From Methanomicrobium sp. W14 (GTDB lineage Archaea; Halobacteriota; Methanomicrobia; Methanomicrobiales; Methanomicrobiaceae): a stretch of 64,000 bases of DNA. The stretch spans positions 558,001 to 622,000 of the forward strand of contig NZ_JAGGMM010000001.1 in NCBI RefSeq assembly GCF_017875315.1. The letters run 5' to 3'. Of the stretch, positions 1 to 64,000 are shown one piece after another; within the stretch, counting starts at the first letter, position 1; each line of letters starts with the position of its first letter. A program made the translations under genes and the position numbers. A model generated the notes under the pieces. The model saw nothing but the letters and a program-made list of their open reading frames with translations. It was not told the DNA's origin and ran no database searches.

Positions 1-945
1 GGCGACAGGAAACTCAGGCCTACGGTCTTTGCGACGGCAAAAGTCATAATAAGCCTGTATGTAATACTGACACTTATATCGTTTGTCCTCCTTTTAGCGG
101 GAGGAATGCCGGTTTTTGATGCCCTGTGCCACTCAATGTCTTCGGTCTCAACAGGGGGTTTTTCGACGAGCGGTGAATCTGTCTCAGGCTTTCCCGGATA
201 TTTCCTTCCTTTGATTGTTACCGTAAGCTGTATTCTGGGGGCGATAAACTTTGGTCTTTACCCAAGTTCACTTGAAAATATCAGAAATTTGTTTTCAGAT
301 ATCCAGATAAAATATTTCTTTGCAATAGGTATTTTCGGGTCCGTAGTCCTTCTTATAACTCTTGGCAACAGTTATTCTTTTGATGAAAGCATATCCGTAT
401 CCTTTTTCCAGGCATTTTCTGCACTGACTACATCAGGATTTTCTACTGTTGATACGGGGTCACTGCCTGATGTTTCAAAAGTTGTCATTTCCGCTCTTAT
501 GTGGGCCGGTGGGTGCATGGGTTCCACGGCGGGAGGAATTAAAATAATAAGGCTGATAATCCTTTTAAAAATAATCCAGCTTGTTTATATAAGATTTTTC
601 CTGCCCAAAGAAGCCCTTACACCATTAAAAATAGGTTCAGAAAGTATTGATCCTGAAATAGTATATAATACAATAACAGTATTTCTGCTTTATTTTATTG
701 TAATCTTTGTTTCTGCGTTTATATTTATGATTTACGGGTTTAATCCTGTTGATTCCCTGTTTGAAGTTTCAAGTGCACTGGGAACAGTAGGACTTTCATG
801 CGGGATTACCTGTGCAGGGATGCCTGTTTTTTTAAAGGTGGTCCTGATTTTTGATATGCTTCTCGGAAGGATAGAAATTATTCCGCTATTTATATTGCTG
901 TTACCGCGAACATGGATTAAGAGAGAGAAAAGAGTATGCGGGTAA
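1..945 (+). CDS. trkH: TrkH/KtrB-type potassium uptake channel subunit (5' end outside window)
   Basis: Membrane pore subunit of a Trk/Ktr potassium importer. The reading frame is open from base 1, so the start lies upstream; 314 residues are visible. Family-typical pore loops occur at the SVSTGGFS, LTTSGFST and ALGTVGLS stretches, each between hydrophobic segments, so the last three of the four pore repeats are present. The C-terminus ends in a basic tail after the last membrane helix. The next gene starts 10 bases before this one stops, and its TrkA-like product is the expected cytoplasmic gating partner, which supports the call. The choice between TrkH and KtrB naming is not settled by the sequence. 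Confidence 0.88.
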   Translation, partial: GDRKLRPTVFATAKVIISLYVILTLISFVLLLAGGMPVFDALCHSMSSVSTGGFSTSGESVSGFPGYFLPLIVTVSCILGAINFGLYPSSLENIRNLFSDIQIKYFFAIGIFGSVVLLITLGNSYSFDESISVSFFQAFSALTTSGFSTVDTGSLPDVSKVVISALMWAGGCMGSTAGGIKIIRLIILLKIIQLVYIRFFLPKEALTPLKIGSESIDPEIVYNTITVFLLYFIVIFVSAFIFMIYGFNPVDSLFEVSSALGTVGLSCGITCAGMPVFLKVVLIFDMLLGRIEIIPLFILLLPRTWIKREKRVCG

Positions 946-1607
946 TTATAGTCGGGGCAAGCGCCCTTGGTCTTGACCTTTCCAGGATGCTTATCAAAAG
1001 AGGTTACGAAGTAGTACTGATTGAACAGGACTCACAGACGGCAGAAAGTCTTTCTGAAAGCATGGACTGCACTGTAATCAATGCCGAGGGGACAAGCCCT
1101 GACATTCTTGAAAAGGCCGAGATAGGAAAAGCTGATGCAATTGTCGCATGCGGAGGCCATGACCAGGACAATATACTGACGGGACTTATTGCCCGCGGAT
1201 ATAATGTACCGGATATCATTATCACGACAAAAAATACCGAATTTATGAATGTCGCAAAAAAACTTGGGTTTCACCATGTTGTAAACCCTCCGCAGACAGC
1301 TTCAGTCAGCATATATAATACGCTTAAAGGAATTGACACAATCGAACTTTCCACGATGATGAGAGGCAATGTAAGATTCATAAGCATTATCGCAGGCGAA
1401 AGTCACAAAGGAGAAAAACTGTCTGATATTCAGCTTCCGAAAAAAAGCGAATTCATAGGCCTGTACAGAAATGATGACTTCTTCCTTGTGACAGAAAACC
1501 CTGCTGTTGAAATCAATGATGAACTTCTAATTGTAACTCTTTCAGAGCATGTAACTGAAATCGATGAGATTTTCCGTGATTACCAAAAAGAGACTATACA
1601 AAGCTGA
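936..1607 (+). CDS. trkA: TrkA-family NAD-binding potassium channel regulator
   Basis: Cytoplasmic regulatory subunit for the upstream TrkH-like pore. Residues 1-120 form a Rossmann RCK domain with the nucleotide loop VGASALGLDLS and an acidic residue after the second strand (VVLIEQD), as in NAD(H)-binding TrkA_N domains. Residues 140-215 look like a TrkA_C domain. At 223 residues this is the single-unit (KtrA-like) form rather than the duplicated TrkA of enterobacteria. The ATG overlaps the end of trkH, implying translational coupling. Confidence 0.88.
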   Translation: MRVIIVGASALGLDLSRMLIKRGYEVVLIEQDSQTAESLSESMDCTVINAEGTSPDILEKAEIGKADAIVACGGHDQDNILTGLIARGYNVPDIIITTKNTEFMNVAKKLGFHHVVNPPQTASVSIYNTLKGIDTIELSTMMRGNVRFISIIAGESHKGEKLSDIQLPKKSEFIGLYRNDDFFLVTENPAVEINDELLIVTLSEHVTEIDEIFRDYQKETIQS

Positions 1608-1742
1608 ATTTCACGGATAAACTGCAATTACTTCCGCATTTCTTACAGACATCGGTACCATATTCCGGTTAACCCGGGATGTGAATTATTTTATATATTA
1701 TTTTTTACTATAACAGACTACATGAAAATTTAAAGTGGTAAT

Positions 1743-3110
1743 ATGCTTTTAAAACAATTTTTCACGGAAAAATTAGCTCACAACTCATACCTTATCGGAG
1801 GCAGTGAGAGATGTGCAGTTATTGACCCCGACAGGGACGTTGAAAAATACATGTCTGCCGCAGAAGAAGAGGGCTTAAAAATCACACACGTTATTGAAAC
1901 ACATCTGCATGCGGACTTTGTATCCGGTCACCTTGACCTTGCAGGAAAGACAGGAGCCCTAATATATGCTCCGGCTGAAGGGAAATGTCTCTTTGACCAT
2001 TTACCGTTAAAAAATGGCGATGAATTCTTAATAGAAAACATAAAATTCCATGTTCTTGAAGCACCGGGTCACACACCCGAATCCTTGGTATATGTAGTAT
2101 CAGACCTTTCAAGGGGCCCTGACCCGGTTCTTGCTTTTACAGGAGACACCCTGCTTGTAAACGATGTCGGAAGACCTGACATTTCCACTGAAAAATCCCG
2201 TGAACTTGCAGGGATGCTGTATAAAAGTCTTCACGAGACAGTTATGAAACTTCCTGACAGCTGCATTGTCTTCCCTGCACACGGAGAAGGTTCTTTGTGC
2301 GGGAGGGCAATCGGTTCAATGAGGTTTTCTACGATAGGATACGAAAAAAAACATAACTCTGCTCTTTTACTTGATAATCCCGGTTCTTTTATAGATTCAC
2401 TCACAAATGACATGCCCCCGGCGCCTGATCATTTCCCAAGGTGCAGCGAGATAAACAGAAAAGGGCCTGTTCCTGTTTCCGAACTTAAAAATCCTGTTTC
2501 CCTCACTCCGGAACAGTTTAAATCACGTATTAAAGGTGGAAACACAGTAGTCATAAGCACTGAGGATTACCCCCGATATGGCGGAAACCACATCCCCGGA
2601 AGTTATAATATTTATATGAACGGCAATTTTTCAACTTTTGCAGGATGGGTCATTCCGCCTGACAAAGATATTCTTCTTGTTACCCAAACAAACGAAGAGG
2701 TGAAAACGGCGGTTGTAATGCTTAGGAGAGTTGGTCTCGACAGGGCGGCCGGATACCTCAAAGGCGGCATGCATTCATGGGTTTCTGCCGGATATGATAC
2801 CAGCCATATATGCCAGCTTTCCCCGCCTGAGGTCTTTAATAAACTAAACAATGAAGAGTGGATGCTTCTGGATGTAAGGTCCAAAAATGAATATGAAGGC
2901 GGGCATATAGATGGTGCAGTAAATATACCTGTAGCGGATTTAAGGACAGAATACAAAAGATTTGACCCTGAGAAGAGAATAATTGCAATGTGCAGAACAG
3001 GCAGGCGCTCAAGTCTTGCATGCAGTATCCTGAAACAGAATGGTTTTGAAAATATATATAATGCAGAAGGGGGAGTTACGGGATACAAAAACGGAGGATT
3101 TATGGACTGA
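1743..3110 (+). CDS. MBL-fold hydrolase with two rhodanese domains (persulfide dioxygenase-like)
   Basis: Probable sulfur-handling enzyme related to persulfide dioxygenase (ETHE1/BaeB) fusions. The N-terminal 250 residues carry the metallo-beta-lactamase signature THLHADFVSGH (about residues 53-63), then GHTPES and FTGDTLLVNDVGRPD, which supply the metal ligands. Two rhodanese repeats follow. The first (about 260-350) has no cysteine at the catalytic loop (LLVTQTNEE). The second (about 360-450) has an intact loop MCRTGRRS with the active Cys. It is probably monocistronic; a TATA-like stretch (tttatatatt) lies about 50 bases upstream. Glyoxalase II-like hydrolysis is the main alternative. The substrate cannot be read from the sequence. 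Confidence 0.82.
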   Translation: MLLKQFFTEKLAHNSYLIGGSERCAVIDPDRDVEKYMSAAEEEGLKITHVIETHLHADFVSGHLDLAGKTGALIYAPAEGKCLFDHLPLKNGDEFLIENIKFHVLEAPGHTPESLVYVVSDLSRGPDPVLAFTGDTLLVNDVGRPDISTEKSRELAGMLYKSLHETVMKLPDSCIVFPAHGEGSLCGRAIGSMRFSTIGYEKKHNSALLLDNPGSFIDSLTNDMPPAPDHFPRCSEINRKGPVPVSELKNPVSLTPEQFKSRIKGGNTVVISTEDYPRYGGNHIPGSYNIYMNGNFSTFAGWVIPPDKDILLVTQTNEEVKTAVVMLRRVGLDRAAGYLKGGMHSWVSAGYDTSHICQLSPPEVFNKLNNEEWMLLDVRSKNEYEGGHIDGAVNIPVADLRTEYKRFDPEKRIIAMCRTGRRSSLACSILKQNGFENIYNAEGGVTGYKNGGFMD

Positions 3111-3209
3111 CAAATATTTGTAAAACGGAAAAATCTTTCCTTCATTTTTTCAATGGTCTCAGTTTAAGGCTTATGTCATTATATGCCGGAGCGGAAAAAT
3201 TGTTTATTT

Positions 3210-4163
3210 TCAGCTTTTCTTTTTATAGTTGCAGAATGACCCGCACCTGTCGCATCCGTTTTTACCTTCATTGCACGGTTCGACATGGATTGTGACGACT
3301 GAACGGGGAAATTCAACCTTTAGGTCGGATTCTATGTGGTCTTCAAGGTCATGCGACTGGCGGACCGTAACATCACCTGAAACAACAAGATGAAGATTTA
3401 TAAAAATTTCAGGGCCTGCACGTCTTGTCTTAAGGCCGTGAAAGCCTGCATACTCCGATTCATGTTCACAGATTATATCCTTTATTCTCTGTTTGTCCTT
3501 TTCAGGGATGCTCCTGTCGATAAGATCAGAAAGCGATCTTTTTGTAAGGTCAAAAGCCGCGTGAAGTATTACAAATGCTACTGCTATTGCTATAACGGAG
3601 TCCAGGGCATAAATGCCGGTAATTTTTATCAGAATCAGTCCTGCGAATACTCCCAGAGAAGTGTATACATCTGTTCTGAGGTGCCATGCGTCGCTTTCAA
3701 GGGCAATTGACTCTGTTTTTTTTGCAGTATCCATAAGTCTGCCTGATACGACCCAGTTGACGAGCGCTGAAACCCCCATTACTGCAACACCCGCCAGAAA
3801 CATTCCTGAAGGCTCTATTGAATGCTCTCCTTCCATAAGTTTTGAGAGAGCTTCAAATATTATGAGTACAGCAGCCGCAAATATCAGAAAAGCTTCTATG
3901 AGGCCGGAAAAATCCTCAAATTTTCCGTGTCCGAATTCATGCTCCGTATCCGGAGGCTCTTCAGATTTTTTCACCGAAAAAAAAGCGATGACAGCTGCAA
4001 GCAGATCCATTCCCGAATGAATTGCCTCTGAAATTATACTGACAGATCCTATGGAAAAACCGACAATGAATTTCAAAACGAAAAGACTGCTGTTTGAAAT
4101 TACAGAAAGTTTAGCGGTATTCTGTTTTATATTTCCAGAATTATTTTCGGATGGAACTGACAT
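3210..4163 (-). CDS. Cation diffusion facilitator (CDF) metal exporter
   Basis: Integral membrane exporter of divalent metal ions by proton exchange. Helices fill residues 20-215, followed by a cytoplasmic ferredoxin-like domain. HxxxD metal-site motifs are seen in the second helix (HSGMD) and fifth helix (HLRTD), a pattern common in zinc-type members; GHGKFED follows the cytoplasmic loop after helix 2. The C-terminus carries a cysteine cluster (EPCNEGKNGCDRCGSFC) with four Cys in 15 residues, which is not part of the normal CDF fold and could bind metal. It converges with the upstream MBL gene. Confidence 0.88.
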   Translation of the reverse strand: MSVPSENNSGNIKQNTAKLSVISNSSLFVLKFIVGFSIGSVSIISEAIHSGMDLLAAVIAFFSVKKSEEPPDTEHEFGHGKFEDFSGLIEAFLIFAAAVLIIFEALSKLMEGEHSIEPSGMFLAGVAVMGVSALVNWVVSGRLMDTAKKTESIALESDAWHLRTDVYTSLGVFAGLILIKITGIYALDSVIAIAVAFVILHAAFDLTKRSLSDLIDRSIPEKDKQRIKDIICEHESEYAGFHGLKTRRAGPEIFINLHLVVSGDVTVRQSHDLEDHIESDLKVEFPRSVVTIHVEPCNEGKNGCDRCGSFCNYKKKS

Positions 4164-4332
4164 ATGCTCAGGCTATAACTTCAACCCGGTTCAACTTAAT
4201 TCATTTGGTATCGGTCGGGAAATGAAATGTATTGACAAATATAAAATGTCCTTTACTTATCAACAGACCTTTGTTTTGGGTATACAGGTATTCCAAACTT
4301 AATTAAAAAATGAAGCAGATTATGTTAATGAA

Positions 4333-5313
4333 ATGGATAAAGAAAAAAAAGAGATTCTCATACTTGGGGCCGGCGCTGTAGGACTTTCCATAGCCGGCAG
4401 ACTCTCCGGTATCTGCAATGTCTCAGTCGTATGCAGGGAAAGACATGCAGAGGTAATACGTAAAAAGGGACTTTTCATGGATGGTATCTGGGGTAATAAG
4501 AAAGTAAGCGGAATAAAATGCTTTTCATCACCTGAGATACTTGCTGAGGCCAAAACAGGATATGACTTTGTACTGATAACATGCAAAAGCAATGATACAC
4601 TGAATGTCTGCAATGAATACAGCAAATTTCTGAAAGAAAATATCGCCGTCAGCATTCAGAACGGAATTGGAAACGGAGATATAATTCAAAGATTTTCTGA
4701 CCTGGTTATCGGTGCAACTATTACGACAAATTTTTATTCGCATGATAACGGGTGTGTAACTGTCCGAAACGAGACAGAACCTTTAAAAATAGGTATATAT
4801 CCAGGCAACAGGAATACCGGGGACAGTCAGGGGGCTCTAAACGAAATTGAGGAGATTCTGTGCAGAGCAAAAATAAGTACCGAAATATCTTCTGATATCA
4901 GGGTTTCAATATGGGAGAAAAATCTCCTAAACATAGCAGTGAATCCCGTCAGTGCAATACTTTCCATTAAAGTGGGAGAGGTTATGAACGAGAATGTGAA
5001 AGTCGTCGTTACAGGACTGATAAAAGAGACTTTTGAGATAATGTCTGCAGAAAAAATAAAGACAAAATGGAAAAACCCTGACGATTATCTGAATTATCTC
5101 TTCAGTACTCTTGTACCCTCGTTTTCCGGGGTATACACATCCATGTACCAGGACCTTGAGATGAAAAGGGAGACAGAAATTGATTATATTAACGGAGCTG
5201 TAGTTAGTCTTGGGGAAAAAAACGGAATAAAAACTCCTTTCAATGTATGCGTATGCAGTCTCCTGAAGTATTGTGAAAACAGAAAATTACTTTCACTGTG
5301 CACGGTCGAATAA
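4333..5313 (+). CDS. panE: 2-dehydropantoate 2-reductase family (ketopantoate reductase)
   Basis: NADPH-dependent reductase of the PanE/ApbA family. The usual reaction reduces ketopantoate to pantoate for coenzyme A. The N-terminus has the Rossmann loop LGAGAVGLSIAGRL; CKSNDT follows strand 5, and IQNGIGNGD matches the family motif around the conserved NG. The C-terminal helical domain has WEKNLLNIAVNP, which carries the catalytic Lys and Asn. Length (326 residues) is normal. The gene stands alone, so the substrate could differ within the ApbA superfamily. Confidence 0.78.
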   Translation: MDKEKKEILILGAGAVGLSIAGRLSGICNVSVVCRERHAEVIRKKGLFMDGIWGNKKVSGIKCFSSPEILAEAKTGYDFVLITCKSNDTLNVCNEYSKFLKENIAVSIQNGIGNGDIIQRFSDLVIGATITTNFYSHDNGCVTVRNETEPLKIGIYPGNRNTGDSQGALNEIEEILCRAKISTEISSDIRVSIWEKNLLNIAVNPVSAILSIKVGEVMNENVKVVVTGLIKETFEIMSAEKIKTKWKNPDDYLNYLFSTLVPSFSGVYTSMYQDLEMKRETEIDYINGAVVSLGEKNGIKTPFNVCVCSLLKYCENRKLLSLCTVE

Positions 5314-5514
5314 TAAATAACATACCTGTGATTTCTTTAATTGTGTCGGTATAGGTAAAAGACTGGGAAAGGTAAATACCCCTGTTTGCATATGAGAAAT
5401 TCTCTGAAATTTTTCAGTGTTTTACTGTTATTCAGGCACAAACAATCCGATAAAAGACTCCTAAAAACCTCGTAAATACTTTTTTTTAAATTAGAATGGT
5501 TTTTTAATATTGTC

Positions 5515-5727
5515 TCAGCTTTCTTCAAGGAAGTATGGCAGTGCCCGTGGTGCATGGACCTTTATTTCTTCCATAAAATAAGAACCCATCTCCTTCTCCG
5601 AATCGGCAAGGGACTGTTTCATTGTTCTGACAAGCCACGCAGGAAGTTTACCTTCGGCATCAAGCGAATTCATAAGAACCACGACAGCTTCATCGACATC
5701 GATTTTGTTTTTCCATCTGTAACCCAT
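5515..5727 (-). CDS. Small conserved-looking protein, function unknown
   Basis: A 70-residue soluble, charged, helix-rich protein with no cysteine and no membrane segment. I do not recognise the family. The start is supported by a purine-rich ribosome site (gggggaa) a few bases before the ATG. A competing minus-strand frame at 5337-5555 overlaps its 3' end but is His/Leu/Lys-biased and looks non-coding. The gene lies about 100 bases downstream of the AI-2E family permease, on the same strand, and could be co-transcribed with it. Confidence 0.6.
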   Translation of the reverse strand: MGYRWKNKIDVDEAVVVLMNSLDAEGKLPAWLVRTMKQSLADSEKEMGSYFMEEIKVHAPRALPYFLEES

Positions 5728-5832
5728 AATTTCCCCCTTTTTTATGTCAGATGTCTTGTTGAGAATACTGGTATATAATATTATCCTGGAAAAAGGAAAT
5801 AGTGTAAAATATTTCTTATCAGCAGTGTCCTG

Positions 5833-6885
5833 TTATTTTTCAGGTTTCGTTTTCTCCGGAATATCTTCCATTCCCAGAATGACCGTAATCCACTTTGTAC
5901 TTTCAATATACCTGAAGGCAATTAAAATCATTATTGTCAGAGGAACCGAGATGAGCATACCAATCGGTCCGAGGACCCATGTCCAGAGAACCAGAGAAAG
6001 TATTACCACAAGCGGAGGCATATTGAAGTCTTTGGCTGCAAACTTGGAGAACACGATATTTTCGACGACTGCGTTGATTATGCATATTCCTATTACAACA
6101 ATAACAACACCCCACAGGCCAAGCTGAAGCCATGCAAGGATTATCGCCGGGACTGACACTATCAAAAGCCCAATGTAGGGGATATAGCTCAATATGACTG
6201 CCATAACCCCCCAGAATACTGCCAGATCTATTCCGAGTGCATAAAGCATGGCCCCGAAAGATGCCCCCAGAACAACGTTTGTTTTGGTTTTTACGACAAC
6301 CCATCCTATCATACTTGTGCACATTTCCCTGTACTGAACTAGCAGGCTGCTGTCTTCACCTGCAAGCTTTTTTATCCTTCTTGGAAGAGACGGAATTTCA
6401 AGGAGAATGAAGCATGTTATAACAATTATAAAAAATCCGTCCATCAGAATTGCAGAGACATTTCCGGCAAGACCCAGCAAAATTTTTGATAAAGTCCCCC
6501 AGTCAGGTAAAAACAAAGAATCTGCCGACACAGAAACCCCTAAATTACCTATCAGGCTGAATAAACCCTGCATTCTTATCGTAAAAAGCTCCTCGTATTT
6601 AGGAAGATCCATGAGAAGGACGTTTACGGACTCAAAAATAAGAGCAAGAAAGAAAAAAATCACGATTATATATACCGTCATTATTATTGTAACGGAAATT
6701 ACATCTGAAAAACCCCTTCTTTTCAGCCTGAACAACAAAGGTGTTCCAAGCATCGCAAGAATTAGGGAGATTACAACCATATTTATCAGGTATGCAGTTT
6801 CATGCATGCCGACAAGTATTATAAATATCAGGGCTCCCGTAAGCAGGTACCTGAGATTATCGCTTAGTTTGTCTATATAACTCAT
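5833..6885 (-). CDS. AI-2E family (PerM-like) membrane permease
   Basis: Polytopic membrane protein of the AI-2E/PerM exporter family, 350 residues. Several hydrophobic helices are separated by a soluble stretch after the third helix (about residues 80-150). The family-typical motif ILSYIPYIGLLIVSVPAII lies near residues 230-250, and the closing block VLGPIGMLISVPLTI near 310-325 matches the conserved GPIGxxxAxP signature. The substrate is unknown; members have been tied to small-molecule or sodium/proton export. Confidence 0.85.
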   Translation of the reverse strand: MSYIDKLSDNLRYLLTGALIFIILVGMHETAYLINMVVISLILAMLGTPLLFRLKRRGFSDVISVTIIMTVYIIVIFFFLALIFESVNVLLMDLPKYEELFTIRMQGLFSLIGNLGVSVSADSLFLPDWGTLSKILLGLAGNVSAILMDGFFIIVITCFILLEIPSLPRRIKKLAGEDSSLLVQYREMCTSMIGWVVVKTKTNVVLGASFGAMLYALGIDLAVFWGVMAVILSYIPYIGLLIVSVPAIILAWLQLGLWGVVIVVIGICIINAVVENIVFSKFAAKDFNMPPLVVILSLVLWTWVLGPIGMLISVPLTIMILIAFRYIESTKWITVILGMEDIPEKTKPEK

Positions 6886-7225
6886 TTGTGGAAATCCTGC
6901 GCATTTTTTTGCACGTAACTTTTTTCGTATATGTTGTTTTATGGTTTAAAGCAGTGCATATAAATATTGCTGTTTATGGCCTTATCAGATGTAAATAGTA
7001 ATCGGCAGACACTCATACAAAAACAACAGCATGATTCTTAAAACCAACAATTTTTTATCCGGGACGCTTTATCAGGCACCGGAGGACTGCGGAAGATGCC
7101 GATCCGGAACAAGGACCATTCATGCATTCGGTGGCAGACGTGTTGTTCAGTTATTGTTCAAATCCGGCGGAAAAAGCACAGAGCAGTAAAAGGGAAATTT
7201 TTCAAAAACAAAAAATTAAAAAAAA
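6886..7225. other. Intergenic stretch with promoter-like AT tracts and one small ORF
   Basis: About 340 bases between the permease start and the end of the peroxiredoxin gene. The left part is AT-rich, with a TATA-like run (gcatataaatattgc, about 6957-6971). The middle holds the 52-codon ORF described separately. The right end is A-rich (7200-7225) and would make a U-rich terminator for the minus-strand permease side or simply a spacer. No RNA gene was recognised. Confidence 0.4.
7031..7189 (+). CDS. Possible 52-residue CxxC protein
   Basis: An ORF of 52 codons starting with ATG and ending TAA. It contains a CGRC pair (residues 20-23) inside the stretch APEDCGRCRSGTR, followed by a basic C-terminal half. 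Base composition here is visibly richer in G and C than the AT-rich flanks, as for the genes around it, which favours coding. A TATA-like run lies about 65 bases upstream, but no clear ribosome site is visible. Family unknown; it could be spurious. Confidence 0.35.
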   Translation: MILKTNNFLSGTLYQAPEDCGRCRSGTRTIHAFGGRRVVQLLFKSGGKSTEQ

Positions 7226-7732
7226 TCAGGAAATTTCCTTTAATTTTTCCATAACATCATCGGTATGACCTTTCACCCTGACTTTTCTCCAGATATGGCT
7301 GATTGTGCCTGATTTAGAGAGCAAAAATGTACTCCTTTCAACACCCATGTATTCCCGCCCGTACATCTTTTTCAGTTTCCATATACCATACTCCTTTAAA
7401 ACCCGGTGATCCGGGTCTGAAAGCAGAATAATGTTAAGATCATTTTTTTCTGAAAATTTTTTATGGCTTTCGCATGAATCAGGACTTATCCCAATAACAA
7501 CTGCATCCAGACCAGCAAAAGTCTCCAGGTTTTTGGAAAAAGATTTTGCTTCCTGTGTACATGCAGATGTATTGTCTTTTGGATAAAAATACAGGACAAC
7601 ATTTTTTCCTTTGAATACAGACAGGCATACCTCTTTGTTTTCCTTGTCAAAAAGACAAAAGTCAGGTGCAGGCTTTCCTTCCTTTAAGCTGATGGTATCA
7701 GGCATAATGGTAATATTGCCAGTTTGAGACAT
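7226..7732 (-). CDS. bcp: Peroxiredoxin, Bcp/PrxQ type
   Basis: Thiol peroxidase reducing hydroperoxides. The thioredoxin-fold core has YFYPKDNTSACTQEA; its Cys aligns with the peroxidatic Cys of the usual TPGCT motif. ISPDSCESHKKF has a second Cys at the resolving position, making it an atypical two-Cys enzyme. The C-terminal GVERSTFLLSKSG and HTDDVMEKLKE stretches are typical. The frame stays open back to an ATG at 7789, but the family normally starts just before LKEGKPAPDF. I therefore place the start at the internal ATG at 7732; 7705 is also possible. Confidence 0.85.
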   Translation of the reverse strand: MSQTGNITIMPDTISLKEGKPAPDFCLFDKENKEVCLSVFKGKNVVLYFYPKDNTSACTQEAKSFSKNLETFAGLDAVVIGISPDSCESHKKFSEKNDLNIILLSDPDHRVLKEYGIWKLKKMYGREYMGVERSTFLLSKSGTISHIWRKVRVKGHTDDVMEKLKEIS

Positions 7733-7861
7733 TATAATATTATTGGCAAACTTTTTTTCACAATACCTGATATCATATATAATCTCCATATCCGTTCAAT
7801 AAATTATATATGTTTATTGTGAAAGACTCAAATATTCCTCTGACAAAAAAAGAAATAACGA

Positions 7862-9328
7862 ATGGCAGGACTCCCTTTTATTGATCAGACAAAAAACAAT
7901 AATTGTATCTGTCTGGAAAATTGCCCTTTTATCAAAGAACTCCCTGAAAATATAAAAGGTGATACCCGCCGGTTCCTTTTCGATCTGATGTGTTTCTCGG
8001 TTGAAAATTCTGTGGACGAAATATACTGGATAACCAGGGATATGAGGGTTATTTATGCAAACGAAAGAGCATGCAGTTCCATGGGATATTCGCTTGATGA
8101 AATTCTGTCTAAAAAGGTAGATGAACTGCGTCCTGAAAATGAGGCAAAAAGACTGAAAAATCAGTGGAATGAGATATTTTCAGGCAAAAAAAGTTACATT
8201 TATGAAACATACCACAAAAGATCGGACGGGTCAACATATCCTGTAGAATCTCATGCGAGCTATTTCCGTTCGGATGTCCTTAAATTTTCATGCATTTATT
8301 CAAGGGATATAACCGATAGAAAAAAATATGAAGGAAAACTTAAGCAATCCGAAAAAGAAAAAACGCTTATTCTTAATACAATTCATGAAAACCTTGTATT
8401 TTATGACTGCAATTTCAAAATAATCTGGGCAAACAAAGACCCTGCTGATTCACTTAACATGAAACCCGAAGACCTTGTAGGAAAGATCTGCTATAAGCTG
8501 TGGTACAACCGCGATTCTCCCTGTGAGGGCTGCACAGTCCTAAAGGCCATAAACACAAAAAAGCCTCTTGTTGAAGAAAAAACAAGGTCCGGCGGGAAAA
8601 GAATAAATGTAAAAGTTGCAGCATATCCTGTTTTTGACGAAAATAACCAGGTTATAGGTGCAGTTGAATCTGTCCTTGACATATCCAAGAGAAAAAAGGC
8701 TGAAAAAGCTCTGGAAATAAGTGAAAAACAGTATAAAGAACTTTTCTCCACAATGAACAACGGATTCGTACTTCATAAAATTATTACTGATGAAAACGGT
8801 ATTCCATGTGACTACAGGTTTCTCGAGATAAACCCCGCATTTGAAAAGATGACCGGATTAAAAGCGCAGGATATCCGCGGCAAAACTTTTTTTGAACTAT
8901 ACCCTGATGAAGACAAAAAAAGCATTGAAAGGTACGGAAAAATTGCACTGTCAGGTATACCTGAAGAGTTTACAGAGTACAACAGTATTTTCGGGAAATA
9001 TTATAAGATATATTCATATTCACCAAGGAAAAATCAGTTTGCAGCAATATTCACGGACATAACCGATATAATAAGCCTGAAAAAGCACCAGAAACAGTCT
9101 CTTCAGCAGATCGAAAAAAACCTGGAGCAGCTCGCCATATTAAACGACGAAATAAGAAATCCCCTACAGACAATAATCGGGTATATAATGCTCGGGGATT
9201 TCAAATATACCTCTGAAGTTTTGGAGCAGACCAAAGTAATAGACAGGCTTGTAAACCGCCTGGACCAGCAGTGGCTTGAATCACAGAAAATCAGGGATTT
9301 TTTGCGGAAACATTACAATTTTGACTAA
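7862..9328 (+). CDS. Triple-PAS sensor protein with degenerate kinase dimerisation region
   Basis: Cytoplasmic signal protein of 488 residues without membrane segments. Three PAS modules are seen: about 45-155 (YANERACSSMGYS), 165-280 (WANKDPADSLN, with CEGCTVLKA, a Cys pair that could bind a cofactor or metal) and 290-405 (EINPAFEKMTGLKAQD). The end (about 425-488) resembles a histidine-kinase DHp helix pair, LNDEIRNPLQTIIG, but Asp stands where the phosphorylated His is expected and no ATPase domain follows. It is divergent from the peroxiredoxin gene. A redox-sensing role is possible but not shown. Confidence 0.82.
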   Translation: MAGLPFIDQTKNNNCICLENCPFIKELPENIKGDTRRFLFDLMCFSVENSVDEIYWITRDMRVIYANERACSSMGYSLDEILSKKVDELRPENEAKRLKNQWNEIFSGKKSYIYETYHKRSDGSTYPVESHASYFRSDVLKFSCIYSRDITDRKKYEGKLKQSEKEKTLILNTIHENLVFYDCNFKIIWANKDPADSLNMKPEDLVGKICYKLWYNRDSPCEGCTVLKAINTKKPLVEEKTRSGGKRINVKVAAYPVFDENNQVIGAVESVLDISKRKKAEKALEISEKQYKELFSTMNNGFVLHKIITDENGIPCDYRFLEINPAFEKMTGLKAQDIRGKTFFELYPDEDKKSIERYGKIALSGIPEEFTEYNSIFGKYYKIYSYSPRKNQFAAIFTDITDIISLKKHQKQSLQQIEKNLEQLAILNDEIRNPLQTIIGYIMLGDFKYTSEVLEQTKVIDRLVNRLDQQWLESQKIRDFLRKHYNFD

Positions 9329-9361
9329 TCCTTTCTATAAAAACATAAGTACCGGAAGTTT

Positions 9362-9871
9362 TTATCTTACGTAATCCCTGATGACAGCCCAGCGTTCTGC
9401 TTTTTCCTCAAAACTATATAGTGCATTTGCAGGACTTGATGAGGGAAGGGTAATAACCTGAATACCTGGAAAAACGTCTGAAAAATTCTTATGATACCTG
9501 AAGAATAGTCTGCCTGCACCGGTTATCCCGTTTAAAAAAACGGCCCTTATACTATTATGGGACTTAATGAAGCCAAAAATATCATTAGGAACTACATTTT
9601 TTATGCTTCCATCCATGCTTTTTACCCTGTCACATGTATAAACGACGTCCCACAGGGCAATACCTGATGACCTGACAGCTTCCGTTTTTCTTTCATAGGA
9701 AAGGTCGAAATCAATGTTGAGAGTTATTTCAAGCAGTTTCCAGAAGTGGTTCCTTTTGTTTGCATAGTACTGATTCTTTTCAATCGAGACTTCACCCGGA
9801 AAACTTCCGAGGATTAAAACTTTGGGTTTTTTACCGGAAACAGGAAGAAGACCGGTACGTGGAGTCTTCAT
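9362..9871 (-). CDS. DNA-deoxyinosine (hypoxanthine) glycosylase, uracil-DNA glycosylase superfamily
   Basis: Base-excision enzyme resembling the hypoxanthine-DNA glycosylase family (UDG family 6) described from Methanosarcina. Motif 1 is LGSFPGEVSIEKNQYYANK, followed by RNHFWKLL. GIALWDVVYTCDR follows in the middle, and the C-terminal motif LPSSSPAN matches the loop inserted into the DNA minor groove. It has 169 residues, usual for this group. It is unrelated in operon terms to the uvr genes but lies about 135 bases from their divergent start, so repair genes are neighbours here. Confidence 0.82.
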   Translation of the reverse strand: MKTPRTGLLPVSGKKPKVLILGSFPGEVSIEKNQYYANKRNHFWKLLEITLNIDFDLSYERKTEAVRSSGIALWDVVYTCDRVKSMDGSIKNVVPNDIFGFIKSHNSIRAVFLNGITGAGRLFFRYHKNFSDVFPGIQVITLPSSSPANALYSFEEKAERWAVIRDYVR

Positions 9872-10006
9872 TAGTGTCTACAGATTAAATTACGCGGATT
9901 TAAAAAGATTTGCGTTCCTGAAAAAATTTTAAAAACCTACACTTTCACACCGCGTGCCTCTATAATCATTTATATGAAGACTCAAATAGACTTCTGATAA
10001 CTAAAA

Positions 10007-12817
10007 ATGGACTCAATAATAATACGGGGAGCAAGGGAGCATAACCTCCGGGACATTACCCTTGAACTCCCGAGAGACAAGCTAATCGTAATCACGGGAG
10101 TATCGGGCTCCGGAAAATCCACACTCGCTTTTGACACAATTTATGCGGAAGGGCAGAGAAGGTACGTTGAGTCACTGTCTGCTTATGCACGTCAGTTCCT
10201 TGGCCTTATGAACAAACCTGACGTCGACTCAATAGACGGCCTGTCCCCTGCGATATCAATAGAGCAGAAGACGACATCAAAAAATCCCAGGAGCACTGTC
10301 GGGACAGTCACTGAAATATACGATTACCTGCGTCTTTTGTTTGCAAGGACAGGTACGCCCTTTTGTCCCGTTCATAATATAGTCATAGAATCCAGGTCAC
10401 CAGAGATGATAGCGGACGCCATATCCTCGGAATATAAGGGCACTGTAACAATACTGTCGCCGAAAGTCCGCCAGAAAAAAGGAACATACCCGTATATCTT
10501 AAAAGACCTGAACAGCCAGGGTTTTTCAAGGGCAAGAGTCGACGGTAATATAGTGAAAACCGACGGTGAGATAAACCTTGAAAGATATGTCAAGCATGAC
10601 ATCGAGATAGTAGTCGACCGTCTCGACCCCGGAGACGACAGATCAAGGCTTGTCGAAGCGGTTGAAACAGCACTGGAAAACTCAGAGGGTCTTGTAATCG
10701 TTCTTCCTGAAAAAGGGGAAGAAAAAATATATTCGTCAAAACTTGCATGTCCTATATGCGGTTTTTCATACGATGAACTCCAGCCCAGAATGTTCTCGTT
10801 CAACAGTCCTTTCGGTGCATGCCCTGAATGCAACGGACTTGGAATAAAAATGGAGTTTGATCCAGACCTCATCATTCCTGACAAAAGCAAATCGCTCTCG
10901 GAAGGTGCTGTTGCAATGTACAGGAATTTCCTCGACGGCTATCGTGTCCAGTACCTTGCATCGGTAGCGAAACATTACGGGTTTGACATATTCACCCCCG
11001 TAAAAGACCTGACAAAAGAACAGTACAACGCTCTTATGTTCGGGTCAGACGATGTCCTCCGGTTTAACCTGAAAAACAGGGAGGGGGACACGTCATGGTC
11101 GCACAACGGAAGGTGGGAAGGCCTTCTGCCGCAGGCGTCACGCCTGTACGGCCAGACAAAATCAGAATACCGCAGAAAGGAGCTTGAGAAATTTATGAAA
11201 GTCTCCAAGTGCCCAAAATGCGGGGGAAAACGCCTTAATGAAAAGGCACTTTCCGTAAAGGTATCCGGAAAATCAATAGTCGACGTAACCGACCTCCCGG
11301 TCTCCGACTGCCTGAAATTTTTTGACAGCTTAAAACTAAGCAAAAAAGATGAAGAAATTGCAAAACAGGTATTAAAGGAGATAAAATCGCGCCTGAAGTT
11401 TCTTGAAGAGGTAGGTCTCGGGTACCTCACCCTGTCCCGGAACGCAGGGACTCTTTCAGGCGGAGAAGCACAGAGAATACGCCTTGCGACACAGATAGGA
11501 TCAAACCTTATGGGTGTTTTGTATGTGCTCGACGAACCTTCAATAGGTCTCCACCAGCGCGACAACCACAGGCTTATTGAAACGCTTCAGAAGCTGCGTG
11601 ACCTCGGCAACACGCTTGTCGTGGTCGAACACGACGAGGACACTATCAGGGAAGCCGACTATGTCGTTGATATGGGCCCCGGGGCCGGAGTAAACGGGGG
11701 TTATGTCGTATCAAGCGGTACTCCGGATGATATTGAAAAAGATGACAAGTCACTTACCGGCATGTACCTCTCAGGCAAAGAAAAAATAGATATTCCCAAA
11801 AAAAGAAGGAAAAGCAAATCATTTATTCATATCACAGGGTGCCGGGAGAACAACCTGAAGTCGGTTGATGCAGATATCCCGTTAGGCCTTTTTACTGTGG
11901 TTACGGGAGTCTCCGGGAGCGGAAAGTCGACCCTTATATATGACACGCTTTATCCTGCGCTTTCAGCCAGAATAAACAGATCAAAGGCAGAAGGTGGTAA
12001 ATTTGACGACCTCTCTTTTGACAGACCCGTGGACAAGGTAATAGTCATTGATCAAAGTCCTATCGGAAGAACCCCGCGTTCAAACCCGGCAACATACACC
12101 AAAGTATTCGACGAGATAAGGGGCATATTTGCGGAGACAAAAGAAGCCAAGATCAGGGGATACAAACCAGGGAGGTTTTCCTTCAATGTCAAAGGGGGAA
12201 GGTGCGAGACCTGCTGTGGGGACGGCGTCATAAAAATCGAGATGAACTTTCTTCCCGACGTCTACGTTGAGTGCGAGGAATGCAAAGGAAAACGCTACAA
12301 TTCCGAGACACTTGAGGTGAAATACAAAGGAAAATCAATATCCGACGTTTTGAACATGACGGTCGAAGAAGCGGCATCGCTATTCGAGAATCACCCTTCC
12401 GTTAAAAACAAGCTTGAAACCCTGTGCAGGGTGGGACTAGGATACCTTAAACTCGGCCAGAGTTCGACAACCCTTTCAGGCGGGGAAGCACAGAGGATTA
12501 AACTGACGCGTGAGCTGTCGAAACGTGCAACAGGAAAAACTGTATATCTCCTTGACGAGCCTACGACAGGGCTTCACTTTCACGATGTAAAAAAACTAAT
12601 AGGCGTCTTAAACTCTCTTGTTGAAAAGGGAAACACAGTTGTCGTAATAGAGCACAACATGGACATGATAAAGTCGGCGGATTACATAATTGACCTCGGT
12701 CCCGAAGGTGGAGACCTTGGAGGTAAAATTATTGCGACAGGAACACCTGAAGAAATTGCAAAGGACAAAATAAGTTATACAGGGCATTTTCTGGCGCAGA
12801 TACTGAATAAGAAATAA
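10007..12817 (+). CDS. uvrA: UvrA, excinuclease ABC subunit A
   Basis: Damage-recognition ATPase of nucleotide excision repair, 936 residues. It has two ABC modules with Walker A loops GVSGSGKST (near residues 31 and 635), signatures [12 protein letters not shown] and [12 protein letters not shown], and Walker B runs [10 protein letters not shown] and [10 protein letters not shown]. Zinc modules are visible as CPICGF...CPEC (first half), CPKCGGKRL and CETCCGDG...CEECKGKRY (second half). It is the first gene of uvrA-uvrC-uvrB, with uvrC starting 8 bases after its stop. Confidence 0.97.
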
Positions 12818-12825
12818 AAACCACA

Positions 12826-14382
12826 ATGACAGACCTCTCGGTAATCCCGAACGAACCGGGGTGCTACCTGCATAAAGATGAAGACGGAAAGGTAATCTAC
12901 GTAGGCAAGGCCAAAAACCTGAAGAAGCGTGTGTCCAGTTACTTCAACAGGAACATCACCGACCCCAAGACAAAGGCGCTTGTAAAATCAATATCCACTA
13001 CCGATTTCATAGTCACAGGAAATGAGGTTGAAGCGTTTATCCTGGAAAACAACCTCATAAAAAGGTACCAGCCTAAATACAACATCGATCTAAAAGACTC
13101 AAAAAGCTATGCCTATATAAGACTGTCAGGCGACAAATTTCCTTCAATCGGAATCGCAAGAAAAAAGACAGGGACAGGAGAGGTCTTCGGGCCGTTCGTA
13201 TCCGCAAAAGAAAGAGATTATGTGTTATCAGTTGTAAAAAAGACGTTTAAGCTTCGTTCCTGCAGGAGGATGTCCAAAAGAGGATGTCTGAGGGCTCATA
13301 TCGGCACGTGCAGTGCACCGTGCATGAAAAAAATTTCCGCTGATGACTATAGTTCACAGGTAAAAAAGGCCTCGTCGGTTCTACGCGGAAACACAAAAGA
13401 GATGATTAAAAGCCTTGAATACGAGATGGAGGAGAAGGCAGAGTCACTTGACTTTGAAAATGCGATACAGCTCCGCGACCAGGCCGCGGCACTGGGACAT
13501 TTGGCCGAGAGGCAGCATATCAGCAGCAAAAAACTAACTGACGAAGATGTAATCAATTTTTCGGAAAGAGACGGCGTAATATACCTGATGCTCTTTTCGG
13601 TATACAAAGGCTGCCTTGCAGAAAAACAGGAATTTATATTTGATGACGGCGATGAGGCGCTTGAAGAATTCATAATACAGTATTACTCGGAAAATGAGCC
13701 GCCTTTTGAACTTATCCTTCCTGTTTCAACCGGTTCAACGCTTGAAGATTTTCTGTCGGAGAAAAAGGGCAGAAAGGTGAAGGTTACAGTCCCCCTGAAA
13801 GGAGACAAGAAAATTCTTCTTGACCTTGTTTTGCACAATGTCAAAACCGTCTTCTTCGGCGGGGAGATTAAAGTAAGTGAACTTAAAAAACGTCTCCATC
13901 TCCCTGAAAATCCGGACGTAATAGAATGCTTTGATATATCTCATCTTTCAGGAACAAATACCGTAGGTTCGATGGTACAGTTCAGGTACGGGCGCCCTGA
14001 CAAAAGGAACTACAGGCGTTTCAGGATAAAAACAGTGGATAAGATAGACGATTTCGCTTCAATTGCAGAGGTAGTAAAGAGACGCTATTCAAGACTGAAA
14101 AATGAAGGAGACACATATCCCGACCTTATAATCATAGACGGCGGGAAGGGTCAGCTCTCCGCCGCAAAAGGCGCTCTTGACGAAGTGGGCGTGAAAATAC
14201 CCCTCATATCCGTTGCGAAAAAAGAGGAGGAAATTTTTGTCCCCGGGTTTTCGCATCCGCTTCCACTGAAAAGGACTGAAAAAGCCTCCCTTTTCATACA
14301 GGAGATACGCGATGAGGCGCACCGTTTTGCAATAACCTACAACCGTCTTTTAAAGTCCAAAGAGATAGAAGAGGATAAATAA
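12826..14382 (+). CDS. uvrC: UvrC, excinuclease ABC subunit C, short form
   Basis: Dual-incision nuclease. The N-terminal GIY-YIG domain shows GCYLHKDEDGKVIYVGKAK, with the first Tyr-Gly motif degenerate (GCY). A UVR motif (EEKAESLDFENAIQLRDQ) that pairs with UvrB lies near residues 205-222. The RNase H-like half has FDISHLSGTNTVGSMVQF and IIIDGGKGQLSAAK. At 518 residues it is shorter than the common length of about 600, because it stops just after RDEAHRFAITYNR and lacks the C-terminal helix-hairpin-helix pair. Its stop overlaps the uvrB start by one base. Confidence 0.95.
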   Translation: MTDLSVIPNEPGCYLHKDEDGKVIYVGKAKNLKKRVSSYFNRNITDPKTKALVKSISTTDFIVTGNEVEAFILENNLIKRYQPKYNIDLKDSKSYAYIRLSGDKFPSIGIARKKTGTGEVFGPFVSAKERDYVLSVVKKTFKLRSCRRMSKRGCLRAHIGTCSAPCMKKISADDYSSQVKKASSVLRGNTKEMIKSLEYEMEEKAESLDFENAIQLRDQAAALGHLAERQHISSKKLTDEDVINFSERDGVIYLMLFSVYKGCLAEKQEFIFDDGDEALEEFIIQYYSENEPPFELILPVSTGSTLEDFLSEKKGRKVKVTVPLKGDKKILLDLVLHNVKTVFFGGEIKVSELKKRLHLPENPDVIECFDISHLSGTNTVGSMVQFRYGRPDKRNYRRFRIKTVDKIDDFASIAEVVKRRYSRLKNEGDTYPDLIIIDGGKGQLSAAKGALDEVGVKIPLISVAKKEEEIFVPGFSHPLPLKRTEKASLFIQEIRDEAHRFAITYNRLLKSKEIEEDK

Positions 14383-16325
14383 TGCATAAAACTGACTACC
14401 GGTTTAAACTTGTCAGCGGCTTCAGTCCGAAGGGCTCCCAGCCCGATGCAATAGAAAGCCTTTCGGACGGGTTAAAGGACAATAAAAGGTTTCAGACACT
14501 CCTTGGCGTCACAGGCTCAGGGAAAACGTTTACCGTTGCAAACATTATCCAAAACTACCAGAGGCCGACTCTTGTCCTCGCCCACAACAAAACTCTTGCA
14601 GCCCAGCTTTACAACGAGTTCAGGGAATTTTTTCCGGAAAACAGGGTGGAGTACTTCGTCTCATATTACGACTACTACCAGCCTGAGTCATACATCCCGC
14701 AGAGAGACCAGTACATAGAAAAAGATGCCCAGATAAATCCGAAAATAGAGCAGATGAGGCTTTCTGCCACGGCTTCGCTTTTATCCAGAAAAGATGTCAT
14801 AGTCGTCGCATCAGTTTCAGCGATATACGGTCTCGGCAACCCTGAAAATTTTGAAAAGCTTGGTTTCGAGCTTAACACAGGCGACACCATAAAACGAAAA
14901 ACAATTCTTAAAAAACTTATAGATATCCAGTTCGAAAGAAACGACACCGAGCTTATGCCGGGAAGGTTCAGGGTCAAAGGGGACACTATCGATATAATAC
15001 CCGGGTATTATAACAACATAATAAGAATAGAGCTTTTCGGGGATGAAATAGAGAATATCTCGGAAATAGAAAAGGTCTCCGGAAAGAAAGTCGAAAGTCT
15101 TGATTATTTTTTCGTGTATCCTGCAAGACACTATGTTGTTCCAGAAGACGAAATAAAAGGGTCAATAGCCGGGATTAAGGCAGAACTTGAGGAAAGGCTT
15201 AAGGACCTCGGCCCGGTGGAAGCGCACAGGCTGAGACAGAGGACTCTTTACGATATGGAAATGATAGAAGAAACAGGGTTCTGCAAAGGAATCGAGAACT
15301 ATTCCCTCTATTTTGACCACAGGAAAAAAGGTGAAAAACCTTTCTGTCTTCTGGATTATTTCCCCGGCGACTTTCTGATGATAATCGACGAAAGCCACCA
15401 GACCCTTCCCCAGGTCAGAGGGATGTACAACGGGGACAGGTCCCGAAAAGAGCCGCTTGTAAACTACGGATTCAGGCTGCCTTCGGCGTTTGACAACAGG
15501 CCGCTTGTCTTCGCAGAGTTTGAGCAGTACATGCACAGTGTTATATTTGTCTCAGCAACTCCGGGAAAATATGAATCAGAGCATTCCGAAAATACGGCTG
15601 AACAGATTATAAGGCCAACCGGACTTGTAGACCCCGCCGTCTTTGTAAGACAGACGGAAGGCCAGATGTCTGACGTTCTGGGAGAAATAAAAAAGACAAT
15701 AGCAAGGAAAAACAGGGTCCTTATTACAACGCTCACCAAAAAACTTGCCGAAGAGCTTACCGACTTTCTTGCCGAAAAAGGTGTTAAAACCAGATATCTT
15801 CATTCCGATATCGACACAATCGAAAGGACGGAAATAATAAGGCAGCTGAGGCTCGGCAAGTTCGATGTTCTTGTCGGGATTAATCTTTTGAGGGAGGGTA
15901 TCGACATCCCTGAAATCGGGTTCATAGGTATACTTGACGCTGACAAAGAGGGATTTTTGCGGGACGCAAGAAGCCTCATCCAGATAATCGGGCGTGCGGC
16001 AAGAAATTCGGATTCATACGTAGTTTTGTATGCAGACAAAATGACCGACTCCATGAAGACTGCCATCGGGGAGACTGAAAGGCGCAGGAGAATTCAGACT
16101 GAATACAACAGTGTCCACGGGATTACCCCAAAGACCATCGTAAAACCTGTCCGAGAAAAAGAGGTCGACATAACAGACGCAAAGCACGTCCCGAAGAAAG
16201 AAATTCCAAACCTTATAATAGAACTCGAACAGGAGATGTACTCGGCAGCGGACTCCCTTGATTTTGAGAGGGCAATAAAGCTAAGGGACAGTATAAAGAA
16301 GATTAAAAAGGAATCAGGAATTTAG
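14382..16325 (+). CDS. uvrB: UvrB, excinuclease ABC subunit B
   Basis: DNA-damage verification helicase that hands over from UvrA to UvrC; 647 residues. Walker A is GVTGSGKTFTVA (about residues 44-55), the DNA-clamping beta-hairpin is SYYDYYQPESYIPQ, and the DExx motif appears as MIIDESH. Helicase motif VI is RSLIQIIGRAARN. A C-terminal UVR domain (AADSLDFERAIKLRDSIKK) binds UvrC. It is the last gene of the operon, and the convergent next gene ends 6 bases away. Confidence 0.97.
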   Translation: MHKTDYRFKLVSGFSPKGSQPDAIESLSDGLKDNKRFQTLLGVTGSGKTFTVANIIQNYQRPTLVLAHNKTLAAQLYNEFREFFPENRVEYFVSYYDYYQPESYIPQRDQYIEKDAQINPKIEQMRLSATASLLSRKDVIVVASVSAIYGLGNPENFEKLGFELNTGDTIKRKTILKKLIDIQFERNDTELMPGRFRVKGDTIDIIPGYYNNIIRIELFGDEIENISEIEKVSGKKVESLDYFFVYPARHYVVPEDEIKGSIAGIKAELEERLKDLGPVEAHRLRQRTLYDMEMIEETGFCKGIENYSLYFDHRKKGEKPFCLLDYFPGDFLMIIDESHQTLPQVRGMYNGDRSRKEPLVNYGFRLPSAFDNRPLVFAEFEQYMHSVIFVSATPGKYESEHSENTAEQIIRPTGLVDPAVFVRQTEGQMSDVLGEIKKTIARKNRVLITTLTKKLAEELTDFLAEKGVKTRYLHSDIDTIERTEIIRQLRLGKFDVLVGINLLREGIDIPEIGFIGILDADKEGFLRDARSLIQIIGRAARNSDSYVVLYADKMTDSMKTAIGETERRRRIQTEYNSVHGITPKTIVKPVREKEVDITDAKHVPKKEIPNLIIELEQEMYSAADSLDFERAIKLRDSIKKIKKESGI

Positions 16326-16331
16326 AACAAA

Positions 16332-16973
16332 TTATTTCAGCGACAAAAGACCTTCACGGAATTCGCTTATATATTCATTCATCGAAAGGCTCCCTTCAGG
16401 AAACGGGCAGTCTATATCATACATTTTTTCTATCATTGGATCAGAAGGCAACAGAATCATTTCAGTACCGGTTTTTCTGCATGCCTCAACAAGAGCCTTT
16501 CTGAAAGGCCCGATGCAATAGGCGATTCTTTTACTGTATGTGTCTCTTGTCTTCTCAAGATAACCTTCCAGCCTGTAGACCTCTATCCTGTGAAAATCCT
16601 TTCTTTCCCTGTCGTCCGTGCACTTGCCGAGCATATAGTGATAGTTTGAATAAGGATACATTAGTTCAAGCTCGGCGGGGACAGTCCCGCATGTACCGAA
16701 TATTACAAGGTGATATCTTTCTTTTGTAAAGACATCATCGATTATCCTGTGAAATAGTTTATGGCTTGGGCTCTGGCTGTACGGTTTTCTCAGTGCGCAC
16801 GGTATGAATATCGCAATCTCTTTTTCGGGAATTACATAGTCATTTATTATAAACCTGTATGCGTCCTCGAATTCAGTGCGGTAGAAAGGGGGATCATATA
16901 TCTCAATTTTCTCTCCTTTTTTATCTAAAACGTATTTTCCGGTTTTATAGTCATTGTCCCTTATGTTCTGCAT
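16332..16973 (-). CDS. DUF5591 / archaeosine-synthase-like domain protein
   Basis: A 213-residue protein with the block IPCALRKPYSQSPSHKLFH (about residues 57-75), which matches the core catalytic-domain signature of archaeosine synthase ArcS. It lacks the TGT-like and PUA domains of full ArcS, so it is a stand-alone version. Later blocks include FGTCGTVPAELELMYPYSNY and RIAYCIGPFRKALVEAC. It may act in tRNA modification with a partner encoded elsewhere, or do something different. It converges on uvrB with a 6-base gap. Confidence 0.7.
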   Translation of the reverse strand: MQNIRDNDYKTGKYVLDKKGEKIEIYDPPFYRTEFEDAYRFIINDYVIPEKEIAIFIPCALRKPYSQSPSHKLFHRIIDDVFTKERYHLVIFGTCGTVPAELELMYPYSNYHYMLGKCTDDRERKDFHRIEVYRLEGYLEKTRDTYSKRIAYCIGPFRKALVEACRKTGTEMILLPSDPMIEKMYDIDCPFPEGSLSMNEYISEFREGLLSLK

Positions 16974-17014
16974 TTTAAAACCTGTATTATCCCCTGCAAA
17001 TCTGCGAATAAACT

Positions 17015-17464
17015 TTATCTCTTCTCACTCACAATTTCTACCAGTTCAAGTTCATATATGAGGTCTTTTCCGGCCATAGGATGATTTGCATCTACTTTTA
17101 TTGATTTGGTGGTTATATCAAGAATTTTTACAAGAGACTTCTGTCCTGTCGGAAGTTTTATTGTAACCAGATCCCCCGGTTTCGGGTCACACGTAAGATT
17201 AAGCCCGGATTTTCGCAGTTTGAAAACAAGGCGTTTTTTATATTCTCCGTATGCCTTATCGGCAGTAAGGACTACCTCTTTCTTCTCACCGGGTTTCATC
17301 CCGGTAAAAGCTTTTTCAAACACGGGATTTATCCGGCCTTCTCCAAGACATATTTTCTGGACATCACCGTCTTCAGAAGATTCAAATATTTCCCCGTCAG
17401 GAGTTCTGCTTGTAAATCTGACCAGTATAGTATCTTTCGGGCCTGCGGATTCTATAGAAAACAC
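17015..17464 (-). CDS. FKBP-type peptidyl-prolyl isomerase, cytoplasmic (SlyD-like)
   Basis: Prolyl isomerase/chaperone of 149 residues. The FKBP core reads LVRFTSRTPDGEIFESS, then LGEGRINPVFEKAFTGM and KAYGEYKKRLVF. An inserted IF-type domain follows, and the core closes with VDANHPMAGKDLIYELELV, the classic SlyD signature. There is no signal peptide, so it is cytosolic. The start appears to be GTG at 17464, behind the purine-rich site ggaaagg. A second, exported FKBP lies at 19609. Confidence 0.9.
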   Translation of the reverse strand: MFSIESAGPKDTILVRFTSRTPDGEIFESSEDGDVQKICLGEGRINPVFEKAFTGMKPGEKKEVVLTADKAYGEYKKRLVFKLRKSGLNLTCDPKPGDLVTIKLPTGQKSLVKILDITTKSIKVDANHPMAGKDLIYELELVEIVSEKR

Positions 17465-17578
17465 ATCCTTTCCATTAAATTACCAGCGGCAAAAAAATAA
17501 AATTTGCCATTGAGACTGTTATAAGTCCAATTTTATACCTGCCGGAACCATCCTTCCCGGCAAAAAAAGGATAAGAAT

Positions 17579-19375
17579 CTATTTTGATTTTTTCGTAAGG
17601 TTTACCGCTTTCGTATAAGAACGCATTATGTCGGTCGACGTAATAAATCCCAGTACTTTATCCGGGTTGTCTTTGTCTGTTACCGGAAGGTGATGAATGT
17701 CTTTTTCCATCATTATGATAAGCGCCTTTTCAAGGTTTGAATCCGGAGGTATCGTTATGACAGGATATTTCATAATCTCTCCGATACTGGATAATTTGTT
17801 GTCCTCAGGCCAGACGTCCCTGTATGTAACTATTCCGACAAGTTTTCCATTGTCAATGACCGGGAATCCTGTGTGATGCGTACTGTCCATCAGGTTCATT
17901 ACTTTTTCCCAGGAATCCTGTGGTGAAAGACATATCAGTTCACCGGCTTTTCTCATTGCGCTTTCAGCAGATATTTCGTTAAGAATCTCAATCTGGTATT
18001 CACCCCTGTGGGCAGGAGACTGGGCCTTTGTTCTGAGCTGTTCACGAAATATCGTGCTCTCGCCGGTGAGAACTGTTGAAACCGCAACTGCACCCATCGC
18101 AGGCACAAGGAGGGAAAAGTCGCTTGTCATCTCGACTACCATTATCATTACCGCAATGGGTGCATTAGCTATCCCACCAAAAAGAGAGATCATCCCGACG
18201 ATGACAAATGCCGGAATTGTAAACAGGGGGACTATCTGAGGCAAGAATATATGAAGTATCATTCCGAAGGCTCCTCCTGCGGCTCCTCCTATAGCAAGAC
18301 CCGGAGCGAATACACCTCCACTTCCTCCTGAGCCTATTGTAAAAGAAGTAGTAAATATTTTTGTAAAAGGAAGAAGAACCAGAACAGCAAGAGGCAGCAT
18401 ATTGTAGATTGCAAGCTGCATAAAACCATATCCTGTCCCAAGGCTTGCAAGGGCGGTGATCATCGTCTCAGGACAGATATACGAGAAAACAATAACAAAG
18501 ACTCCGATAAAAAAAGCACCGGTAACAGGCTTCAACACAACAGGAAGGTGTTTTTTTTCAAAAAAGTCAGCAAATACTTTCTTCGTCCCGTAAAAAACCC
18601 TTATGTATAAAAGCCCGACCAGAGCACAGATTATTCCAAGGACAAGGAACAAAGGTATCTGTGGGATTTCCCAGTGAATTGACGCTGTACCGAATATCGG
18701 GTCATATCCTTCAAAAAAACCGAATATCGAATAACCTATAATTGAAGCCAGAAATGAAGGCATAATCACATCAGATTCAAAGTCCCTCGTATAAAGGATC
18801 TCAGCTGCAAGAATTGCACCACCAAGAGGTGCCTTAAATATAGTGCCTATTCCGGCTCCAATTCCAGTAGCAAGTGCAATTCTTCTCTCACGAGGAGAGA
18901 GTTTAAGTGCATCGGCAGCAATTGAGCCAAAACCGGCGGAGATCTGCGCGGTAGGTCCTTCCCTTCCGGCGCTTCCACCCGTTGATATTGTAAGAATTGA
19001 TGCCAGCGCTTTTATTATTGGGACACGCCATCTTATTCTTCCCTCGCCATGAAACGCCTTTATCGCTGCGTCAGTACCGTGGCCTTCGGCTTCCGGGGCA
19101 AAATTGTACACAAGAAGTCCCGATAAAAGAGCACCCATACAAATTATAGGAAGAATCAGCCATATTGTTGCGGGCGGCGCCCATTCAGATATCGATTCGA
19201 GAGACTGACCTTCAATAGGATAATGGTAATTCATAAGGTTTTCAAATACGAAATGAGTCCCCAGCTTCAGTCCGCTGAAAAACAAAAAAGCTCCTATTCC
19301 GGAGATTACACCTACAACGATTCCTATTATCATCGTCTTCTTAAAAGAAGAGGCATTCTCCACCATCCAAAACAT
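17579..19375 (-). CDS. CLC-type chloride channel/transporter with CBS pair
   Basis: Membrane chloride transporter, 598 residues. Conserved ion-path motifs are present: GHGTDAAIKAFHG, GGSAGREGPTAQIS and GSGGSGGVFAPGLAIG. The Glu of GREGP corresponds to the gating glutamate, so chloride/proton exchange is more likely than a pure channel. Two CBS domains (about residues 470-590) include TGFPVIDNGKLVGIVTYRD and HHLPVTDKDN and probably bind a nucleotide. It is followed by fkbp on the same strand after 114 bases. Confidence 0.92.
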   Translation of the reverse strand: MFWMVENASSFKKTMIIGIVVGVISGIGAFLFFSGLKLGTHFVFENLMNYHYPIEGQSLESISEWAPPATIWLILPIICMGALLSGLLVYNFAPEAEGHGTDAAIKAFHGEGRIRWRVPIIKALASILTISTGGSAGREGPTAQISAGFGSIAADALKLSPRERRIALATGIGAGIGTIFKAPLGGAILAAEILYTRDFESDVIMPSFLASIIGYSIFGFFEGYDPIFGTASIHWEIPQIPLFLVLGIICALVGLLYIRVFYGTKKVFADFFEKKHLPVVLKPVTGAFFIGVFVIVFSYICPETMITALASLGTGYGFMQLAIYNMLPLAVLVLLPFTKIFTTSFTIGSGGSGGVFAPGLAIGGAAGGAFGMILHIFLPQIVPLFTIPAFVIVGMISLFGGIANAPIAVMIMVVEMTSDFSLLVPAMGAVAVSTVLTGESTIFREQLRTKAQSPAHRGEYQIEILNEISAESAMRKAGELICLSPQDSWEKVMNLMDSTHHTGFPVIDNGKLVGIVTYRDVWPEDNKLSSIGEIMKYPVITIPPDSNLEKALIIMMEKDIHHLPVTDKDNPDKVLGFITSTDIMRSYTKAVNLTKKSK

Positions 19376-19608
19376 TCAGGAAATAGTTTTGTTTTTTTGA
19401 TTAATTAGATATACCATTCCAGACGCTGTCACTGTAAGAAGATAAGAAACATTTTTTGCTTATATTTAGTTTAGTACAGCAGTTATAGAGAATAAAGTAT
19501 AATACAGTACATTAATTAGCAGAAAGAAAATAAGATTAACCGGTATAACTGGATACTAAAGTTCAGTTTATTATCAGGCTTGATTTTTAAAGCAGAGGCA
19601 ATGTAACT

Positions 19609-20280
19609 ATGAAAAAAACTACTCTTATGGTGGTACTGGTTTTTGCAGTAATACTGTCTGTTATTGCTGCGGCAGGATGTACCCAGAAGGATAATCCAGG
19701 AGGGCCGACAGACAACAACGCAACTCCCGGAGAAAGTCTTACATTAATGCAGACGACTTCAGCAACGGCAACACCGGGTGAAACTCTTTCCGGGCAGGAT
19801 AACGGTACATCAAACGGAAACTTTACTTCCGATGAGTCGATGACTGCCAAAGCAGGTGATACCGTGTATGTATATTACAGGGGCACTCTTGACAACGGGA
19901 GCGTATTCGATGAAAGCATAAACGGAACCGACAGCCCGTTTACGTTTATTCTGGGAGAAGGTCAGGTAATATCAGGTTTTAATGAAGCAGTAACAGGCAT
20001 GAAAGAAGGTGAAACAAAGACTGTCAGTCTTTCACCGGATGAAGCATACGGTGAATACAACCCAAGCCTTGTGTTCTTCCTCAACCGCAGCAAGTTCCCT
20101 GAAAATACTACTCTTAAAGCCGGGACCACGGTTTACCTTTCAGGCCAGGACGGTACGGTATTCCCGACAACAGTAGTAAATATTACAGATTCTGATGTCC
20201 TTCTCGATGCAAATTCACCTCTTGCAGGAAATAACCTTACATTTGAGATAACACTTGACAGAATAGAAAGACCAGAATAA
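19609..20280 (+). CDS. FKBP-type peptidyl-prolyl isomerase, lipoprotein
   Basis: Exported prolyl isomerase. Residues 1-22 are a signal peptide ending in a lipobox, VIAAAGC, with the Cys at about 23. A Thr/Ser/Asn-rich linker of about 50 residues follows. The FKBP domain (about residues 78-223) contains YVYYRGTLDNGSVFDES, LGEGQVISGFNEAVTGM and DEAYGEYNPSLVFF, closing with LDANSPLAGNNLTFEITL. It would fold proteins outside the membrane, anchored by lipid. It is the extracytoplasmic counterpart of the FKBP at 17015. Confidence 0.9.
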   Translation: MKKTTLMVVLVFAVILSVIAAAGCTQKDNPGGPTDNNATPGESLTLMQTTSATATPGETLSGQDNGTSNGNFTSDESMTAKAGDTVYVYYRGTLDNGSVFDESINGTDSPFTFILGEGQVISGFNEAVTGMKEGETKTVSLSPDEAYGEYNPSLVFFLNRSKFPENTTLKAGTTVYLSGQDGTVFPTTVVNITDSDVLLDANSPLAGNNLTFEITLDRIERPE

Positions 20281-20617
20281 TTTTTTATCATTTTAATTTT
20301 TTAATCTGACAGGCAACAACTGTCATATATATTTTTCAGGATTCCGGAACAGAACAGGGCTAAAAATTTTACAGGCATAATCAATAAAAGTTAAAACAAT
20401 ATTTTTGATAATTATCAGTTTTTTGTATTTATTGGTAAATACAAGTGCATACAATTGGTGTTGAAAACCTGATTAAAATGGTACTTTGCATCAAAACACA
20501 ACTTTATTAAGATAATTTTACATAACTAAAGTTAATCAGATTTAAGAAATGGGCATGACCTAAAAACTGTTATGTACAAAACTGGTTGAATCTGAGATGG
20601 TTTTTAAAAGGTGAATC
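20281..20617. promoter_or_regulatory. Leader of the Ni/peptide importer operon, with two palindromes
   Basis: About 340 AT-rich bases without a gene. Two perfect inverted repeats lie close together: tgataattatca (20406-20417) and gtatttattggtaaatac (20425-20442), the latter with 7-base arms around a 4-base centre. They sit about 175-210 bases before the substrate-binding protein start, where a metal or nutrient regulator could bind. No riboswitch was recognised. A T-rich run after 20281 may end the FKBP transcript. Confidence 0.45.
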
Positions 20618-22183
20618 ATGAGAAATCTCTATCTAATTTTGGCTGTATCAGCGTTTGCTGCATCACTTTTTATTTCAGGATGCACTTCCACGACGCAGAC
20701 GGAAAACAGCTCGGACAATATTCTTAAGGTCGGGGATATGTGGGACATATCATCAATAAATCCGGCCACATCAAGTCTATCAGGAGTTCTTGTTACAGAA
20801 AAATCTCTTATCACAGAAACTCTTGTAAGCGCTAACGACAATTTTGAACTTGTGCCCAACCTTGCCGAAAGCTGGGAACAGATCAATGATACCACATGGG
20901 AATTCAAATTAAGAGAAGGGGTAAAGTTCCATAACGGCAGGGAGATGACTGCCAAAGACGTTGTGGTCTCACTTGATGACACAATGGAGCTTTCACCAAG
21001 CACTGCATCTCTTATATCATATGATCATTCGGATGCTGTTGACAATTATACAGTAAGGATATATACGACTGAACTTAATCCGCTTGTCCCCGGTGCTCTG
21101 CACTACCCATGTACTGCAATTGTAAGCCCGGATTCATATGATTCGGACGGAAACTTTGTTAAACCAATAGGAACCGGACCGATGAAATTCAAATCATATG
21201 ATGAGCAGACAGGTGAACTTGTCGTAGACAAGAATACAGACTGGTGGAAAGAGGAACCCGGATTTGACGGCATAGTAATCAAAGGTTATGAAAACTCTGA
21301 AACAAGGGCAATGCTCATTGAAAACGGAGATGTTGATTTTACATGCGACCCTCCGTACAGCGAAGTAAAACGCCTGAATGAAACAGACGGGATACACGTC
21401 GAAATATACAACACACCAAGAATTTACAAGCTTGACGCAAATCTCAAAAATCCGGATATGGCTGACCTCAATATGAGAAAAGCAATCTCATATGCAATCG
21501 ACAGGGACGGTATTGTCAAGAATGTTTTATACGGTGTCGGAAGTTCAGCAGGCGGCGTATTTCTGCCTTCAATGGAATGGGCAAACAAAAGCCTGTCGCC
21601 TTATCCGTATGACCCGCAACTTGCAAAAGAATATCTTGCAAAATCCGGCTGGACTGATTCAGACGGAGACGGAATTCTTGACAAAGACGGAGAAAAACTT
21701 AAACTAAGACTCTTCACGTACACCGAACGTCCCGGGCTTTCACCAATGCTTGAAGCGATATCTGCAAACCTGAGAGACATAGGTTTTGAGGTTGACGAGA
21801 CGGCAATGGAATACAGTTCCCTGTCTTCAGTAATGTCTGATGACAACTGGGACCTGTACCTGTCCGCACCGACCCTTGCATTTGTACCTGACCCTGAATA
21901 TGTGCTTAAAAGCTGGTATACAACAAACGGGACATCCAACAAGGCAGGATACAGTAATCCGGCCGTTGATAAAATGATCGAAGAAGGTCACCATATAAAC
22001 GATGTTAATGAGCGTTATGATCATTTCGGTAAAATCGAGGGGATTGTCTATAACGATCTCCCTACGATAAACGTCGCCTATTACGGCGTAGCTGTTGTTA
22101 TGAAGGACAATGTGAACGGCTACAGGTTTGATCCTACTGCCCATGACTACAGAATTGATCCGTTTATGATAATTTCATCATAA
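20618..22183 (+). CDS. Nickel/peptide-type ABC importer, substrate-binding lipoprotein
   Basis: Extracytoplasmic solute receptor of the SBP_bac_5 (DppA/NikA) family, 521 residues. The signal peptide ends in the lipobox LFISGC (Cys about residue 22). Family motifs include NLAESWEQINDTTWEFKLRE, VKFHNGREMTAKDV and MRKAISYAIDRDGIVKNVLYG. It heads an operon with a methyltransferase, two permeases and two ATPases. Sequence alone does not separate nickel chelates from peptides as ligand; nickel is attractive in a methanogen but is an inference. Confidence 0.88.
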   Translation: MRNLYLILAVSAFAASLFISGCTSTTQTENSSDNILKVGDMWDISSINPATSSLSGVLVTEKSLITETLVSANDNFELVPNLAESWEQINDTTWEFKLREGVKFHNGREMTAKDVVVSLDDTMELSPSTASLISYDHSDAVDNYTVRIYTTELNPLVPGALHYPCTAIVSPDSYDSDGNFVKPIGTGPMKFKSYDEQTGELVVDKNTDWWKEEPGFDGIVIKGYENSETRAMLIENGDVDFTCDPPYSEVKRLNETDGIHVEIYNTPRIYKLDANLKNPDMADLNMRKAISYAIDRDGIVKNVLYGVGSSAGGVFLPSMEWANKSLSPYPYDPQLAKEYLAKSGWTDSDGDGILDKDGEKLKLRLFTYTERPGLSPMLEAISANLRDIGFEVDETAMEYSSLSSVMSDDNWDLYLSAPTLAFVPDPEYVLKSWYTTNGTSNKAGYSNPAVDKMIEEGHHINDVNERYDHFGKIEGIVYNDLPTINVAYYGVAVVMKDNVNGYRFDPTAHDYRIDPFMIISS

Positions 22184-22215
22184 CTTTTTTTGAAGAATAA
22201 TCCTGTGGTGAAAAT

Positions 22216-22983
22216 ATGGATGACATATCAATAAAATCAGAAATTGAAAATTCATGGAACACTGAAGCGGACTATTACGATTCACGTGTATCGCACGGTG
22301 TCCTGACAGGCGAAGAGAAACAGATGTGGATAAAGGCCTTTGAATCCGTTCTTCCAAAAAGCAGCCCTCCCCTCAAAATTCTTGACGTCGGCTGCGGTAC
22401 CGGTGCAATGGGCCTGCTTTTGTCTGAAATGGGCCACGAAGTGACAGGAATTGATCTCTCGGTAAATATGATGAGTGTAGGCAAAAAAAAGGCGAAAAAA
22501 TTCAATTCCAAAATGATTTTTCAAAAAGGTGATGCTGAAAATCCACCTTTTGAAGACAACACTTTCGATGGTGTCGTAAACCGCCACCTTCTCTGGACTC
22601 TGCCTCACCCAGATACGGCCCTGAAAAACTGGTGCAGGGTAATTAAACCCAAAGGCAGGGTTTTTGTAATTGACGGGGTCTGGAACGACCAGAAAATCTC
22701 CACCCGGATGAAAATGAAAATAGGCCTTTCTCTTGAGAACCTAATCGAGAGAAGCCCACACGGGGAAAGCCTTTACAGCAAAAATCTTAATGAATCCCTC
22801 CCAAACTGCGGCGGCGTACCTGAGGATAAAGCTAAGGAGTACTTCTCAAATGCAGGTCTTTCGGATATTAAAGTTATTGACCTTTCCCATATACGCAGAA
22901 ACCAGAGAAAACGCCTTGAGTGGTATGAAAGACTGTACACATCATTGAGTTATTATTTGATCTGCGGTGAGAAAAGAGGCTGA
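22216..22983 (+). CDS. Class I SAM-dependent methyltransferase inside the ABC importer operon
   Basis: Soluble methyltransferase of 255 residues. The SAM-binding motif ILDVGCGTGAMGLLLSE lies near residues 55-71, followed by GHEVTGIDLSVNMM (acidic motif II) and GDAENPPFEDNTFDGVVNRH. The C-terminal part (LSHIRRNQRKRLEWYERLY) is not typical of quinone or rRNA enzymes I know. It begins 32 bases after the substrate-binding gene and is followed almost directly by the first permease, so it is co-transcribed. Its substrate could be a metal-chelating or transported compound. Confidence 0.82.
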   Translation: MDDISIKSEIENSWNTEADYYDSRVSHGVLTGEEKQMWIKAFESVLPKSSPPLKILDVGCGTGAMGLLLSEMGHEVTGIDLSVNMMSVGKKKAKKFNSKMIFQKGDAENPPFEDNTFDGVVNRHLLWTLPHPDTALKNWCRVIKPKGRVFVIDGVWNDQKISTRMKMKIGLSLENLIERSPHGESLYSKNLNESLPNCGGVPEDKAKEYFSNAGLSDIKVIDLSHIRRNQRKRLEWYERLYTSLSYYLICGEKRG

Positions 22984-22987
22984 AAAC

Positions 22988-23929
22988 ATGCACTACTATA
23001 TAATTAAGAGAACATGCTATCTCATCCTGACTCTTTTGGTAGCATCTGTTTTCACTTTTGTAGTAGTAAATGCAATACCCGGGGAACCGGCTTTAGTCCT
23101 GACACAGCACCTGTTTATAGGATTTGATGAGGCAGCATCACCTGAACTTGTGTCAGACGTATCAGAACGTTTCGATCTTGACAAACCGCTGCTGCAGCAG
23201 TACACAGACTGGATATGGGGAATTTTGCACGGAGACCCCGGAAAATCCATACTGTTTAACAAGCCCGTAATAAAACTGCTTGCTTTGTCAGTGCCTCCTA
23301 CAATAATCCTGACCACATTTTCCATGCTGTTTGCAGTCGCAACAGGTCTTTGCCTGGGAATTTACTCGGCAGTCCGCCAGAACAGGATAAGCGACCACAT
23401 TATTCGTGCATTGACAGTCTTTTCAGTGTCAATGCCAGGATTCTGGGTTGCTGTCATGCTTATCCTTGTTTTCAGCGTATGGTTAAAGCTGACGCCGGTT
23501 GCAGGCTATGGCGGAACACAGTACATTATTCTTCCTGCAATAGCTCTTGGTCTTCACACAATGGCTTCAGTCACACGAATAATGCGTACAAGCCTCATTG
23601 AAACACTGGACAAACCATATGTAGTCTTTGCACGCGCAAAGGGACTCCCTGCAGGAAAAGTGCTTTTCAGCCACGCTTTTAAAAATGCAGTCCTTCCTGT
23701 GCTCACTGTAATAGGGATGTCATATGGTGCACTGCTTGCCGGGTCTGTTGTAATAGAAACAATATTTGCATGGCCCGGTGTCGGTGCTCTTTTGATGAAA
23801 GCTGTATCTGCACGCGATACAGTTCTTATCGAAAGCACTATTATGGTTATTGTATTTATGTTTTTGGTCGTAAACTTTGTAATAGATATTTTATATCACG
23901 TAATTGACCCGAGGATAAACTATGAGTGA
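22988..23929 (+). CDS. ABC importer permease (DppB/NikB type)
   Basis: Membrane permease with six hydrophobic helices, 313 residues from the chosen start. The family N-terminus YYIIKRTCYLILTLLVASVF and the sequence FDLDKPLLQQYTDWIWGILHGD are typical of NikB/DppB. The EAA cytoplasmic loop is FARAKGLPAGKVLFSHAFKN. The frame also opens at 22967, but the ATG at 22988 follows the purine-rich gagg site and gives the normal N-terminus. It overlaps the next gene by 8 bases. Confidence 0.9.
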   Translation: MHYYIIKRTCYLILTLLVASVFTFVVVNAIPGEPALVLTQHLFIGFDEAASPELVSDVSERFDLDKPLLQQYTDWIWGILHGDPGKSILFNKPVIKLLALSVPPTIILTTFSMLFAVATGLCLGIYSAVRQNRISDHIIRALTVFSVSMPGFWVAVMLILVFSVWLKLTPVAGYGGTQYIILPAIALGLHTMASVTRIMRTSLIETLDKPYVVFARAKGLPAGKVLFSHAFKNAVLPVLTVIGMSYGALLAGSVVIETIFAWPGVGALLMKAVSARDTVLIESTIMVIVFMFLVVNFVIDILYHVIDPRINYE

Positions 23930-24833
23930 ATATCCCGGAAAAAAAAGAAAAAAAGATTTAACCTGTTATTTTAATCTGGATGAAGTAAAAAAATCGGACT
24001 GGTACTTCAGACTGAAAAAGCGCCGGGGTCTCCAGATTGTATTCGTCCTGATTGGAGTTTTGATTCTTTTAAGTGCCATAGCGCCGTATCTTGCTCCGCA
24101 GGACCCAAATGCCGCTGACCTTTACAGCAAAAACCTCGGCCCTTCACCGGGGCATATATCTGGGACAGACTACCTCGGACGGGACCTGTTCAGCCGTGTA
24201 GTCTTCGGACTTCAGACCTCAATGAAAATAGCCCTTACGACAGTTGCATTATCGTTTGTCATCGGCGTTGCAGTAGGAAGCTACTCCGGGTACAAAGGCG
24301 GTCTTGCCGACAATATAATCGCCAGAATCATTGACGTTTTTCTTGCTTTTCCGACTGTTATCCTTGCACTTGCACTTATAGCTCTTATAGGACCGGGAAT
24401 TCTGAACATGGTGGTTATGCTTTCAGTTGTCCAGTGGGCATCCCTCGCACGTCTTATGAGAGGTCAGGTCCTGCATGAAAAAAACCAGGAATATGTGTTA
24501 TCAGCACGTGCTTTTGGGTTCTCTGATTATTGGATTCTGACAAGGCATATTATCCCCAACTGTGTTATGCCTGTTGTTGTTCTCGCGACAATGGACATCG
24601 GTCATACAGTCCTTATGATATCGACACTTTCGTTTCTCGGCATGGGTATCCCATCTACAATCCCGGAATGGGGCTCTATGATAAGTTCAGGAATTTCATA
24701 TATGCGTATAGCTCCTTTAAACGTAATTGTTCCGGGTATCGCAATAACGATTGTGACCCTTCTGTTCAACACGGCAGGCGAAGGCATACGTGACATAACA
24801 GATCCGAAATCAGACGGAGAAGGGTCGCTATGA
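23922..24833 (+). CDS. ABC importer permease (DppC/NikC type)
   Basis: Second permease of the importer, 303 residues. It has a basic N-terminal extension of about 35 residues, then GVLILLSAIAPYLAPQDPNA and GTDYLGRDLFSRVVFGLQTS, the family hallmark. The EAA loop is LSARAFGFSDYWILTRHIIPN. Its stop overlaps the next start (ATGA-type, 4 bases), so the two are translationally coupled. Confidence 0.92.
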   Translation: MSEYPGKKRKKDLTCYFNLDEVKKSDWYFRLKKRRGLQIVFVLIGVLILLSAIAPYLAPQDPNAADLYSKNLGPSPGHISGTDYLGRDLFSRVVFGLQTSMKIALTTVALSFVIGVAVGSYSGYKGGLADNIIARIIDVFLAFPTVILALALIALIGPGILNMVVMLSVVQWASLARLMRGQVLHEKNQEYVLSARAFGFSDYWILTRHIIPNCVMPVVVLATMDIGHTVLMISTLSFLGMGIPSTIPEWGSMISSGISYMRIAPLNVIVPGIAITIVTLLFNTAGEGIRDITDPKSDGEGSL

Positions 24834-25810
24834 AGCACGCCTCAAAAAATTCCGGGTATATTCTTGAAGTATGCGGACTTAACGTTACATTCAACACGAA
24901 AAGAGGTCCTTTAAGGGTATCACAGAATATAAATTTCAAAATACGCAAAGGCGAGATCTGTGTTCTGGTTGGTGAGACCGGGTCAGGAAAGTCGGTCATA
25001 GGTCAGGCTATTCTTCATCTCCTGCCTCCCGGTGCAGTCGTCAGTGGAAGTATAAAATATAAAGGAAATGAAATTCTCTCCCTTTCTGAGAAAAAATATT
25101 CCAGACTCCGGGGAAAGGAAATTTCACTTATACCGCAGAACCCGTCAGGCTCCCTTGACCCTGTCATGAAATGCTCAGACCAGATTTCCGAAGTCCTTGA
25201 GTACGTAAGAAAAATCCCTCATAATATGCACCATGAAAAGGTCATGGACATACTGCTGAAAACCGGTTTTTCAAACCCTTCATCAGTCGCGGAATCTTAC
25301 CCCCATGAACTGTCCGGAGGCATGCGGCAAAGGGTTGCGGCAGGAATAGCACTTTCATCAGAACCTCATTTTCTTGTAGCGGATGAACCAACCAGGGGAC
25401 TGGACTATGAAGCATGGAAATATGCCATCAGGATGTTTACCGGTTTGAAAGATAAACAATATGATTCAATCCTTCTGATAACCCATGACCTGGGACTTGC
25501 CCGTGCAGTAGGAGATATAATAGGAGTTATGTATTCTGGAGAAATAATCGAATTCGGGAACTGTAAAGAAATACTGGACAACCCGGACCATCCGTATACA
25601 AAAGGACTTGTTGCAGCCCTCCCTGAAAACGGAATGAACGCGATGCCCGGAATGTGCCCCGGATTTGACAGCCTCCCGAAAGGATGTTATTTTTATGAAC
25701 GCTGTAATAATAAATGCGAAGCCGGCAAAAATAAACATCCTGACCTGAAAACGCAGGATTCCCGCGAAAACGAAAAGAGGTGTGTCAGATGCCACAGGTC
25801 CTTGAAGTGA
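24830..25810 (+). CDS. ABC importer ATPase (DppD/NikD type)
   Basis: ATP-hydrolysing subunit, 326 residues. Walker A is GETGSGKSVIGQ, the signature is ELSGGMRQRVAAG, Walker B is HFLVADEPTRGLD, and the switch His is in LITHDLGLA. The C-terminal oligopeptide/nickel extension (after HPYTKGLVAALPENG) has a Cys cluster CPGF...GCYF..RCNNKCEAG, as in other members. It overlaps the second ATPase gene by 22 bases. Confidence 0.92.
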   Translation: MKHASKNSGYILEVCGLNVTFNTKRGPLRVSQNINFKIRKGEICVLVGETGSGKSVIGQAILHLLPPGAVVSGSIKYKGNEILSLSEKKYSRLRGKEISLIPQNPSGSLDPVMKCSDQISEVLEYVRKIPHNMHHEKVMDILLKTGFSNPSSVAESYPHELSGGMRQRVAAGIALSSEPHFLVADEPTRGLDYEAWKYAIRMFTGLKDKQYDSILLITHDLGLARAVGDIIGVMYSGEIIEFGNCKEILDNPDHPYTKGLVAALPENGMNAMPGMCPGFDSLPKGCYFYERCNNKCEAGKNKHPDLKTQDSRENEKRCVRCHRSLK

Positions 25811-26520
25811 ATAATCTATACAAGACATATGGTCACGGGGATATCTTCCGCGATGTTACTTTCAGTCTTGAAGGCGGAGAGACTCTCGGGATATTCGGTA
25901 TGAGCGGATGCGGAAAGTCAACACTTGGGAGATGTATAACCGGGCTTGACAAAAAGTTCAAAGGTGAAGTCTTTTTTGAAGGAAAAAGCATAAAGGAACT
26001 TTCCAAAAAGAAAAACGGTCTTAAAAGAGCCCTTGTGCAGATGATATTCCAGCACCCGGAGATATCCTTTGACCCTAAAAAAACTGTTGCAGAAGCCATA
26101 ACAGAACCTGTGTACTATCATTTCGGGAGAAAGCCTAAAGAAGTCTTCAAAGAGCTTTACCCGCTTATAGAAGCCGTCGGATTAAAACCGGAACAGCTTT
26201 ACTGCTATCCTGACCAGCTCTCCGGCGGAGAAATCCAGCGGGCGATGATGGTAAAAATATATTCCTTATCTCCAAAACTGGTTGTTGCCGACGAACCTAC
26301 TTCAATGCTTGATATGTCGGTTCAGGCGCAGGTGCTAAACCTTATGAAATCCCTCCAGGAAAAGAGGCAAAATGCGTGCATCTTCATCTCTCATGACCCC
26401 GGGGTCATGCAGCTTATGTGTGACAGGGTGGCAATACTTGAAAAAGGGAATTTCATGATACTAAATAAACCGGAATACAAAAGTTACCTGGACAAATTCA
26501 ATAAAAAATTTGAGATTTAA
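25789..26520 (+). CDS. ABC importer ATPase (DppF/NikE type)
   Basis: Second ATPase of the importer, 243 residues. Walker A is GMSGCGKSTLGR, the signature is LSGGEIQRAMM and Walker B is LVVADEPTSMLD. It lacks the C-terminal Cys-rich extension of its partner, as in NikE. The frame opens at a GTG (25780), but the ATG at 25789 is preceded by gagg and gives MPQVLEVNNLYKTYG, the usual start. It is the last gene of the importer operon. Confidence 0.92.
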   Translation: MPQVLEVNNLYKTYGHGDIFRDVTFSLEGGETLGIFGMSGCGKSTLGRCITGLDKKFKGEVFFEGKSIKELSKKKNGLKRALVQMIFQHPEISFDPKKTVAEAITEPVYYHFGRKPKEVFKELYPLIEAVGLKPEQLYCYPDQLSGGEIQRAMMVKIYSLSPKLVVADEPTSMLDMSVQAQVLNLMKSLQEKRQNACIFISHDPGVMQLMCDRVAILEKGNFMILNKPEYKSYLDKFNKKFEI

Positions 26521-26666
26521 ATGTTATTCTTATTTTTTTAGTTTATCTACAGATTATTCCCCTGTAAAATGGAGGAGATAATGCAACAGTTGACAGCTTA
26601 AATTATATTATTACGACATCAGAAACAATTCACTTTGACTGCCGGCAAAAAAATGTATTTATAAAT

Positions 26667-27908
26667 TTACTCTTCTGCAAAGATGTTGAATATCTGATCA
26701 GAACCTGTGTCCGAAAGACGCTTTCTTTCTGTCGGCTCTTCAACAAGAGACAGAATAGGAAGGTCGAGGTTTACACCAGGTTCATATCCAAACATATCCT
26801 GCATCTCAAGCTGCAGGGCATGCATATACAGTGCGTTTGGAATATCCATTGCACAAAGCTCCTGGCACTGTCCACAGTTTACGCAGGAATCTGCAATATG
26901 CGAGTAGCGTATCAGGTGGAACATGAACGGAGGGTTGACAACTCCGGACTCAACGAGATACGGCTTCTTTGTGGAGCACTCCACACAGTAGCATATCGGG
27001 CAGTTCTCAATGCACTGGTAGCACTTTATGCAGCGTGAGGTCTGGTCCATTATGAAATTAAGGCGGTCTTTGCCGTTTCCAAGTTTTTCAAACTGTGCGT
27101 CACGGCATTTGTCACCGAGCTTAAGCATGGCATTCTCAACTTTGCCACGGATAGTTGTTGCAGGACCTTCAGGTGCGGCTGTCTCGATTGCCTTTCCGGC
27201 TGCCTTTGTGACAAGGTCGGCACCTTTGTCTGAACAGACTTCGATAAATGTAGCTTTCCCGGATTTGTCACCGATAACTCCCCAGTTACCACATGCAAGG
27301 TCACACTGGCGCGGAATTTTTGTCTTGCAGCGCTGGCAGTTCAGACGGCGTCCGTAACCTTCCTCTTCAAGTTCGTCTATCTTGATTCCCTTGTGTTCAC
27401 CGTCTTTTGTAATTACAATGAACTGACCCTTATCTATCTCTTCTTTTGCGATATCATCGGGGTTTAGGCCAAACTTCTCCTGGATCATCTCGCGGGCCAT
27501 GATTGGGCTGACTGAGCCACCGCAGTTAAGGCCTATTGTTATGATGTTGTCAAGATTGACCTGCTGTCTTTTTGCAAGTTCATAAAGTGCTTTCGCATCG
27601 CAGCCTTTCATTGTAACTGCTATCTTCATGTTCCTTGCGCCGTCAAAGTACTTCTTTATGAGTTTCGGCATGAGGAGCGTACCACAGTGAAGTGATCCTG
27701 CACACTCTGCAATCTTCTCAGGGTCTGTTATCAGAACAGGCTGTGCATCGTAGAGGTCAACACCTTTTTTCACTGCAAGAACTGCGTCTACTGAACCACT
27801 TTCAAGTGCAAACTTAAGAAGTGAAGTTACTGCTCCACCACACTCTCCTCTCTTGAGCGCTTCTTCATCTTTTGCCCATGCCCAGAGCATATCTCCTTTA
27901 GCTACCAT
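26667..27908 (-). CDS. fdhB: F420-dependent formate dehydrogenase, beta subunit (FrhB/FdhB family)
   Basis: F420-binding iron-sulfur flavoprotein subunit, 413 residues. The N-terminal FrhB domain begins RGECGGAVTSLLKFALE. The C-terminal part has two 4Fe-4S sites, CIKCYQCIENCPICYC (about residue 294 on) and CVNCGQCQELCAMDIP (about 345-360); another Cys cluster occurs at LNCQRCKTKIPRQC. FAD and F420 binding are expected for the family. It follows the fdhA-like gene after 2 bases on the same strand. The pair would exchange electrons between formate (or another donor), F420 and heterodisulfide reductase. Confidence 0.9.
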   Translation of the reverse strand: MVAKGDMLWAWAKDEEALKRGECGGAVTSLLKFALESGSVDAVLAVKKGVDLYDAQPVLITDPEKIAECAGSLHCGTLLMPKLIKKYFDGARNMKIAVTMKGCDAKALYELAKRQQVNLDNIITIGLNCGGSVSPIMAREMIQEKFGLNPDDIAKEEIDKGQFIVITKDGEHKGIKIDELEEEGYGRRLNCQRCKTKIPRQCDLACGNWGVIGDKSGKATFIEVCSDKGADLVTKAAGKAIETAAPEGPATTIRGKVENAMLKLGDKCRDAQFEKLGNGKDRLNFIMDQTSRCIKCYQCIENCPICYCVECSTKKPYLVESGVVNPPFMFHLIRYSHIADSCVNCGQCQELCAMDIPNALYMHALQLEMQDMFGYEPGVNLDLPILSLVEEPTERKRLSDTGSDQIFNIFAEE

Positions 27909-27910
27909 AT

Positions 27911-29473
27911 TCAGGCCTCCACTTTCTCAATTTTCGCAGCTATAGCCTTCTCGCCAGCCATAAGCATGCATACGCAGGTCTCACCTATGCACATGGACGG
28001 GACGAACACAACCCCTTTCTCCATGTCCTTGGTAATCATCACAGGCATAGTTAGTGATCCATTTTCTGTTGTGATTTTTACTTTATCTCCTGCAAGAATT
28101 TCTTTTTCCTTTGCATCTTCGCTGCTTATCTTGGCAAAGATCTGGGGAACCTCACGCACCAGAGACTTGCAGTTCTCGGAAAGTGTTCCCATACCACCAA
28201 AACCGTGCCAGATTGTTGCACCTGTTGCAAGTGCAAACGGATATCCCTCGGAAGTTGCAACAGCTGTCTCAGAAGCGTCTGCAATAACAGCTTCTTTTTC
28301 AGGAAGCACATATCCGTCTTTTTCCAGTGCCTCAAATGAGAGATCAGAGTATATCGTCTTGAAGATTGACTCTGCAGACTCAAATCCGAAATCGGCACCA
28401 AGTTTTGCTGCAACGTCAGCGATTATCTGCCAGTTTGCCTTTACGTTTTCAGCGGGCTCCTGTGCCTTTCTGACAAGCTGAATACGGCGTTCCGCATTTG
28501 TAACTGTACCGTCGACTTCTGCGAACACTGCTGCAGGAAGAACCACGTCTGCTGCTTTTGCTGTTCCAGTAAGGAATGAGTCCTGTACAACAACAAATTC
28601 TGCATCAAGCGGACCAAGGTCTTCGCCCATAACATAGTATGCCTTAATCGATTCCGCGAATGCATCAGTGTATGGCTTGTCTGCACCGAGAAGAAGAGCG
28701 CCGCGTCCGTTGGACTGTGCAGGAAGAGCGCAGAACACTGCATTTTTGGAGTCTGCAAGTTCTTTTGCAGCCTTTGCAACAGCTGCTTCGGCGGATGTCA
28801 TTCCGATACCGTAAAGAACAACTCCGGCCTGACCTTCAACGAGTCCCGCAGCCTCAGAGATTGCAGCCGCTTCCGCACCGGGTGCAGCCTTGACAAACTC
28901 TGTCGCCATCTTTGCCATAGGGCTTGCATAGTTGTCTATGACGATTACCTTCGCACCTTTGTCTTTTGCATTTGCAATTCTTCTTGCAACGAGCGGGTGT
29001 GACTCGACGATGTTTCCTATTGCAACAATGCAGTCTGCTTTTGCAATTGCCGCAATATTTCCGGCTGAAGCGTCAACGCCGACTGCTGCCGGACTTGTAA
29101 AGTTTTCGGTCTTGAAAACTTCCTTTGCAAGCTTTCCAAGTGCATAAATATCTTCGTTTGTAGCATTTGCCGAAGCTACAACCATTACTTCCTCAGGCTT
29201 GAACGATTTGCACTTGTCTGCAATTACACCAAGTGCCTCTTCCCAAGTCGCCTCTGCAAGTGCATCTCCTTTTTTTATCATAGGAGTTGTAAGCCTTGCC
29301 GGGCTGTTGACAAGTTCATATGCAAAGTGTCCTTTCTGGCAGGTCTTTCCGTCGCATACCGGTGAGCGGTGGAAAGGTGCCGAACCCACAACTTTGCCGT
29401 CTTTCACGACAAGGTTAAAGGAGCAGCCTGTTCCGCAGAAGGGACAGACTGTTGGTACATATTTGAATTCCAT
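27911..29473 (-). CDS. FdhA-like molybdopterin oxidoreductase, short form without the active-site Cys/Sec region
   Basis: Molybdopterin-family protein of 520 residues, against roughly 680-700 for canonical F420-type FdhA. The N-terminal 4Fe-4S motif is intact: CPFCGTGC (Cys 10, 13, 17) and CQKGHF (Cys 45). The segment after FKTENF (about residues 120-145), where FdhA carries the catalytic Cys or Sec, reads TSPAAVGVDASAGNIAA and has no Cys. Later it keeps ESHPLVARRIANAKDKGAK and a C-terminal dinucleotide-binding domain, and ends in a Cys cluster, MCIGETCVCM. It is Ala/Lys-rich, as in strongly expressed proteins. It may be an electron-transfer subunit (as NuoG is) rather than a formate oxidiser. 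Confidence 0.8.
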   Translation of the reverse strand: MEFKYVPTVCPFCGTGCSFNLVVKDGKVVGSAPFHRSPVCDGKTCQKGHFAYELVNSPARLTTPMIKKGDALAEATWEEALGVIADKCKSFKPEEVMVVASANATNEDIYALGKLAKEVFKTENFTSPAAVGVDASAGNIAAIAKADCIVAIGNIVESHPLVARRIANAKDKGAKVIVIDNYASPMAKMATEFVKAAPGAEAAAISEAAGLVEGQAGVVLYGIGMTSAEAAVAKAAKELADSKNAVFCALPAQSNGRGALLLGADKPYTDAFAESIKAYYVMGEDLGPLDAEFVVVQDSFLTGTAKAADVVLPAAVFAEVDGTVTNAERRIQLVRKAQEPAENVKANWQIIADVAAKLGADFGFESAESIFKTIYSDLSFEALEKDGYVLPEKEAVIADASETAVATSEGYPFALATGATIWHGFGGMGTLSENCKSLVREVPQIFAKISSEDAKEKEILAGDKVKITTENGSLTMPVMITKDMEKGVVFVPSMCIGETCVCMLMAGEKAIAAKIEKVEA

Positions 29474-29597
29474 AATCTAAACCTCTAACACAGAAATGTT
29501 TGGTATTTGTGATATATAATAACAATGTTTGGCTTTCCTAAACATACACAATAACGGTGGAAAATATTATATCTGATTGTAGTTTTATAATCAGGAT
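29474..29597. promoter_or_regulatory. Divergent promoter region between fdhA-like and zinc-ribbon genes
   Basis: 124 bases between two divergent starts. On the minus side, tttgtgatatataataac (about 29507-29524) holds a TATA-like box about 40 bases before the fdhA-like ATG. On the plus side, aatattatatctg (about 29563-29575) is a TATA-like element 25-35 bases before the zinc-ribbon ATG. The shared spacer contains tgtttgg (29497) and tgtttggc (29525), which could be related half-sites. Confidence 0.45.
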
Positions 29598-30146
29598 ATG
29601 AAAAAAGTTGCAATCCCGCCTATGGTCTCTGATATCATAGAAAACGGGGTTATAAACATCAACGGCTTTCTGTTCGATTCGCACGACATATGTCCTCACT
29701 GCGGGGGAGAGCTCAAAAATCACGATATAAAAAAGAAGAAATTTGTGACTATGCAGAAAAACGGTGAACCTGAAAATATTACAGTCAATATAAGAAGATT
29801 GAGGTGCAGAAACTGCAAAAAGCTTGTATATGCAGATTCTCCTTTCTATGATAATATACGTCTCGGATCGCCGATAGTTGATTTCTGCACTTTAAACCTG
29901 AGAATTCACCCTGCTAACCACATATCAAAGATACTGAGGAGTTTAAACATTCTGGTTAACCCTTCAACTATAAGAAGCCTTAAAAAAAATTCAAATCCAG
30001 GAGATATTCCTTATATAGAATTTCATGGAATCCTGTTTCCTTTGTCTCTTCTGAACATATCTGAGAGCCTTCGTAATGAAGAGATTTCTGAAGGAAATAT
30101 GCTGATTTTCCAGATGACGGGAAGAAATACCGGGACAAAAAAGTAG
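29598..30146 (+). CDS. Zinc-ribbon protein with helix-turn-helix-like segment
   Basis: A 182-residue protein. CPHCGGELKNHD and RRLRCRNCKKLVY (about residues 34-80) form a two-CxxC zinc ribbon, as seen at the N-terminus of some transposases and transcription factors. HPANHISKILRSLNILVNP and STIRSLKKN look like a DNA-binding helix pair. No DDE catalytic core is present, so it may be a domesticated transposase head or a regulator. Its position, divergent from the fdhA-like gene and upstream of mop, hints at a role in that locus. Confidence 0.55.
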   Translation: MKKVAIPPMVSDIIENGVININGFLFDSHDICPHCGGELKNHDIKKKKFVTMQKNGEPENITVNIRRLRCRNCKKLVYADSPFYDNIRLGSPIVDFCTLNLRIHPANHISKILRSLNILVNPSTIRSLKKNSNPGDIPYIEFHGILFPLSLLNISESLRNEEISEGNMLIFQMTGRNTGTKK

Positions 30147-30201
30147 TTAACCAAAATTATATATCCAATTATCCACGATAGATAGCTTAGAGGTAATTCA
30201 A

Positions 30202-30411
30202 ATGAAATACAGCGCAAGAAATGTTTTGAAAGGAACAGTAAAGGAAGTTCACATCGGAGAAGTTGCAGCTGAAGTCATAATCTCACTTCCCGGCGGTTCT
30301 GAGATTGTATCAATGATAACAAAGGAATCCGTTGAAAAACTTGGCCTGAAACCGGGAAAAGAGGCATGCGCAATAATCAAGGCATCCAACGTAATTATCG
30401 GCACTGACTGA
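30202..30411 (+). CDS. mop: Mop/TOBE molybdate- or tungstate-binding protein
   Basis: Single Mop domain of 69 residues, the size of stand-alone molbindins. It begins MKYSARNVLKGTVKEVHIGE and has EVIISLPGGSEIVSMITKES and GKEACAIIKASNVIIG, the typical Mop fold blocks. Molbindins bind molybdate or tungstate oxyanions in a hexameric ring. A gaggtaattcaaATG context supplies the ribosome site. Its position beside a molybdopterin-enzyme locus fits metal storage or sensing for that enzyme. Confidence 0.85.
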   Translation: MKYSARNVLKGTVKEVHIGEVAAEVIISLPGGSEIVSMITKESVEKLGLKPGKEACAIIKASNVIIGTD

Positions 30412-30527
30412 CTTTTTCATAATTCAACACTTTTTATAAGCTGTTTTTGGGGATTTCCAAAAGAATAATAAATAAATAAGTATCCGGCTTTGATCCAGTC
30501 TTAAAAACATAACCTAAAAATAAGAAT

Positions 30528-31505
30528 TTGGTCCAAAATAATATATACAATAACCCTTACCATGTTAATTTGAGGAGACATTCTGATTTGCCTAAGCTAG
30601 ATGATTTTCTGGAACCCTTAAACAAAGGAGTATGGGAGGTAACCGTGCCAAAGGAATCTGTCACAGAACCTTTAAGCAAAGAGTGGAAAAATTCTTCAAT
30701 TAATGTGCCATCTCCCGGGACAATAGCAAGCTACCGAAACGGTCAGTATCATGTCCATGAAACAGAGATGGAATGGAAAGTCCACCTTGACAGGCATGAC
30801 CCTGAAAAACACCCGTTTCTGCACCTTGTCGATGACGCCCCCCTTCTTCTCATGATAGGAGACACGTTTATAACTCTTATTTCAAGCCTGAAGATAAAGA
30901 AGACTGACACTACAAATGAAATACTGGAAAAACAAAGCAGGGAATGGCGTCTTCAGGTAATATCAGGGTTATTTCTTATTTTAATAGGTGCGGACATTAT
31001 ATCTGATCCAATCGGAGTGTTTGCGCAGATAACTTCTGTCGTAATACCCCTGATACTGATAATATTCGGAGTTGCCGTAATAATAGGCGGTATTTTCAAC
31101 CTGAAAAAAGAAAAATTCCTTGAGGGGGATGTTCCGGGTGGTATAATTATAATGTCTGCCGGCGTAATTGCATCTTTTCTGACACTGAAATTGTGGATTT
31201 TCATTCTTACAGTCGTTTTGTCAATATGGATGTTTGCAAGTGCCGTCTTTTTGCTGTGGCGTGTCCGGAAAGGGCGTTCAGCTGTACCTGAAGGATTTTA
31301 CAGTCGCATGGTTATTGGAATTTTTTCACTGGTGCTTGTAATCTCTGTTTTTTATGTTCCCGGTTCAATCATCAGTATACTGATGATGACTGTAGGTCTG
31401 ATAGTAACTCTTATCGGAATTGTTCTTACAGTAAACGGACTGCATCTGAAGTATATTATGAAAAAAAATGCAAAAAGACAAAAATATCTTAGAGAGAAAA
31501 AATAA
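30528..31505 (+). CDS. Membrane protein with HdeD/DUF308-like helices
   Basis: A 325-residue protein from a TTG start. Residues 1-140 are soluble, with charged and proline-containing segments of unknown fold. About 145-310 contains six hydrophobic helices in HdeD/DUF308 style (WRLQVISGLFLILIGADI, then paired helix-G-helix repeats). A GTG at 30644 is a possible alternative start. No strong ribosome site precedes TTG. The function is unknown; HdeD-like proteins are linked to stress in bacteria only by homology. Confidence 0.65.
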   Translation: MVQNNIYNNPYHVNLRRHSDLPKLDDFLEPLNKGVWEVTVPKESVTEPLSKEWKNSSINVPSPGTIASYRNGQYHVHETEMEWKVHLDRHDPEKHPFLHLVDDAPLLLMIGDTFITLISSLKIKKTDTTNEILEKQSREWRLQVISGLFLILIGADIISDPIGVFAQITSVVIPLILIIFGVAVIIGGIFNLKKEKFLEGDVPGGIIIMSAGVIASFLTLKLWIFILTVVLSIWMFASAVFLLWRVRKGRSAVPEGFYSRMVIGIFSLVLVISVFYVPGSIISILMMTVGLIVTLIGIVLTVNGLHLKYIMKKNAKRQKYLREKK

Positions 31506-31579
31506 ATTCAGATTAATAAAATTTTTATCATCCGGAAATATTAATTAGCTGCCATTCCACAGAATCAGTGCAATTGCAA

Positions 31580-32383
31580 CTAAAGTTTTTGTCCAAGATA
31601 TTTATGCTTTAAATCCATACTCTGAAGGATTTCATCAAACAAACGTGGGGACTTTTCTTTTACGACTTTTACACCCTCATATGTTATTCCGCCCTCTGTG
31701 GAAACTGCCGAGACCAGTGATTCAGGAGTCTCTGCTTTTTCAGAGATAAGTTTTGCTGTACCAAAAAAAGCTTCTGTTAAAAGGCACTGTGCATCGGATA
31801 CAGATATTTTCCCGCTTCTTGAAACGGCAGACGCATATTCCCTGATCAAAGAGGCTATTATTGCAGGAGAACTGCTTGTAAGATCTGACAAAAGCGGCAC
31901 CAGGCTTTCATCCGCTCTAAAAGTTTTTCCTATATGGCCAAAAAGTGTTATAATGTCTTCTCTTGTTTTTGTGGGTACATTTTTCGGAAAAGTCAGGACT
32001 GTAACTCCGCATCCACATTCTGAAGTAATGCTTGGTATAACCCTGACCGCATCAAAACCGGACCAATTTTTGATCTTTTCCATTGAAACATCGGAAGCAA
32101 TTGATACAACCGTTTTTTCGCTGTTCATGACTGATTTAATGTCCTCCAGAACTTTCTTAACTTCTCCCGGCAGTACGCATAAAAAAACCATCTCCGAATT
32201 TTCGGCAACATCTCTGCTGCAAAATGCAGTTTTTACTCCGGTATTTTCGGCAAGAAGGTTCATTTTTTCAGGAGTACGGTTGAAAACGATAATATCTCTG
32301 GGCAGCAGCGCTTTTGATTCAACAAATTTTCTTACCAGCATACTCCCCATACTTCCTGTGCCTATGAATCCTGCTTTAAACAT
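31580..32383 (-). CDS. Pyrroline-5-carboxylate reductase-like NAD(P)-dependent reductase
   Basis: ProC-family protein of 267 residues. The Rossmann loop is FIGTGSMGSMLVRKFVES, followed by FNRTPEKM, VFLCVLPGEV and VRVIPSITSECGCGVTVL, where ProC usually has RxMPN. The C-terminal dimer domain keeps a weak form of the active-site block: TSSSPAIIASLIREY and VSTEGGITYEG (normally xxSGSGPAY and TPGGTT). These changes suggest it may not make proline, so no symbol is given. Confidence 0.75.
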   Translation of the reverse strand: MFKAGFIGTGSMGSMLVRKFVESKALLPRDIIVFNRTPEKMNLLAENTGVKTAFCSRDVAENSEMVFLCVLPGEVKKVLEDIKSVMNSEKTVVSIASDVSMEKIKNWSGFDAVRVIPSITSECGCGVTVLTFPKNVPTKTREDIITLFGHIGKTFRADESLVPLLSDLTSSSPAIIASLIREYASAVSRSGKISVSDAQCLLTEAFFGTAKLISEKAETPESLVSAVSTEGGITYEGVKVVKEKSPRLFDEILQSMDLKHKYLGQKL

Positions 32384-32512
32384 ATTCTCTTTTAAATGTT
32401 TGCCATTTAAACAAGATAAAGAATCAGTGAAAAGCAGTTGCAGGGCAGAGACTGATTCACCTAATGAAATACTACTGTAGGATACGGTTATAAAATAATA
32501 AAATAGCTTTTT

Positions 32513-33331
32513 TCAGATAATTCCAAGCATATCTGTCGTAAGGAAAAGCAGAAGGGCAATATAAACATATTTCACATAGTTCTGGTTGATTTTGTGCAAC
32601 AGGTGCACACCGACCTGGGCCATAGGAACAGATATTAAAATAAGAATTACCCACCATGTCAGGTTTATATAACCCAAGGTAAAAAACGGAGAAATGTCTG
32701 CAATTCCTCCAAGTGTTATATATGACAAAAGACCCCCTACTGAAACTCCGATCACAAAAACGGATGTCGTTGCAGATGCTGTCTTTGACGGAAATCTGCA
32801 AAAAAGCATAAGAAGCGGGGCTAAAATCACCCCTCCCCCTATTCCTATCATGCTTGATACTACCCCTACCGAAAATCCTGCAATAATATATCTGCTTTTC
32901 TGGCATACGCACATATTAATGTCGGGATTTAATTTAACCGAAAAGAGCAGAAATGCCATTAATATCATAACTACTGCAAAAAACGGTGCAAGTACTGAAG
33001 AAGAGAGGTTCGAAGAGATTATTCCTCCGAGAATCCCTCCAAAAAATCCGCAAACAGCGGTAATTACTCCTATATCTTTTAATATGACCCCTTTTCTGTA
33101 GTGACCGTATGCACTGGACAAAGACGTCGGAAGGGTGACCGCAAGACTTGTCGCTATAGCGAATCTTAATGCTGTATCTGAATCCAGTGCAAAGGGACCT
33201 GACAAAAGGCTGTACTGCACGGGGACAAGTACAGTGCCCCCTCCTATTCCAAGCATTCCTGAAAAAAGACCGGCAAGAGCTCCTCCTATGCACAGAATAA
33301 AATATGTTACTAACCCGGAACCAAAGTCCAT
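32513..33331 (-). CDS. TSUP (TauE/SafE) family sulfite/sulfonate-type exporter
   Basis: Membrane protein of eight predicted helices in two related halves. Each half has a Gly-rich motif: MLGIGGGTVLVPVQ and MIGIGGGVILAPLLML. Length (about 272 residues) is standard. The frame also opens at a GTG at 33355; the ATG at 33331 gives the usual short N-terminus (MDFGSGLVTYF). TSUP members carry sulfur oxyanions or organic acids; the substrate here is not evident. Confidence 0.85.
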   Translation of the reverse strand: MDFGSGLVTYFILCIGGALAGLFSGMLGIGGGTVLVPVQYSLLSGPFALDSDTALRFAIATSLAVTLPTSLSSAYGHYRKGVILKDIGVITAVCGFFGGILGGIISSNLSSSVLAPFFAVVMILMAFLLFSVKLNPDINMCVCQKSRYIIAGFSVGVVSSMIGIGGGVILAPLLMLFCRFPSKTASATTSVFVIGVSVGGLLSYITLGGIADISPFFTLGYINLTWWVILILISVPMAQVGVHLLHKINQNYVKYVYIALLLFLTTDMLGII

Positions 33332-33536
33332 AGAGAAAACCTGACCTGTTAACACTAATTTGGAAGTACAAAACTAAATAATGCATGTTCTGACGAAATT
33401 CCCTTAAGCACAAAAAATTCATGGCATTTTCTTTATTATAGTTTTTTTAAAGTGATGATTCTTTATAAAACAACCAAAAAAACTCATTCTATAAATAAAA
33501 GATATTTACCATAAGACCCAAAACTTTAATCTGTAA

Positions 33537-33947
33537 ATGAACAGAGAAGGAGAAATCCCTGCAAAAGAAAACTTTGAAGCAATAATAAAATGCACGAGTT
33601 CTCTCAAAGAAGGCTTAATTACTGAAAAAAACAGGGAAGAGATTGAAAATTCAGGAACATGCCGGGAAATTATGGAATTTACAAAAACACTTTATTATAA
33701 TAACTGGCTGATAAACACCCGCTGGCAGGACTGGACTTCTGAAGCGGAATTTTATTTTGGAAATCCTGACAGGATATCAACGGCAGGTATTGAAACCCTT
33801 AGAAGAATTCTCACGGTTCACGTAAGAATAGACAGACTTTTTCCCGGAGAGATAGCCGATCTTATAAGCAGGGGTTATATCCTTTTGATTCTTGAAAGAA
33901 TAAATGAGCTTTATGCAACAGAGTATTCCGATATCAGGGATAACTAA
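33537..33947 (+). CDS. DUF6508-like small protein
   Basis: A 136-residue soluble protein. The C-terminal half (LRRILTVHVRIDRLFPGEIA and LISRGYILLILERINELY) matches the pattern I associate with DUF6508, in which a conserved RxDRF-like motif is followed by a Gly-rich helix pair. The preceding WLINTRWQDWTSEAEFYF block is Trp-rich. Function is not known. It starts ATG with gagaagg nearby and stands alone, 88 bases before the photolyase. Confidence 0.6.
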   Translation: MNREGEIPAKENFEAIIKCTSSLKEGLITEKNREEIENSGTCREIMEFTKTLYYNNWLINTRWQDWTSEAEFYFGNPDRISTAGIETLRRILTVHVRIDRLFPGEIADLISRGYILLILERINELYATEYSDIRDN

Positions 33948-34035
33948 AAGATACAAACTAAAAACACAATTTGTTTACACTTTTTTTTAACTTCAGAATA
34001 ATTATATTCATATTCAAAGCATAACACCAGGTTTA

Positions 34036-35400
34036 ATGCTTTCGCATGAGAACTTACCCCGGGTAGCATACCTGAATAACAAAACTGTCAGAGAAGGTAA
34101 ATATATCCTTTACTGGATGCAGTCCTCTGTCAGAACAGAATACAATTTTGCCCTTGAATATGCAAAGGAGATGGCATACAAAAAAAATCTTCCCCTTATT
34201 GTTTACTTTGGAATATATACTGGATACCCTGAATCAAACTTAAGGCACCTGAATTTTCTTTTATCAGGTCTCAGGGAGACTGTTGACACCCTGAAACAGG
34301 ATAATATACAAACTTTTCTCAGGATAAACTCTCCCGAAAAAGGTGCAGTTGAACTGGGAAAAAATGCGTCAGTTGTCGTCACAGACTGCGGTTACCTGAA
34401 AATCCAGAGGAAATGGAGGGACTATACCTCAGAAAATCTTGAATGTCCTGTAATACAAGTCGAATCAGACGTAATTGTTCCTGTAAAAGAAGCATCGTTA
34501 AAGGAAGAATGGTCTGCTGCAACATTCCGGAGAAAAATAAACAAAAAAATTCCCCTATACCTGAAAGATTACGAAATAAAGAATTATCCTGTTAAAAGCT
34601 ATAAATCCATACAACCAGAAAATTTTTTTGAAGACCTGAATATCACAGATATATTAAGTCTACCTGAAGTCAGAAAGGATGTAAAGCCGTCCAAATTTTT
34701 TCATGGCGGGTATTCCAACGCAAAAACAGTTCTTGAAAAATTTATTTCAGACAAAATTGAGTGTTATTCAGAATTCAGGAATTTTCCTGAAAAGAGCTGC
34801 CAGTCAAGCCTCAGCCCTTACCTTCATTTCGGCCAGATATCACCTCTTGAAATAGCACTTGAAATAATAAATTCGGGATTTTTGAATCCCGAAGAATTCC
34901 TTGAACAGCTCATAGTAAGAAGAGAACTTGCGATAAACTATGTCACATATAACAAAAACTATGATACGATAAAAGGCATTCCTGACTGGTGCAAAAGGAC
35001 GCTAAATGAACATATTTCGGATAAAAGAAAAATTCTTTATTCTGTTAACGAAATGGAGACGGCAGAAACTCATGATCCTTACTGGAACGCAGCCCAGGAA
35101 GAGATGAAGATTACAGGTAAAATGCACGGCTACATGAGGATGTACTGGGGCAAAAAAATTATAGAATGGTCACGGTCACCAAAAGACGCTTTTAACACAG
35201 CCGTTTACCTGAACAACAAGTACTCGCTTGACGGAAGAGACCCGAACACTTACGCCGGTATTGCATGGTGCTTCGGAAAACACGACAGGCCCTGGAAGGA
35301 AAGAGAGATCTTCGGAAAAATCAGGTACATGAATGACAAGGGACTTGAAAGAAAGTTCGACATGTCAAAATACGTTGAAAAAGTTAAAAAATACCGGTAA
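34036..35400 (+). CDS. phrB: Class II CPD photolyase
   Basis: Light-driven repair enzyme for cyclobutane pyrimidine dimers, 454 residues. The N-terminal Rossmann half has YILYWMQSSVRTEYNFALEY, a class II hallmark. The FAD-binding helical half has SSLSPYLHFGQISPLEIAL, YNKNYDTIKGIPDW, MHGYMRMYWGKKIIEW and LNNKYSLDGRDPNTYAGIAW, all close to class II consensus. It could also be numbered from a later Met, but the upstream TATA-like tattcatattc run fits this ATG. Confidence 0.92.
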   Translation: MLSHENLPRVAYLNNKTVREGKYILYWMQSSVRTEYNFALEYAKEMAYKKNLPLIVYFGIYTGYPESNLRHLNFLLSGLRETVDTLKQDNIQTFLRINSPEKGAVELGKNASVVVTDCGYLKIQRKWRDYTSENLECPVIQVESDVIVPVKEASLKEEWSAATFRRKINKKIPLYLKDYEIKNYPVKSYKSIQPENFFEDLNITDILSLPEVRKDVKPSKFFHGGYSNAKTVLEKFISDKIECYSEFRNFPEKSCQSSLSPYLHFGQISPLEIALEIINSGFLNPEEFLEQLIVRRELAINYVTYNKNYDTIKGIPDWCKRTLNEHISDKRKILYSVNEMETAETHDPYWNAAQEEMKITGKMHGYMRMYWGKKIIEWSRSPKDAFNTAVYLNNKYSLDGRDPNTYAGIAWCFGKHDRPWKEREIFGKIRYMNDKGLERKFDMSKYVEKVKKYR

Positions 35401-35461
35401 GAACAAATTGTTCATTAAAAAAATCAAAAAAATAAGCTTTTAAAAAAATATTGGATTAGTC

Positions 35462-35833
35462 TTATTCCTCTGACTTTTCGGCTTGGGCCTTTGGAGTCCC
35501 CTTAAAGCTTTCAACGAGCGGACCGGAAATTACAGGCTCATGATACACGTTATTCAGTTTAAGACAGCTTTTAGGGCATGTTTCAACGCATGAATTGCAT
35601 GATATGCACCTGAACCTGTCAATACTCCACGTAGCAGAACTCTTGTCAACAGTGATGGCGTCTGCCGGGCAGTGCATCCTGCACAGACCGCAGAAGATAC
35701 AGTCATCTATGTTTATCTCGACCTGCCCTCTGGAATTCTCATATCTCTTTGCCGGCTCACTCGGGTACCTTAATGTTGAAGGACCTCTTCCGAGAGTCTT
35801 CAAAAGGATTTTTGTAATTGAAAACAACTGCAT
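35462..35833 (-). CDS. echF: Ech hydrogenase subunit F, two [4Fe-4S] ferredoxin-like
   Basis: Electron-entry polyferredoxin subunit, 123 residues from the chosen start. It has two 4Fe-4S motifs: CIFCGLCRMHCPADAI and CISCNSCVETCPKSC. It receives electrons from reduced ferredoxin and passes them to EchC. The frame opens with GTG at 35842, but the ATG at 35833 has a gaggtgat ribosome site at the usual distance. It is the last gene of the ech operon. Confidence 0.92.
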   Translation of the reverse strand: MQLFSITKILLKTLGRGPSTLRYPSEPAKRYENSRGQVEINIDDCIFCGLCRMHCPADAITVDKSSATWSIDRFRCISCNSCVETCPKSCLKLNNVYHEPVISGPLVESFKGTPKAQAEKSEE

Positions 35834-35838
35834 ACATA

Positions 35839-36921
35839 TCACCTCTCAGCGCATCCGATGCAGGGGTCAATAGTAAGAACTATCACCGGGACATCAGCCA
35901 TCTCACAGCCTGCAAGCATCTTTACAAGGGCCGGAATATTTGCAGAAGTCGGTGTCCTTACACGATCACGCTGAATATTCTTTTTACCGTTGGCTTTGAT
36001 GTAATGAATGCATTCCCCGCGGGGCTGCTCAACCCTTGAGAAATACTCTCCGTTAGGATTGCCTTTAACTTTTACATCAACGTCTCCGTCGGGAATATTG
36101 GCAACTGCCTGCCGGATTATGTCAACCGACTGCAGAAGCTCCTTTGCACGGACATTGCACCTTGAATAACAGTCGCCGCCGGTCTCAACCACCGGTGCAA
36201 TGTCAAGATCGTTGTAGGCCGCATATCCGGTTTTTCTTACATCATATGATATCCCGCACCCTCTTGCAGTAGGACCTACGGCACCAAGTTTGTATGCATC
36301 GTCCTTTGACAGGAAACCTACACCTTTGGTTCTGTGGCGGACAGTATCATCATCGAAGAATACATTGCACAGGTCTTCCATCTCGGATGAAAGTATATCA
36401 AGGTCTTTTACCATTTCAGAAAGCTTTGAGTTGGAAATATCCTTTCTTACTCCGCCTACCTTGCATACGCCCTGGATTACACGGCCTCCTGTAGTCTCCT
36501 CCATTGCATCAAGTACCTTTTCCCTTAGTCTCCATGAGTTCATGAAAAGGTTTTCAAAACCCATTGCATCGGCAAAGAGGCCAAGCCAGAGCAGGTGACT
36601 GTGAAGCCTTGAATACTCGGACCATATAGTCCTCAGATAATCTGCTCTTCTCGGGACTTCAAGATTCATTATGTTCTCAATACCCTGGCAATAGGCGACG
36701 CTGTGGATAAAACTGCATATACCACATATCCTCTCTGCAATATAGACAAAGTCCTTATAGTCGCGTTTTTCAACAAGCCTTTCAAGACCGCGGTGAACAT
36801 AGCCGATAGAGGGAATAGCCTCCACTACATGTTCATCTTCAAGGACAAGGTCAAGGTGAATAGGCTCAGGCAGAACGGGATGCTGGGGACCGAAAGGAAC
36901 CACAATTCTTCTTGACGACAT
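35839..36921 (-). CDS. echE: Ech hydrogenase large subunit ([NiFe] site)
   Basis: Catalytic large subunit, 360 residues from the chosen start. Nickel ligands are in RICGICSFIHS (about residues 66-76) and DPCIGCAER at the C-terminus, the two CxxC pairs of [NiFe] hydrogenases. HPVLPEPIHLDLVLEDE marks the complex I NuoD-like N-terminus. The protein ends DPCIGCAER with almost nothing after it, so no C-terminal maturation peptide is expected. The strong aaaggaggtg site precedes ATG 36921, which I prefer to the ATG at 36960 inside echD. Confidence 0.93.
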   Translation of the reverse strand: MSSRRIVVPFGPQHPVLPEPIHLDLVLEDEHVVEAIPSIGYVHRGLERLVEKRDYKDFVYIAERICGICSFIHSVAYCQGIENIMNLEVPRRADYLRTIWSEYSRLHSHLLWLGLFADAMGFENLFMNSWRLREKVLDAMEETTGGRVIQGVCKVGGVRKDISNSKLSEMVKDLDILSSEMEDLCNVFFDDDTVRHRTKGVGFLSKDDAYKLGAVGPTARGCGISYDVRKTGYAAYNDLDIAPVVETGGDCYSRCNVRAKELLQSVDIIRQAVANIPDGDVDVKVKGNPNGEYFSRVEQPRGECIHYIKANGKKNIQRDRVRTPTSANIPALVKMLAGCEMADVPVIVLTIDPCIGCAER

Positions 36922-36922
36922 T

Positions 36923-37315
36923 TCAGTTTGCACCTCCTTTGGGTTCTGATTTTTTGACACGCGTCACGGATTTTACGTTAAACGGTGCTTTTATGCTTGT
37001 TTTTATCAGATTCCCGTTATAATCCAGGTTAATTCCTGTAATCTCAATACCGTAAAGGTCGTGAATCTCGTTTTCGTATATAAACGAACATGAATATACC
37101 CCGGAGATGCTTGGGACCTTTGTACCTTCTGTAAGCTTTATACGAAGATTTTCAAACATGTAGTCCTTGTCGAAGGAATAGTTTATCTCAAAGGTGTCGT
37201 CAAATTTTCCGCATCCGATTTGTACAAGGCGGTATCCTTTATCGGACATCTCCTGGACGCACTTCAGCAGACTGTCGATCTCTATCTCCATAATCTTTTC
37301 TTCTTCTATCGTCAA
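36923..37315 (-). CDS. echD: Ech hydrogenase subunit D (NuoC-like)
   Basis: Small NuoC-related subunit, 130 residues. FEINYSFDKDYMFENLRIKL and SIYENEIHDLYGIEITGI-like text (the latter ending HDLYGIEITGINLDYNGN) are typical of the 30-kDa family. The start is a TTG whose first bases overlap the echC stop; a ggagg site is 9 bases before it. An ATG at 37291 is possible but lacks a ribosome site. It probably bridges EchC and EchE. Confidence 0.85.
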   Translation of the reverse strand: MTIEEEKIMEIEIDSLLKCVQEMSDKGYRLVQIGCGKFDDTFEINYSFDKDYMFENLRIKLTEGTKVPSISGVYSCSFIYENEIHDLYGIEITGINLDYNGNLIKTSIKAPFNVKSVTRVKKSEPKGGAN

Positions 37316-37755
37316 TTTGACCCGCCTCCTTCCTTGAGAGCCTTGTATTTTTGATCAAGTATTCCAAGAGCCTTGACAACCCCGTCAATTATGGCTTCAG
37401 GTTTTGCAGAACAACCGGGGACATATACGTCGACTGGGATTATCTCACCGACACCCCCTGATACGTTGTAGCATTCCCTGAAGACTCCTCCGGAACATGC
37501 ACAGATTCCTACTCCGACAACGACATTGGGTTTTGGCATCTGGTCATAGATGTTTTTTATAACTTCCTTGTTCTGCTCATTCACGCTCCCGGTTACAAGA
37601 AAGATATCCGCATGTTTGGGGTTACCTGTATTTATTATACCGAAGCGCTCTACGTCATAAAGTGGTGTGAGACTTGCAAGAACCTCAATATCACAACCGT
37701 TGCAGCTCGACGCATCGTAATGTATAATCCATGGAGATTTTGTTAAGTATGACAT
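37312..37755 (-). CDS. echC: Ech hydrogenase small subunit (NuoB-like)
   Basis: 147-residue small subunit carrying the proximal 4Fe-4S cluster. Ligands are visible in DASSCNGCDIEVLASLTPLY, GICACSGGVFRE and YVPGCSAKPEAI. It relays electrons from EchF to the [NiFe] site in EchE. It lies between echB and echD, with 10 bases to echB and a 4-base overlap with echD. Confidence 0.93.
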   Translation of the reverse strand: MSYLTKSPWIIHYDASSCNGCDIEVLASLTPLYDVERFGIINTGNPKHADIFLVTGSVNEQNKEVIKNIYDQMPKPNVVVGVGICACSGGVFRECYNVSGGVGEIIPVDVYVPGCSAKPEAIIDGVVKALGILDQKYKALKEGGGSN

Positions 37756-37765
37756 TCATTTCACC

Positions 37766-38638
37766 TCATATCAGATACAGTGCAAACAGGTTCACACACC
37801 CCAGTACAACAGTAACTATCCAGCAGCTTTTCAATGCAAGCTGCCATTTTACCCTTGACGTCGCATTGTCAATGAATATTTCAAGAACATAAACGACGAT
37901 TACCGCCAGTATTCCGATTAAAGGCGCCGCCAGACCAAAGAACAGGAACAAAAATCCCAGCAGGAATATAAGCTCGTATAAATGGGCAAGTTCAGTCATC
38001 GCAAATGTCGAGCCTGAAAACTCAGTGGTCAGACCTTTTACAAGCTCCTGGTGGGCATGGTGTGATGTTGCAAGGTCAAACGGTGATTTTCCAAGCTTCA
38101 TCGTGAGAATGTACACCATTCCGACAAAGATTCCCGGGAGAAATATTATCGGGGCAACCGGACTCTGGATGATTCCAGCAGTATCAAAGGAACCAGTTAT
38201 CTCATAAAGTCCTATTGCAGCGATTATAATCATAGGCTCAACGGCCATCAGCTGTATAAGTTCTCTTTCAGCGCCGATATGCGCATATGGCGAACCTGTG
38301 GAATATGCACCAAGGACCACAAACACGTGTGCAAGCGTAAGTGCAAATATCACAAGAAGAATATCGCCTCCTGCAAAGAACAGCACTCCCGTTACTATCA
38401 TGAATACCAAGTAACTGAATACCCAGAAATTCTGTGATCCGTGAACGACAATATTCTCCTTCTCAAAAAGTTTGAATATATCATATAAAGGCTGGAGTAC
38501 AGGCGGACCTACCCTTCCCTGCATCCTTGCCGTCAGTTTTCTGTCAAGCCCCATTATTATTCCGCCTACAAGCGGGGAGAGAATAACAAAGAGCACTGCA
38601 CAGATGAATGAATAACTTGTGAATATATCTGAAATCAT
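37766..38638 (-). CDS. echB: Ech hydrogenase membrane subunit B (NuoH-like)
   Basis: Polytopic membrane subunit, 290 residues. It is related to complex I NuoH; GRVGPPVLQPLYDIFKLFEKE and AHIGAERELIQLMAVEP match the conserved cytoplasmic loops that contact the hydrogenase module. FDLATSHHAHQELVKGL is the second loop. It conveys the conformational or charge signal to EchA and takes part in ion pumping. Confidence 0.92.
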   Translation of the reverse strand: MISDIFTSYSFICAVLFVILSPLVGGIIMGLDRKLTARMQGRVGPPVLQPLYDIFKLFEKENIVVHGSQNFWVFSYLVFMIVTGVLFFAGGDILLVIFALTLAHVFVVLGAYSTGSPYAHIGAERELIQLMAVEPMIIIAAIGLYEITGSFDTAGIIQSPVAPIIFLPGIFVGMVYILTMKLGKSPFDLATSHHAHQELVKGLTTEFSGSTFAMTELAHLYELIFLLGFLFLFFGLAAPLIGILAVIVVYVLEIFIDNATSRVKWQLALKSCWIVTVVLGCVNLFALYLI

Positions 38639-40569
38639 GCTCCAATCACCACTCCTGTAATATTTAAGACGACAACTACAGCAAGGACTATCAGGAGGAA
38701 TATGGTAAGCACTACCGAGAAATGAGCAAGGTCTTTCTCTCCGAACATATTTTCGATATAATAGTTTGAAAGAGTAACCTCTTTTGTTACGCCCATACTT
38801 CCTGCAAAACTAAGTCCTGCATTTGCAGGCCTTGCACCCATATACTGGCTCTTTATGGTTCTACCCTTCCCAAAGTGCCCGATAGACAACGGAAGCAGCA
38901 GGATTAAAACCATCATTATCAGCATGATTAAAATATTATTCAGACTGAGAAGTTCGGAAACCGATCCGTATACTCCGCCGATATAAGGCTCGATAAGATA
39001 TCTTGAGATCAGCGGGAATGCCAAGCATGTGAAAACAGTCAGTCCGGCCAGGCTGTATAGAGTGAACATTTCATTTGACGTTGCCTCATGCTTTAAGGGT
39101 TTGTCCGAAGTGCCCTGGACTTCTATCAGTCTTCCCATCCATTTTGCCCAGAAGAATACTGTGATTCCGCTTCCGAAAGCTATCATCGCAATGAGGAGCA
39201 CTCCAAAAGGCGGAATGGCGTTTACAAATGCATGTATCGTCGCCCATTTGGAGATAAGCATACCAAACGGAGCAAGGAACATTCCGGCCATTCCGATAAG
39301 CATCATGACTGCAATCTTTGGCATTGTAGAGATAAGACCTGACATGTCCTCAATATCCCTTGAATGCTTCTGGTGCTCGACAGACCCGACCGAAAGGAAC
39401 AGAAGGGACTTTGCAACGGCATGGAATATTATCAGAAGAATTGCAGCCCATACAGCTTCCTGGGTACCAATTCCGGCACAGGCTACGATAAGCCCGAGAT
39501 TTGCGATTGTAGAATACGCAAGGACTTTCTTGCCATTGCTCTGGCCGATTGCTATAGCTGAGGCCAGAAGGAATGTTGCACCTCCGATAACCGCTATTAT
39601 TGCACCGGTAAGACTTGCTTCAAAGATAGGAGCGAATCTGACGATAATATATACACCTGCCTTGACCATTGTGCTGGAATGCAGAAGTGCCGATACAGGA
39701 GTCGGTGCCACCATTGCACCAACAAGCCATGATGAAAAAGGCATCTGTGCGGATTTTGTCAGACCGGCAAAACCTATCAGGGCCGCAGGCACCATTGCAA
39801 CACCAGGGCCTGCAGCAATCAGGTCATTTAAGTAGATATAGCTGGCATCTCCGGTGTACAGCATTATGAACATGACCGCAACAGCAAAACCTACTCCGCC
39901 AACGGTGTTCAGAAGAAGTGCCCAGAAAGCATTTTTCCAGGCGATTTTATCTCTTGCATATCCTATCAGCAGGAATGAACATACAGTTGTAATCTCCCAG
40001 AAGAACAGTAACCAAACTATCTGATTCGAGAAGACAACACCAAACATCGCCGATAAAAACAGAAACACAATGAAGAAGAAAAGTTTCCTGTGATCTTTGA
40101 TTTCCGGGTGCATTTCATGATATCCACGCATATAACCGACAGAATAAACGCAGATAAGACTTCCTATTATGCCTATTATCAGGGCCATTATCACCGAGAA
40201 CTCATCAACAAAAAACTCGTGAGAGAGTGCGGCATCAAAAGGCGTAAAATGTTCAGAGTATGTAAGTATTGCAGCCTGAACAACAGCAAGGACTGCAATA
40301 AGATAATGCTTGAACTTAATACTTATACCGATAATAAACAAGGAAAGCGCAAGTTCAGCAACAATCATTACCGAACCCAGTAAACTGGATCCAATAGAGA
40401 CATAAGTTATACCTTTTCCGAAACTCTCCACAAAAAGGTAAACCGATCCTGCTGCCGTAATTAAAGCAGCAATTTTTACAACTGTATCCCGAACTTTTCC
40501 GTTTGGGAGCAGAAGCATAAGAATTGCCGCTATTAGCGGAAACAGGATTAAAAAGATTAGTACATCCAC
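38635..40569 (-). CDS. echA: Ech hydrogenase membrane subunit A (NuoL/Mrp-like ion pump)
   Basis: Large antiporter-like subunit, 644 residues, about 16 helices. Conserved proton-path residues are in FAGLTKSAQMPFSSWLVGAM (Lys and surrounding helix), TPVSALLHSSTMVKAGVYII and IFHAVAKSLLFLSVGSVEH. It is the first gene of the operon on the minus strand, with a 4-base overlap to echB. It should translocate protons or sodium ions when Ech runs. Confidence 0.93.
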   Translation of the reverse strand: MDVLIFLILFPLIAAILMLLLPNGKVRDTVVKIAALITAAGSVYLFVESFGKGITYVSIGSSLLGSVMIVAELALSLFIIGISIKFKHYLIAVLAVVQAAILTYSEHFTPFDAALSHEFFVDEFSVIMALIIGIIGSLICVYSVGYMRGYHEMHPEIKDHRKLFFFIVFLFLSAMFGVVFSNQIVWLLFFWEITTVCSFLLIGYARDKIAWKNAFWALLLNTVGGVGFAVAVMFIMLYTGDASYIYLNDLIAAGPGVAMVPAALIGFAGLTKSAQMPFSSWLVGAMVAPTPVSALLHSSTMVKAGVYIIVRFAPIFEASLTGAIIAVIGGATFLLASAIAIGQSNGKKVLAYSTIANLGLIVACAGIGTQEAVWAAILLIIFHAVAKSLLFLSVGSVEHQKHSRDIEDMSGLISTMPKIAVMMLIGMAGMFLAPFGMLISKWATIHAFVNAIPPFGVLLIAMIAFGSGITVFFWAKWMGRLIEVQGTSDKPLKHEATSNEMFTLYSLAGLTVFTCLAFPLISRYLIEPYIGGVYGSVSELLSLNNILIMLIMMVLILLLPLSIGHFGKGRTIKSQYMGARPANAGLSFAGSMGVTKEVTLSNYYIENMFGEKDLAHFSVVLTIFLLIVLAVVVVLNITGVVIGA

Positions 40570-41091
40570 ATAAATCCCTCTAACTAATATTCAATTTTAA
40601 CTCTATATATCACTTACAATCTTTGCAATGTAAACCCCGTAAATCATAGCTGATTCGTAATAACTGCCAATATTTAATCCTATTTTTAGGAACAAACATT
40701 TTTTTGCACAAAACTATCACACGTTAAACCACAGACATAGTCTTTCATATTTGAATATTTTATTAACGATTAAGTTATCTAATTTATTAGATCTCAACTA
40801 AAACAGTCATACATTTTGTTTTTTAAGATTTAAAGCACAATCCTGAGAGAGATATATCTTTTTTTGAAGTTTACAACGACAGCTATAAATTCCTGTTGAT
40901 ATGCCGGAGAACCAAATCAACTAAAAAATATTGTGTATGTGATATGTCTTATCAGGGCCTGATGGCTTGAAAAACAAAACTCCTCTCCGAAAAATCTGCG
41001 CAATGAAAACCCTTGTTTTTAATCTTACACTTTTTTCAGGAATAGCCGGATCACTTTATGACCATAAAATGACTATTAGAAAAAGGTTATC
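40570..41091. promoter_or_regulatory. Spacer before ech operon (left) and nitroreductase (right)
   Basis: About 520 AT-rich bases. The minus-side TATA-like run tatatatcac (about 40604-40613) lies about 40 bases before the echA start and is a plausible ech promoter. Further right, atcagggcctgat (40951-40963) is a perfect 13-base palindrome, about 130 bases before the nitroreductase ATG. There is no ORF of useful size and no RNA gene that I recognise. Confidence 0.4.
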
Positions 41092-41673
41092 ATGACTGCT
41101 GAAAACGAGGTAATATATGCAATTAAAAACCGGAGAAGCATCAGGTTTTTCAAAGAAAAGGAAGTCCCTGATGAAATTATCAAAGAGCTTATTGACTGCG
41201 GGATACACGCACCTTCAGCCCTTGCACTCTACCCGTGGAGATTTGCTGTAGTAAAAGACAAAAAACTGATGAAAAAAATTTCCGACTACGTAAGACCAGT
41301 TATAATCGACAGTCTTAAAAACGCTAAAACAGGTGGAATGACAAAAAAATACCTTGAGATGGCCGGTGAAAAAAACTTCTCCATATTTTACAACGCTTCC
41401 TGTCTTCTGCTTGTTCTCGGAAGGGACGATGCAATAAGAGCAGATATCGACTGTTCACTGTGCGCACAGAATATTATGCTTGCCGCACATTCCATCGGCC
41501 TTGGCACATGCTGGATAGGCTCAGCTGGTCATCTTGAAAAAAGCCGGGATTTAATGTCCAAACTAAAAATTCCTGAAGGTTATCACTTAGTTGCATCCAT
41601 TATCCTCGGTTACCCTGACGAAAAAAGGGAGATGCCAAAAAGAGAGAAACCTGAAATTGTCTGGATCAAATAA
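41092..41673 (+). CDS. Nitroreductase-family flavoprotein
   Basis: FMN-dependent oxidoreductase, 193 residues. The N-terminal NRRSIRFFKEKEVPDEIIKE and APSALALYPWRFAVV match the family phosphate-binding and substrate-gate regions; LGTCWIGSAGHLEKS and ILGYPDEKREMPKREKPE close the fold. The reduced substrate is unknown; in anaerobes it may be a quinone, a nitro compound or an F420-linked acceptor. A single gene with ATG start, separated from ech by a 520-base spacer. Confidence 0.85.
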   Translation: MTAENEVIYAIKNRRSIRFFKEKEVPDEIIKELIDCGIHAPSALALYPWRFAVVKDKKLMKKISDYVRPVIIDSLKNAKTGGMTKKYLEMAGEKNFSIFYNASCLLLVLGRDDAIRADIDCSLCAQNIMLAAHSIGLGTCWIGSAGHLEKSRDLMSKLKIPEGYHLVASIILGYPDEKREMPKREKPEIVWIK

Positions 41674-42128
41674 AAAAAATTGAATGACATCCCGTGCCCT
41701 GCAAAGATCCTACAACAACTGAAAAACAGCGGTTAAAAAGCAAAATCCTGTTTTTGACCTCGTATAAAACATTACAGAATTTATCAGGATTTACATTGCC
41801 ATTCCGTCTTTAAATAAGATAACCAGCTCCAGTTTTCCTTACTCCAACGTTTTAATAGTTCTTCTGTTTATATATCCTCCCCTTTTGGACATTCCGTGCG
41901 GTCAGCTCTCTCATATGAAGGTTGGACAGGCTTTTATCTGCTGAAAAATTCAGAAAAGAGCCCTGACCACAAAGGTCCGAACATTTATCAGTTAAAAAAG
42001 TCCTCTTCATATAAAATCACTTTTAATTCTCTATTCTCTTCAGCGATATCCAGCAGCAGTTCCTTCTTATACTTAACTTAAGAAATACTCCGGCACCGTG
42101 TTGGCAGGGTTTACATGATCTCCACATT
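41674..42128. other. Gene-poor spacer at the left edge of the accessory region
   Basis: About 450 bases between convergent genes, AT-rich, with several short T and A runs that could end transcription from both sides. The one ORF here (41896-42081) is Ser-rich and shows no family signal. Nothing else is supported. Confidence 0.3.
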
Positions 42129-42755
42129 TCAGTAAACCTGCCAAGTTGAAAAAGTTCCTGCAAATGCAAGGAACATGGCATATATTATCAGAACTGACAG
42201 GACAACAATTCCAATTGAAAATAACAGGCTCTTTTTAGAATAATCACGGAGAATATAGGATGCAATAAAAACCGACCAAATCAACCCGTATAATTGAAAA
42301 AAATAATTTATCACTGCAACTTCATAAGAAAGCCATTTCACAAAGGATACTATTAAGATGGCAATACTTTCTCCCACATACATAGGAATGACAAAGGCAG
42401 GAAAAGCAACACAGGAAACTTTAAGAGCCTTTTCAAAATCAAGGTTTATTTTGAACACCCTCATCAGACTATAGATTAAAACAGGAAAAACCGCTGAATA
42501 AAGTAGATATTTCAGGTGATCAACGAAGAATACACAAGAATGGAATGGCGCTAAATACGCATTTGGGAACGGCCCAAAATAGAATGAACAGAAAAAAATA
42601 GAGATCATGACTCCGAATGCAATAAATCCTGCTATTATCCAGTAGAGAACGGACTGTACCAGTCTTTCATTCCTGACTATATCAGCAGTCCGGGCCGGAG
42701 AGAAAAAAAGAAGAAATGTCCTCTTTAAAGCATTTTTGACAGATAATAAGATCAT
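42129..42755 (-). CDS. Yip1-like membrane protein
   Basis: A 208-residue protein with about five hydrophobic helices and the N-terminal pattern LLFFSPARTADIVRNE that is common before Yip1-type helices. The closing segment is hydrophobic, with no obvious catalytic residues. Its start overlaps the stop of the upstream ORF by one base, so the two share a transcript. Function is unknown; family assignment is by pattern only. Confidence 0.6.
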   Translation of the reverse strand: MILLSVKNALKRTFLLFFSPARTADIVRNERLVQSVLYWIIAGFIAFGVMISIFFCSFYFGPFPNAYLAPFHSCVFFVDHLKYLLYSAVFPVLIYSLMRVFKINLDFEKALKVSCVAFPAFVIPMYVGESIAILIVSFVKWLSYEVAVINYFFQLYGLIWSVFIASYILRDYSKKSLLFSIGIVVLSVLIIYAMFLAFAGTFSTWQVY

Positions 42756-43207
42756 TATTCTTCCTCATGACAGGGACCCCAGACGGGATCCCAGTTTATT
42801 ACGCCTGCAACCGTGAAGTCGGAGTCATCACTAATCTTATCCTGTTCCAATGCTGACTCTGAAGATCTCAATAATATTTGATATGGTTCTATCTTGTCAA
42901 CAATATTCCCTAATCCTGTAACCCGGGGGAGCCTTCCTCCTTTAGGTATTAAAGACAGGACATCAGATGAATAAACAACAGCACCAGCAATTTTCATTCC
43001 ACCTGATGGATAGCCCCAATGATATGTAAAAGCATTGACTTTTTGGCAATCAGTATTGATTCTGAATCGATAATCTAAATCAAATGATAATGTGTAGGTA
43101 TCATCCCGATAATTTTCCAACATGAACTCAGATACTTCAATATCTGTATGTACTAAATATCCAACTGAATCAGGATGAATTCCTGTTGAATTTAAAATAT
43201 TTCAAAA
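42755..43207 (-). pseudogene. Gene truncated at its 5' end next to the IS element
   Basis: The reading frame has an ATG at 43123 (122 residues) but stays open upstream to the TGA at about 43205-43207 (STGIHPDSVGYLVHTDIEVS), with no start codon. This is directly beside the left end of the IS at 43211. The protein is beta-rich, with WGYPSGGMKIAGAVVYSSD and a C-terminal INWDPVWGPCHEEE. The missing front may have held a signal peptide. I infer that the IS or an associated deletion removed the 5' part; a shorter functional ORF from 43123 remains possible. It is co-oriented and overlapping with the Yip1-like gene. Confidence 0.6.
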
Positions 43208-43210
43208 ATC

Positions 43211-44190
43211 GGCTCTGTAGAAACCCTTAATGACTTTTTTCAATGAGCATATTGTGAACGATAATTCTTGTCTTAATTTCTTTGAGTTGATTGTAATATT
43301 TCCTTGAGCGTAAAGTCTCTCCATACTTACGTTTAATCATCGAAAAAACGCATTCGACAAGATTTCTCTGCCCATATTTATTTAGATCAATATTTTCAAC
43401 CATTTCAAACCTGACTTCTCCGGAGTGGATCTTTCAGTCCCATTTTCTTACAGGAATTTGAGAATCTGCGCCGATATACCCCCTGATATATTCATGAATC
43501 CTTTCTGCATCATAGCCTTTATCCATCGTAAAACATTGGCTTTTTGTTACTCTTTGAGTCTGGTTGATCAATGATTTTACATGTTTTCTGTCATTTACCG
43601 GGAATTTTGAAAATTTCCAGCCCAGAACCAGCAAACTCTTTGAATCAACTGCAATTGACGTTTTTACAAAGCTCTTACGTGTTTTTCCGATGCGCTTTGA
43701 ATAATAATGGCTCGCATAATCACTGGTAAACCCGGTTGCATCAATTGATGTAATTGAGACTTTTTTCCCTTTCTGCAACAATTTTCTGATTGTTTTCGTT
43801 AAAATTTTAGCAAAAATCCGGGTAGGAAATCTTGAAAAAAATTTATGGAGAGTCGTGAAAGGAGGGATTTCCTGTAAGTTTAATAATTTCCGTATCGGGG
43901 TTAAAATCTCCAAAATGTCACAAAAATCGCGATAATTAACTCCTATTTCTTCCTTTAAAATGATTAGTGAGAGAAGCTGGTGATGGTTAAATTTCTTCCG
44001 GGAAAAAACAGATGACCGAAGAGGTACATTTGATTCCCTTATTATCTCCTGAGAGATTTTCACAAGATTGATGTACCTGTTCTGCGACATTTATTACGGA
44101 GTTCCTCTTTTATTTGTGGTTAAATAATATTGGAACTCCTGTACGATCGATCTTTCGGTCGCTATTTTATCAGAGGATTTCTACAAAGCC
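43211..44190 (-). mobile_element. IS5-like insertion sequence, about 980 bp
   Basis: Bounded by imperfect terminal inverted repeats: ggctctgtagaaaccct at 43211 and its partner ggctttgtagaaatcct read from 44190 on the opposite strand (15 of 17 match). The single gene inside, on the minus strand, is a DDE transposase of the IS5/IS4 type. No clean target-site duplication is visible: the left flank is a broken gene and the right flank another transposase remnant. This suggests later rearrangement or insertion into older IS material. Confidence 0.75.
43227..44090 (-). pseudogene. IS5-like transposase interrupted by one in-frame TGA
   Basis: The first 218 codons (44090 to 43437) read through a DDE transposase: DATGFTSDYASHYYSKR carries the first Asp and TMDKGYDAERIHEYIR the second. 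After the TGA at 43434-43436 the same frame continues without further stops: KIHSGEVRFEMVENID, then NLVECVFSMIKRKYGETLRS, which contains the final Glu motif, ending at TAA 43227. A CGA-to-TGA change (Arg in KWDRK) would explain it. The element is probably inactive unless read-through occurs. Confidence 0.8.
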
Positions 44191-44192
44191 CT

Positions 44193-44640
44193 AATTTTGC
44201 AATTCAAAATGAATATGAATGAATTGTTGGATTAGGAGATCGTTTGGGTGAAGTCTGTAAGATGATTGACTGGGAAAAATTTCGTCCTATTATAAAAGGA
44301 TTATACGCCAACAATACAGAAATGGATGGCCGACCTAATCTCGATGAAGTTCTGATGATCAAAATGATGGTTCTTCAGCAATGACACGGAATCTTCAGAA
44401 CCGGAACTTGAAAGACAGACTAATGACAGGATTTCATTCAGACAGTTCTTAGGATATCCGGAAAAGACCCCCGACAGATCTACCGTCTGGCTCTTTCGTG
44501 AAAGATTATCTGAATCAGGAAAAGACTCTTTTATCTCGAATGAATTACAGTACGGGTGAAAAATAAGTTCTCAGCATTTTGCTTTAACCTGTATCAGTTG
44601 AAGACAGTTAGTAAAAGAGCACTCTGGAGCGATAGCTGTG
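44193..44640 (+). pseudogene. Second IS5-family transposase remnant, stops, frameshift and deletion
   Basis: Conceptual text FAIQNEYE-stop-IVGLGDRLGEVCKMIDWEK, then NLDEVLMIKMMVLQQ-stop-HG, then after a one-base shift SEPELERQTNDRISFRQFLG and TVWLFRERLSESGKDS. This is the N-terminal third of a common IS5-type transposase. TGA codons stand at 44220 and 44382, and the shift falls near 44391. A short C-terminal echo, FNLYQLKTVSKRA (about 44583-44620), follows at once, so the catalytic core has been deleted. It abuts the right end of the neighbouring IS. Confidence 0.7.
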
Positions 44641-44940
44641 TAAAATTGAAAGATATATTCACAGAATAAGAGAAAAACTCAGAAGAAGGAAATCTTTGTA
44701 TTTATTGAATCGTTAAAATTGGGATAATAGTAATCCTCATTAGGTTTTATTTAGAGTGATTCTTATAAATGGTAGTTCGGGGTATTCCATAATGTTTAGT
44801 TATTTTTGATATGGGAGTCCTCCAGCTTGAAGTCATTTAATTTCATCTGATGAGATATCCGCTGATGGACTTAAGGCATCCTTAGGAATTATTGGTTTTA
44901 GCTTTGGGTTCTTCGGAGGTTTATTAGATGCTTTTTAGCA
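44641..44940. other. Spacer of decayed DNA between transposase remnant and direct repeat
   Basis: About 300 bases without a usable ORF. It is AT-rich and probably also IS-derived, but no family text could be recognised. No RNA gene was seen. Confidence 0.3.
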
Positions 44941-44969
44941 AACCCGCATGATGGGCGATCCCCATCACT

Positions 44970-45048
44970 CAAAGCCGATAAAAATCTAAAAAGTTTGTTG
45001 GAATCAGGACAAGAGATCTAAGGATCTGGATCCTGACTATTATAGCAA
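44970..45048. repeat. 79-bp direct repeat, copy 1
   Basis: Begins caaagccgataaaaatct and contains aagagatctaaggatctgga. It is about 92% identical to the copy at 45792-45870 and in the same orientation. Weaker similarity extends about 29 bases to the left in both copies (aacccgcatgat versus aacccacatgat). The pair brackets the methyltransferase gene at 45069-45731. Confidence 0.85.
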
Positions 45049-45068
45049 GAAGGAGCAGCAATAATTCT

Positions 45069-45731
45069 CTACCAAATTTTTGGGATTAGTCTCCATGTGT
45101 TCTTACAATAGTCCTGATATTGCTTCCCAAAATGCTTTAATAACGATTTTTCTTCAATAAATATTCTGTATCCGTATGTGCATATACAAATCGCTAAAAC
45201 TGCAAAAGGAGCTAATAATGTTCTCAATACAAAAGCAAATCCTAAAAGGGTGAGAATAGAACCAGCGTAGGCTGGGTGCCTTATGTATTGGTATGGACCA
45301 TTTCTTACCAGTGATTGATTTGTTTTTGTCATGACAGATAGTGTGAATGATTCTTTTAGCATCCAGATGGAAAAACACCTTAATGCAATTCCTCCAGCCA
45401 TCAGAAGAATACCAATCCAATAAAATATAGCCGTTAAACTAATATTGTAATTATCATGTATGAAAATGGCAGCATAGATACTAAAGAAAACTCCAAATAT
45501 TACAACATACATAGAACCATTATCTGAGCATTTTATTCTTTCTCCGGAATGTCGACTAAATGATGTCGTCATCAACCAGATCAACATTTCGGAGTCAATC
45601 CATATTATCAAAAGAAAATTCAATAGAGGATCATTTGTGAGTCGAATTACAATGCACAACGCTGATATCATGAATATTACTGAAAATAATAAAAGAAATT
45701 CCAGTTTATATTTTGTAAGACTTTGAGCCAC
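45069..45731 (-). CDS. Isoprenylcysteine carboxyl methyltransferase-like membrane protein
   Basis: A 220-residue integral membrane protein. The C-terminal half has the motif VRNGPYQYIRHPAYAG (about residues 144-159) and later EEKSLLKHFGKQYQDYCKNT, the standard SAM-binding signature of the ICMT/PEMT family. Hydrophobic helices fill residues 12-130. The substrate is unknown (lipid or small thiol). The gene is flanked by near-identical 79-bp direct repeats and sits among IS remnants, so it may have arrived as a cassette. Confidence 0.82.
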   Translation of the reverse strand: MAQSLTKYKLEFLLLFSVIFMISALCIVIRLTNDPLLNFLLIIWIDSEMLIWLMTTSFSRHSGERIKCSDNGSMYVVIFGVFFSIYAAIFIHDNYNISLTAIFYWIGILLMAGGIALRCFSIWMLKESFTLSVMTKTNQSLVRNGPYQYIRHPAYAGSILTLLGFAFVLRTLLAPFAVLAICICTYGYRIFIEEKSLLKHFGKQYQDYCKNTWRLIPKIW

Positions 45732-45791
45732 TCTTTATTATTCCACATAAGTATTTATATATTAAACCCACATGATAGTAATCTCATTGCA

Positions 45792-45870
45792 CAAAGCCGA
45801 TAAAAATCTACAAAGTTTGTTGAAATCAGGACAAGAGATCTAAGGATCTGGATCCTGATTTTCATAGCAA
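45792..45870. repeat. 79-bp direct repeat, copy 2
   Basis: Second copy of the repeat at 44970-45048, with about six mismatches. Start-to-start distance is 822 bases. It is followed by a G/C stem (ggggg at 45931 with ccccc at 45942) and then a transposase remnant. Confidence 0.85.
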
Positions 45871-45967
45871 CCAGTCAACTCCTGAATACAAAGCTGTTGT
45901 CACTGAACACGAATAGTAAATTACCTTCCAGGGGGACTCTGCCCCCGCTTAAAATGGATAGTGAATA

Positions 45968-46290
45968 ATGGTATCTATTAAAATAGGAGTTACACGGTTT
46001 GCCTGCGACCACAAGATCTATAATTCATTAAAAGTGGAAATGTCCCGATGTAATTCTTTACATATTCCTTCCGGAGGATTGATTGTTCATCTAAAGGCAT
46101 ATGGATTTATCAGAATTTTTGTAAAATTCAATAACGAAGTTCCACAATTCCGGGCAACGAGTGTTCCTGATATGAGTCCGGAAGAAAGGAACAGAATGAA
46201 TAAATTTGCATGGAAAATTAAAAACTTATTACAGAGCATTAAAACAATTCTGTGGAGTGGACAAATGCCAGGCCGGAAAGGAAGTCTCGC
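45968..46290 (+). pseudogene. Transposase C-terminal remnant (frameshifted)
   Basis: Reads SIKIGVTRFACDHKIYNSLK, GGLIVHLKAYGFIRIFVKFN and MSPEERNRMNKFAWKIK; then, after a shift near 46218, YYRALKQFCGVDKCQAGKEV. Together these resemble the end of a DDE transposase in which the last part has the W-x-I-E-x-Y-H-R-A-L-K-Q pattern. The catalytic front is missing. At about 46290 the text changes abruptly into the radical SAM duplicate. Confidence 0.65.
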
Positions 46291-46572
46291 AGAAAAGAGA
46301 AAACCTCAACTTTGAAGTGTTTAAAGAAGCTGTCAATAAGCATGGCTTCAGGTACCTCTCCCTTCATGGGTGGGGAGAACTGCTCCTCAACCCAAATCAT
46401 GCCAATATGATAAAATACGGTTCAGAGAAAGAAATTTTGGTTAATTTCACCACAAACACAACACTCATCAGGGAAAACACAAACTGCCCGGCTCAGGATC
46501 TGGAATTACCGCCTTCAGCCTCCCCGGCATTTCCATATTCACCCCGGAAAAAGAGTGCTGAAAGATTATTCA
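46291..46572 (+). pseudogene. Partial duplicate of the radical SAM gene
   Basis: Nucleotide homology to the intact-length copy at 48494-48775, offset 2203 bases. Shared protein text includes ENLNFEVFKEAVNKHGF, YLSLHGWGE, IKYGS and VNFTTN. It lacks the 5' part with the CxxxCxxC cluster, and its 3' half drifts (LPPSASPAFPYSPRKKS) and stops at TAG near 46588. Notably, at the place where the other copy has the frameshift, this one stays in frame (NPNHANMIKYG). Confidence 0.8.
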
Positions 46573-47142
46573 TCAAACCTGTTCGGTAGGAGGCGGCGTA
46601 GGAGATGTGCATATAAAAATCGTCCAACCGCGGATAACTTTTCCGTGTAGCGCTTTATTTTCAGGTGTGTAGTTGCGGATCCATACTACGACTCTTTTTT
46701 CACTGCTGTCAAGCTGAAAAGCTAAAATTTGCAGTTCAGGATCTTTCTTAAGTTCATCGATTTCATCCATTACAGCCTTTCTTTCATTTATATAATCCGT
46801 ATCAGGCTGTACCAGGACATTCCAGCCACCAATAGTTTTCCCTTCCAGCTCAGCGATCTGGTCATCATTCATATAAATCTCATAGAGAGTAATTTCTTTG
46901 TTTTCCTCATCTATTTCCCATCTCCTGACATTATACCCAAGTTCCATCGATTCAAGCTCATCATTTATCGTTTCATTCAGTTCTTCAAATGTCATATTTT
47001 CAACTACCTCCTCATTTTTATAGTTTTTATTTTCATAGAAAAAACCTGACAAAAACAGTACAATACAAATAACTGCCAGTATCGCTACGGCTGTGACGAT
47101 CGCAAGATGAGGATTTTTTTTTATTTCCTGTGTAAATTTCAT
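46573..47142 (-). CDS. Membrane-anchored protein with extracytoplasmic domain, unknown
   Basis: 189 residues. One hydrophobic segment (about residues 13-36) follows a short Lys-rich head, so it is a signal anchor. The outer domain is acidic and repeats a local pattern: EGKTIGGWNVLVQPD and HGKVIRGWTIFICTS, each ending a beta-rich unit of about 60-75 residues, so the domain may be an internal duplication. It ends in a Pro/Thr tail. The family is not recognised. It lies just downstream of the Cys-rich ORF on the same strand. Confidence 0.65.
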   Translation of the reverse strand: MKFTQEIKKNPHLAIVTAVAILAVICIVLFLSGFFYENKNYKNEEVVENMTFEELNETINDELESMELGYNVRRWEIDEENKEITLYEIYMNDDQIAELEGKTIGGWNVLVQPDTDYINERKAVMDEIDELKKDPELQILAFQLDSSEKRVVVWIRNYTPENKALHGKVIRGWTIFICTSPTPPPTEQV

Positions 47143-47160
47143 TTATTACTCATCCCCCAC

Positions 47161-47834
47161 TTACCCGACAGTAACATCGCCATTTTTATCGATCAGAAAA
47201 GTTACAATAACATCTGAAGGCTCATACGTATCACAACTCCTGATCCCTATCACTTTATATATGATCACTTTAGTATCACACACATCCGATCCCTTTGGCA
47301 TCTGCCAGTTGCCTATTTGAATATCGGGGTTGTCATACTGGAAAAATGTCCAATTACCCCAATCCTTTTTACTTCCACTACCTGTATTATCATTATATTC
47401 GGCGCAAACCTCATGACCGAACGTTTTATCGGGATGGTCCGGATCAGGGCAGTCATTTTCTATCAAAACACAATAGATGTCCAGCTCATAAATCTTGGTA
47501 TTCAGGTCCAGGTAACAATACTCCGGGCAACCAGACTTCTCCATCCAGTAGCAGCTACTAAGCGTATTGGCAAAGTCCGTACTTTTACCTGCCCAGGCAT
47601 AGCGTATTATAGCATTCTCAAAGCATACGGCATCATTCCATGAACCCGAACCTCCGCCACAGTCTGAACTACCACAGCGGTAATAGAGAATCTGATTAAA
47701 AGCCGTAAGGTATGGACCGCAGTTAGACGGAACATGACAATCCGGCACCTCAGAGACATCCCAGTCCCACCAAGTGCTTCCTGCCCCGTTTCTCCATCGC
47801 CCCAATAGCAACTCTCTGAATATTCCTGTCATGG
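47161..47834 (-). CDS. Cysteine-rich protein, start uncertain, probably truncated
   Basis: The frame is open from 48009, but only the last about 190 residues look real. They hold many Cys and aromatic residues: STWWDWDVSEVPDCHVPSNC, RCGSSDCGGGSGSWNDAVC, SSCYWMEKSGCPEYCYLD and CAEYNDNTGSGSK. Above about 47820 the frame is the shadow of the P-loop gene. An ATG at 47834 (MTGIFRELLLGRW) is a candidate start, but no signal peptide is visible, so the original front may have been lost. The Cys pattern suggests a disulfide-bonded outside protein; function unknown. Confidence 0.5.
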
Positions 47835-48277
47835 AAATAATCCCTGAAATCCATAGGGCTGCACTCGCTCTTTCCGCCTTCAGGAATCCAGTTGTCTTCA
47901 AAGTATTTGAGAATGTAATCATCCCATGAACCAAGATGCTCCGAAGAAATAACCTCATTGACATTATCAAAGAGTTGAAGATATGCAATATCCACGGGTG
48001 ATTTGCCAAGAGTTATCTCCATCAGATAAATGTCAAACCCTGTCGGGACCCATCTCTCAAACTCCGCCTTGCTTGCCGCCGCTTCAAGAGGAATGGAATA
48101 GTGGTAGATATTTTTCTTAATATAGGGCTTGAAATCATTCTGCCCTTTGTTTGCCTGAATGCACGCTACTTTGTATCCCTTACCGCTGAAATGGTTGTAC
48201 AGTTTGAGTATCAGTTTCGTTTTCCCCTGTTCAGGGACTGAAGAAAATACGTAAATTTTTGGATATGATAACGTCAT
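47750..48277 (-). CDS. P-loop NTPase of CobB/dethiobiotin-synthetase style, possibly cut at the 3' end
   Basis: A 175-residue protein starting MTLSYPKIYVFSSVPEQGKT. The first loop is a degenerate Walker A (SSVPEQGKT), as in CobQ/CobB/BioD-like enzymes. GYKVACIQANKG and DIYLMEITLGKSPVD follow as switch and Walker B-like regions. The end (AMEKRGRKHLVGLGCL) is short and overlaps the Cys-rich frame by about 85 bases, so the natural C-terminus may be lost. It is divergent from the radical SAM gene 113 bases away. Function unknown. Confidence 0.6.
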   Translation of the reverse strand: MTLSYPKIYVFSSVPEQGKTKLILKLYNHFSGKGYKVACIQANKGQNDFKPYIKKNIYHYSIPLEAAASKAEFERWVPTGFDIYLMEITLGKSPVDIAYLQLFDNVNEVISSEHLGSWDDYILKYFEDNWIPEGGKSECSPMDFRDYFHDRNIQRVAIGAMEKRGRKHLVGLGCL

Positions 48278-48390
48278 TTTGCCCCACCACAGATTATAAT
48301 ATATAATAAAATAGTAATATTAATTATTACTTTAGTTATAAAAATTAATTTAACAAGACACGCTGATACCCTGGGGACACATGATGATGA
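48278..48390. promoter_or_regulatory. Divergent promoter between P-loop and radical SAM genes
   Basis: 113 AT-rich bases. Two-sided TATA-like runs occur (ataatatataataaaa about 48296-48311, and ttataaaaattaattt about 48335-48350). The second lies about 45 bases before the radical SAM ATG (48391). Confidence 0.4.
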
Positions 48391-49225
48391 GTGATGTATA
48401 ATATAAATAATAAAATACCCCCAATCCTGCAGGTCGAACCCTCAACGGACTGCAACCTCGACTGCCCGTTCTGCCTAAGAAAGAAATACTCACAAAAAGG
48501 AGAAAACCTCAACTTTGAAGTGTTTAAAGAAGCTGTCAATAAACACGGTTTCAGTTACCTCTCTCTTCACGGGTGGGGAGAGCCCCTTCTCAACCCGCGC
48601 CTTTTTTGATATAATAAAATACGGTTCAGGGAAAGGGATCTCTGTTAATTTCACCACAAACGCAACACTAGTTAAAGAAAATACAAATGAACTGCTCGGT
48701 TCAGGACTTGAGATCGTCGCATTTAGTCTCCCCGACATATTAATGTTCACCCCTGAGATCAGGCATAACATAGAACATTTCATAACATGCAGAAACAGCA
48801 GCAGAAAGCCTGATTCTCCAAAAACATACATCAATGCCGCACTGATGGAGAGGAACTTCGACACCGTAGAGAAGGTTCTCTCTGTTTCAAAGGAGCTTGG
48901 TGTGGATGCCATAAACTTCGAGAGGTCGTATCCGTGGAGACCGGAATATACCGAAAAAGAAGAGACAATCTTTAAGAAGATAACAGATGCAGCAGAAAAA
49001 ACTGATTGTAAAGTCGTAGTTCCACTGCCCCATACCCTCCCCTGCAGGCTCTTCAATACTACCCTCTTCATGAGGTGGAACGGCGACATAACGCCGTGCT
49101 GCTACAGGCCGGATCACGTACTGGGTAATATAATGAAAGACGATTTTGATGACATAATATCCAAAAGAGAAAAATTCTGGAAAAACATGGCCACAGACCA
49201 GGTGTGCACCTCATGCGGGATTTAA
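48391..49225 (+). pseudogene. Radical SAM/SPASM-like protein, frameshifted in a T run
   Basis: Radical SAM enzyme with C-terminal SPASM/twitch-like cysteines. The start MMYNINNKIPPILQVEPSTD leads to the cluster motif CNLDCPFC. The first frame ends at TGA just after LLNPRLF (48609). The continuation DIIKYGSGKGISVNFTTN in the shifted frame runs to TAA 49225 and contains RWNGDITPCCYRPDHVLGN and VCTSCGI. Removing one T from the six T at 48602-48607 would restore one frame of about 277 residues. This could be a true mutation, a slippery switch or a base-calling error. Confidence 0.75.
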
Positions 49226-49475
49226 GATCTAATCTCATGTAAATCCGGCATCATACAGTTACTCCACCGGGGCAAAATGAAAAAATCCATCAAAGGTAAG
49301 CTTTAGTGTAAAACATGGGCTTTGAATCAGTGAAGTTGACACCTGCCCGCCCCTGGAAAATAACAATAATTCTCAGAACTTTTACAGAAAGCTTCAGACT
49401 ACAATAAATAAGTTATTCAGACAGCTCTCCTTTAAAACTATTCTGAATATTCAAAAAAAAAACTAAAAAGAAAAA

Positions 49476-49925
49476 TTACAGAGTCTCATCTGTAATTATC
49501 TGGACACTCACAATATCATGCTGGCGTTCGGCAAGTTTGTTTGCCTTAAAGATATTCTTTCCGCCCTTGCCTATTGCGATTCCCCTGTCTTCTTCCTCAA
49601 CATCGACAGTTGCAACATATTCGCCGTTTTCATTCTCTTCGATGTTTACGGTAAGAACACGTGCAGGCAAAAAGCAGTTCTTTATAAACTGCTCGGGGTC
49701 GTTTGAAAATTCAACGACTTCTATCTTTTTGCCGAGGTCTTCGGATGCCTTCTTTATGCTTGAACCCTGCTTTCCTATAGCACGTCCCATATCCCCGGGG
49801 TTGATGACAAAAATAAGACGATCGTTTCTTTCGTCAACTATACAGTCACGGCTTCCTGCACCGGTGATATCCTCAAATTGTTTCATCAACTGAAGACTCT
49901 GTTCGTTTAATACAATTTCTCCCAT
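49476..49925 (-). CDS. nusA: Archaeal NusA-like transcription factor
   Basis: 149-residue, two-KH RNA-binding protein. KH loops are GRAIGKQGSSIKKAS and GIAIGKGGKNIFKAN. It is linked to transcription elongation or termination in archaea. It lies 4 bases downstream of rpl30e and is the last gene of the rpo operon in this window. Confidence 0.92.
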   Translation of the reverse strand: MGEIVLNEQSLQLMKQFEDITGAGSRDCIVDERNDRLIFVINPGDMGRAIGKQGSSIKKASEDLGKKIEVVEFSNDPEQFIKNCFLPARVLTVNIEENENGEYVATVDVEEEDRGIAIGKGGKNIFKANKLAERQHDIVSVQIITDETL

Positions 49926-49929
49926 GTAA

Positions 49930-50217
49930 TTAAACCCTCTTCAATGACAGGATATCGGAATCTCCTGCATCAACAATTGCAAGAGCACTTACAAAATGCG
50001 GTCTTCCACATGACATTCCAAGTGCCTTACTGGAGTCTTCGTATGTATATGAGAATACATCCTGATCTTTAAGATATGAAATAAATTCATCAGGACAGTT
50101 GTCTGCTACGACAACCATCTGTGCTTTACCCTCTGAGATACAATCTTTTGTTTCTTTCTGGCCGATTACTACATTGCCAGATTTAATTGCGCGTCTGAGA
50201 GACGTTTCGAAATCCAT
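49930..50217 (-). CDS. rpl30e: Ribosomal protein eL30-like (L30e)
   Basis: 95-residue protein of the L7Ae/L30e RNA-binding fold. KSGNVVIGQKETKDCISEGK and MVVVADNCPDEFISYLKDQ are typical. It sits between rpoA'' and nusA, the standard archaeal position. Confidence 0.9.
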   Translation of the reverse strand: MDFETSLRRAIKSGNVVIGQKETKDCISEGKAQMVVVADNCPDEFISYLKDQDVFSYTYEDSSKALGMSCGRPHFVSALAIVDAGDSDILSLKRV

Positions 50218-50257
50218 TGAAATTCTCCTAAATTTTAGTTGGTTTTGATTTTTTTAG

Positions 50258-54072
<3,815 letters not shown>

Positions 54073-54087
54073 TTACTATTTTCCTCC

Positions 54088-55914
54088 TTATACCTGATCC
54101 TCAAGGTGCATTCTTGGCGCAATGCACATACTCTTCATCTCATCCAGAAGCAGTTTAAATGCATAACTCATCTCTACCGGGTAGATGTCTGTCTCGTTTC
54201 CGCATGCAAGACAGCGTGTGGTATTACGGTTTCTGTCAAGGAATGCAATCATGCCGCATTTTGCACAGACATACTGCTCAACTTTATCAGATTCATCAAG
54301 AAGGCGCTCCTTAAGAGCCATTGCAGCACCGTGACCAATTAAAACATCACGCTCCATCTCTCCGAACCTGAGACCTCCCTCACGGGCACGCCCTTCTGTA
54401 GGCTGACGTGTAAGAACCTGAACCGGTCCGCGTGAACGTGCATGCATCTTGGACGATACCATATGATACAGTTTCTGGTAGTAAATGACACCAATATAGA
54501 TATCAGCCTTAAACTGGCGCCCGGTGATTCCGTCATACATGACTTCACGACCATTATGCGAGAATCCCAGTGCCTTAAGAGATTTTCTGAGCCTTTCTTC
54601 AGGTTCACCGCTGAAAGCCGTCGCATCAATTCTTCTGCCTTCAAGAGACCCGACTTTTCCTCCTATCATCTCAAGCATATGTCCTACGGTCATACGTGAA
54701 GGTATTGCATGCGGATTTATTACGAGGTCGGGAGCGATTCCGGCTTCCGTAAACGGCATGTTCTCCTGTGGGGTAATTAGTCCCACAACACCCTTCTGCC
54801 CGTGACGTGAAGCGAATTTATCACCGACTTCAGGGACACGAAGGTCACGTGTCCTTACTTTTACAAGACGTGAGGAATTCTCACCTTCAGTTACAATAAC
54901 AGTATCAACAATACCATGTTCATTGCTTCTCATAGTAACTGAAGTATCTCGACGTTTTTCAACAGATATAAGTTCTCCTGATGGTTCCTCAAGGAAACGC
55001 GGAGGAGAAGTCTTCCCGATGAGCACATCCTTCTCTCTGACAATGGTTTCCGGATTTATTATACCGTCACTGTCAAGATTCTGATAAGAATCAGCCCCGT
55101 GGGCTCCTGAAACCTCTTCATCGGGAACCTCAATCTTATCAACCTGCCCGCCGGGATAACGCCTTTCTTCACCGTCGTATGTCCTGAAGAAGTGGGAACG
55201 ACCGACACCACGCTCAATGGAGCCTTTATTGAATATCAAAGAATCTTCAATATTAAACCCTTCGTATGAAAGAACAGCGACAACAAGGTTCTGACCGGCA
55301 GCCCTGTCGTCGGATCCTATAATTTTTGATGCCTGAGTATGGACAAGAGATTTCTGGACATAATGCAGGAGATGTCCACGTGTGTCAGGCCTCAGTTTCA
55401 TATTGGATGCTCCAAAACCAAGGGCCTGTTTTATCATACCTGCACCCATTGTTACACGGGGAGATGCATTGTGCTCAGGGAAAGGCACATGAGCCGCACC
55501 TATACCCAGAATAAGAGACGGGTCAATTTCCATATGAGTGTGTTCAGGTGTCAGATCCTCTTCCCTGATTGCGATAAGGAGGTCTTCCTCTTCCTCTGCA
55601 TCAATAAACTCAATAAGTCCCTTTGACACGAAATCCATGAAATCCGCATCGCCTGATTTCAGTTTGGCAATATCCTCATTTGTAAGAACAGGCCTTCCGG
55701 ACTCAACGACTATGAGAGGACGTCTTGCACGGCCTCTGTCAGTATGGATTATAATGTCCCCGTTATATTCCTTGTATGATATGTTAATTTCAGTGGAAAG
55801 TTCACCACGCCTTCTCATCCTGCGGACATTGCTGACCAGAGCCTCAGGGTCATCGCAGAGACCAATAAGGGCACCGTCAACAAAAACCCTGGATTTTTTG
55901 TGAATGCTGCTCAT
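54088..55914 (-). CDS. rpoB1: RNA polymerase subunit B' (Rpo2C)
   Basis: C-terminal part of the second-largest subunit, 608 residues. [17 protein letters not shown] and [17 protein letters not shown] are conserved, as is the zinc set CAKCGMIAF...CLACGNETD. Its start overlaps the rpoB'' stop by 4 bases, showing the split B subunit of methanogens. Confidence 0.95.
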
Positions 55915-57470
55915 AAGACCTCCCTCTTAAGCTCCTCAACGCCAAGATTGTAAAGCATCCTGTTTATTGCCTGCTCGTCCTTGACGCCCTTTGATATCTC
56001 TACCATCTGTGCAAAGTTTTTAACAAGACCACAGTTCGGACCTTCAGGTGTTTCTGAAGGACAAATTCTTCCCCACTGTGTAGGGTGAAGATCACGGGCC
56101 TCAAAATGCGGCTGTGAACGGGAAAGAGGTGATATTACACGCCTGAGGTGAGACACAACAGCCATATGATCAACTCTGTCGAGAAGCTGCGAAACACCGG
56201 TTCTTCCGCCGACCCAGTTTCCGGTTGCAAGAGGATGCAGAAGACGCTCTGTCAGAACATCGGCACGTACAGCAGTTGAGATCGAGAGGTCGCGATGTCT
56301 CATACTTGCACGTTCAAGCTGGTATTTGACATCCCTTGTAAGCCTGTTAAGAGATATACGGAACAGGTCCTCCATAAGGTCTCCTGCAAGTTTGAGGCGC
56401 TTATTGGAGTAGTGATCCTTATCATCGATTCTCCTTCTGTCAAGAACAAGATCAAAACAGGCTTCAGCCATCCTTCCAAGGAAATGTGCCTTTGCAAGAC
56501 GTACTCCCTCACATGCAGCCTGGTATCCGGGGTCTTCCTCTTTTATCCCTGTCGGCATCAGTTCATTTAAATGCGGGAGCAGATAGTTGTCAAGTACAAA
56601 TTCAGCACGTTTTTTCTGGTAGTCACGTGTCTGGTTTGGTGCAAGCTTCTTTCCCACATACATAATGCCTTCCTCGGTGTTGTCGCATTCACTTTCCTCA
56701 AGATTCTGGAGCATGAAAGTCAGGATATCCTCATCTGTCGAGACTGCATTTACTATATCATGGTCACCGTTGAGACCAAGCGCACGCATTAAATCGACAA
56801 ATTTCAGGTGTCCTGCGACTGAAGGAAAGGAAACCTCAAGAAGATTCTTTTTGTTTCTCTCAACAATAACAAGTGCACGGTAGCCACGAAACTGCGAGAA
56901 AACCTTGGCAACGTAGATACGTTCGTTGTACCTCTCGGTGAACTCAGTCATTATTTTATTGGACGCAAGGTCCTCAAGCGTCATTAATACACGCTCCGAG
57001 CCGTTTACTATAAAATAACCGCCCGGGTCATGGGAATCTTCACCGTGATCGATTCTTTCTTCATCGGAGAGACCATACAGGTTGCATGATTTTGACCCGA
57101 CCATTACCGGAAGCTGTCCGATTGTTGTTGTTACCGGGTCATTTTTTTCGTCTCCCTGAACGAGTGTCATGTCAAGCTGGATAGGAGCTGCATACGTAAG
57201 GTTTCGCAGACGCGCTTCACTCGGATAAAGTCCGGACTGTGAACCATCAGCTTCACGTACAACCGGTTTTTCAACACGTATATCTCCAAGTTCAACCCAT
57301 ACAGGCTCGTTGTCTTTACCTCTTTGTGCAATATCAGTCTCAATCACTCTTTGTTCGTTAACAACTTTCTGAAGATTGTAATCCAGAAAATAGTTATAAG
57401 AGTCAAGCTGATGACGCGCCACATGTGCACGCGAAAAATATGCTTCGGACAATGTTTTACGATCTAACAA
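55911..57470 (-). CDS. rpoB2: RNA polymerase subunit B'' (Rpo2N)
   Basis: N-terminal part of the second-largest subunit, 519 residues. It contains [20 protein letters not shown] and [20 protein letters not shown], the fork-loop motif. It follows rpoH by 27 bases. Confidence 0.95.
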
Positions 57471-57497
57471 GTAAGACCACCCTTAAACTGTAAAGAT

Positions 57498-57749
57498 TTA
57501 TTTTTTAGGCCTTTTTACGACCATTCTATATGCTTCAGCCCGCCCTGCTGTCTGGCTTATGCGAACAATTCTAATTACGTCATTGATCTTTGCGCCAACT
57601 TCCTTTACCGCCGGATCATCATGGTAAATCTTAGGAAGCTGATCACGGGTGATCTGGTAAGAAGAGAGCAATTTATCGATCTCTTCTGCACTCATGATTT
57701 GATGGTCAGGTACCATTACGTGATTTAATACAGAAAAATTGGTGCTCAT
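57498..57749 (-). CDS. rpoH: RNA polymerase subunit H (Rpo5)
   Basis: 83-residue assembly subunit, homologous to the C-terminus of eukaryotic RPB5: [20 protein letters not shown] and [20 protein letters not shown]. The frame is open further upstream (to 57854), but that part runs into tRNA-Lys. The ATG at 57749 is preceded by aggggc and gives the normal length. It is the first gene of the operon; an inverted repeat (ccaaaat...attttgg, 57807-57827) lies in its leader. Confidence 0.93.
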
Positions 57750-57845
57750 CTTTAGCCCCTTTTTAATGTTAAAATTTTGATCAGATGCATCACCGTCGAA
57801 AAAATACCAAAATACGCCACATTTTGGTTGAAATTTTGTGGCAAG

Positions 57846-57919
57846 CGGGCCCAAGGGGATTTGAACCCCCGACCACCTGGTTAAAAGCCAGGCGCTCTGC
57901 CTGACTGAGCTATAGGCCC
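57846..57919 (-). tRNA. tRNA-Lys (anticodon TTT)
   Basis: Read on the minus strand: acceptor gggccta pairs with tgggccc, and the anticodon arm is cctgg-cttttaa-ccagg with TTT at the centre. The T arm is gggg-ttcaaat-cccc within a slightly longer stem. The discriminator is G and CCA is not encoded. It lies about 95 bases before rpoH, in the same direction. Confidence 0.93.
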
Positions 57920-58100
57920 TTTTTCCTAGATCTATTCAGCATTATTACAACGCATTAATATGATTTAAACATATCTGTCCATTAATATAGCTTTAAAAAA
58001 ACATAAAAAAAATGAGATCTCATCCGCGCAAACATTGAAAAATCCCCGTTAAATACAGTTTTATTAAATCTTATCTGAGTTACTGTTAATGGATAGAACC

Positions 58101-58718
58101 TTACTTAAATGATTTTTTTATCTGCTCAAGGCGTTCTTCCTGAAGTTTTATGCTCATCTGCATACTCTTAATTGCATGGGCGATATTCTCCCCGATTTTA
58201 ATTTCACCGTCATTCAGATTGTACGTGGATTCAAGAATCTTGAACAGGCGTTTTGAGACATCCACACTTTTACTGAGCCTTTCGTATTCCTCTACAATCT
58301 GTTCTTCTATCCCTGCACCCTTTGCCTCTTTTACATCGTCCGTAATATTCTGCCGGCGTTTCAGGATATATTCTATTGCATCATACAGCTGGCGGTGTGT
58401 TGTGGGCTTCATCACATAGTCTTCTATGTAGGCTCCATATTCCTGCGCCTCTTCAGGTGTAAGCTGCTTTGCGGTGAGCATCATTACAGGTATATCCTTT
58501 GTGGAAGGATTTGTTTTAATTTTTTCCAGAGTTTCCCACCCGTCCATAGGCTCCATCATTATGTCGAGCAGAATAAGGTCAGGTGTAAACTCTTTTAATT
58601 TTTCAAGACATTCAGGTCCGCTATAGCATGCGACAGGGTCATATCCCCCACGTTCAAGCATGGCCACAAATACGTCTACTATCATAGGACTGTCGTCGAC
58701 TACAAGAATTTTATACAT
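58101..58718 (-). CDS. Response regulator with receiver domain and helical output
   Basis: 205 residues. The receiver domain occupies about 1-120: LVVDDSPM with paired Asp, the phospho-acceptor in LILLDIMMEPMDGWE, and the conserved Lys in MLTAKQLTPEEA. The rest (about 130-205) is a charged helical region, likely coiled coil, without a known DNA-binding domain. Its ATG shares a base with the roadblock stop (TAATG), so the two are coupled. Confidence 0.88.
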   Translation of the reverse strand: MYKILVVDDSPMIVDVFVAMLERGGYDPVACYSGPECLEKLKEFTPDLILLDIMMEPMDGWETLEKIKTNPSTKDIPVMMLTAKQLTPEEAQEYGAYIEDYVMKPTTHRQLYDAIEYILKRRQNITDDVKEAKGAGIEEQIVEEYERLSKSVDVSKRLFKILESTYNLNDGEIKIGENIAHAIKSMQMSIKLQEERLEQIKKSFK

Positions 58719-59098
58719 TACAAATCCTCCGCTAAATTGCCGGATATGGTATTTATCATTTTACGGATTTCTGCGATACTCTCCATCTTATTAGCTATTA
58801 TGACGATTAAATTTTTCCGGTTTATACTTTTTACAATAATTAAACCGTCTTTATTTTTGGTTTCCATCAATATATCATCAGGAGCACTCACATGAAATGT
58901 GCTGCATGCAGCTTCTGCAGATGCATACATTGTAGCGCCTGTTATGCCAAGAAATGGAGATGAGGCAGAATTGCTTTCAGACTTTCCTATAATCTGACCT
59001 TCAGTTGAAACTATCGCACAGGAAATTACCCCCTCAACTGCCATTATATCAGCGACAGAACTCTCTACTTTAGTATTCAAATGATTAATTTCACTCAT
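58718..59098 (-). CDS. Roadblock/LC7-domain protein
   Basis: A 126-residue roadblock protein: ILxVEGVISCAIVSTEGQII-like text near residues 18-38 and LIVKSINRKNLIVIIANK near 85-105. Such proteins often regulate small GTPases or polarity (MglB-like). The frame opens at TTG 59122, but the ATG at 59098 follows ggaggtt. It is upstream of the response regulator and divergent from the MinD-like ATPase. Confidence 0.82.
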   Translation of the reverse strand: MSEINHLNTKVESSVADIMAVEGVISCAIVSTEGQIIGKSESNSASSPFLGITGATMYASAEAACSTFHVSAPDDILMETKNKDGLIIVKSINRKNLIVIIANKMESIAEIRKMINTISGNLAEDL

Positions 59099-59447
59099 CT
59101 CCAATTGAACCTCCAAAAGCAACTATAATCCTTATGTTTTTCATTCCATATTAATTTTGTAAAGATTACCTTTTTTTCATTGATTTAAGATTTAATACTG
59201 TTTGCTTATCTATCTGACCAGCTAAATAGTCTTTAATCATTATAGATAAGGTTATTTGATAACGGAGTATTTTAAAAGTTTAGATATATATTAACGTACA
59301 TATTGTATATTTTCATAGTGCAACACAGAAAATCTTAATGAAATTGTAGATTGAATATCTAAAAGAAAATAAGTCGTTTGAATTCGAATGATATATATAT
59401 TGAATAATTTGATAATCAAGATTAAAGTTTTGCAGTCCGAGTGAATT
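59099..59447. promoter_or_regulatory. Divergent promoter region between roadblock and MinD-like genes
   Basis: About 350 AT-rich bases. A TATA-like run, gatatatatattg (about 59389-59401), lies about 47 bases before the MinD-like ATG. On the other side, ttaatactg/taatttt stretches could serve the roadblock gene. No ORF or RNA was recognised. Confidence 0.4.
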
Positions 59448-60239
59448 ATGGTAGTTACTTACACTATTGCTTCAGGCAAAGGAGGAACCGGAAAAACAAC
59501 TTTGTCTGTCAATCTGGGAACAATGCTTGCTCATTATGGAGAGGAGACTTATATTCTTGATGCTGACATGGGTATGGCAAATATCAGCATCATACTGGGT
59601 CTGGAAAATGTTCCGGTAACTCTGCATGAAGTGCTTGCAGGAAAAGCACATGTCTCAGAAGCAATATATGAAGGGCCGTGCGGCGTGAAGGTCATTCCGA
59701 GCGGAATATCCCTTCAGGGTTTTCAAAACGCTAACCCCGAGAACCTGCATGATGTGATGAAAGACATCATAAACCAGTGCGACGTTCTTATTATGGATGC
59801 ACCTGCAGGAATAAGCAGGGACGGCGTTATCCCGCTTGCAATTGCCGACGAAGTAATACTTGTTATAAACCCGGAACTCTCATCAATGGTTGATGCGCTT
59901 AAAACAAAAATTCTGACCGAACTTATCGGGGGACACATCAAAGGAGCCATACTTAACAGGGCAACTCTCGAGAAGACAGAACTAAGCGTACATAAAATAG
60001 AGGAGGTTCTCGGGGTGAAAGTTATAGGGCTGATACCGGATGACCCGAATGTCAGAAGGTCTGCCGCATACAAAATTCCAATCGTAGTTAAATACCCCAA
60101 TTCTCCCGCATCCGTTGAAATCAAAAAAATTGCTGCAGAACTTGCAGGCGTCGAATATAAAAAGTCCGACACCTTATCAGCGTCTGATGATAAATTTCTG
60201 GATCGTCTGGCACGTTCAATTACCAGGAGGAAAAAGTAG
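59448..60239 (+). CDS. MinD/ParA-family ATPase
   Basis: Deviant Walker A ATPase: TIASGKGGTGKTTLSVNLGT at residues 6-25, then YILDADMGMANISIILG and LIMDAPAGISRDGVIPLAIA. 263 residues, as in archaeal MinD homologues. Archaeal MinD proteins often act in placing polar structures rather than in division. The next small membrane gene begins directly after its stop. Confidence 0.85.
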   Translation: MVVTYTIASGKGGTGKTTLSVNLGTMLAHYGEETYILDADMGMANISIILGLENVPVTLHEVLAGKAHVSEAIYEGPCGVKVIPSGISLQGFQNANPENLHDVMKDIINQCDVLIMDAPAGISRDGVIPLAIADEVILVINPELSSMVDALKTKILTELIGGHIKGAILNRATLEKTELSVHKIEEVLGVKVIGLIPDDPNVRRSAAYKIPIVVKYPNSPASVEIKKIAAELAGVEYKKSDTLSASDDKFLDRLARSITRRKK

Positions 60240-60446
60240 ATGTATCAGTTTGGAGCCGAATTCTTCATAATAGTTCTCTTTGGATTAGTAATCATATTTC
60301 TGCTGTTTCTTCTCTACCTGATGCAGAGAAGAGTAAACCAGCTGATGAATGAAGTAAACGACATTAACAGTACAATGAACGTCACATGTTCTGAACTTGA
60401 AGAACTTACAAAAAATGTAGAGGAATTTAAAAAAATTAACATATAA
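60240..60446 (+). CDS. Small membrane-anchored coiled-coil protein
   Basis: 68 residues: one hydrophobic helix (about 8-28: FFIIVLFGLVIIFLLFLLYL) and a C-terminal heptad-like coil (VNQLMNEVNDINSTMNV, ELEELTKNVEEFKK). It begins at the base after the MinD-like stop, so the pair is co-translated. It could be the membrane partner of the ATPase; this is an inference. Confidence 0.65.
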   Translation: MYQFGAEFFIIVLFGLVIIFLLFLLYLMQRRVNQLMNEVNDINSTMNVTCSELEELTKNVEEFKKINI

Positions 60447-60518
60447 TCCAAAGGAAACCAGATTAAAAAGAGAAAATAGATATGTGATCCCGTTCAATCT
60501 GATATAACACCTATAAAA

Positions 60519-60593
60519 GGGGCCATAGGGTAGCCTGGACCATCCTAGGAGACTGGGGGTCTTCTGACCCGCGTTCAAATCGCGGTGGCCCCA
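60519..60593 (+). tRNA. tRNA-Pro (anticodon GGG)
   Basis: Acceptor ggggcca pairs with tggcccc; the anticodon arm is ggaga-ctggggg-tcttc with GGG at positions 34-36; the T arm is ccgcg-ttcaaat-cgcgg. The discriminator is A and CCA is not encoded. A TATA-like ctataaaa directly precedes the 5' end. Confidence 0.9.
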
Positions 60594-60956
60594 TTATTTT
60601 TTTGAAATCACTCTGGTTAATTAATACGATTAATAATTATAATTATTGATTATTATCAAATAGTATTATATTAATAAACAACAATATAACTATCAGGTGA
60701 GTTAAAATGACAGTATATCATTGCAACAATCCATTTGAGAGCTTTGTCGAAGGCTTATATCATCTGAAGAATTTAAAGCCAAAGAAAAATTAAATACTTT
60801 TTTTGTAGATTTACTTCCCAATATTTTTTTCCGGTTTATTCCACGGGCTAAAAAAAGAAATTTTAATTTCAGATATTCTTGCATAATAATGTCCGAAACC
60901 AGTATATCTAACAGAAAACAGACCCAAATAAATGTACCAGTCACGGTAACGATAAC
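60594..60956. other. Spacer after tRNA-Pro
   Basis: About 360 AT-rich bases, mainly ta-rich from 60620 to 60690. It contains one 28-codon ORF with a ribosome site (60707-60793, listed separately). The end, before 60957, lacks a clear promoter. A minus-strand ORF across this area is a shadow. Confidence 0.35.
60707..60793 (+). CDS. Very small ORF with ribosome site, doubtful
   Basis: 28 codons, MTVYHCNNPFESFVEGLYHL and a Lys-rich end, preceded by ggtgagttaaa. Family unknown. It could be a leader peptide or chance. Confidence 0.2.
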   Translation: MTVYHCNNPFESFVEGLYHLKNLKPKKN

Positions 60957-61823
60957 ATGAAACTGACAGAAAAATGCTTTGAATGCCTTCTTACAAGAAT
61001 AGAATATGAATGCAGAATTGCAACAAGTGATGAGGATAAAATAAAAGAAATACTTGATGAATGCCATCTGCAGCTTACAGGTATTCTTTCTGAGAATATG
61101 CCGTCTCCTGCAGCTTCAAGCAGGATCCACAGGACAGCCTGCCTGATAGTTGAAAATGAAGACCCCTATAGGGAAATAAAGTTCAGATCAAACCTTGAGG
61201 CAAAAAAGGTACTTGACAAAGTCGAAGATAAACTTATAACATTCAGAGACATTGTCCTTGCATCAGTCATCGCAAACACTTTTGACTACGGTTCAAAAGA
61301 GCACAAGGTGACTGACGATTTTTCAGGTTTTTTCTACGAGGAATTCAAAAAAGGACTGAATGTCGACGATACCGCAGAGATAGAAAATCTCTGTCAGGAT
61401 GTTGTTTATCTCTGCGACAACTGCGGGGAAATTGTATTTGACAAAAAACTGATTGAATACTTAAAGAGCAGAAACTGCCATGTTACGGTTGTTTTAAAAG
61501 GAAAACCTGTTATCAACGATGCCACTAAAAAAGACGCACTTGAAATAGGCCTTGACCGCATCGCAGACAATGTATATACAAGTACTGACGGTATCTCCGA
61601 GGTCGGAATCAATTTCAGTCTTCTGCCGGCACAGGTAAGGGATGCAATAAATTCCTCAACGCTGATTATATCAAAAGGTATGGCAAATTACGAATCTTTA
61701 AGCGAATACAAGAAGACAATGAATCTTCCCCCCGTCGCATATCTTATGATGGTCAAGTGCGAACCTGTCGCAGAAAATATCAGTATACCAAAAGGATCAA
61801 GAATAGCCTGTCTTGAAAGATAA
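60957..61823 (+). CDS. DUF89 / damage-control phosphatase family protein
   Basis: Metal-dependent phosphatase of the ARMT1/DUF89 fold, 288 residues. N-terminal CFECLLTRIEYEC resembles the Cys pairs of archaeal members. The metal-site motifs are CDNCGEIVFDKKLIEYLK (about 151-168) and ISKGMANYESLSEY (about 240-253), with PVINDATKKDALEIGLD between. Family members remove damaged sugar phosphates; the actual substrate is unknown. Confidence 0.85.
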   Translation: MKLTEKCFECLLTRIEYECRIATSDEDKIKEILDECHLQLTGILSENMPSPAASSRIHRTACLIVENEDPYREIKFRSNLEAKKVLDKVEDKLITFRDIVLASVIANTFDYGSKEHKVTDDFSGFFYEEFKKGLNVDDTAEIENLCQDVVYLCDNCGEIVFDKKLIEYLKSRNCHVTVVLKGKPVINDATKKDALEIGLDRIADNVYTSTDGISEVGINFSLLPAQVRDAINSSTLIISKGMANYESLSEYKKTMNLPPVAYLMMVKCEPVAENISIPKGSRIACLER

Positions 61824-61891
61824 AACCTTATAATTAAGGTAATTCTATAATCATATATATCTATATAAAATCAAAACAATATATTCTACAA

Positions 61892-62347
61892 ATGGTATCT
61901 GAAGTAATTGCCATAGGATGGGCCCTTATAGTAATTGGGGTCATTCTTCTTCTGGCAGAAGCTTTTAATCCCGGTTTTTTTCTTGCGGTTCCAGGAACGA
62001 CACTGATTATTCTCGGTGCAATTTCTCTTTTGTTTCCGGAAATATTCAGTTCTACGTGGATAATTCTGATAGGTATAATAACCGCGCTTTTCTCTGCAGG
62101 GGCATCAGTTTTTATCTACAGCAGAATTACTGCAGAAAGCAGTGTTCCATATACCACAAGCAGGGACTCTCTTGTAGGAAAAACAGGAATTGCAACCAAA
62201 AAAATTGAACCTGACAATATCAGCGGCAAAGTTGAAATTGATAATGTTGAATGGAGTGCAAAATCTTCTGAAAATACCATTGGAAAGGGGAAAAAAGTCA
62301 GGGTAATTGCTTCAAAAGGAGTTCATGTAATTGTTGAGGAGGCATAA
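61892..62347 (+). CDS. NfeD-family membrane protein (short form)
   Basis: 151 residues: three to four hydrophobic helices in the first 90 residues (GWALIVIGVILLLAEAFNPG, VPGTTLIILGAISLLF), then an OB-fold domain (LVGKTGIATKKIEPD, GKVEIDNVEWSAKS). NfeD proteins pair with SPFH (stomatin) proteins, and the SPFH gene follows by 3 bases, supporting the call. Confidence 0.88.
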   Translation: MVSEVIAIGWALIVIGVILLLAEAFNPGFFLAVPGTTLIILGAISLLFPEIFSSTWIILIGIITALFSAGASVFIYSRITAESSVPYTTSRDSLVGKTGIATKKIEPDNISGKVEIDNVEWSAKSSENTIGKGKKVRVIASKGVHVIVEEA

Positions 62348-62350
62348 ATA

Positions 62351-63442
62351 ATGGTTCTTTTAGGAATGGACAATACCGTGGTTACAATAATTCTTGTACT
62401 TGCGATTGTCCTTATATTTGCAAAAGGTGTTGTAATAATTCAGCCTTATGAGCAGGCTCTTCAGATAAGACTTGGTCAGTACATAGGAAGACTTAACCCG
62501 GGCTTCAGGTGGGTTATTCCGTTCATCACAGAGATCAAAAAAATTGACCTGAGGACACAGGTTATGGACGTGCCCAGGCAGGAAGTAATAACAAAAGACA
62601 ACTCACCAACAAATGTTGATGCAATTGTCTACGTAAAAATTATTGATCCTGAAAAATCCTATTTTGAGGTCTCCAATTACCGCATGGCAACAGTTGCCCT
62701 CGCACAGACAAGCTTAAGGGGCATCATCGGTGATATGGAGCTTGATGAAATCCTGTACAACAGGGAAGTCATAAACAACAAGCTGAGGGATATTCTCGAC
62801 AGGGAAACCGACCAGTGGGGAGTCAAAGTTGAAAGAGTAGAAATTAAAGAGGTCGACCCTGTAGGTGCGGTTAAACAGGCAATGACTGAACAGACCGCTG
62901 CTGAAAGGGAGAGGCGTGCTGCAATACTAAGGGCTGACGGTGAAAAGAGATCCGCGATTCTTACGGCAGAAGGAAAAAGGCAGTCCATGATACTTGAAGC
63001 CGAAGGGGACAGGCAGAGCAAAATACTTCGTGCCGAAGGAGACAGAAAGTCAAGAATCCTTCAGTCTCAGGGTGAAGCGCAGGGATTAAGAATCCTGTCA
63101 CTAGGGGCAAGGCCTCTTGACAAAAAAGCGATTACGGTATTGTCTCTTGATGCACTAAAGCAGATGTCTGATGGTCAGGCTACAAAAATCATATTCCCGT
63201 TTGAAATTTCAAGCCTCATAAAACAGAGTGCCAGGTTCCTCGGAGCTGAAGAGGAAGACTTAACAGATGAGAGCTGGAGAGAGACAAAACTTGACGATTC
63301 TATTCTCGGCAAGTCTCCTGCAGAAGAAGATATCGGAGATGCATCCGAATATGTAAAAGATATCGAGAAAAAGATTAAAGGACTTGAGGACCCGACAACA
63401 CCAGTTGAGAACGGGAATAAAGAAGAAGACACTGAAACATAA
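62351..63442 (+). CDS. SPFH (stomatin/prohibitin) membrane protein
   Basis: 363 residues. The N-terminal signal anchor (about 10-29) is followed by the SPFH core: IIQPYEQALQIRLGQYIGRL, PGFRWVIPFITE and QTSLRGIIGDMELDEIL. Residues 192-246 form five 11-residue repeats of the ILxAxGxxxSx type (ILRADGEKRSA, ILTAEGKRQSM, ILEAEGDRQSK and so on). The tail (about 300-363) is acidic. A ggagg site overlaps the end of the NfeD gene. It scaffolds membrane microdomains or protease partners. Confidence 0.9.
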   Translation: MVLLGMDNTVVTIILVLAIVLIFAKGVVIIQPYEQALQIRLGQYIGRLNPGFRWVIPFITEIKKIDLRTQVMDVPRQEVITKDNSPTNVDAIVYVKIIDPEKSYFEVSNYRMATVALAQTSLRGIIGDMELDEILYNREVINNKLRDILDRETDQWGVKVERVEIKEVDPVGAVKQAMTEQTAAERERRAAILRADGEKRSAILTAEGKRQSMILEAEGDRQSKILRAEGDRKSRILQSQGEAQGLRILSLGARPLDKKAITVLSLDALKQMSDGQATKIIFPFEISSLIKQSARFLGAEEEDLTDESWRETKLDDSILGKSPAEEDIGDASEYVKDIEKKIKGLEDPTTPVENGNKEEDTET

Positions 63443-63666
63443 TAAACAGTGTTTTGCCGGCAAAACTCATGAAAATATTTCTTTTTTATTGAAATCTGAT
63501 TTGATTTTGAAAAACTAACTGTATATTCCTGTTATTACCAAAGTCAAAATTTGACTCTCACCTGGCATACCTTTTACCGGATTGCAGGATATAGCAATAC
63601 ATTAGGATTCTGAAACTAAAAATTTCATAAGTAAATGTTGTCAGACTCGCATATGCAGGATAGGAT

Positions 63667-63744
63667 GTTACATTTTGAAACATCCCCCGATTATGGTCGT
63701 TACATATAGTAACATATAACTGCCGGTATGTTTCACAATGTAAC
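63667..63744. promoter_or_regulatory. Three tandem 15-bp palindromic operators
   Basis: Sites gttacattttgaaac (63667-63681), gttacatatagtaac (63699-63713) and gtttcacaatgtaac (63730-63744) all fit the dyad GTTWC-N5-GWAAC. Their centres are spaced 32 and 31 bases, about three DNA turns, so they face the same side of the helix. The last site ends directly before the ATG of the next gene. Confidence 0.75.
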
Positions 63745-63924
63745 ATGTCTAAAGTTGTAAGGGTTCAGGAAGACGCAATAGAAATTACGTTAAAATACGG
63801 AAATTCGGTAAGTGAAGGAATAAGGACAATGAATAAACTCTTAAAAAAAGAGAAACACGGAATAGACCCTGAAGACATAAGGACTGTAATCAGGGAAGAA
63901 CTCGAAAACCTTGGGAGATATTAA
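63745..63924 (+). CDS. Small 59-residue protein, possible ribbon-helix-helix-type
   Basis: 59 residues: MSKVVRVQEDAIEITLKYGN, followed by two charged helices (VSEGIRTMNKLLKKEK, PEDIRTVIREELENLG). A beta strand followed by two helices is the layout of small ribbon-helix-helix DNA-binding proteins of plasmids and viruses; this is a resemblance only. The three palindromes directly upstream fit self-regulation by a dimeric repressor. It may be leaderless. Confidence 0.6.
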   Translation: MSKVVRVQEDAIEITLKYGNSVSEGIRTMNKLLKKEKHGIDPEDIRTVIREELENLGRY

Positions 63925-63927
63925 TTT

Positions 63928-64000
63928 TTGCAGTATAACGTCACACTGTCCCTGAACCTTTCACCGGCACTTGAAAAATTCAGCGACAGAATTGAAGAGA
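63928..64000 (+). CDS. Start of a further small-protein gene, cut by window end
   Basis: Frame open from TTG 63928 to the window end, reading LQYNVTLSLNLSPALEKFSD and then RIEE. It begins 3 bases after the previous stop, as a second operon gene. No family can be named from 24 residues. Confidence 0.45.
   Translation, partial: MQYNVTLSLNLSPALEKFSDRIEE

What the first reader, a model, noticed from the sequence alone, without database searches (positions are those of the whole stretch)
46573..49225. Unknown locus: radical SAM, P-loop NTPase, Cys-rich protein, anchored outer protein
The divergent radical SAM/SPASM gene and a CobB-like P-loop gene flank an ORF rich in Cys and Trp and a membrane-anchored protein with an internal repeat. 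A maturase, an energy-using partner and a Cys-rich target would be a plausible peptide- or protein-modification system, though the locus is partly decayed here.
Basis: inference. Interest (0 to 1): 0.52.

Follow-up and report, generated by a model that had tools for sequence, protein, structure and literature searches.

The report
Decayed archaeal radical-SAM and NTPase cassette
The window holds the broken remains of a gene cassette that intact relatives in methane-metabolising archaea carry whole, and some of those relatives pair a radical enzyme with proteins whose front ends repeat a tryptophan pattern that resembles the target of known peptide-crosslinking enzymes.

Summary
The four ORFs exist, but two are misread. 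The P-loop ORF and the 'Cys-rich' ORF are halves of two neighbouring genes fused out of frame by a deletion near 47790. The radical SAM gene (rSAM-A) is frameshifted, and a second rSAM-A fragment lies at 46276-46548. Only the membrane-anchored gene looks intact.

Relatives confirm a real cassette: P-loop NTPase (~350 aa, SIMIBI fold by AlphaFold/Foldseek), then a partner protein without a hydrophobic N-terminus, then anchored and propeller proteins. P-loop, Cys-rich and anchored genes lie consecutively in several genera.

Another radical SAM family (rSAM-B) completes four-gene operons in G015 and G420. In 8 of 8 P-loop loci with rSAM-B the partner begins with W-x-(D/N/E) units (MGWGDWGNWSDV...); in 16 of 17 without it, it does not. 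The exception has a truncated P-loop gene. The change needs at least two events on the P-loop tree. The pattern resembles substrates of three-residue-cyclophane ('triceptide') enzymes, but at the front of 130-743 aa proteins.

No chemistry was tested. The Cys-rich domain's fold stays unknown.

The parts
48391..49225 (+). rSAM-A: radical SAM/SPASM gene, frameshifted near 48605 (pieces 48391-48609 and 48611-49225)
   Evidence: Radical_SAM 23.6 bits (below the 29.5 cut-off) on the first piece, SPASM 35 bits on the second; homologue in G037 about 83% identical, divergent from its P-loop gene
46276..46548 (+). degenerate partial second copy of rSAM-A, same orientation, on the other side of the unit
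   Evidence: blastn 77.7% over 278 bp to 48479-48756; HMM E 4e-30
47789..48277 (-). 5' half of the SIMIBI P-loop NTPase gene (about residues 1-163 of ~350)
   Evidence: 85% identity to G037 over 1-169, whose ORF goes on to 352 aa; junction read from DNA
47161..47790 (-). 3' part of the Ig-like/Cys-rich-domain gene, fused out of frame to the P-loop half by deletion
   Evidence: homologues match from about query residue 67 on; HMM E 2e-79
46573..47142 (-). membrane-anchored repeat protein (TM family), apparently intact
   Evidence: alignment A2, 23-36% identity to six homologues; directly downstream of the Cys-rich gene in relatives; internal repeat

Best explanation
The window carries a decayed copy of an archaeal 'tagged-partner' cassette. 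Intact, a SIMIBI-class NTPase is translated as a pair with the gene behind it, a partner protein without a signal peptide that starts either with a Trp-rich tag or with MGGGG/MGxPPxPPVV and Ig-like repeats; anchored repeat proteins and beta-propellers for the cell surface follow. Where the radical SAM enzyme rSAM-B is present, it most likely modifies the W-x-(D/N/E) units of the partner's N-terminus, probably by crosslinking Trp i to residue i+2 as three-residue-cyclophane enzymes do, while the NTPase handles (chaperones or delivers) the partner. Shown by sequence: gene sets, tight coupling, the rSAM-B/tag covariation, the NTPase fold class, lack of hydrophobic N-termini on partners, and the deletion, frameshift and duplicate in the window. 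Inferred: the modification, its chemistry, the NTPase's role, surface function. In the window the unit no longer encodes a whole NTPase or partner, so it is probably inactive.
For: Full-length NTPase homologues. AlphaFold2 pLDDT 90.6; residues 1-178 match Ffh/SRP54 G domains, Z 11.8, also FtsY, FlhF, ParF, GPN. Partner ATG 0-4 nt behind the P-loop stop, with a GGAGG sequence in the P-loop's last codons. rSAM-B beside or in the operon of 8 of 25 distinct P-loop loci; W tag in the partner in 8 of 8 (one with a single W), and in 1 of the other 17, whose P-loop gene is 5'-truncated. P-loop tree: at least two changes of state, L055/L056 nested among tag-less loci. Of 86 W in tags, 41 have D/N at +2 (47.7%) against 11.1% of 3,584 W in control ORFs. 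rSAM-B without a P-loop gene is also followed by such tags (L183, L184, L189, L190, L191, L192). Tested partner proteins: 27 of 27 lack an N-terminal hydrophobic segment (max KD17 1.96); 16 of 16 other proteins tested have one (2.24 or more). A propeller of one operon ends in PGF-CTERM, an archaeal surface-sorting motif (its meaning recalled). OscB joins Trp to the C-beta of Asn/Asp at i+2 (passages of PMC11002830).
Against: The window itself has neither rSAM-B (0 in its genome) nor a readable partner N-terminus, so the tag story rests on relatives. rSAM-B is far below the cut-off of every known cyclophane-forming model listed (e.g. 50.6 bits against 310 for GrrM/OscB). Of 23 rSAM-B genes or remnants, 13 have a clear tag next to them, 3 a weak one and 7 none. 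Relatedness of loci inflates the association; only two independent changes are shown. W-x-x-W ladders also occur in proteins without crosslinks (recalled). One NTPase (L065) carries a Tat signal, which a purely cytosolic role does not explain. The P-loop gene is rare (14 of 392 genomes of the phylum).
Confidence: 0.5

Rival explanations
1. Dedicated targeting or export system: the SIMIBI NTPase works like SRP54/FtsY/Get3-type factors and brings signal-less partners to the envelope; the Trp tag is its recognition motif or an aromatic ladder and is not modified; rSAM-B has another job.
For: Closest folds are the targeting GTPases; partners lack, and downstream proteins have, hydrophobic N-termini; Cys-rich domains outside the P-loop operons have signal peptides (L053, L150, L158, L159); one NTPase has a Tat signal.
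Against: Tags follow rSAM-B also where no P-loop gene is present (L183, L184, L189-L192), and most P-loop loci have no tag (16 of 25), so the tag goes with rSAM-B, not with the NTPase.
Confidence: 0.25
2. Cofactor or metal insertion: a MobB/HypB-like NTPase and a radical SAM of the tungsten-oxidoreductase-maturase kind build or insert a metal centre into a Cys-rich protein.
For: Best NCBIfam match of the intact rSAM-A is TIGR04317 (99 bits) and TIGR04311 appears; weak MobB match; several P-loop loci lie beside ABC-transporter parts or a CobN-type chelatase gene.
Against: All those matches are far below cut-off; rSAM-A occurs in 4 of 120 genomes of the order against 12 with the P-loop gene; the cysteines of the domain are only partly conserved (C50 16/16 but C85 14/17).
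Confidence: 0.12
3. No functional system: fast-rearranging accessory surface genes among insertion sequences, whose neighbours in the window are accidental.
For: Deletion fusion, frameshift, partial duplicate and transposase remnants here; a second truncated P-loop gene in the same genome; a similar P-loop/Cys-rich fusion in G112.
Against: Same gene order in several genera; anchored gene in 9 of 9 genomes of the order with the true Cys-rich domain; rSAM-B/tag covariation.
Confidence: 0.1

Closest known systems
Triceptides and their three-residue-cyclophane-forming radical SAM enzymes (XncB, OscB/GrrM, MscB, YxdB, YhhB)
   Same: Radical SAM gene beside a protein with repeated aromatic-x-(D/N/E) units; W-x-N/D and Y-x-D are known substrates (passages of PMC11002830 section 16)
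   Different: Archaeal; enzyme far below the known family cut-offs; units at or near the N-terminus of 130-743 aa proteins instead of small precursor peptides; SIMIBI NTPase partner. The window's own radical SAM is another family and its partner's N-terminus is lost.
SIMIBI NTPases (SRP54, FtsY, FlhF, ParA/ParF, GPN)
   Same: Predicted fold of residues 1-178, Walker A GxGKTT
   Different: C-terminal ~170 residues with CYQP and CNGWVLPQY motifs unassigned; no Pfam or NCBIfam match of the full-length proteins scanned
TIGR04317 tungsten cofactor oxidoreductase radical SAM maturase
   Same: Best-scoring model for the window-type radical SAM
   Different: 99 bits for the intact relative against a cut-off of 380; the oxidoreductase was not looked for

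Membership tests
Triceptide (three-residue cyclophane) system, for rSAM-B relatives | Radical SAM enzyme with CxxxCxxC and a C-terminal Cys set for an auxiliary cluster | tested here: met
   A7: C12/C16/C19 plus C215, C233, C268 invariant; Radical_SAM 64-83 bits in the four rSAM-B proteins scanned, no SPASM match in them
Triceptide (three-residue cyclophane) system, for rSAM-B relatives | Enzyme belongs to a known cyclophane-forming family | tested here: not met
   GrrM/OscB 50.6 of 310 bits, YhhB 46.7 of 445, FxsB 44.1 of 370 for L046
Triceptide (three-residue cyclophane) system, for rSAM-B relatives | Neighbouring substrate with aromatic-x-(D/N/S/R) motif | tested here: met
   13 of 23 rSAM-B genes or remnants clear, 3 weak; D/N at W+2 in 41 of 86
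Triceptide (three-residue cyclophane) system, for rSAM-B relatives | Substrate is a short precursor peptide | tested here: not met
   Complete partners of 130-743 aa, some with conserved domains
Triceptide (three-residue cyclophane) system, for rSAM-B relatives | C-C crosslink between residues i and i+2 | not testable with these tools
   needs mass spectrometry and NMR
SIMIBI-class NTPase (P-loop gene) | Walker A and SIMIBI fold of the N-terminal domain | tested here: met
   GxGKT in most rows, GKI in L043/L046; Z 11.8, rmsd 3.5, 149 aligned to 2ng1
MobB (PF03205 / TIGR00176) | Score above the curated cut-off | tested here: not met
   15.9 of 26.6 bits and 15.8 of 76.2, window half; no match of the full-length homologues scanned
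TIGR04317 W_rSAM_matur (window rSAM-A) | Score above the curated cut-off | tested here: not met
   99 of 380 bits for the intact relative
Papain/C39-like or transglutaminase-like hydrolase (Cys-rich domain) | Recognisable fold or profile match | tested here: inconclusive
   No Pfam match, hhalign probability 0.1 to one C39_2 protein, AlphaFold pLDDT 43; Cys, Asn and His near-invariant (C50 16/16, N53 16/16, H136 17/17)

The most novel reading that the evidence does not exclude
Archaea of several lineages (Methanoculleus, Methanoregula, Methanospirillum, Methanolobus, Archaeoglobus, Methanophagales) cap the N-terminus of diverse proteins with a chain of Trp-x-Asp/Asn cyclophanes made by a new radical SAM family, and a SIMIBI NTPase co-translated with the target recognises the cap or the tag and delivers the protein to the cell surface: RiPP-type chemistry used as an N-terminal tag on proteins. 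The window is a lineage that lost or replaced the tagging enzyme and is losing the rest.
Probability: 0.3. Interest if true: 0.85.

Novelty: new variant of a known kind. Interest (0 to 1): 0.55.

Why it matters
If true, radical SAM crosslinking, known from small peptides, would be an N-terminal modification of proteins in methane-cycling archaea, with its own NTPase. It gives a radical SAM family, an NTPase family, a Cys-rich domain and a repeat family, none with a specific Pfam or NCBIfam family in these scans, a joint testable role, and predicts the substrate from the first ~20-60 residues.

Tried and rejected
CobB/MobB: below cut-off, rejected as membership. Defence-system reading: PADLOC gave only the viperin-type match of both radical SAM proteins, nothing for the NTPase, Cys-rich, Ig-like or anchored proteins. 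Mobile-element reading: no P-loop relative in viral contigs or plasmids, no Cys-rich relative in plasmids, no rSAM-B in plasmids, one 24%-identical phage record. Rfam: nothing in 41000-50000. Cys-rich domain as papain/C39/transglutaminase: suggested by near-invariant Cys/His and by a transglutaminase-like domain in a protein that also holds the C-terminal half of the domain (L150), but no test supports it; the AlphaFold model is unusable. Literature: seven searches of the held PMC library gave listings only; nothing seen in titles and abstract starts describes this cassette. From PMC11002830 only the passages were read. The reading of rSAM-A as a peptide crosslinker was dropped: no tag covaries with it; the two P-loop loci of G037 that hold rSAM-A have partners starting MCGP, too few to use. 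The names archaeosortase, C-mannosylation and thrombospondin-type W ladders are recalled. A longer alternative GTG start in L040 would put a WRW stretch before MGNPPP; not counted as a tag.

Counting choices: of the 26 entries, L154 repeats L067 (25 distinct). L041/L054, L036/L057, L043/L062, L044/L063, L058/L153, L059/L155, L060/L156, L055/L148, L066/L149, L068/L157 are the same places under two names (judged from contig lengths and sequences). The G037 'match' of the Cys-rich query is P-loop DNA and was removed from the 10 of 120 (9 left). The control ORFs include the tag proteins and duplicate loci, and the tag stretches were chosen by me. The 23 rSAM-B places include fragments and short contigs (L182 twice, L183 second copy, L185, L186, L188, L193 without a tag; weak: L064, L160, L187).

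Full report
What is in the window. The window is an archaeal chromosome stretch (G000:C1:558001-622000, 2.54 Mb in 6 contigs). A near relative in the same family, G091, is named Methanomicrobiaceae through the matching contig of L063. Between insertion-sequence remnants and RNA-polymerase genes lie, left to right, a radical SAM (rSAM-A) fragment, an anchored protein, a Cys-rich half-gene, a P-loop half-gene and rSAM-A. The P-loop ORF (175 aa) matches 85% to residues 1-169 of a G037 protein whose open frame goes on. The 'Cys-rich' ORF matches other genomes mostly only from about residue 67-87 on. The DNA shows why: after ATGGAGAAA of the P-loop gene the sequence continues as the end of an Ig-like repeat and the Cys-rich domain, in another frame. 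A deletion removed the rest of the P-loop gene and the start of its neighbour. G112 has a similar fusion, in frame, with another joint. The rSAM-A gene is frameshifted near 48605 and its 5' part is repeated at 46276-46548 in the same orientation. The anchored gene looks intact, with two internal repeats.

The intact cassette. Full-length P-loop proteins are about 350 aa and occur in 12 of 120 genomes of the order and 14 of 392 of the phylum. Named carriers include Methanoculleus, Methanoregula, Methanospirillum, Methanomethylovorans, Methanolobus, Methanococcoides, Methanophagales and Archaeoglobus MAGs or strains, plus one record titled Marinimicrobia that looks like contamination (last point inferred). 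AlphaFold2 gives pLDDT 90.6; residues 1-178 fit SRP54/FtsY-type G domains, Z 11.8, with FlhF, ParF and GPN behind: a SIMIBI NTPase. The C-terminal half, with CYQP and CNGWVLPQY motifs, is unassigned.

Directly behind the P-loop stop (0-4 nt; the last codons carry GGAGG) starts a partner gene. Partners are modular: Ig-like repeats alone, Ig-like plus the Cys-rich domain, the Cys-rich domain alone, or other domains. Of the partner proteins tested, 27 of 27 lack a hydrophobic N-terminus, while 16 of 16 other proteins tested (anchored, propellers, and four Cys-rich-domain proteins outside P-loop operons) have one. Propellers are PD40-type, one with a PGF-CTERM. The Cys-rich domain and the anchored family belong together: in the order sample, 9 of 9 genomes with the true Cys-rich domain also have the anchored family, and in G338 and G180 both are one protein.

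Two radical SAM families. rSAM-A, the window family, was found in 4 of 120 genomes of the order. In the window, in both G037 P-loop loci and in G000:C3 it lies beside the cassette or its remains (Ig-like fragment E 1e-17, Yip1-type E 4e-34, propeller E 3e-40 against cassette genes); in G060 and G063 it lies beside other membrane genes. rSAM-B (about 276 aa, alignment A7) overlaps or adjoins the P-loop gene, or lies in its operon, in 8 of 25 distinct P-loop loci, and was found in 16 of 392 genomes of the phylum. Of the 14 P-loop genomes, four (G015, G163, G295, G420) have rSAM-B; the window's genome has none at E 1e-30.

The tag. In all 8 rSAM-B P-loop loci the partner starts with aromatic-x-(D/N/E/S) units: MGWGEWGDWSDYC (L060), MGWGDWGNWSDVPC (L068), MGWISWGNWNDWGEWSDV (L065), MGGGGWSNWGDWANV (L043), MGGGGWSDWGNWANCC plus Cys-rich domain (L046), MGWAEYADVC and MGWADWADVNC plus Cys-rich domain (L055, L056); L064 has a single W (MGWDE). 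Of 17 loci without rSAM-B, 16 have no W in the first 20 residues; the exception, L152, has a 5'-truncated P-loop gene behind a transposase-like ORF (the transposase reading is mine). On the P-loop tree the state changes at least twice; the L055/L056 pair sits inside a tag-less clade with 100/100 support. rSAM-B without a P-loop gene is also followed by tags: L183, L189 and L192 (behind a leader with RWERWRA or a remnant of it), L184, L190 and L191. Over 23 rSAM-B genes or remnants, 13 have a clear tag, 3 a weak one, 7 none. D or N stands at W+2 in 41 of 86 tag Trp, against 11.1% of 3,584 Trp in control ORFs. A filter for two W-x(1,2)-[D/N] units within 8 residues in the first 70 passes 21 of 941 ORFs, 16 of them tag genes (4 duplicates), 5 not.

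Mechanism. Three-residue-cyclophane enzymes join Trp to the C-beta of residue i+2, Asn or Asp for OscB (PMC11002830, passages). The repeated W-x-D/N grammar beside a radical SAM gene makes such crosslinks the simplest reading for rSAM-B loci. It is not shown, and rSAM-B is no member of the known families; its nearest solved relatives are SkfB and 5wgg, a 'Radical SAM domain protein'. The NTPase's role, targeting or chaperoning of the partner, is inferred from fold and coupling. A Tat signal on one NTPase (L065, 24.3 bits over a cut-off of 22.7) remains unexplained.

Verdict for the window. The window copy is a broken, rSAM-A-associated version; whether its partner had a tag cannot be known because that end is deleted. 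Novelty rests on relatives: none of the seven literature searches (listings, plus passages of one paper) showed this cassette, in a library that lacks most subscription journals.

Noticed in passing
L194:6864-7979, L195:6795-7982, L196:2680-4170: Viral contigs encode a 371-496 aa protein with dozens of Cys-x(2,3)-Cys repeats (two of them also with DWSGDYSD), just upstream of two or three radical SAM genes, one distantly related to rSAM-B.
   Followed up: partly
L190:3314-7029 and L191:5093-6960: rSAM-B-like gene followed by a protein starting with up to ten W-x(1,2)-D units (743 aa in L190) among small genes that look viral or plasmid-like; the 743 aa protein has no Pfam match.
   Followed up: partly
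L189:2808-3827, L187:3-1055, L160:9962-10891: A third radical SAM gene with a Tat-like N-terminus lies directly upstream of rSAM-B (TAT_signal at 21.6 of 22.7 bits in L160, no TAT_signal match at E 0.01 in L189).
   Followed up: no
L040:4226-7987; L045:11195-15661: P-loop cassettes repeatedly neighbour large ORFs of one cluster, in L040 a CobN-type chelatase (1190 bits), and transport genes, in L045 a periplasmic binding protein.
   Followed up: partly
window 44940-45048 and 45764-45870: About 109 bp direct repeat, 86% identical, on either side of a methyltransferase-like gene.
   Followed up: no
G000:C1:494301-495068 (L037:8215-9081): Second, 3'-truncated P-loop gene in the same genome, near insertion-sequence genes.
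   Followed up: partly
L150:8524-11013: 829 aa secreted protein with PEGA repeats, a transglutaminase-like domain, the C-terminal half of the Cys-rich domain and the anchored-family repeat.
   Followed up: partly
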